IMG/VR virus record: IMGVR_UViG_3300030061_003669
Location: 1 to 23,593 of that record
Length of the DNA: 23,593 nt
From: a virus
Strand: one strand, 5' to 3'
Below, piece after piece: positions 1 through 23,593 of this stretch. The position numbers and the translations under genes were made by a program. The notes beneath the pieces are model-generated. The model was given only the letters and a program-made list of their open reading frames with translations. It made no database searches and was not told where the DNA came from. Numbering within the stretch: the stretch's first letter is position 1; each line of letters begins with the position of its first letter.

Positions 1-696
1 CTCATTGGTTTCATGCTTCGTCAATTCGAGTTGGCTAGGTTAATTGGAATTCGTCCGTACAATGCTATTGCGTTCTCTGGGCCTATCGCTGTTTTTGTCA
101 GTGTGTTTCTCATCTATCCTCTCGGACAGTCCAGTTGGTTCTTTGCGCCGTCGTTTGGTGTTGCAGCGATCTTTAGGTTCCTACTCTTCCTACAGGGCTT
201 CCATAACTGGACGCTCAACCCATTCCATATGATGGGAGTAGCAGGTATCTTAGGTGGTGCATTACTATCAGCAATTCATGGTGTAACAGTTGAGAATACT
301 CTCTATGAAGACGGCGATCAAGCAAACACCTTTAAGGCGTTTGATTCAACGCAAGAGGAGGAGACTTACTCTATGGTCACTGCAAACCGCTTCTGGTCGC
401 AGATCTTCGGTATTGCATTTTCTAACAAGCGTTGGCTTCATTTCTTCATGTTGTTTGTGCCTGTTATGGGTCTATGGACATCCAGTATTGGCATTATTGG
501 TCTTGCTCTCAATCTTCGTGCTTACGATTTCGTGAGTCAGGAGATCAGAGCAGCAGAAGATCCAGAGTTTGAGACTTTCTATACCAAGAACATCCTATTG
601 AATGAAGGACTACGTGCATGGTTGGCACCAGTTGATCAACCACATGAATCATTTGTATTCCCTGAGGAAGTTCTTCCTAGAGGTAACGCACTCTAA
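1..696 (+). CDS. psbD: Photosystem II reaction centre protein D2, 5' end outside window
   Basis: The reading frame is open from base 1, so only the last 231 residues are present. Numbered back from a 352-residue D2, every key residue falls in its known place: Tyr160 (redox-active TyrD), His189, His197 (chlorophyll PD2 ligand, in the NPFHMM stretch), His214 and His268 (non-haem iron ligands) and Trp253 (stacks on plastoquinone QA). The protein is a thylakoid membrane subunit that pairs with D1. Phage copies are known in cyanomyoviruses and are thought to keep photosynthesis running while host proteins turn over. No disruption is visible, so the product is probably functional. A terminator follows directly, and the gene's promoter lies outside the window. 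Confidence 0.97.
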
Positions 697-715
697 ACTA
701 CTTTGCAAACTGTCT

Positions 716-743
716 ACCACCTCCTCACAGGGGTGGTTTTTTT
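716..743 (+). terminator. Intrinsic terminator after psbD
   Basis: An 8-bp stem (ACCACCTC with GGGGTGGT, one G-T pair) and a 6-base loop are followed by a run of seven T. It begins 19 bases after the psbD stop and separates psbD from the DoxX gene. Confidence 0.9.
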
Positions 744-759
744 ATGTAAAGTATGTTAT

Positions 760-767
760 AATAAATA
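760..767 (+). promoter_or_regulatory. T4-type late promoter (AATAAATA)
   Basis: AATAAATA matches the NATAAATA late-promoter element of T4-like cyanophages. It lies between the psbD terminator and the DoxX start at 789, leaving room for a short leader. This is a motif match only. Confidence 0.6.
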
Positions 768-788
768 TTATTAAGTTGTGTAACATAA

Positions 789-1199
789 ATGATAAAATCT
801 TTTGGATTTTTGTTACTTCGTTTATCGATAGGCATCATGCTTATTCATCATGGATACGAGAAACTAGAAAACATTGAAAACTTTGCGGATGCATTTGTAA
901 GACCATTGCATCTTCCATTCCCAATCCTCTCCTCATATTTCGCAGCATTCTCTGAGATTGTGGGAAGTTGGTTGGTTATCTTTGGACTTGGTACTCGACT
1001 GGGGGCCTTGGCAATCTTAGGTACTGTTTCCTTTGGAATCTATCATGCCCTAGTTACATCTGGATTTAACATCTACTTGTTAGAACTTTTAGTTCTTTAC
1101 TGGGGAGGTGCAGCATGTATCGTTCTTAATGGTGGGGGTAATTTCTCAATAGATCATCTCATAAAACTGAGACTCTTTAATAATGATTCTTCTAATTAA
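789..1199 (+). CDS. DoxX-like four-helix membrane protein
   Basis: The product has 136 residues with four hydrophobic segments, at about 5-21, 47-65, 70-90 and 97-114, and should lie in the inner or thylakoid membrane. The HHGYEKL stretch after helix 1 (residues 20-26), the acidic E56 with G59 in helix 2, and the LGTR turn before helix 3 fit the DoxX family. That family is linked to thiosulfate oxidation or redox protection, but its biochemistry is poorly defined and I assign no substrate. No ribosome-binding site is obvious before the ATG. The gene lies just behind a psbD terminator and a late promoter motif, so it starts a separate unit. The family call rests on pattern recognition. Confidence 0.7.
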   Translation: MIKSFGFLLLRLSIGIMLIHHGYEKLENIENFADAFVRPLHLPFPILSSYFAAFSEIVGSWLVIFGLGTRLGALAILGTVSFGIYHALVTSGFNIYLLELLVLYWGGAACIVLNGGGNFSIDHLIKLRLFNNDSSN

Positions 1200-1227
1200 A
1201 ACTTAGACCTATAACCTTTAATAAGAT

Positions 1228-1482
1228 ATGATCAAATCACTATTCAGTATTATGTTTGCTGCTCTCATGTGGGTACAAGTCCCACAGTGGAGTGACGACT
1301 GGTCTAAGTGTTCAGTAGATGTACCAGACACAGCATGTCATTGGTATATCACAGCACCCGATAGCACCATGGGTGAAGGATTTAGTTGGGCAAATGCTCC
1401 TTGGTTCAGTGTTGAAGGTCTCCGCGATGTTGGAGAACTTCATGATACAATGACATCACTACAAAAAGGTTCTGAACTATGA
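1228..1482 (+). CDS. Small exported or membrane-anchored protein, unknown
   Basis: I do not recognise this 84-residue protein. Residues 1-18 are a short hydrophobic segment after MIK, consistent with a signal peptide or membrane anchor. The rest is Trp-rich (WSDDW, CHW, SWANAPW) and acidic. C28 and C37 could form a disulfide if the protein is exported. Its stop overlaps the next start in an ATGA, so it is translationally coupled to the following small membrane protein. No good ribosome-binding site is visible: the start follows AATAAGAT. Confidence 0.65.
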   Translation: MIKSLFSIMFAALMWVQVPQWSDDWSKCSVDVPDTACHWYITAPDSTMGEGFSWANAPWFSVEGLRDVGELHDTMTSLQKGSEL

Positions 1483-1694
1483 ACGGTTATCTAGTATTCG
1501 TATATTTCAGTTGCTTTGCTGTTATTGCAGGTGCTGCTTTTGCAATGATGTGGAGTAACATTCAATCTATTAATATAGAGATGAGTAAACCTCCCAAACC
1601 AAAACATCCAGAAGCACCTGAACCAGGTGATGAACTGATGTATGTTGATTTCTCAAGAGAAAAACTTGAGAACCTTTACAAAAAAGACGAATGA
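1479..1694 (+). CDS. Small single-pass membrane protein with Pro-rich linker
   Basis: The product has 71 residues. Residues 4-25 form one membrane helix, followed by a proline- and lysine-rich stretch (KPPKPKHPEAPEPG, about 37-50) and a charged tail ending near YVDFSREKLENLYKK. It resembles small conserved proteins of marine picocyanobacteria and their phages, but I know of no function. It is coupled by ATGA overlap to the preceding gene, suggesting the two small membrane proteins work together. The -35 box of the talC promoter lies inside its 3' end. Confidence 0.7.
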   Translation: MNGYLVFVYFSCFAVIAGAAFAMMWSNIQSINIEMSKPPKPKHPEAPEPGDELMYVDFSREKLENLYKKDE

Positions 1695-1702
1695 TATATA
1701 AT
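1675..1702 (+). promoter_or_regulatory. Sigma70-like promoter of talC
   Basis: TTTACA (1675-1680) and a perfect TATAAT (1697-1702) are 16 bases apart, close to the bacterial consensus. Transcription would start near 1709, only about 16 bases before the talC ATG. This suggests that host RNA polymerase reads talC early, unlike the NATAAATA-driven genes. Confidence 0.6.
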
Positions 1703-1722
1703 GGACGTAGTATTTCGTCCAT
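1701..1722 (+). repeat. Inverted repeat at the talC promoter/start
   Basis: The perfect 7-bp arms ATGGACG and CGTCCAT flank an 8-base spacer. The left arm overlaps the last two bases of the TATAAT box and the right arm ends two bases before the talC ATG. It could be an operator, or simply a hairpin at the mRNA 5' end. Confidence 0.5.
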
Positions 1723-1724
1723 AC

Positions 1725-2369
1725 ATGAAAATCTTTTTAGATACAGCAGACACCGATGTAATTGAAAAATATTTTTCAACAGGATTAGTTGATGGTGTTA
1801 CAACTAATCCCACTCTCATTATGAAAAGTGGCAAAAACCCGGAAGATGTCTATCAAAAAATTAAGGACATTGGGGTAAAAGATATCAGCATGGAGGTCGT
1901 AGGATCTGACCTAGAGATGTATGATGAAGGCATTCGCCTATACAAAAAGTTTGGCGATGTAGCTACTATCAAGGTTCCTTGTACTCGTGAGGGATTGATT
2001 GTTTGTAAGCGATTGTCCGAGCAACGTGTAAAGGTTAATGTCACATTGATCTTCTGTGCTGCTCAGGCAGTCTTATCGGCAAAGGCAGGGGCAACATATG
2101 TTTCTCCCTTTGTAGGACGCTTAGACGACCAGTCAGTAGCAGGTCTGGAGGTTGTCAGATCGATCTCTGAGTTGTATCGTATTCATGGTATTAGGACTCA
2201 GGTTCTTTCAGCATCTATCCGTAACGTGCAAAGAGCTATCCGTTCGTGGTATAATGGTGCTGAGATATGCACTATGCCACCTAAGGTATTTGATCAAATG
2301 TATGATCACATTCTCACAGACAAAGGTCTGGAAATTTTTGATAACGATTGGAAACAGGTACAACAATGA
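1725..2369 (+). CDS. talC: Transaldolase (fructose-6-phosphate aldolase-like, TalC type)
   Basis: The product has 214 residues, the short TalC-type transaldolase found in cyanomyoviruses. D6, the TTNPT motif (26-30), the Schiff-base lysine K83 in TIKVP, NVTLIF, and YVSPFVGRLDD mark the alpha/beta barrel active site. The enzyme transfers dihydroxyacetone units in the pentose phosphate pathway, favouring NADPH and ribose supply for phage nucleotides. The start was set at MKIFLDTADT, where the family begins, rather than at an in-frame ATG eight codons upstream (1701) that lies inside the inverted repeat. It has its own sigma70-like promoter. Its stop overlaps the glutaredoxin start (ATGA). Confidence 0.95.
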   Translation: MKIFLDTADTDVIEKYFSTGLVDGVTTNPTLIMKSGKNPEDVYQKIKDIGVKDISMEVVGSDLEMYDEGIRLYKKFGDVATIKVPCTREGLIVCKRLSEQRVKVNVTLIFCAAQAVLSAKAGATYVSPFVGRLDDQSVAGLEVVRSISELYRIHGIRTQVLSASIRNVQRAIRSWYNGAEICTMPPKVFDQMYDHILTDKGLEIFDNDWKQVQQ

Positions 2370-2602
2370 CATTTACAGTATATTCAAAGGATGGTTGCCC
2401 CTATTGCACCAAAGTAGAACAGGTGTTACAGTTAGCAGAACTCAACTATGTCATATATAAACTTAACAGGGATTACACTCGTGAAGAGTTTTATGATAAG
2501 TTTGGAAATGGTTCAACCTTTCCAAGAGTTGTAAAAGACGATACACTTATCGGTGGTTGCACTGAAACTGTACAGTATCTGCGGGAGCAAAAATTAGTTT
2601 AA
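2366..2602 (+). CDS. nrdC: Glutaredoxin
   Basis: The 78-residue glutaredoxin has a dithiol active site CPYC (C11, C14), the cis-proline motif TFP (P53) and the GG-C-T-E-T glutathione-binding stretch (63-68). It would reduce ribonucleotide reductase or other disulfides in the cytoplasm using glutathione. It is coupled by ATGA to talC, and its last base is the first base of the next ATG. The start at MTFTVYS was chosen because the fold begins there. An upstream in-frame start at 2348 lies inside talC and adds only six residues. A degenerate paralogue lies at 4975-5217. Confidence 0.93.
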   Translation: MTFTVYSKDGCPYCTKVEQVLQLAELNYVIYKLNRDYTREEFYDKFGNGSTFPRVVKDDTLIGGCTETVQYLREQKLV

Positions 2603-2961
2603 TGGAACACAACCTCATAGACATCTACGATCTTGTTGAACACGCTATTGATAATGCCTTTGAGGGTCAAATGAACTTAAAGTTTTACAATTATCTTAGA
2701 GAAAGTAAAACTAAAAAGCACGAAATTGATTCATTTATTGAGAGCACCACAGCTGCAGAAATCAACGATCTTACACTTGACCTTGATGAGTATATTAAAG
2801 GTGGTGCTGACAATGAGCACAAACAACTTCGCGAAGGTTATGGTCACATTCCCAAACCCCAAGCAAGAAAAATTAAAATTTATTTGTATAGTATCTTAGA
2901 AGATGCCTGGAGGTACAGTCGTGACCGAAAACCTGGACGAAGGAAAAAGCAATCTAAATAA
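2602..2961 (+). CDS. Conserved small helical protein, unknown
   Basis: I recognise no domain in this 119-residue protein. It is largely charged and probably helical, acidic in the first two thirds, with a strongly basic tail (RDRKPGRRKKQSK) that could touch nucleic acid. Its ATG shares a base with the glutaredoxin stop, so translation is likely coupled. The next gene starts inside its 3' end with a 41-base overlap. Confidence 0.7.
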   Translation: MEHNLIDIYDLVEHAIDNAFEGQMNLKFYNYLRESKTKKHEIDSFIESTTAAEINDLTLDLDEYIKGGADNEHKQLREGYGHIPKPQARKIKIYLYSILEDAWRYSRDRKPGRRKKQSK

Positions 2962-3127
2962 TGACGAAACCCACATCAACCGTGGGGTTGAGTTACTATT
3001 GCGTAATAGGAGGGCAAAACCAGAACCACCAAAAACTTTTCAGGTAAAGTTTGGTAAAATGGTATCTCTCTTACGTAGGGAGATTGTATTTCATTTAAAC
3101 TTCTATCTGGACATTAGAAAGAAATAG
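2921..3127 (+). CDS. Small basic protein, unknown (GTG start)
   Basis: I place the start at GTG 2921, giving 68 residues, because a good GGAGG (2909-2913) lies seven bases upstream. An alternative ATG at 2903 has no such site. The product has an acidic N-terminus and a basic, hydrophobic C-terminus (LLRREIVFHLNFYLDIRKK) that may be an amphipathic helix. No known family is recognised. It overlaps the preceding gene by 41 bases. Confidence 0.6.
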   Translation: MTENLDEGKSNLNNDETHINRGVELLLRNRRAKPEPPKTFQVKFGKMVSLLRREIVFHLNFYLDIRKK

Positions 3128-3145
3128 TCTCTGGAGGCACAGAAG

Positions 3146-3367
3146 ATGTTAGCAGTAACCTTGACCATAGGAACATTAGTTTCAATTATGTTCTTTTTTG
3201 TAGGAGGTGTGGTAGGATGGTTAGCAAAGGATCACGTATACCAAACTCAACCCGTTTATATGCATCCAGAGATGTTTGATGAAAACGGAAATGTATTACC
3301 TGATGAAATTTTAGCAGTACGATTTGAAAACGATTATGAGCCCGACGAAGACCACGAAGACGACTAA
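3146..3367 (+). CDS. Small single-pass membrane protein, acidic tail
   Basis: The product has 73 residues. Residues 3-27 form one membrane helix ending in GGVVGWLA, followed by an acidic soluble tail (ENDYEPDEDHEDD). A GGAGG lies upstream (CTGGAGGCACAG), supporting the ATG. Function is unknown. The 3' end overlaps the next gene by 32 bases in another frame. Confidence 0.65.
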   Translation: MLAVTLTIGTLVSIMFFFVGGVVGWLAKDHVYQTQPVYMHPEMFDENGNVLPDEILAVRFENDYEPDEDHEDD

Positions 3368-3899
3368 GAAAGAAGTTCTTCCACAAAACCCGTTTATATT
3401 TGAGGTTCTAGAACTTACGAGTAAGCAAAGATCTAAAGCGAAAAAAGTAGAAGTTCTGAAAGAGTATGAGCACAATGCTCTTAAGGCAATCTTCATCTGG
3501 AACTTTGATGATACTGTTATCTCAATGGTTCCTGAAGGAGAAGTTCCATACGGAGACATTGGAGATCAGACCGTTTATAGTGGAACTCTATCTGATAATT
3601 TAGAAAAAGAAATGAGAGGAGACATGGAGTCTGCCACTGGACAGGATCTGGACGGTAGAGGTAAAACTTCTCTTCGCAGAGAGTGGCAAAATCTTTACCA
3701 TTATATTAAGGGAGGTAATGATTCTTTAACCAAGACTCGTAGAGAAATGATGTTTATCAACTTACTGAGGGGACTTCATCCAAAAGAATCTCAGGTTCTT
3801 TGTTTGGTTAAAGATAAAGTTTTGCAAACTAAATATAAGATAACTAAAGACATTGTTGAAACAGCGTATCCAGATATCCAATGGGGAGGTCGCGGATGA
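3336..3899 (+). CDS. Conserved phage protein of unknown function (possibly DUF6433)
   Basis: The 187-residue protein starts at ATG 3336 with a Thr/Lys-rich N-terminus (MSPTKTTKTTKK), then a globular region. It resembles a conserved T4-like cyanophage family that I recall as DUF6433, with hallmarks NPFIFEVLEL, HNALKAIFIWNF, LRREWQNLYHYIKGG, LLRGLHPKE and a C-terminal YPDIQWGGRG. The family name is from memory and no biochemical role is known. The stop overlaps the next start (ATGA at 3896). Its position among small middle-type genes rather than virion genes gives no firm clue. Confidence 0.75.
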   Translation: MSPTKTTKTTKKEVLPQNPFIFEVLELTSKQRSKAKKVEVLKEYEHNALKAIFIWNFDDTVISMVPEGEVPYGDIGDQTVYSGTLSDNLEKEMRGDMESATGQDLDGRGKTSLRREWQNLYHYIKGGNDSLTKTRREMMFINLLRGLHPKESQVLCLVKDKVLQTKYKITKDIVETAYPDIQWGGRG

Positions 3900-4234
3900 C
3901 AGTAGCAGTAGAACAGGAAAAGGAAATGGCTGAGTTTGGATCAGATGTTAATGAAGTAAATCCGTCTGATTATAGTTGCCAGATTCTTCTTGAGAAAACC
4001 ACTCTCGAAGCAGCAGATGATAAATCTTTTCCAAATGATGCTAGATTAGTTTGGTATGTAGTTGACGGTAAAGAATATATTGACCTTACAAGATGCAGTA
4101 AGGTTTCTAAACTCTTCGATATGTACTACGATAAGTATGGCAAAGGTGCTGTTCAAAAAATTGACTTTGGATATGGTGCAATGAATCCAAAACTCTGGGG
4201 ACAAAAACCAAAGAAAGAAAAGAAAAGAAAATGA
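3896..4234 (+). CDS. Conserved small protein, unknown
   Basis: The product has 112 residues from ATG 3896, chosen because GGGGAGGT (3883-3890) is well placed and the ATGA overlap with the preceding gene is typical of this operon. An in-frame ATG at 3881 would add five residues. The N-terminus is acidic, the middle is likely beta-rich (RLVWYVVDGKEYIDLTRC), and the tail is Lys-rich (KPKKEKKRK), which may bind nucleic acid. No family is recognised. Confidence 0.68.
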   Translation: MTVAVEQEKEMAEFGSDVNEVNPSDYSCQILLEKTTLEAADDKSFPNDARLVWYVVDGKEYIDLTRCSKVSKLFDMYYDKYGKGAVQKIDFGYGAMNPKLWGQKPKKEKKRK

Positions 4235-4509
4235 ACGAAGAAGATCTTAGGGAACAAATTAACTCTCTGATCCGTGAAGAAATCCAAGAAGACATCAACG
4301 ATTATGTTGATTCAATAGAAGAAACAAAAAAAACAGGTCTTGGATTTTTTTCTAATGATGACTCAGATGAATTGAAAGTTAAAGTCTCTCAAAAAGAGAT
4401 TGATAAAATCATAAAAGAATATAAGAAGATGAAAAAGAGTACAAGATCTAATCTTTCGCAGATTAAAAAACTTGGATTAGTTGATAGACACGGAAATCCC
4501 CTAAAATAA
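4231..4509 (+). CDS. Small charged helical protein, unknown
   Basis: The product has 92 residues, starting in an ATGA overlap with the preceding stop. It is nearly all charged helix, with a possible coiled coil near residues 1-30 (EEDLREQINSLIREEIQEDI) and another near 50-70, then a basic end (LVDRHGNPLK). No known family is recognised. A late promoter motif begins in its last codons. Confidence 0.65.
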   Translation: MNEEDLREQINSLIREEIQEDINDYVDSIEETKKTGLGFFSNDDSDELKVKVSQKEIDKIIKEYKKMKKSTRSNLSQIKKLGLVDRHGNPLK

Positions 4510-4512
4510 ATA
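4505..4512 (+). promoter_or_regulatory. T4-type late promoter (AATAAATA)
   Basis: AATAAATA overlaps the stop of the preceding gene and lies 19 bases before the ATG at 4532, the expected distance for a late transcript with a short leader. Confidence 0.55.
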
Positions 4513-4531
4513 CACCAGCAGGCAAATCCAT

Positions 4532-4846
4532 ATGCTTTCCACTAAATACAGATTGCGACTTGAAGCAATCTGTAAAAAGATAGTTCTTTGCGAGGACGTA
4601 TCTTTACCTGATATGATCTGGGCAGAGAAATTGGCAAAGAGTCATACTACTGCTCGTGATTGGCTACAGAAAGCACGAAGACAATCTTCTCAAGAAATTG
4701 AAGAAGGTAGCACAGATGATTTTCTGAATAGGATGGGACTAGGTGATCCCGACCCATCCAATCACAAAACGGGATTTACTGATGCTGACGATATTAAGAG
4801 TTGGTTTCATCAAGACAAACCTGACGATTGGAGACAACGTGATTGA
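4532..4846 (+). CDS. Conserved small protein, unknown
   Basis: The product has 104 residues. The first half is basic and helical (MLSTKYRLRLEAICKKIVL, then WAEKLAKSHTTARDWLQKARRQ), and the second half is acidic and likely disordered. The pattern resembles proteins seen in other T4-like cyanophages, but no function is known. It follows a late promoter motif, and its stop overlaps the GTG start of the next gene. Confidence 0.65.
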   Translation: MLSTKYRLRLEAICKKIVLCEDVSLPDMIWAEKLAKSHTTARDWLQKARRQSSQEIEEGSTDDFLNRMGLGDPDPSNHKTGFTDADDIKSWFHQDKPDDWRQRD

Positions 4847-4997
4847 AGACTATATCACAATCACAACATGGGACAAACAATTTCAATGTGTTCGTTATCA
4901 CTATGTTCATAAGTCATCTCCCAATCCAGTAGAAGAAGTAAAAAGTTCATTTCCATTCGAGGAAGTATACGAAAATGCAAGCAGTAATTTACAGTAA
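4839..4997 (+). CDS. Very small protein, unknown (GTG start)
   Basis: The product has 52 residues if started at GTG 4839, which has GGAG eight bases upstream and overlaps the preceding stop. The frame extends upstream to an ATG at 4743 without a ribosome-binding site, deep inside the previous gene. The sequence is likely beta-rich (DYITITTWDKQFQCVRYHYV). No family is recognised. It overlaps the next gene by 23 bases. Confidence 0.5.
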   Translation: MIEDYITITTWDKQFQCVRYHYVHKSSPNPVEEVKSSFPFEEVYENASSNLQ

Positions 4998-5217
4998 CGG
5001 TAGTCAAGAGTGTGAAAGGGCTGGTATGCTTTTGAAAAGTATTCACGAAGATTTTCATGAATACTTTTTGGATAAGGACTTTACAGATACACAATTCCAT
5101 GCAGAGTTTGGTGGCAATGCAGAGTATCCACAAATCTCTATTGGACTTAAGCATCGTGGTGGTCTCAAAGAGACTTTGCATTATTTGAATAACCACAATT
5201 ATAAATGTTCGTGTTGA
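4975..5217 (+). CDS. Degenerate glutaredoxin-like protein
   Basis: The product has 80 residues with the glutaredoxin outline: a beta-strand start (AVIYSNG), a position equivalent to CPYC that reads SQEC (S10, C13), a cis-proline EYP (P52) in place of TFP, and GGLKET (62-67) in place of GGCTET. The spacing matches the nearby true glutaredoxin at 2366-2602 almost residue for residue. The first catalytic Cys is lost while the second is kept, the reverse of ordinary monothiol glutaredoxins. An extra CSC sits at the C-terminus (C78, C80). It may bind glutathione or a partner without normal dithiol exchange. Confidence 0.65.
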   Translation: MQAVIYSNGSQECERAGMLLKSIHEDFHEYFLDKDFTDTQFHAEFGGNAEYPQISIGLKHRGGLKETLHYLNNHNYKCSC

Positions 5218-5228
5218 TACCAAGACAC

Positions 5229-5257
5229 TTGACTAAATAAGATATGAGGTCTATAAT
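5229..5257 (+). promoter_or_regulatory. Sigma70-like promoter of the riboswitch unit
   Basis: TTGACT (5229-5234) and a perfect TATAAT (5252-5257) are separated by 17 bases, nearly ideal for host housekeeping RNA polymerase. The predicted start, near 5264, falls at the first bases of the riboswitch. Confidence 0.75.
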
Positions 5258-5264
5258 AAGACCT
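5247..5264 (+). repeat. Inverted repeat centred on the -10 box
   Basis: The perfect 6-bp arms AGGTCT and AGACCT surround a 6-base centre. The TATAAT box lies across the left arm and centre, so a protein bound here would block the promoter. It may be an operator. Confidence 0.45.
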
Positions 5265-5324
5265 GACGTTCATCCCGCTCTAGGGTGGGACGCAAGTAAG
5301 TCGCGGAACGGAGCCGTTCATCCC
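5265..5324 (+). promoter_or_regulatory. Glutamine riboswitch, Downstream-peptide / glnA type
   Basis: The RNA fits the glutamine-binding aptamer class known from cyanobacteria. P1 pairs CGTTC (5267-5271) with GAACG (5306-5310). An inner stem can pair TCCC (5273-5276) with GGGA (5287-5290). The conserved ACGCAAGTAAGTC segment (5290-5302) corresponds to the E-loop region. A pseudoknot joins loop GCTC (5277-5280) to GAGC (5311-5314). The GGAG at 5310-5313, the only Shine-Dalgarno-like sequence before ATG 5325, lies in P1 and the pseudoknot, so ligand binding should lower translation. A second copy of CGTTCATCCC abuts the ATG. The motif call is from memory of the family's consensus; covariance-model scoring was not possible. 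Confidence 0.82.
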
Positions 5325-5489
5325 ATGATTGATTTTCTCTTATATTCATCCCTCAGTTGTTCTGATGCCGATGCAATTATGCTACGGATGAAGAACCACG
5401 AAGATCTTAGCAATCAAGTTAAGATTGAATTGGTAGAGGCCATTAAGGAATCTACCCCTGAGTGCTATCCATGGGACGCAAACGACTAA
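5325..5489 (+). CDS. Riboswitch-controlled small peptide (Downstream-peptide ORF)
   Basis: The product is a 54-residue acidic peptide. The ATG at 5325 was chosen because the frame's earlier ATG (5244) lies upstream of the predicted transcription start and the intervening bases form the riboswitch. The sequence begins MIDFLLYSSLSCSDADAIM and ends CYPWDAND, a pattern I associate with small conserved proteins of marine cyanobacteria and their phages. It has two cysteines and a predicted helix in the middle. It probably reports or acts on nitrogen status, given control by a glutamine aptamer, but its function is unknown. The DUF4278-like peptide follows on the same transcript. Confidence 0.75.
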   Translation: MIDFLLYSSLSCSDADAIMLRMKNHEDLSNQVKIELVEAIKESTPECYPWDAND

Positions 5490-5531
5490 AGGAACGGACC
5501 TAAAAATCCAACTACTTTAGGAGTACCTACA

Positions 5532-5699
5532 ATGAACACACTAAACATGATCAAGAAGCAGATCAACAAAGCATCTGCTATTCATGACGCACAGATTTCT
5601 CACACCTCATATCGTGGTGTTGAGTATTCTACTCGTTGTGTAGAAAGCAAAGAGTCTCACGGAACTTTCTGCTATCGCGGACAAACTTACACCAAGTGA
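5532..5699 (+). CDS. Small DUF4278-like protein
   Basis: The product has 55 residues, beginning MNTLNMIKKQINKAS. Two copies of the YRG signature (TSYRGVEYS near residue 28 and CYRGQTYTK at the C-terminus) match the cyanobacterial DUF4278 pattern of a repeated YRG-x-Y strand. A clear AGGAG (5519-5523) supports the ATG. It lies between the riboswitch peptide and a strong terminator, so it is the last gene of that short unit. No function is known. The gene is probably host-derived. Confidence 0.7.
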   Translation: MNTLNMIKKQINKASAIHDAQISHTSYRGVEYSTRCVESKESHGTFCYRGQTYTK

Positions 5700-5728
5700 T
5701 TGTCAAATCAATTGAATAGTGTTAAGAT
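5700..5728 (+). promoter_or_regulatory. Possible sigma70-like promoter overlapping a terminator
   Basis: TTGTCA (5700-5705) and TAAGAT (5723-5728) are 17 bases apart. Transcription would begin inside the following hairpin, so the new transcript would not form the terminator. The -10 box is weak. Confidence 0.35.
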
Positions 5729-5751
5729 GGGAGGGAAACCTCCCATTTTTT
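5727..5751 (+). terminator. Intrinsic terminator of the riboswitch unit
   Basis: A perfect 8-bp stem (ATGGGAGG with CCTCCCAT) with a GAAA tetraloop is followed by six T (5746-5751). It is one of the strongest terminators in the window. The next ATG begins immediately after the T run. Confidence 0.93.
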
Positions 5752-5928
5752 ATGGAAAGAGATAAACTAAAACTGATAGTAAGAAATCTAAAACTTCTTG
5801 TTGAAGCTTTGGAAGTAGAGGTGTATTCTAATACTGAAGCATATACTTCAAAGCAAGAAAATTTTGACGATTCTTCTGCTAACTACATATTAGATTATGA
5901 CGAAGTTTTTGAGGATGATGATGGATAA
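5752..5928 (+). CDS. Small acidic protein, unknown
   Basis: The product has 58 residues, with a basic helical N-terminal half (MERDKLKLIVRNLKLLVEAL) and an acidic end (DYDEVFEDDDG). ATG 5752 directly follows the terminator T run, so no ribosome-binding site can precede it. If transcription starts inside the hairpin, the leader would be only about 17 bases. It overlaps the next gene slightly. The pattern resembles other T4-like cyanophage small proteins. No function is known. Confidence 0.6.
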   Translation: MERDKLKLIVRNLKLLVEALEVEVYSNTEAYTSKQENFDDSSANYILDYDEVFEDDDG

Positions 5929-6112
5929 GATAGATACACAGGGTATGAGTTTACCTGGTGATGGTAAATCAAAATCAAAGAGATCTTATCCACCATTGGT
6001 AATATCAAAACGAAATGTCTTTACTGATTTAGAAAGACAAGAACTAAAGGACATTATTAACGAGACACTTGATGAACGAGAACAACGTAAAACTAATCAG
6101 CGTAACTCCTGA
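5921..6112 (+). CDS. Small charged protein, unknown
   Basis: The product has 63 residues from ATG 5921, the third of three tandem ATGs, chosen because GAGG (5911-5914) is then six bases away. It has a disordered, Ser/Lys-rich N-terminus and a likely helix at the end (FTDLERQELKDIINETLDER). No family is recognised. It overlaps thyX by 41 bases. Confidence 0.55.
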   Translation: MDKIDTQGMSLPGDGKSKSKRSYPPLVISKRNVFTDLERQELKDIINETLDEREQRKTNQRNS

Positions 6113-6716
6113 TGCAGAGAAGCACATGGCATATTGTGCCCGTGTATCAAATCCAAATAACCAGGAGAACGAAAAGTTCTCTGGTCTTCTCAAGTATTGT
6201 GTAAAGCATCAACACTGGAGTATTTTTGAGCAAGCATATATGACTCTGGAGTTGAATACTACCAGAGGAATTGCAGCTCAAGTGCTTCGACATCGTTCAT
6301 TTACCTATCAAGAATTTTCACAACGCTATGCTGATTCTTCCCTACTCGCGGAGAAGATCCCTCTACCTGAACTACGCAGACAAGACACCAAGAATCGTCA
6401 AAATTCTATTGATGATGTTGATCCGTTTACGAGGCAGAAGTTTGAAATGTTGATGCAACAACATTTTGTACAAGCAATGGATCTTTATAAAAGAATGCTT
6501 GATGAGGGAATTGCAAAAGAGTGTGCTCGTTTTGTACTCCCTTTAGCATGTCCCACAAAAATCTACATGACAGGATCAGTTCGTTCATGGATCCATTATA
6601 TTGATTTGCGTTCTGCAAATGGTACACAGAAGGAACATATGGATATTGCATTGGGTGCAAAGAGAATCTTCTGCGAACAATTCCCTGCTGTCGCTGAGGC
6701 AATGGAGTGGATATAA
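6072..6716 (+). CDS. thyX: FAD-dependent thymidylate synthase
   Basis: The 214-residue flavoenzyme makes dTMP from dUMP using methylene-tetrahydrofolate and NADPH. The ThyX signature RHR-x7-S-x-R is present (R73, H74, R75, S83, R85). The N-terminal ISVTPDAEKHMAYCARVSNP and the HWSIFEQAYMTLEL stretch also fit the family, as does RSWIHYIDLRSANGTQKEH near the C-terminus. Length is typical. The start at ATG 6072 overlaps the previous gene; a TTG one codon earlier is less likely. It supplies thymidine for phage DNA replication and works alongside glutaredoxin and ribonucleotide reductase. Its stop overlaps the oxygenase start by ten bases. Confidence 0.96.
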   Translation: MNENNVKLISVTPDAEKHMAYCARVSNPNNQENEKFSGLLKYCVKHQHWSIFEQAYMTLELNTTRGIAAQVLRHRSFTYQEFSQRYADSSLLAEKIPLPELRRQDTKNRQNSIDDVDPFTRQKFEMLMQQHFVQAMDLYKRMLDEGIAKECARFVLPLACPTKIYMTGSVRSWIHYIDLRSANGTQKEHMDIALGAKRIFCEQFPAVAEAMEWI

Positions 6717-7198
6717 CTGTAATTGATAATTTCTTACCAGTTGATGAACTTAGAGTTTTACAAGAAACGATCATAAGTGATGAGTTTCCTGTTTACTATC
6801 AAGACTACATTACGGAAGATATTGAGTTACAATCAGTCAAAAATGTCAACTTTGTGCATTCAATTTATAGAGACAATTTATCCACCAGTCCTTACTATGA
6901 CATGGTAAATCAGATCTTGTTCTCAAAATTGGAAATGCGTTCTCTCATCAGATCAAAAGTAAATTGTTATCCTAGAACTGATGAAATCGTAGAGCACGGT
7001 TGGCATATAGACTTTCCATATGTTCATAAAGGTATGATGTTCTATCTGAATACCTGTAATGGTGAAACCAGATTTGATGGAGATGTTGTCCAAAGTAAAG
7101 AGAATCGAATTGCTTTCTTTGATCCAAGTAAAATGCACGCATCAACATCATGTACGGATCAAAAGTGTCGATGGAACATCATCGCAAACTATTTCTAA
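6707..7198 (+). CDS. 2-oxoglutarate/Fe(II)-dependent oxygenase
   Basis: The product has 163 residues with the double-stranded beta-helix iron site: H100-x-D102 in HGWHIDFPY, a distal H144 in KMHAST, and R155 in CRWNII for the 2-oxoglutarate carboxylate. The stretch between (MMFYLNTCNGETRFDGDVV, then NRIAFFDPSKMH) follows the prolyl-4-hydroxylase-like layout common in cyanophages. It should hydroxylate a substrate using O2 and 2-oxoglutarate, but the substrate is unknown. The start is GTG 6707 with GAGG at 6696-6699, overlapping thyX. Such enzymes may also sense 2-oxoglutarate, the nitrogen-starvation signal of cyanobacteria. Confidence 0.85.
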   Translation: MDITVIDNFLPVDELRVLQETIISDEFPVYYQDYITEDIELQSVKNVNFVHSIYRDNLSTSPYYDMVNQILFSKLEMRSLIRSKVNCYPRTDEIVEHGWHIDFPYVHKGMMFYLNTCNGETRFDGDVVQSKENRIAFFDPSKMHASTSCTDQKCRWNIIANYF

Positions 7199-7226
7199 TC
7201 CATTACTGAAGCAATGGAATGGAACT

Positions 7227-7234
7227 AATAAATA
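7227..7234 (+). promoter_or_regulatory. T4-type late promoter (AATAAATA)
   Basis: AATAAATA lies 22 bases before the ATG at 7257, in the short gap after the oxygenase gene. Confidence 0.6.
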
Positions 7235-7256
7235 TTTACACCAACAATTGAATGTT

Positions 7257-7505
7257 ATGCCAACATACCCAGTTATTAATTTAGAAACAAAAGAGAAGAA
7301 GACACTTAGTATGTCTATGAAGGCATACTCGGAGTGGAAAGAAGAGAATCCAGGATGGGATAAAGACTGGTCAGAGGGTTGTGCTGGACAATCTACAGAA
7401 TTTAGATGGACTGGTGAAGCAAAATCCAATGGATGGAATGAGGTTTTGGATAGAGCATCTAGACAACCTGGTGCCAACGTAAGTAAAAACCGATACTACG
7501 GATAA
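7257..7505 (+). CDS. Conserved small phage protein (MPTY type), unknown
   Basis: The product has 82 residues from ATG 7257, chosen because it lies just downstream of a late promoter motif and the family typically starts MPTYPV. The sequence is rich in Trp and acidic residues (SEWKEENPGWDKDWSEG) and ends with GWNEVLDRASRQPGANVSK, a pattern shared with small proteins of T4-like marine phages. The start resembles FmdB-type zinc ribbons, but only one cysteine is present, so no zinc site is likely. Function is unknown. Confidence 0.65.
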   Translation: MPTYPVINLETKEKKTLSMSMKAYSEWKEENPGWDKDWSEGCAGQSTEFRWTGEAKSNGWNEVLDRASRQPGANVSKNRYYG

Positions 7506-7527
7506 TCTCTCTAATTTCTTATACCTT

Positions 7528-8283
7528 ATGTCAGCAAAAAGAAAGTCTCAGTCCCCTATCGTTCCATTTGGAATGAGTAACAAGCACATGAAAAGAAAGA
7601 AACCACTTAACTCAGACTTGATGAAACCTATTGAGCCTTTGACAGAGAATCAAGAGGAACTTTTTCGATGTTATAAGAACAATCAAAATGTAGTTGCTTA
7701 TGGTTGTGCTGGTACTGGAAAGACCTTCATCACCCTCTACAATGCTCTCAGAGATGTCTTTGATATGAAGACACCCTATGAGAAGATCTACATCGTCAGG
7801 TCTCTTGTAGCAACGAGAGAGATTGGTTTTCTTCCAGGAGACCATGAGGATAAGTCTTCACTCTATCAAATTCCATATAAGAATATGGTGAAGTTCATGT
7901 TTGAACTTCCAACAGAAGGAGATTTTGAGATGCTGTATGGCAATCTCAAAGCACAAGGAACAATCTCTTTCTGGTCTACCTCGTTCATCCGGGGTACTAC
8001 TCTTGATAATGCCATTATAATTGTTGATGAATTTCAAAACTTGAATTATCATGAACTTGATAGTATAATCACTAGAGTAGGCGACAATAGTAAGATTATG
8101 TTCTGCGGTGATGCAACTCAATCCGATCTTATTAAAGACCGGGAAAGAAATGGTATTGCTGATTTTATGAAAATCTTGCGCGTTATGCCATCAGTTGATA
8201 TCATTGAATTTGGAGTAGATGATATTGTTCGATCCGGCCTTGTCAAAGAATACTTACTTGCCAAAATGGAAATGAATCTCTAA
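7528..8283 (+). CDS. phoH: PhoH-like P-loop ATPase
   Basis: The 251-residue ATPase has a Walker A motif GCAGTGKT (59-66), a Walker B motif IIIVDEFQN (163-171) with D167 and E168, and a sensor-like GDATQSDL stretch, all PhoH features. The first 35 residues are basic. PhoH-like genes are very common in marine phages. They may act in RNA or nucleotide metabolism, and the link to phosphate starvation is inherited from E. coli naming. The stop shares a base with the next ATG, coupling it to the nuclease. Confidence 0.92.
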   Translation: MSAKRKSQSPIVPFGMSNKHMKRKKPLNSDLMKPIEPLTENQEELFRCYKNNQNVVAYGCAGTGKTFITLYNALRDVFDMKTPYEKIYIVRSLVATREIGFLPGDHEDKSSLYQIPYKNMVKFMFELPTEGDFEMLYGNLKAQGTISFWSTSFIRGTTLDNAIIIVDEFQNLNYHELDSIITRVGDNSKIMFCGDATQSDLIKDRERNGIADFMKILRVMPSVDIIEFGVDDIVRSGLVKEYLLAKMEMNL

Positions 8284-8966
8284 TGAATTTTATTCATCAT
8301 AATTATCTCGGTGATCTTGAACTAAACAAAAAAGAAACTAATGGCATCCGTCTCTATAATATTCCTAATGGAGAATGGGTGCCTTCTATTACGTCTGTAA
8401 CTTCGTTTTATAATAGAGAAATCTTTGTTAAATGGAGAAAGAGAGTTGGTATTGAAGAAGCAAACCGAATTACGAAGAAAGCAACTACTCGTGGAACAGA
8501 CTTTCATGAAGCAGTTGAAGTATACATGAGGAACAATGAAATAAACTGGGATGATTTTCGTCCTCTCACACAGTTTATGTTTCATCATGCTAAACCATAT
8601 CTGGACAAGATAAATAATATACACGCTATAGAAAGGACTCTGTACTCAGAGTATCTTGGTTTAGCAGGTAGAGTTGACTGTATCGGAGAGTACGAAGGAG
8701 AACTTGCAGTCATCGATTTTAAAACTTCCGAAAAAATTAAACCAGAAGCATGGTTAGAGAACTATTTTGTTCAGGAAACTTTCTATGCAGCTGCTTACTA
8801 TGAACTGACTGGTATCCCTGTCAAAAAACTTATCACCATCATGGTTACTCCTGGCGGTGATGTTAAAGTATTTGACAAAAGGAACAAAGGGGATTATATT
8901 AAGTTATTAGTTCGGTATATTAAAGAATTTGTATCTCACAATCTTAGGTCAGAGAATGGAGAATGA
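8283..8966 (+). CDS. PD-(D/E)XK nuclease (cyanophage exonuclease, MGME1-like)
   Basis: The product has 227 residues with a PD-(D/E)XK core: H75 in RGTDFHEAVE, E117 in AIERTLYS, D132 in LAGRVDCIGEY, then IDFKT (D145, K147), and a following helix with Q164 and Y168 (QETFYAAAYYE). This pattern fits RecB-like single-strand exonucleases related to mitochondrial MGME1. It is probably involved in recombination or host DNA breakdown for nucleotide recycling. The start overlaps the phoH stop. The 3' end overlaps the gp33 homologue by 11 bases. A GATAAATA inside the gene (8609) is probably chance. Confidence 0.85.
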   Translation: MNFIHHNYLGDLELNKKETNGIRLYNIPNGEWVPSITSVTSFYNREIFVKWRKRVGIEEANRITKKATTRGTDFHEAVEVYMRNNEINWDDFRPLTQFMFHHAKPYLDKINNIHAIERTLYSEYLGLAGRVDCIGEYEGELAVIDFKTSEKIKPEAWLENYFVQETFYAAAYYELTGIPVKKLITIMVTPGGDVKVFDKRNKGDYIKLLVRYIKEFVSHNLRSENGE

Positions 8967-9213
8967 ACTAGAAAAAGTATTAGAGAGTAAGTTCTTTTGC
9001 CCATCTCGTTTTGCACAAGAAATTGAATCTCTTGTCCAGCATAATGAAGGCATGAACTATATCGATGCGATTGTTCACTTTTGTGATCTACAAAGCATTG
9101 ACGTAGAATCTGTTCCTAAACTTATTTCTAAACCTCTCAAAGATAAACTAAAAGCAGAAGCAATGGAACTTAACTTTTTAAAGAGAAGTTCCAGAGCAAA
9201 ATTACCTCTGTAA
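8956..9213 (+). CDS. 33: Late-transcription coactivator, gp33 homologue
   Basis: The 85-residue protein aligns by eye with T4 gp33: MNYIDAIVHFCDLQSI matches MSYLEATTAFLEENSI, followed by shared K-(F/L)-I and a K-x3-(S/A)EA-x3-N-x-L spacing. Gp33 links the sliding clamp to RNA polymerase at late promoters. Here the basic hydrophobic C-terminus (RAKLPL) could be the clamp-binding tail, as LDFLL is in T4. The order 33-59-32 is also that of T4. Start ATG 8956 overlaps the preceding nuclease; an ATG three codons on is also possible. Confidence 0.72.
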   Translation: MENELEKVLESKFFCPSRFAQEIESLVQHNEGMNYIDAIVHFCDLQSIDVESVPKLISKPLKDKLKAEAMELNFLKRSSRAKLPL

Positions 9214-9225
9214 TTCATTTCGAGG

Positions 9226-9240
9226 CGGAAAATTTTTCCG
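9226..9240 (+). repeat. Perfect inverted repeat upstream of gp59
   Basis: The arms CGGAAAA and TTTTCCG flank one base. No T run follows on either strand, so it is a poor terminator. It may be an operator or an RNA processing site. Confidence 0.5.
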
Positions 9241-9266
9241 GCAAAAAACCACTATATTACTTCTTG

Positions 9267-9857
9267 ATGATGCCGTTCGACGCCTACAAACAATATCTTT
9301 CCCTGAAGAACCACTTCACGAAAGAAAAGTATGACTATCATAAGTATTGTGGTAAAAGTCGTGCCACCGTACAGTCTTTTTATAAAAGAAAAGATCGTTT
9401 CTGGTTTGAAAAATTATCAAGAAACAAAAACGATAAAGAAGTTATTGAGTTCTTTATATCTAACTTCATCACCTGCACTGATCCAAGTAAGCTTTGGATA
9501 GGAGAAATGATTCGAGAAGGTGAGGATAGATATTCTTCATGGAAAAAAAGAACACAATCTCTTGCATATGTCTTCAAGGAAGAGATGGAAAAAATACTTG
9601 TAGATACTGATTTAGATTCTGCATTCCAAACTTCTAATGGACATCCCTTAGTATTAAAAAAATATTTGAGTGGTCAAATCTCAATAGAAACTTTAGTAAT
9701 ATGCGACAAAATTCTTGGTTACCGAATTGACTATGACAAAAAACTAACAGACCCAGTATGGGAAACTGTTAGTATGAGGATGAGGAAGTATTCTCCATTC
9801 CTAAATATCGATGTATTCCGATATAAAAAAATTTTGAAGGAGGTCGTGTTACAGTAA
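9267..9857 (+). CDS. 59: Helicase loader gp59
   Basis: The product has 196 residues from ATG 9267; a second ATG directly follows and a TTG precedes. It fits the T4 gp59 family: FDAYKQYLSLKNHFTKEKYDYHKYCGK at the N-terminus, KDRFWFEKLSRN, and a helical C-terminal half ending FLNIDVFRYKKILKE. Gp59 loads the gp41 helicase onto gp32-coated forks and coordinates it with the polymerase. It lies between gp33 and gp32 homologues as in T4, with a DUF1825-like gene inserted before gp32. No ribosome-binding site precedes the start. The stop shares a base with the next ATG. Confidence 0.88.
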   Translation: MMPFDAYKQYLSLKNHFTKEKYDYHKYCGKSRATVQSFYKRKDRFWFEKLSRNKNDKEVIEFFISNFITCTDPSKLWIGEMIREGEDRYSSWKKRTQSLAYVFKEEMEKILVDTDLDSAFQTSNGHPLVLKKYLSGQISIETLVICDKILGYRIDYDKKLTDPVWETVSMRMRKYSPFLNIDVFRYKKILKEVVLQ

Positions 9858-10201
9858 TGAGTTTCTTTGATTCGGAAGTCGTCCGTGCTGAGATGACTGA
9901 AATTAGTGAATTGCAAGAAGATGTTTACCGTAACGTCTTTGAATTTTCAAAAATGAATAGAGAAGAACAACTTTTTCATGTTGGACTTCTAAAAAAATTG
10001 ATAGAGAAACAAAAAATTCTCTATACTCGTTTGAGTTTATCTGATGACCCAGAAGCAAAACTGATGAAACAAAATATTGTTGACTCTGCAAAACTGATGG
10101 GACTCTCATCTGATGTTGATATGAATGTCGTTTTTTCTAATATGGAAAAGATGCTTGAAGTGATGAAAAGTCAGATTGACAAAAACGAAACCGACCTGTA
10201 G
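9857..10201 (+). CDS. DUF1825-like protein (often labelled gp33 in cyanophages)
   Basis: The 114-residue, mostly helical protein begins MSFFDSEVVRAEM, closely like the cyanobacterial DUF1825 family, and continues with REEQLFHVGLLKKLIEKQKILYTRLSLSDDPEAKLM and a C-terminal helix ending MKSQIDK. Some cyanophage annotations call this type gp33, but the preceding 8956-9213 gene is a better match to T4 gp33. It could be a host-derived RNA polymerase- or replication-associated factor. The GGAGGT at 9839-9844 supports the start, which is coupled to gp59 by a shared base. Confidence 0.75.
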   Translation: MSFFDSEVVRAEMTEISELQEDVYRNVFEFSKMNREEQLFHVGLLKKLIEKQKILYTRLSLSDDPEAKLMKQNIVDSAKLMGLSSDVDMNVVFSNMEKMLEVMKSQIDKNETDL

Positions 10202-10249
10202 AATGAACGGGTACACACAAGCCAAATACGTACAAACAAAACGAATCCT

Positions 10250-11176
10250 ATGTCTTTCGCAAATCTTAAAAAGCAATCTTCTCTTGGATCTCTGACCTCT
10301 AAACTGGTTAAGGAAGTTGAGAAGATGAATAATACTGGTGGCGGTGGAGATGACCGTCTCTGGAAACCTGAAATGGACAAGACTGGCAACGGTTATGCAG
10401 TCATCCGTTTCCTCCCTGCCCCTAACGAAGAAGAACTTCCTTGGGCAAAGATGTACTCCCACGCATTCCAAGGTCCTGGTGGTTGGTACATTGAGAACTC
10501 ACTGACTACTATCGGTCAAAAGGATCCTCTTGGTGAGTATAATCGTGAACTGTGGAACAGTGGTAGTGACACTGATAAGGATACTGTTCGTAAGCAGAAG
10601 CGCAAACTGTCCTACTATGCCAACATCTATGTTGTACAGGACAAAACAAATCCACAGAACGAAGGTAAAGTCTTCCTGTATAAATTCGGTAAGAAGATCT
10701 TTGATAAGATCATGGAAGCAATGCAACCTGAGTTTGAAGATGAGGAAGCAATCAATCCCTTTGACTTCTGGCAAGGTGCTAACTTCAAACTGAAGATTAA
10801 AAAGGTTCAAGGATATTGGAACTATGACTCGTCAGAATTTGACCGCACTGCACCACTCTTGGATGATGACGATGCTCTTGAAGCCCTCTGGAAAAAAGAA
10901 TACTCGTTGACTGCCTTGACTGCTGCAGACCAATTCAAATCTTACGAGCAACTACAAACACGCTTGAAGATGGTCTTAGGGCAGAAGTCTTCCCGCCCTC
11001 GTTTTGATGAGGAACTGGAAAATGAAAGTGATGGTCGCGGATCTTTCACCCCAAACTTTGAGTCAAGCAAGCCTCCTGCTGCTGACTTCAATGCACCAGA
11101 CATCACTCCCACCAAGTCTGCGGACTCTGATGAAGATGATGCTCTATCCTACTTCCAGAAACTTGCTGAAGAATAA
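10250..11176 (+). CDS. 32: Single-stranded DNA-binding protein gp32
   Basis: The product has 308 residues with gp32 layout: a basic N-terminal cooperativity segment (NLKKQSS, then KLVKEVEK), an OB-fold core (GGWYIENSLTTIGQKDP, YYANIYVVQDK, NEGKVFLYKFGKKIFDKI, GANFKLKIKKVQGYWNYD), and an acidic C-terminal tail (DEDDALSYFQKLAEE) that recruits other replication proteins. No cysteine occurs in the whole protein, so the zinc finger of T4 gp32 is absent. It coats single-stranded DNA and works with gp59, gp41 and the recombinases. The 48-base leader is A/C-rich with no Shine-Dalgarno site, compatible with T4-style translational autoregulation, though no pseudoknot was found. Confidence 0.95.
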   Translation: MSFANLKKQSSLGSLTSKLVKEVEKMNNTGGGGDDRLWKPEMDKTGNGYAVIRFLPAPNEEELPWAKMYSHAFQGPGGWYIENSLTTIGQKDPLGEYNRELWNSGSDTDKDTVRKQKRKLSYYANIYVVQDKTNPQNEGKVFLYKFGKKIFDKIMEAMQPEFEDEEAINPFDFWQGANFKLKIKKVQGYWNYDSSEFDRTAPLLDDDDALEALWKKEYSLTALTAADQFKSYEQLQTRLKMVLGQKSSRPRFDEELENESDGRGSFTPNFESSKPPAADFNAPDITPTKSADSDEDDALSYFQKLAEE

Positions 11177-11845
11177 TTAGTTATAAATTCTGATATTATC
11201 AGCAGTCTTAAGGGTTTCACTCGTATATTGAGTGGAACCTTTTTTGTATGCCATCATTTCTTCAAGATCATCACGAACAACATTGAGGTATTGTGGTTTA
11301 AGTAAAAATATATTTCTCTTTGCGTCTTCTATTTCAACTTCATATTCATAGTTAGTAACTGGAATTGATATGTTAGCCAAATCCACTAAGGTTCCACTCT
11401 TTGTATCTGCATATTTAAATGAGAAGGTTGCATCTGTTTTAAGACCAGCCTTTACAAACACAATACCATTACTATCTTTTACTTCAGTTGTCACATAATG
11501 ATGAACTCCATTAAAGAGATTATCATAAGTGTCATATTTTTCTACCATTGCTCTATCAAAATCTGATTGTTGCAATGGCCACTCTGTAAATACATTTATG
11601 ATGTTATTGCAAGTAAGAACTAACCAATCTAATTTTGAATCTTGATAGAAATCAAATGCAACATTGTCGGGTCTTTTATCACCGGTAACTTTGTATTTGG
11701 TAAAGAACGAAACGTTTTGGAAGATGTCTTCCCTGAGTGCTCCTTTCTTAAATAAATTTTTAACCTTGATATAATCAGAGATCTTCGCATCAGGAAGTCT
11801 GCTAACGTAATTAATATCTGGAAGTTGTCTGAAGTAATTTGACAT
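11177..11845 (-). CDS. 53: Baseplate wedge protein gp53
   Basis: The product has 222 residues. The N-terminus (MSNYFRQLPDINYVSRLPD, then REDIFQNVSFFTKYKVTGDKRPDNVAF) and the middle (SKLDWLVLTCNNIINVFTEWPL) match cyanophage gp53, a wedge subunit that joins baseplate wedges around the hub. The C-terminal part is likely beta-rich. It starts one base after the gp48 stop and ends directly against the convergent gp32 stop, with no bases between. The gp32 terminator lies inside its coding sequence near the C-terminus. Confidence 0.88.
   Translation of the reverse strand: MSNYFRQLPDINYVSRLPDAKISDYIKVKNLFKKGALREDIFQNVSFFTKYKVTGDKRPDNVAFDFYQDSKLDWLVLTCNNIINVFTEWPLQQSDFDRAMVEKYDTYDNLFNGVHHYVTTEVKDSNGIVFVKAGLKTDATFSFKYADTKSGTLVDLANISIPVTNYEYEVEIEDAKRNIFLLKPQYLNVVRDDLEEMMAYKKGSTQYTSETLKTADNIRIYN
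11210..11245 (+). terminator. Terminator of the gp32 transcript, inside gp53 coding sequence
   Basis: A stem of about 13 bp (AAGGGTTTCACTC against GAGTGGAACCTTT, two G-T pairs) with a 7-base loop is followed by a T run ending at 11245. It starts 34 bases past the gp32 stop, lies within the antisense gp53 gene, and has no T run on the minus strand, so it acts only rightward. Confidence 0.85.
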
Positions 11846-11846
11846 T

Positions 11847-13337
11847 TTAGAAACCTATTGTAGTATCGCCATCATCTTTATAATCATCATTAAAGATGGG
11901 TTCAAGTTCATTAAAATTTAATGTCAACTCATATGATGTCATTGCACCATCTGTGAACGTAGAGTAATTATTTTGTGGAGTATAATTAACATTAACTCCA
12001 GTGCAAGCACACTCCTTTACTTTATTCATAAATGGATTGTCGTTGTTATCTCCTGGACCACGATGTAGATATTGTATTTTGAATGTATGAGGAGATTTTA
12101 GGAATAGATTTGATTTAGTTCTTTGAACTGCAGATCCTTGTTTAAAAAATCTTAGAACTTTTACAATTTCTTCACTCTCTCTTTTTTCTCTTGGTGTTAA
12201 CATGAATTTAAAGGAGAATTGTCTAAGTGCTGGTCCACTGAATAACAATTCCATATTAGGATTAACAATTGCACCAGTGGTTCTAGTTATTAATTGACCA
12301 CCCACTCCCGATGCCTGGCCAGCAAATGCAGCTGCTGCAGCAGATCCAAGTTCTGAGTTATTCTTTTGAATTGCACCTGCAATATCACTTACTCCCCCAA
12401 AAAATCCTTTTCCATCATCTGCGATGGTTCCCAGTGCAAGATTTGCCAATTCTGCTTGGAGAGCATTCATATTTTGAGAGGACCAGTTCACGCTATTACT
12501 ATCCTGAATTCCTCCCGGTATTGGTAAGATTACTGTACCTAATATGTCCCTTTCTCCATTACTAAATCCTTCATTTCTAGTTCTGGTATTGATACCAGAA
12601 AATGTATCACTAGTTCCACCAACATCTGATGGAACATATTTTAACATTGAAAATTTGAGAACATCCTGTCCGGTAATCCCAAGATCTAATGGGTATACAA
12701 GATTTCCAAATGAAGATCTTGTTCCTTCTCTCTCTTGAGATTTAGATGTTAGAGATTCAGATGGTGTACTTGAGTCGGTTGATTTATTTTTTTCATCACC
12801 ACCATCATCAGTTGATTTTTCTTCGTCTTTTTGGTCTGCATTATTTTTAATTGAATCTATTATTTTTTTCTTTTGAGTTTTTGGTATTCCTGCATCATCT
12901 AATGATGTATTAATTTGTGCATCAAGGTTTTTACGTATTCCACCATCTTTATTATTTAATTCATTTGAGAGACCTACTCCGGCAACACCATCCATTGTAG
13001 GATAGTTTGGATCAGAGAATTGATATGTTTTTCCCCCATCTTTTGATATTGCTGCTGGTTGATATTTACCATTTTTTTCAATATAAATTACTCTCTCTGC
13101 TCCACTCACAGTCCCATCTTCATTTTGAGTAACATAAGTTACTGCCCTATGGTAAATCTTTGTTCCGCCAACTGGTTTTCTAACAGTTCTGGTTTTGCTA
13201 CCACGAATATTTTGTTTCACCTCACGGTACTCTACTCCGACAGGAGTCATAGCTTTCTTAGATACAATAGCACCTGGTCTGAATTGGGCAGCACCACTTT
13301 TTACTTCTTCTGCTGTTCCTTGAGTGAAAGATGCCAT
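11847..13337 (-). CDS. 48: Baseplate tail-tube cap gp48
   Basis: The product has 496 residues. The C-terminal region from about 357 (NPNMELLFSGPALRQFSF, MLTPREKRESEEIVKVLRFFK, LKSPHTFKIQYLHRG, CACTGVNVNYTP, MTSYELTLNFNELEPIF) is the T4 gp48 tube-cap fold, related to tail tube gp19. It sits on the hub and starts tube assembly with gp54. Residues 165-205 are a Ser/Asp/Lys-rich low-complexity insert, and Ala-rich helices lie near 330-345. The protein is longer than T4 gp48 (about 364 residues). A late promoter motif lies just upstream on the minus strand. Confidence 0.85.
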   Translation of the reverse strand: MASFTQGTAEEVKSGAAQFRPGAIVSKKAMTPVGVEYREVKQNIRGSKTRTVRKPVGGTKIYHRAVTYVTQNEDGTVSGAERVIYIEKNGKYQPAAISKDGGKTYQFSDPNYPTMDGVAGVGLSNELNNKDGGIRKNLDAQINTSLDDAGIPKTQKKKIIDSIKNNADQKDEEKSTDDGGDEKNKSTDSSTPSESLTSKSQEREGTRSSFGNLVYPLDLGITGQDVLKFSMLKYVPSDVGGTSDTFSGINTRTRNEGFSNGERDILGTVILPIPGGIQDSNSVNWSSQNMNALQAELANLALGTIADDGKGFFGGVSDIAGAIQKNNSELGSAAAAAFAGQASGVGGQLITRTTGAIVNPNMELLFSGPALRQFSFKFMLTPREKRESEEIVKVLRFFKQGSAVQRTKSNLFLKSPHTFKIQYLHRGPGDNNDNPFMNKVKECACTGVNVNYTPQNNYSTFTDGAMTSYELTLNFNELEPIFNDDYKDDGDTTIGF

Positions 13338-13348
13338 TAAAATACTTT

Positions 13349-13699
13349 TTATTTATTTAGGACAAATTTTCCATATTGTAGTGATAACAATTCATCAAGT
13401 TCATCTTGTTGTACTATGTATACTTGACTTCCTAACTCTTCCCAGGTATACTGTCTATACTCTTGGTGATGAAAATTTATACCACGAAATCCCCAATTGA
13501 ATAATTCGGTTACAGCAACCAATGGATGTTGATCGTATTCAAGATTAGGGGTTTTTGCATAATAATAGAAGGTACATATGTTACCTACTTCAGGTATAGG
13601 AGTTACTGTATCATTTAGTGCATAGGTGATTAGTGTCATTCTATCATCAACACTACTCTCAGATTTAATTTCGTTAATGACAGATTCGATGCGGTTCAT
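13349..13699 (-). CDS. Conserved small protein of the baseplate cluster, unknown
   Basis: The product has 116 residues, with an N-terminal charged helix (MNRIESVINEIKSESS) followed by a globular, beta-rich region with many aromatic residues (FYYYAKTPNLEYDQH, ELFNWGFRGINFHHQEYRQYTWEELG) and a C-terminal helix. No family is recognised. Its start overlaps the gp4 stop in an ATGA, and the gp48 late promoter lies over its stop codon, so it is probably expressed with gp4 and may help head or baseplate assembly. Confidence 0.65.
   Translation of the reverse strand: MNRIESVINEIKSESSVDDRMTLITYALNDTVTPIPEVGNICTFYYYAKTPNLEYDQHPLVAVTELFNWGFRGINFHHQEYRQYTWEELGSQVYIVQQDELDELLSLQYGKFVLNK
13350..13357 (-). 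promoter_or_regulatory. T4-type late promoter of gp48 (AATAAATA, minus strand)
   Basis: The complement reads AATAAATA, 12 bases before the gp48 ATG. It overlaps the stop codon of the preceding gene, so the transcript would have a very short leader. Confidence 0.55.
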
Positions 13700-14139
13700 T
13701 TGATACCTAACTCGTCTTCTGTAATGATTTTAAACTCAATTTTTCTATCAGCACAAAATTCATGAGCAGCTCTCCACTTTGCTTTATTGACTTCCCAAGT
13801 AGTACATTCATAGATGTATGATTTAGTCACCTTTTTTCTTTTTGTTGGAGGTTTTGTCTGCTTCTTTGGTTTTACCTCAATGACATAGGTTTTAATTTCA
13901 CCTGTACTTTCTTTTACCTTTATAATAAAATCTGGAAAATACTTATGAACCCTATTATCAACAGGAGAGACATATGGAATGTGAAACTCTTCACTACCCC
14001 ATTGGAGGATACTCTCATTTAGATCACACCAACGACAAAACTTGCGTTCCCAACTACTTCGACATATAATATTTGTATAATCACCTTTATATTTGTTGGG
14101 ATATGACGGTCGGTATTTACTCTTGATACTTTCTGCCAT
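13696..14139 (-). CDS. 4: Head completion protein gp4 (nuclease-like fold)
   Basis: The 147-residue protein fits T4 gp4 (gp50/65) head-completion proteins. It carries a PD-(D/E)XK-like core: E31 in SSWERKFCRWCD, D70 in HKYFPDFII, and E88-x-K90 in YVIEVKPKKQ, followed by a Lys-rich loop (PPTKRKKVTKS) and a C-terminal helix-strand. In T4 the protein is needed to finish DNA-filled heads and may trim DNA ends. It is the first gene of the leftward unit and has a perfect TATAAATA late promoter upstream. Confidence 0.85.
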   Translation of the reverse strand: MAESIKSKYRPSYPNKYKGDYTNIICRSSWERKFCRWCDLNESILQWGSEEFHIPYVSPVDNRVHKYFPDFIIKVKESTGEIKTYVIEVKPKKQTKPPTKRKKVTKSYIYECTTWEVNKAKWRAAHEFCADRKIEFKIITEDELGIK

Positions 14140-14161
14140 ACATAATATATAAGGTAAAAAC

Positions 14162-14169
14162 TATTTATA
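14162..14169 (-). promoter_or_regulatory. T4-type late promoter of gp4 (TATAAATA, minus strand)
   Basis: The minus strand reads TATAAATA, the exact T4 late consensus, 22 bases before the gp4 ATG. It lies in the 31-base divergent gap between gp4 and gp54, one base from the gp54 start. Confidence 0.75.
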
Positions 14170-14170
14170 G

Positions 14171-15004
14171 ATGGCACTCACCGATAGACTTGGCAAATCT
14201 AAAACAATTGCTGAGATTAAATCTGCATTATTAAATCCTGCTTTAACATCACACTTTGATGTTGAAATTCCTTTTCCCTCTGCATTGAGATCACTTCTTG
14301 GTGTTAACCAAAGGTCTTTTAATTTATCCTGTAGTGAAGCTAGTCTTCCTGGATCTCAATTGGCAACTCTTGAGAATAATAATGATCGCACAGGTGTGAC
14401 TGAGAAACATGCATATAGAAGGCAATTTGATGATAGGATAGACCTTACATTTTACGTTGATGCAGAAAAGTATACGTCAATTAGATTCTTTGAGAGATGG
14501 ATATCATTTATTATGAATGAAGACCAAGGTGGTCTTCAGGGTGGAGGTCCATTAAATGAGCAAGAACCAAATATTGCATCGAGATCATATCATTACAGAG
14601 CAAGATATCCAAATGAATATATTATGGATCAAGGATTAAAGGTGACAAAGTTTGAAAGAAACTATCAAAATTCTTTAACCTATAATTTTGTAAGAGCCTT
14701 CCCACTTTCTGTTAGTTCAATGCCTCTCACCTATGAGTCATCTTCATTATTAAAAGTATCCGTATCAATGAGTTATATTAGATACTATCTTGGTAGTGGA
14801 AGTAATCCCACCAAAAATGCACCACCAGCAATACCTACGTTACCTACAGTTCCAGAACAAGTACAAAAAAATAGTAAATCTTTTGATCCGAATCTATATA
14901 CTCCATCTATCAACTCTGATTCATCCTTCAGAAGAAATATAAACAGAGTTACTCCAGAGGATGCTCGTCTAATTCAAGAAGAAGCAAACTTTACTATGTT
15001 CTAA
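14171..15004 (+). CDS. 54: Baseplate tail-tube initiator, gp54-like
   Basis: The product has 277 residues. It has the outline of the gp19/gp54 tube-protein family: SHFDVEIPFPSALRSL near the N-terminus, an SCSEASLPGSQLAT motif, HAYRRQFDDRIDLTFYVD, and a central sheet (FFERWISFIMNE, NSLTYNFVRAFPLSVSSMPLTYESSS). The C-terminus is Pro-rich and probably extended. In T4 gp54 follows gp48 on the tube cap and starts tube polymerisation; here it is divergent from the gp48 unit. A simple tail tube paralogue is the alternative. No late promoter was found on this strand before the ATG. Confidence 0.7.
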   Translation: MALTDRLGKSKTIAEIKSALLNPALTSHFDVEIPFPSALRSLLGVNQRSFNLSCSEASLPGSQLATLENNNDRTGVTEKHAYRRQFDDRIDLTFYVDAEKYTSIRFFERWISFIMNEDQGGLQGGGPLNEQEPNIASRSYHYRARYPNEYIMDQGLKVTKFERNYQNSLTYNFVRAFPLSVSSMPLTYESSSLLKVSVSMSYIRYYLGSGSNPTKNAPPAIPTLPTVPEQVQKNSKSFDPNLYTPSINSDSSFRRNINRVTPEDARLIQEEANFTMF

Positions 15005-15010
15005 AAATAC

Positions 15011-15018
15011 AATAAATA
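15011..15018 (+). promoter_or_regulatory. T4-type late promoter of gp26 (AATAAATA)
   Basis: AATAAATA follows the gp54 stop by seven bases and lies 29 bases before the gp26 ATG. AGGA (15040-15043) provides a ribosome-binding site. Confidence 0.6.
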
Positions 15019-15047
15019 ACAATACTGAAATACATCTATAGGACATT

Positions 15048-15767
15048 ATGCCTTTACCAAAAATTGCCACACCGGTATATGAACTTGAATTGCCATCTAC
15101 AGGTGACACAATTCAATACAGACCATTCCTTGTAAAAGAGGAAAAAGTTCTTGTGATTGCTTTAGAGAGTGAAGATACCAAACAAATTACAAATGCTATT
15201 AAGAATGTAATTAAGAATTGTATTCAAACTAAAGGTATCAAAGTGGAAACTCTTCCAACTTTTGATATTGAGTATTTGTTTTTGAATATTCGTGGTAAGT
15301 CTGTTGGTGAAGAGATTGAAGTTAATGTGACATGTCCTGATGATGGAGTAACTCAAGTTCCTATTACAATTAACTTGGATGATATTAAAGTTCAAAAAAA
15401 TGAGGAGCACACGAATAAAATTAAGTTAGATGATACTATCATGATGGAGATGAAGTATCCTTCTCTTGAACAATTTATTAAAAATAATTTTGACTTTGAA
15501 GATGGTAATGCAATGGAGCAATCTTTTGATTTGATCTCGACATGCATTGATAAAATTTATACTGAAGATGAGGTGTGGGCAACTGAGGATTGTACCAAGA
15601 AAGAAATTGTTGAGTTCTTAGAACAGATGAATTCTTCTCAGTTCAAAGAAATTGAGAAGTTCTTTGAGTCTATGCCTAAATTATCCCATTCAATTAAGGT
15701 AAAAAATCCCAAAACAAAAAAAGAAAATACTGTTGTAATTGAGGGATTAGCGGGTTTTTTCGCATAG
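15048..15767 (+). CDS. 26: Baseplate hub assembly protein gp26
   Basis: The product has 239 residues of the T4 gp26 family (T4 baseplate protein, PF12322): MPLPKIATPVYELELPSTGD, YRPFLVKEEKVLVIALES, LPTFDIEYLFLNIRGKSVGE, and a helical C-terminal half (IVEFLEQMNSSQFKEIEKFFESMPKLSH). Gp26 helps build the hub. The last codons contain GGT TTT TTC before the stop, a strong -1 slippery site leading in frame into gp51, so a 300-residue gp26-gp51 fusion may also be made. This is the arrangement of lambda G and GT tape-measure chaperones. Confidence 0.88.
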   Translation: MPLPKIATPVYELELPSTGDTIQYRPFLVKEEKVLVIALESEDTKQITNAIKNVIKNCIQTKGIKVETLPTFDIEYLFLNIRGKSVGEEIEVNVTCPDDGVTQVPITINLDDIKVQKNEEHTNKIKLDDTIMMEMKYPSLEQFIKNNFDFEDGNAMEQSFDLISTCIDKIYTEDEVWATEDCTKKEIVEFLEQMNSSQFKEIEKFFESMPKLSHSIKVKNPKTKKENTVVIEGLAGFFA

Positions 15768-15788
15768 CCCTGATCCATATGGATCTGG
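15755..15788 (+). other. Candidate programmed -1 ribosomal frameshift signal
   Basis: TTTTTTC (15755-15761) is in the X-XXY-YYZ register of the gp26 frame. Seven bases later a stem begins: CC-T-GATCC, ATAT loop, GGATC-T-GG (15769-15788, one T-T mismatch). The -1 frame is open from 15743 to the gp51 stop. The stem also hides the gp51 ATG (15779-15781). Confidence 0.7.
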
Positions 15789-15949
15789 AGAACTACTATA
15801 AACTCAATTTTGCCTTGATACAGTATCATAAATATTCATTAACTGAGATTGAAAACTTGATGCCTTGGGAACGAGACATCTATGTTGCATTATTGCAACA
15901 GCATCTTGAGGAAGAGGAATTAAAGCAAAAGCAAAGGAATGCCATCTAG
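15779..15949 (+). CDS. 51: Baseplate hub assembly chaperone gp51-like
   Basis: The product has 56 residues from ATG 15779, all helical (MDLENYYKLNFALIQYHKY, LMPWERDIYVALLQQHLEEEEL). The order 26-51 and the ERDIYVALL pattern fit gp51 or its cyanophage equivalent. It may be made alone or, more likely, as the -1 frameshift extension of gp26, because its ATG lies in the frameshift stem and lacks a ribosome-binding site. Its stop overlaps the start of the tape-measure-like gene. CATAAATA at 15827-15834 inside it could be a late promoter for that gene. Confidence 0.7.
   Translation: MDLENYYKLNFALIQYHKYSLTEIENLMPWERDIYVALLQQHLEEEELKQKQRNAI
15827..15834 (+). promoter_or_regulatory. Possible internal late promoter (CATAAATA)
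   Basis: CATAAATA matches NATAAATA but encodes HKY of gp51, so it may be chance. Transcription from it would serve the tape-measure-like gene at 15939 with a leader of about 95 bases. Confidence 0.25.
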
Positions 15950-18104
15950 TAAATTCGGTTCTAAGTTTTTAGGTGAAAGATACCAGCAGTATGTTGATGA
16001 ACTTACTGCTGAAGGAACTATAGATGGTGAAAAATTATCTCCTACTGAAAGAAAAGAAGGATTTAAAAAGAGAAACGATAAGATAGGATTTGAAGATTTT
16101 GTTGAAAAAGTTTTAAAGAAAAAACAATCTGCATCTGTAGATAAAAAAATAAGATCATTACCAGGAGGAGGAACTGGCGGTGGTGCTTTGGTCAAAAGAC
16201 CAGCAGGGGAGTTAGTAAAATCAGAAAATATAAGTAAAGCAGTTCCTCAAGAGGGTAGTAATATACTTGAGGAAATATTAAAGATTGTCACATCAATTCG
16301 TGATACTCTAATTAAGAAAAATGAATTTGATGTAAAACAATCAAATAAAGATAAGATAACGGCAGAAAGAACAAAAAGATCAAAGGGAGAAAAAAAGTTA
16401 GAGTCTGGTATCTTCAAAGGTCTGAAAAAAACAACGGAAAAAGTTCTTGCACCAGTGAAGGGATTGTTTACGCAAATCTTTGATTTTATAAAAACTGTTA
16501 TACTAGGTAAAGTTGTATTCAAGATCCTTAAGTGGATGGGTGATCCTGAAAATAAAGAGAAGATTGATAACCTTATCAGATTTTTCAAGGACTTTTGGCC
16601 TGCTATTGTTGGAGCATACTTATTATTTGGAACTAAGTTTGGTGGTTTAATTAGAACCATTGGTGGTTGGGCAGTTAAAATTATTAAATTTGCTGTGCCA
16701 AAATTGCTTAGATTTGTCACGCGAAATCCGAAAGCAGCAGCGGCATTAGCAATTGCTGGTGGTGTTGGAATGTTGGGTGCAAGAATATTAACGGGCACAG
16801 AAGTTGATGGTAGTGAAGAAACATCTGAAGAAGATCAAACTCCTGAACAGCAACAGGAAGCAGATTTTAGAGCAGCACAAACAACAGCAACAGAAAGTTT
16901 AAAAGAAACAGAAGAACCAGCAAAAATGTCCAAGGGCGGTAAAGTCCCTGGATCTGGAAATAAAGATACGGTTCCTGCAATGCTCACTCCAGGTGAGTTT
17001 GTGATGAGTAAGGGGGCAGTTGCAAAATATGGTGTAGATACAATGAGATCTATGAATGCATCTGGTGGCGGGACAGGTATTCCAAGTCTTATGTCAAATG
17101 GTGCATTTGGATATTCAAGTGGTGGTGGTCCTGGTATAGAACCATCTGAAGAACCTGGTGGAAGAAATAAAGAAGGAACGGAAAAATCTAAACCTAGTGG
17201 AAACTTCTTAACCAAATTATTTGGTGGAGGACAAAATAAACCACCAGCAGATGAGACTCCATCAGGCAGTAGTCTGACTGAAACTCAGCAAAAAGCATTG
17301 CAAGTCCTTGCAAAATATGAGTCTGGAGCAGCTGGATATGATGCAGTCAATCAAATAGGAACTGCTGGTGGTAGAGGAGTTAAAGGATTCTCTGGTAACA
17401 TTAAAAAAATGCCACAATATAATGGCAGATCTTTGACTGATTTTACCATAGCAGAAATTAAAAAATTACAATTTGATGACAAAACAATGTCTGATGATCA
17501 ATGGATAGAGTCTGGTAAACTTCATGCTGTTGGTGCATATCAATTCATTGGTAATACTCTTCCTGGAGTTGCACAAAGAGCAGGTATACCAGACGATGCT
17601 AAGTTCACCCCTGGTGTTCAGGATCTGATGGCACTTCAGTTAATGAAAGAGCGTGGAATTTCTCCTTGGGTTGGTCCAAGTGATAAAGCAACTCCTTCGG
17701 AGAGAGCAATCGTTGAGAAGGCAAGAAATCAACCTATAGCATACAGTCCATCAATGTCTACTGGAGGAGCTATCACTGCATCTGCTGCATCTTCTGGAAG
17801 TGCTTTAAGTAGTAGTGGTGGTAGTAGTAGTGGTAGTGGGTCAACATCTACTTCAAGTGGTAGTAATAAAAAACCAAAGAAATTTAATTATGCACAGTTG
17901 AGAAAAGAATTAGGTGTGACGACAGCATCTGTTTCTAAATCATCAAGACCATCATCTACTGCTGCATATTCTCAGATGCAGAATAACACTCAACAGACAC
18001 CACAAACACAAGGTGAAAAAAGTGTTTCGCCTGGAGTTCCAACATTTGATGCAGCTGCAATGTCTTCTTCAAAGAAGATAAAAACTTTAGGGATAACGGT
18101 GTAA
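15939..18104 (+). CDS. Tape-measure-like tail protein with lambda-R-like transglycosylase domain
   Basis: The product has 721 residues. N-terminal charged helices lead to a hydrophobic segment FDFIKTVILGKVVFKILKW (181-199). A membrane-like stretch lies near 220-280. The SKGGKVPGSGNKDTVPAMLTPGEFVMSKGAV motif (331-361) is common in phage tape measures. Residues 453-595 resemble phage lambda R endolysin: E461 in KYESG (catalytic candidate), VGAYQFIGNT (531-540), FTPGVQDLMALQLMKERG (556-573). It lies behind gp26/gp51, the T4 gp29 slot, so it probably sets tail length or forms the hub core and cuts peptidoglycan on entry. The next protein is a paralogue at its N-terminus. Confidence 0.75.
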   Translation: MPSSKFGSKFLGERYQQYVDELTAEGTIDGEKLSPTERKEGFKKRNDKIGFEDFVEKVLKKKQSASVDKKIRSLPGGGTGGGALVKRPAGELVKSENISKAVPQEGSNILEEILKIVTSIRDTLIKKNEFDVKQSNKDKITAERTKRSKGEKKLESGIFKGLKKTTEKVLAPVKGLFTQIFDFIKTVILGKVVFKILKWMGDPENKEKIDNLIRFFKDFWPAIVGAYLLFGTKFGGLIRTIGGWAVKIIKFAVPKLLRFVTRNPKAAAALAIAGGVGMLGARILTGTEVDGSEETSEEDQTPEQQQEADFRAAQTTATESLKETEEPAKMSKGGKVPGSGNKDTVPAMLTPGEFVMSKGAVAKYGVDTMRSMNASGGGTGIPSLMSNGAFGYSSGGGPGIEPSEEPGGRNKEGTEKSKPSGNFLTKLFGGGQNKPPADETPSGSSLTETQQKALQVLAKYESGAAGYDAVNQIGTAGGRGVKGFSGNIKKMPQYNGRSLTDFTIAEIKKLQFDDKTMSDDQWIESGKLHAVGAYQFIGNTLPGVAQRAGIPDDAKFTPGVQDLMALQLMKERGISPWVGPSDKATPSERAIVEKARNQPIAYSPSMSTGGAITASAASSGSALSSSGGSSSGSGSTSTSSGSNKKPKKFNYAQLRKELGVTTASVSKSSRPSSTAAYSQMQNNTQQTPQTQGEKSVSPGVPTFDAAAMSSSKKIKTLGITV
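17808..17840 (+). repeat. Ser/Gly triplet repeat (AGT/GGT)
   Basis: A run of AGT and GGT codons encodes a Ser/Gly-rich linker in the tape-measure-like protein. It could vary in length by slippage. Confidence 0.6.
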
Positions 18105-18107
18105 TCC

Positions 18108-20576
18108 ATGGCAATTACTGCACAAAAGTTACTCCCTCAAAGTAAAAGTGGAACAATAACTCCGATAAAGAAAGGTGCAATTACAAAAATTACACCAATA
18201 GGAACAAAAGAATCTGCTGTAGAGAGCAAGGGTGAAAAGAAAGATACTCTTATAGTCATAAAAGAGAGATGTATTGAGATAGATACTCTTCTCAGAGGTT
18301 CTCTTGCGCTAGATAAAATTAGAGCAGATCAAGCACGAAAGAAAACAGAAAAACAAACACGTTCCAAAAAAGAAACTGAATTAGAAAAAAGTGATGACAA
18401 AGATGAAAAGAAAGGAAAAGGTCTTAAACTTCCTAAGATAAGTTTCTTTGATCGTATCAAGAATTTTATTAAGAATGTTATTCTTGGTTTTATTGTAGTC
18501 AGGTTATTAAAGTTTGCTCCACAAATAGCAAAAGTTGTATCTTTCTTGAAACCTGTTGCTAAATTTATCTTTGGTATTGGTGAAAAACTATTAGAGGGAT
18601 TTGTTAATCTTGTTGACTTCGGATATAAGATTTACGACTCTGGTAGAAAGTTTATTGGTGATAAGTTAGGTGAAGATGCATTAGCCAACTTCGATAAATT
18701 GTCTGGTGCAATCAATACAATGCTGAACCTGGCATTGATTGCTGCCATGGCAACAGGTGCTGGTCTTGGTCGTGGTAAAAAACCTAAAGTCAAATCAAAA
18801 GTCAAACCAAAAGTTAAGACAAAAGTTGACCCTAAACTAAAGAAGATGGGTCTGTCTGATGATCAGATCAAGGCATATAATAAAGCAAGACAGGGTGGTG
18901 CTGGTGCTACTGATGCATTAACTCAAGCAAGAAAAGTCAAACCAAAACCAAAACCAAAAGGGTTCTTTGGTAGAATTGGGCAGGGATTTTCTGATCTTGG
19001 TACAGCAACTAAAGACCTTGCAACCAAAGGTGTTAAAGCATTTGGTGGCGGATTAAACTTTTTATCTGGTGGTAATCTTGGTAAGTTTGGAAATTTCTTA
19101 CAAGATCAATATAAGAATGCATCTAAATTTGCGCGAGGACAATACGATAAGGTTGCTCAAGTTGCTTCAAACTTAAAAAATAAAGCCTATCAAGGCATCG
19201 ATAATTTTAAAAAGGGAGCTGCTAATATTGCAGATAATGTAAAAAAAGCAGCAATCCAAAAAGTTATAGAACCTTTAAAACCAATTTTTGATCCAATATT
19301 AAATCAGGTAAAAAAAGTTGGTGAAGGTATTATGGGTATCTTAAGAAAGATACCTGGATTTGAACTCGTAGACAAGGTTCTAAGGAAGAATGGTGTAAAA
19401 GGTATTGGTGACGCGAAAGGACTTCTCAAGAAAGTAGGTGGAAAAGCAATACCAATTGTTGGTGGTATCGTTAACCTCTTATTTGCATATGATAGATTAG
19501 CTCAGGGAGATTTGATTGGTGGATTACTAGAGGGTGTATCTGGTGTTCTTGATTTATCTGGTGCATTTGGATTCGCTCCTGGCCCTGGTATTTCTATGGG
19601 TATTGATGCATATATGTTTGCTCGTGATTTTATTCCTCAAATTCAGGAGACTGAAGGGAAAATTGTAGATGGGATAGGTCTTGGTGGATTAAAAGGTCAA
19701 TTAGAAACCGTAGCTAAAAAACTTCCAGATCTTTCTACCATTGCAAAAATGTTTACTGGTGGTGATCCAAAAAAACCAATGATTGGTGATAAGGGAGATA
19801 CTTCAGGAACTGATAAATCAAACCTTGGTTCTACTCCTACTACAACTACGCCAACATCAGCATCTAGAATGGGTAACTTTGATGTTGGAGCAAGTAGTGA
19901 TATTACCAAGGTTGGTAAAGACCTCATCTCACAAGGATTCTCTGTTGCTGAACACCCAGACTTTACTAAGACTCCAACAGCATCTGGTGGTACATATACT
20001 CCGGGTAAGGGATCAGTTTCTAATGTGCATAGTGGTGCTGGTCACTATGAATCCAGAGCAATTGATGTCACTGATTGGAGAGGATCACTTGAAGATTCTA
20101 AGTCAAGATATCGTTCTGTCTTAGATTCGATCTATAATAATGGTGACATGGCAAAAGATATGTTACTCATTCACGATAGTTGGGGAGCTGCTGATAAGAG
20201 TGGTAAAAATGCTCCAGGATCTCATGCACACCCAACTCATATGCACATTGAAGTAAAGGATAAAGGTGGATTCATTGGTAAGGGACTGTTTAAAAATATG
20301 GGTGGTATTGAATTTGTTCTTGATCATGACACCACAAAGGCACTTGAGAAGAAACTTCCTGGATTCTTGGATGCTATAAACAAAGCAGATGGAAAATCAG
20401 TGATGGATGTTCTTGGAAAATATGCATCATATGATATGCCAGAAGTGATTCCAGTTCCTATCCCACAACCAATTCAAAATACAGTTGGTAATGCATATGA
20501 AAAAGCAAAGACGACGACTAACACTATCATTGCTAAAGGAAAGGAAGCATTCAGCGATATCTTGTATATGCGTTAA
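18108..20576 (+). CDS. Second tape-measure-like tail protein with M15-like peptidase domain
   Basis: The product has 822 residues. The N-terminal segment FFDRIKNFIKNVILGFIVVRLLKF (113-136) is clearly similar to residues 177-199 of the preceding protein. The middle has several long hydrophobic helices, Lys/Pro repeats (226-243, 276-284) and a Gly-rich FGFAPGPG region. Near the C-terminus, H646-x6-D653 (GHYESRAID) and HMH (711-713) match the zinc-binding pattern of M15-type D,D-peptidases. The protein is probably an injected or tail-core component that digests the peptide part of the cell wall, complementing the transglycosylase of its neighbour. It starts three bases after the previous stop. 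Confidence 0.7.
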   Translation: MAITAQKLLPQSKSGTITPIKKGAITKITPIGTKESAVESKGEKKDTLIVIKERCIEIDTLLRGSLALDKIRADQARKKTEKQTRSKKETELEKSDDKDEKKGKGLKLPKISFFDRIKNFIKNVILGFIVVRLLKFAPQIAKVVSFLKPVAKFIFGIGEKLLEGFVNLVDFGYKIYDSGRKFIGDKLGEDALANFDKLSGAINTMLNLALIAAMATGAGLGRGKKPKVKSKVKPKVKTKVDPKLKKMGLSDDQIKAYNKARQGGAGATDALTQARKVKPKPKPKGFFGRIGQGFSDLGTATKDLATKGVKAFGGGLNFLSGGNLGKFGNFLQDQYKNASKFARGQYDKVAQVASNLKNKAYQGIDNFKKGAANIADNVKKAAIQKVIEPLKPIFDPILNQVKKVGEGIMGILRKIPGFELVDKVLRKNGVKGIGDAKGLLKKVGGKAIPIVGGIVNLLFAYDRLAQGDLIGGLLEGVSGVLDLSGAFGFAPGPGISMGIDAYMFARDFIPQIQETEGKIVDGIGLGGLKGQLETVAKKLPDLSTIAKMFTGGDPKKPMIGDKGDTSGTDKSNLGSTPTTTTPTSASRMGNFDVGASSDITKVGKDLISQGFSVAEHPDFTKTPTASGGTYTPGKGSVSNVHSGAGHYESRAIDVTDWRGSLEDSKSRYRSVLDSIYNNGDMAKDMLLIHDSWGAADKSGKNAPGSHAHPTHMHIEVKDKGGFIGKGLFKNMGGIEFVLDHDTTKALEKKLPGFLDAINKADGKSVMDVLGKYASYDMPEVIPVPIPQPIQNTVGNAYEKAKTTTNTIIAKGKEAFSDILYMR
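18939..18960 (+). repeat. AAACCA tandem repeat encoding Lys-Pro
   Basis: Imperfect tandem AAACCA units encode KPKPKPK. A related Lys/Val/Pro run lies at 18781-18830. Both are low-complexity linkers in the second tape-measure-like protein. Confidence 0.5.
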
Positions 20577-20598
20577 ATAGAACTAAGAGGTAATAAAC

Positions 20599-22029
20599 AT
20601 GTCAGAGACAAAAGTAACTGGTGCTCAGTCTAATCCTGCTTTTATTGAAAGGTTGGATATCTTCTCAAATAAAGATCAGAGTAAAACTGTATCTATCTTA
20701 AACGGTGCAGTACAGTTGATGTACTATGAGAGTCTTCTTCAAGACTCTGTAATGGCAACTGTTTCCTTTACTGACTCTGGAAGTGCGATTGATAATAAGA
20801 GTGCTCTTGAGGGATTACCTATCGTTGGAAGTGAAAAAGTAGAATTTAAAATTAAAGATAATAATAATGAACGAATAGAATTTACTTTCTATGTCAATAA
20901 AGTAACTCCAGTAGAAGACAAAACAACAAAAGGTCTCAACAATCTTCACTTGGTTTCAAAAGAATATATTCTCAACGATGAAGTTAGAATCAATAAAAGA
21001 TTTGATGGTAAGGTATCAGAAACAGTCAAAGAGATACTGACCAACTTTTTAGAAACTGAAAAAGATATCACCAACATTGAAGATGCAACAGAGTTGAATG
21101 AGATTCCTGGTCAATGGAAACCATATTATACACTGAACTGGTTATCTAAGAAGTGTGCTCCGTCTTCTGAAACTCCTGGTAAAACCGCAGGTTTTTTCTT
21201 CTACGAAACATCAAAAGGATATCATTTCAAATCAATTGATACTCTACTGAGTCAGGAGAAGAAGAAGTCGATTATCTATAATGAAACTCCTGATTCAAGA
21301 GGTGCTAACATCCCAGAAGGATATGATATGAAAGCATTGACATTCTCTAAGGACAATCGCATCAATGTTCAAGAAAAGATGCAGGCAGGATTCCAATCAA
21401 CACGAATCGTTTTGTTTGATCCATACACCTGTAAGTATGAAGTTCTGAACCCAAAGGCTACAGGAGATGATGGAGTCGAGGATTCTCTAAAGAAAGGAGG
21501 AAAGGAACTACCAGTTCTGAACCCAGAGTTTAACCGTCAGGGCAAAAATAAACAGTTCTCAAGGACAACTTATATTGTAAAAGATACTGGAACTCTACCA
21601 TCAGGATCAAGTAAGCAGCAGATTGAAAAGTCAAAGGATCAAAACTTTAGACCTGAACTGATTACCAATCAGGCAATTATGCGTTATAATCAACTGTATG
21701 CTTCTGAGATTGAGATCACTGTTCCTGGTGATTTTTCTCTACATGCAGGTGATGCAATATACTTTGATGCACCATCAGCACAGAAGGATACAAAAAATGA
21801 CGATATTGACCGTCAAATTGGTGGTCTATATATTATATCAGCATTATGTCATTTAATTAATGCACAAGGAACTTATACAAAGTTAAATTTGGTAAGAGAT
21901 TCTTTTGGGAGAATGGGAAAAACCCCACAAACTGGCAAACCAGCTACGGAAACAAAAATTCCTGGTACACAACCTTCATACCAAAGAACGGTATCAAGTG
22001 CATCATACGATACCACAACTACTTTTTAA
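20599..22029 (+). CDS. Baseplate hub protein, gp27-like
   Basis: The product has 476 residues. The N-terminal part (NPAFIERLDIFSNKDQSKTVSIL, LMYYESLLQDSVMATVSFTDSG, LPIVGSEKVEFKI) has the layout of the tube-like domains shared by T4 gp27, VgrG and related hub proteins. A second such domain is probable near 330-440 (ASEIEITVPGDFSLHAGDAIYFDAP). In T4, gp27 forms the trimeric hub that holds gp5. It lies just before the gp5 gene, as in T4-like hub operons, and has a good AAGAGGT seven bases before the ATG. The gp27 name is inferred from position and fold pattern. Confidence 0.7.
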   Translation: MSETKVTGAQSNPAFIERLDIFSNKDQSKTVSILNGAVQLMYYESLLQDSVMATVSFTDSGSAIDNKSALEGLPIVGSEKVEFKIKDNNNERIEFTFYVNKVTPVEDKTTKGLNNLHLVSKEYILNDEVRINKRFDGKVSETVKEILTNFLETEKDITNIEDATELNEIPGQWKPYYTLNWLSKKCAPSSETPGKTAGFFFYETSKGYHFKSIDTLLSQEKKKSIIYNETPDSRGANIPEGYDMKALTFSKDNRINVQEKMQAGFQSTRIVLFDPYTCKYEVLNPKATGDDGVEDSLKKGGKELPVLNPEFNRQGKNKQFSRTTYIVKDTGTLPSGSSKQQIEKSKDQNFRPELITNQAIMRYNQLYASEIEITVPGDFSLHAGDAIYFDAPSAQKDTKNDDIDRQIGGLYIISALCHLINAQGTYTKLNLVRDSFGRMGKTPQTGKPATETKIPGTQPSYQRTVSSASYDTTTTF

Positions 22030-22037
22030 TTACTATT

Positions 22038-22268
22038 ATGGAAAAAAATATAGAGACTCACATCGAAAAGGATAAAAAAATTCTTGAGGACCCAACTATT
22101 TCTCCACAGCAACGTCGCCACATTGAGGGTGAGTTGCATGAATTAGAAGATTATGCAGAGCATCATAAAAAAGAAATCGAAGCAGGAGATCACCACGATC
22201 CCAGTTATCTTGAACTATTCTGTGATCAAAATCCCTCCGAACCAGAATGCCTGGTATATGACGACTAA
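22038..22268 (+). CDS. CP12-like small protein (C-terminal motif)
   Basis: The product has 76 residues. The last 20 residues (LELFCDQNPSEPECLVYDD) match the CP12 C-terminal motif C-x3-P-x4-C-x-x-Y-D, with Leu replacing the usual Arg. CP12 binds GAPDH and phosphoribulokinase to switch off the Calvin cycle, and this C-terminal loop is the GAPDH-binding part. The N-terminal cysteine pair of host CP12 is absent, and the first 45 residues are a charged helix with a His-rich turn (GDHHDP). It would divert carbon from fixation toward the pentose phosphate pathway, as talC does. The location between hub genes is unusual. Its stop overlaps the gp5 start. Confidence 0.6.
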   Translation: MEKNIETHIEKDKKILEDPTISPQQRRHIEGELHELEDYAEHHKKEIEAGDHHDPSYLELFCDQNPSEPECLVYDD

Positions 22269-23593
22269 TGGCAGAAGGAGCAGCACTATTTGATCCCGGT
22301 TTTTTAGGAGCACAATTTATTTGGTGGCTAGGACAAGTTGCCGATGATTCTGAGTGGAGAAATAATTCACTATCTGGAAAATTTGAGGATCCAAATAGTA
22401 TCCCTGGATGGGGTAGGCGATATAAAGTTCGCATCATGGGTATCCATGATAAGGAAGAAGAGTCTATTCCTTCAGATCAGTTGCCTTGGGCGAGTGTCAT
22501 GTATCCCATCACTGCTGGTGGTGGACAAGCAAATGCAAGCACAACTCCTGCATTACGTCAGGGTAATTTTGTCTTTGGATTCTTCATGGACGGACAAGAC
22601 CAACAGGTCCCCGTCATCATGGGAATCATGGGGCATAATGCTCAGACTCCGATGTCAACGAAGATTGGCAATACGGAATCTAACTTTGGTCCTACCAGTG
22701 GATATGCTGAGGGTAAAAATCCTCCAAAGGGTAATGCAAAACCAATTGCTCCTGATGATGGATTGGTTACTAAAAAACCAACCGATCCAAAGTTAGCAGC
22801 TGCACTTGCTCCTGCACCACCAGGAGTTCAACTTAATAAATTTGGGTTAAGACCAGATCAACCTCTTAGTGCAATCCCTGGTGGATTGCAGGTTGCAAAT
22901 GATGCCAGAGAGGCAGCAAGGAACGAAGGTAAGTCGGTTCAAGAAGTAGAAGATGCTGCTATGAAAGCAGTTGCAGATCATACTGCAAAATTAAGGAGGC
23001 AGCAAGAGTCTCCATCTACACCAAACACTGGTAATCCAACAAAAGAAAATCCTGATGCAGTACACCAACTCTCTGCAGCAGATACAAAGAGAGAAGCAAA
23101 AATAAAAGAGTGTATTGTTGTGATGAAACCAGACCCTGATTCGTTTGTTCAATCAGCAGTGTCTGCGATTCAAACAACTATTAAAACACTGACAGAAAGA
23201 CTTAACTCATATCTCAGTACTATATCAAGTTATATTGATGCGGTATCAAGTGCGATTGAGAATGTTCAAAAATTAATTAGTGATGCTGCTTGTCAGATTG
23301 CTAAGTATATGAAGGTTTTGTTTGATAAGGTGATGGAGTATGTCCTCAAGATTCTGAACAAGACATTAGCAAAAGCAGTTGCAGCACTACCAACTCATAT
23401 GAGATCAATGTTTGGTGATATGAAAGAAAAAATTACTGAACTGATTCTTTGTTTGTATGGCAAACTAACTGGAAATCTTTGTGGATTAATTCAAGGTATT
23501 CTTGATGATGCCTTAGATATGGGTAATGCAGAAAGAAAAGCAAGAGAGAATGTAGATAACCCACAAAATGATCAAGTAAAGAGACAACCTCAA
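22268..23593 (+). CDS. 5: Baseplate hub / tail spike protein gp5, 3' end outside window
   Basis: At least 442 residues are present and the frame is open to the window end. The N-terminal region (FLGAQFIWWLGQVADD, RRYKVRIMGIHDKEEESIPSDQLPWASVMYPITAGGG, QGNFVFGFFMDGQDQQVPVIMGIMGHN) is the OB-fold domain of gp5, the T4 hub spike. The part after about residue 290 is long helices (SAIQTTIKTLTERLNSYLSTI, AKYMKVLFDKVMEYVLKIL). No T4-lysozyme domain is seen in the visible part; wall lysis may instead lie in the two tape-measure-like proteins. The start shares a base with the CP12-like stop. Confidence 0.85.
   Translation, partial: MAEGAALFDPGFLGAQFIWWLGQVADDSEWRNNSLSGKFEDPNSIPGWGRRYKVRIMGIHDKEEESIPSDQLPWASVMYPITAGGGQANASTTPALRQGNFVFGFFMDGQDQQVPVIMGIMGHNAQTPMSTKIGNTESNFGPTSGYAEGKNPPKGNAKPIAPDDGLVTKKPTDPKLAAALAPAPPGVQLNKFGLRPDQPLSAIPGGLQVANDAREAARNEGKSVQEVEDAAMKAVADHTAKLRRQQESPSTPNTGNPTKENPDAVHQLSAADTKREAKIKECIVVMKPDPDSFVQSAVSAIQTTIKTLTERLNSYLSTISSYIDAVSSAIENVQKLISDAACQIAKYMKVLFDKVMEYVLKILNKTLAKAVAALPTHMRSMFGDMKEKITELILCLYGKLTGNLCGLIQGILDDALDMGNAERKARENVDNPQNDQVKRQPQ

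Follow-up and report, generated by a model that had tools for sequence, protein, structure and literature searches.

The window analysed here, a 23,593-nucleotide stretch of viral DNA (IMG/VR record IMGVR_UViG_3300030061_003669), carries the sequence CGTTCATCCC twice on the plus strand, at 5267-5276 and at 5315-5324, and the second copy lies directly against an ATG (5325-5327). The first copy belongs to a sequence of the glutamine aptamer type, and the question raised by the locus is what the second copy does. A preliminary description of this DNA had recognised a glutamine-type aptamer sequence, which the present comparison supports. It had proposed a switch in which the second copy displaces the first on a single GAACG, while the bases GAGC change between a pseudoknot and a tetraloop. 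That interpretation is partly supported by the results below. On the evidence of the sequences compared here, the repeated CGTTCATCCC is half of a second core of the glutamine-sensor type which is folded within the first.

Pairing of the repeated strands

Four strands of the leader have to be assigned to each other, CGTTC at 5267, GAACG at 5306, CGTTC at 5315 and GAACG at 5492, and they can be paired either in tandem (1-2, 3-4) or in a nested manner (1-4, 2-3). Numerous viral contigs carry, after the second CGTTCATCCC, a short hairpin and GGGACGCAAACGACTAAAGGAACGG in that order; in the window this matching 3' half is located at 5473-5497, past a 54-aa ORF. Under nested pairing, the first copy (CGUUC, 5267-5271) forms the outer P1 with GAACG 5492-5496, and the second (CGUUC, 5315-5319) forms the inner P1' with GAACG 5306-5310. 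Glutamine aptamers contain a long-range pair, numbered 19:41 in PMC6698751, that adjoins the ligand. It must sit inside one core and was therefore used to discriminate between the two arrangements. In the nested form these pairs are C5293 (19a) with G5497 (41b) for the outer core and C5479 (19b) with G5311 (41a) for the inner one.

The pairs were counted in 184 distinct elements, of which 115 have an ORF and 69 are compact; the count ignores relatedness and its weight lies in the joint swapping of the two bases, not in the numbers. The outer 19:41 pair was intact in 184/184 under nested pairing, as C:G in 108 and as G:C in 76, and on a tree made from the other columns (a weak one, the sequences being short) it changed at least three times. 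The inner pair was intact in 94% and broken in 6% of the relatives, and its flips comprised three G:C and two G:U. Under tandem pairing only 61% and 58% of the two pairs were intact. The 40-sequence alignment of the compact forms gave 40/40 and 92.5% for the nested arrangement as compared with 47.5% and 45% for the tandem one. In the same alignment 94.4% of the cells were paired in the nested structure, 125 were changed on both sides and the covariation was 0.295, while slid controls of the structure all scored far lower. RNAalifold, run without a supplied structure, returned the nested P1 and P1' topology. The use of ATGGGACG as the inner core gave false inner G:G pairs and was discarded.

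Since the bases of P1 and P1' are near-invariant, the evidence for their pairing comes mainly from 19:41, P3 and P2'. All four pairs of the outer P2 hairpin (5273-5290, UCCC..GGGA, with a short loop in the window) were 100% paired in the 40-sequence alignment and showed compensatory changes. P3 is formed by AGUCG (5299-5303) and CGACU (5483-5487); its pairs 1, 2, 4 and 5 are kept in 98-100%, with compensatory changes, and roughly half of the relatives have a C.A mismatch at position 3. Pairing is retained in the variants AGUCA/UGACU and AGUUG/CAACU and in longer, 8-bp forms. The inner P2' (UCCCAUG 5321-5327 with CAUGGGA 5470-5476 in the window) links both ends of the ORF and contains its start codon. 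Among the 115 ORF-type elements its first five pairs were kept in 91-100%, as C-G, U-A or A-U across the ORF; the combination of the outer 5' strand with the inner 3' strand reached 77% and 76% where the positions are informative. The nested fold and the P2' stem spanning the ORF are shown by this covariation. In long-form P3 helices, for example in locus L094, both strands read AGCCGACU, which is self-pairing with symmetric C.A and A.C mismatches, the pattern expected from the duplication of one half.

A tandem of two ordinary glutamine aptamers, with the first copy pairing with GAACG 5306-5310, the second with GAACG 5492-5496 and the ORF lying in the P2 of the second aptamer, would agree with the two weak head-to-tail matches that Rfam gives for compact forms. 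Genuine tandem glnA aptamers do occur in one phage locus, and in the window the calculated energy of this pairing, -72.6 kcal/mol, is near the -73.1 of the full nested fold. However, it would leave 19:41 broken in about 40% of the relatives, where nested pairing breaks none of the outer and 6% of the inner pairs, and only nested pairing joins AGUA to RAAG around the covarying P3. Tandem aptamers are thus very improbable here.

The hairpin formed by the second copy

The preliminary description had noted that GAACG 5306-5310 and CGTTC 5315-5319 can form a hairpin with the loop GAGC (5311-5314). This pairing is present in 184/184 distinct relatives parsed, and it evidently did not arise by chance. 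The single compensatory case is L040, where the hairpin reads GCAACG..CGTTG and the first copy is unaltered. When the full RNA (5262-5536) was folded, the pairing probability was 0.97 for the hairpin and 0.02 for the alternative in which this GAACG pairs with the first copy. In the isolated short leader the two compete (0.53 vs 0.36), which is the origin of the competing pairings proposed earlier. Leader-only folding proved a misleading guide because the partner strands are past the ORF. As the partner of the first copy in the selected fold is the GAACG beyond the ORF, the hairpin is a constant structural part.

A strand-swap switch, in which the second copy would take GAACG from the first and GAGC would pass from pseudoknot to tetraloop, draws on this competition, and a transient pairing during transcription is conceivable, but it is highly unlikely since by 19:41 covariation the partner of the first copy is the distal GAACG, the GCTC:GAGC pseudoknot is not conserved and is impossible with the P2 loops of many relatives (UUCG or GAAA-type), and the loops of compact relatives are GAT, GAA or GGT. 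Covariation between the two copies, which the earlier proposal had named as a check, was not found either: their ATCCC parts vary with their own 3' partners and not with each other.

Comparison with known riboswitches

No Rfam family matched the window at its gathering threshold. The cmscan scores were 22.4 bits for glutamine-I (threshold 35) and 22.4 bits for glutamine-II (threshold 33), and the halves of the compact element L121 reached 33.1 and 22.1 bits against RF01739 (threshold 35), so that neither of them passes. The sub-threshold RF01739 score is explained by the inability of the linear model to span the insert.

With the glutamine-I (glnA) family, RF01739, the element shares P1 (CGUUC/GAACG), the P2 hairpin, the E-loop (AAGUA/RAAG), P3, the long-range 19:41 pair and a downstream gene of the DUF4278 type. 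CGUUCA and GAACG are invariant and are followed by the P2 hairpin. AAGUA (5294-5298 in the window, invariant in the alignment) and RAAGG (AAAG at 5488-5491 being the 3' side of the E-loop) flank the covarying P3, only when the halves are joined across the ORF. In contrast to RF01739, P3 is here capped by a second, permuted core, one or two ORFs interrupt the element, and C:G occurs besides G:C at 19:41. The glutamine-II (Downstream-peptide) family, RF01704, has the same binding-core bases and also precedes short ORFs, and its C19:G41 is as in the window. The consensus fold contains no P2 helix of the RF01704 kind, in which GAACG lies in the loop and pairs with CGUUC as a pseudoknot; when the window was aligned to RF01704, P2 contained gaps and four non-standard pairs.

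Tandem glnA aptamers (Weinberg et al. 2010, PMC2864571) resemble the element in having two glutamine cores per leader, but they stand head to tail with a P3 of their own each, while in the window the halves share the P3 strands and one P1 lies within the other. In locus L113 (3193-3302, minus strand) two such canonical head-to-tail aptamers, each with its own P3, stand before a small gene. The nested form may have descended from a tandem of this kind by exchange of P3 strands.

Taken as a whole, the element is probably a twin phage glutamine riboswitch, composed of an outer aptamer of the glutamine-I type and a circularly permuted second core that caps its P3. Its ends would form the outer aptamer, with P1, P2, E-loop and P3. 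The second core would be built on P3 from P1', closed by a loop of 3-4 nt, the hairpin P2' and a 19:41 pair of its own, in a back-to-back arrangement with the first. Group I introns are known to have genes placed in their peripheral loops. They likewise have reading frames in the hairpin loops of a structured RNA (the element of phage Sf-CH5 even with a homing endonuclease), but the present element would be a ligand sensor without catalysis or splicing, and start and stop codons lie inside its helices.

Genes inside the element

The nested ORF (5325-5489, 54 aa) belongs to phrog_504 (E=9e-28) and sits within P2'; its stop codon UAA (5487-5489) is at the P3/E-loop junction, the last base of the P3 3' strand being the first of the stop. 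The stop is found at the same place in 112/113 relatives (CGAC-TAA/TGA-AGG). The median dN/dS of the ORF, with the RNA-constrained ends excluded, was 0.25, and this coding sequence is under selection at the protein level. AlphaFold2 predicted two helices (residues 12-24 and 30-43) with moderate confidence (pLDDT 76); Cys 12 and Cys 47 are invariant among 50 proteins. A Pfam search with the nested ORFs tested gave nothing significant.

The P2' slot can also be occupied by other families, e.g. phrog_13397, and in 28 relatives the outer P2 carries an ORF, phrog_6471 included, and here too the stem contains the start codon. Among 217 distinct elements an ORF was present in P2' only in 118, in P2 only in 13, in both in 15 and in neither in 71. 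The element of phage Sf-CH5 (L553, 940-1960) has ORFs in both the outer P2 and the inner P2' and, near the inner P1' loop, a gene annotated as a homing endonuclease.

The earlier suggestion that Shine-Dalgarno bases lie in the hairpin loop is supported: GGAG (5310-5313), which includes position 41a, is likely the Shine-Dalgarno sequence of the nested ORF. The GAG inner loop, which yields GGAG, follows the presence of the ORF, occurring in the 41b=G group in 68/85 ORF-bearing elements versus 0/23 ORF-less ones (not corrected for relatedness); GGAG is absent from the loop in 17/85 ORF elements of this group and in all 30 of the other.

Downstream gene and proposed regulation

The gene following the element (5532-5699, 55 aa) belongs to phrog_545 (E=7.5e-36). 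Its match to DUF4278 (PF14105) is just below the Pfam cut-off in the window (E=7.5e-5) and above it in locus L169, and a motif of the YRG type (Y[RK]G) was found in 172/175 of the downstream proteins. DUF4278 is the N-terminal part of IF17, a glutamine synthetase inactivating factor, and IF17-type DUF4278 genes are activated by both glutamine-I and glutamine-II riboswitches (PMC6316151). The DUF4278-type protein would thus be a plausible phage handle on the host glutamine synthetase.

The Shine-Dalgarno region of this gene, CUUUAGGAG (5515-5523), contains CUUUAG (5515-5520), which can pair with CUAAAG (5486-5491), made up of the end of P3 and the E-loop. This pairing is a perfect 6-bp one in 82/108 elements, and the version CUGAAG/CUUCAG, which exchanges A-U for G-C, was found in 18; in the 41b=C group CUCUUUA pairs with UAAGGAG from 41b on in 66/76. 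The anti-Shine-Dalgarno pairing is thereby supported by covariation. The ligand-free energy minimum of 5262-5536, at -76.1 kcal/mol, contains P1', P2' and the anti-Shine-Dalgarno stem, and the full nested fold lies about 3 kcal/mol above it, a calculated gap that could be closed by the ligand.

Since the anti-Shine-Dalgarno pairing covaries and its stem is part of the ligand-free minimum, the downstream gene is suggested to be turned on by glutamine. In the mechanism proposed, CUAAAG would pair with the downstream Shine-Dalgarno region in the absence of glutamine and the DUF4278 gene would be off; glutamine would stabilise the outer aptamer, sequester CUAAAG and release the site, giving the same ON logic as in known glutamine riboswitches. 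The nested gene would be built into P2' with its AUG in the stem, its Shine-Dalgarno sequence overlapping bases 40 and 41 of the inner core and its stop at P3/E-loop. As GGAG contains these two core bases, binding of glutamine by the inner core is expected to mask it, and with GGAG and AUG tied up the nested gene would be off. Against this part of the mechanism, P2' is already present in the ligand-free minimum. The directions of both switches and the roles of the proteins are predictions. A more far-reaching reading, which we hold at slightly less than even chance, is a two-ligand sensor with a normal and a permuted aptamer on one helix, housing one or two small phage genes whose start and stop codons belong to the aptamer structure, and exerting opposite glutamine control on the genes inside and on the glutamine synthetase inactivator-like gene downstream.

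Translational coupling could replace most of this regulation, the ORF being translated constantly, its termination opening the downstream Shine-Dalgarno site and glutamine acting as a minor modulator. The position of the stop codon would allow it, because UAA lies inside the anti-Shine-Dalgarno strand and a terminating ribosome would free the site. However, the 71/217 relatives without an ORF keep the element, and the compact, ORF-less loci retain the downstream gene, which makes coupling an unlikely explanation.

A stronger contender, still on the unlikely side, accepts the fold and has glutamine bound by the outer core only, the inner one serving as a structural extension of P3 that positions or silences the nested gene. 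The inner core does lack the AGUA/GAA E-loop, and its 19:41 pair is the one broken in 6%. On the other hand, this pair flips jointly, and the inner core retains CGUUCA, ACGN and GGAACGN, the glutamine-contacting bases in both known classes (PMC6698751). Binding by either core and the number of ligands are, for the twin riboswitch preferred here, predictions drawn from sequence.

Distribution and significance

A blast search with 5200-5500 gave 437 phage records at E values up to 10 and 429 at 0.01, nearly all of them Synechococcus and Prochlorococcus phages. The window itself carries T4-like cyanophage genes, and the neighbourhood (nrdB, a thioredoxin-like gene, the phrog_504 ORF, the DUF4278-type gene and talC) is partly annotated in Kyanoviridae, for instance Syn33 and P-RSM4. 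The element occurs in viruses of marine and freshwater cyanobacteria, many of them T4-like cyanophages. Whole-record searches of eight phage genomes found a single element in six; P-RSM4 and Sf-CH5 have divergent forms that the pattern missed. A loose pattern scan of bacterial genomes was abandoned, its matches being mostly chance. A tighter pattern gave one match in 300 genomes of one cyanobacterial family, on a contig of a single-cell assembly, and the element was therefore treated as phage-borne. Little was gained from a scan for inner-hairpin variants with GAACH. The contig L545 / L563 (NZ_RMVE01000006.1, 188 kb), filed as Nonlabens xiamenensis, also has a nested element of the cyanophage type, including the beginning of an ORF; the size of the contig would suit a contaminating cyanophage genome.

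Phage glutamine riboswitches are already known (PMC9004378), and a 99-nt glnA match has been reported in S-CREM1 (PMC9964418). The papers searched yielded neither a description of a nested permuted pair nor one of genes placed in the hairpins of an aptamer. If the twin-riboswitch model is right, a normal aptamer with a permuted one nested inside it would be, as far as this literature goes, a new riboswitch architecture, in which coding sequences were inserted into aptamer hairpins and the aptamers were not destroyed; phrog_504 and phrog_6471, two families of unexplained short phage proteins, would become residents of a nitrogen sensor. It would also show why such elements are overlooked or misinterpreted in standard searches for RNA families. 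It becomes a testable question whether cyanophages sense the glutamine of the host and tune its glutamine synthetase through the DUF4278 protein.

Flanking sequences

About a dozen loci (L041, L042, L015, L045, L088, L120, L142 and L163 among them) carry an additional conserved motif, ACGGATCC, a hairpin and GAGAAGGTTAATTTTCACCC, between the riboswitch and the downstream gene, which is without an Rfam match. Just 5' of P1, the window contains a palindrome at 5247-5263 (AGGTCT..AGACCT) with a central TATAAT. In the 40 bases before P1 of the relatives its arms co-vary (AGGTC/GACCT, ATGGTAT/ATACCAT, TGTGTTA/TAACACA) and have a mean length of 5.7, versus 4.3 in shuffles. The palindrome may be a promoter, an operator or an RNA hairpin.
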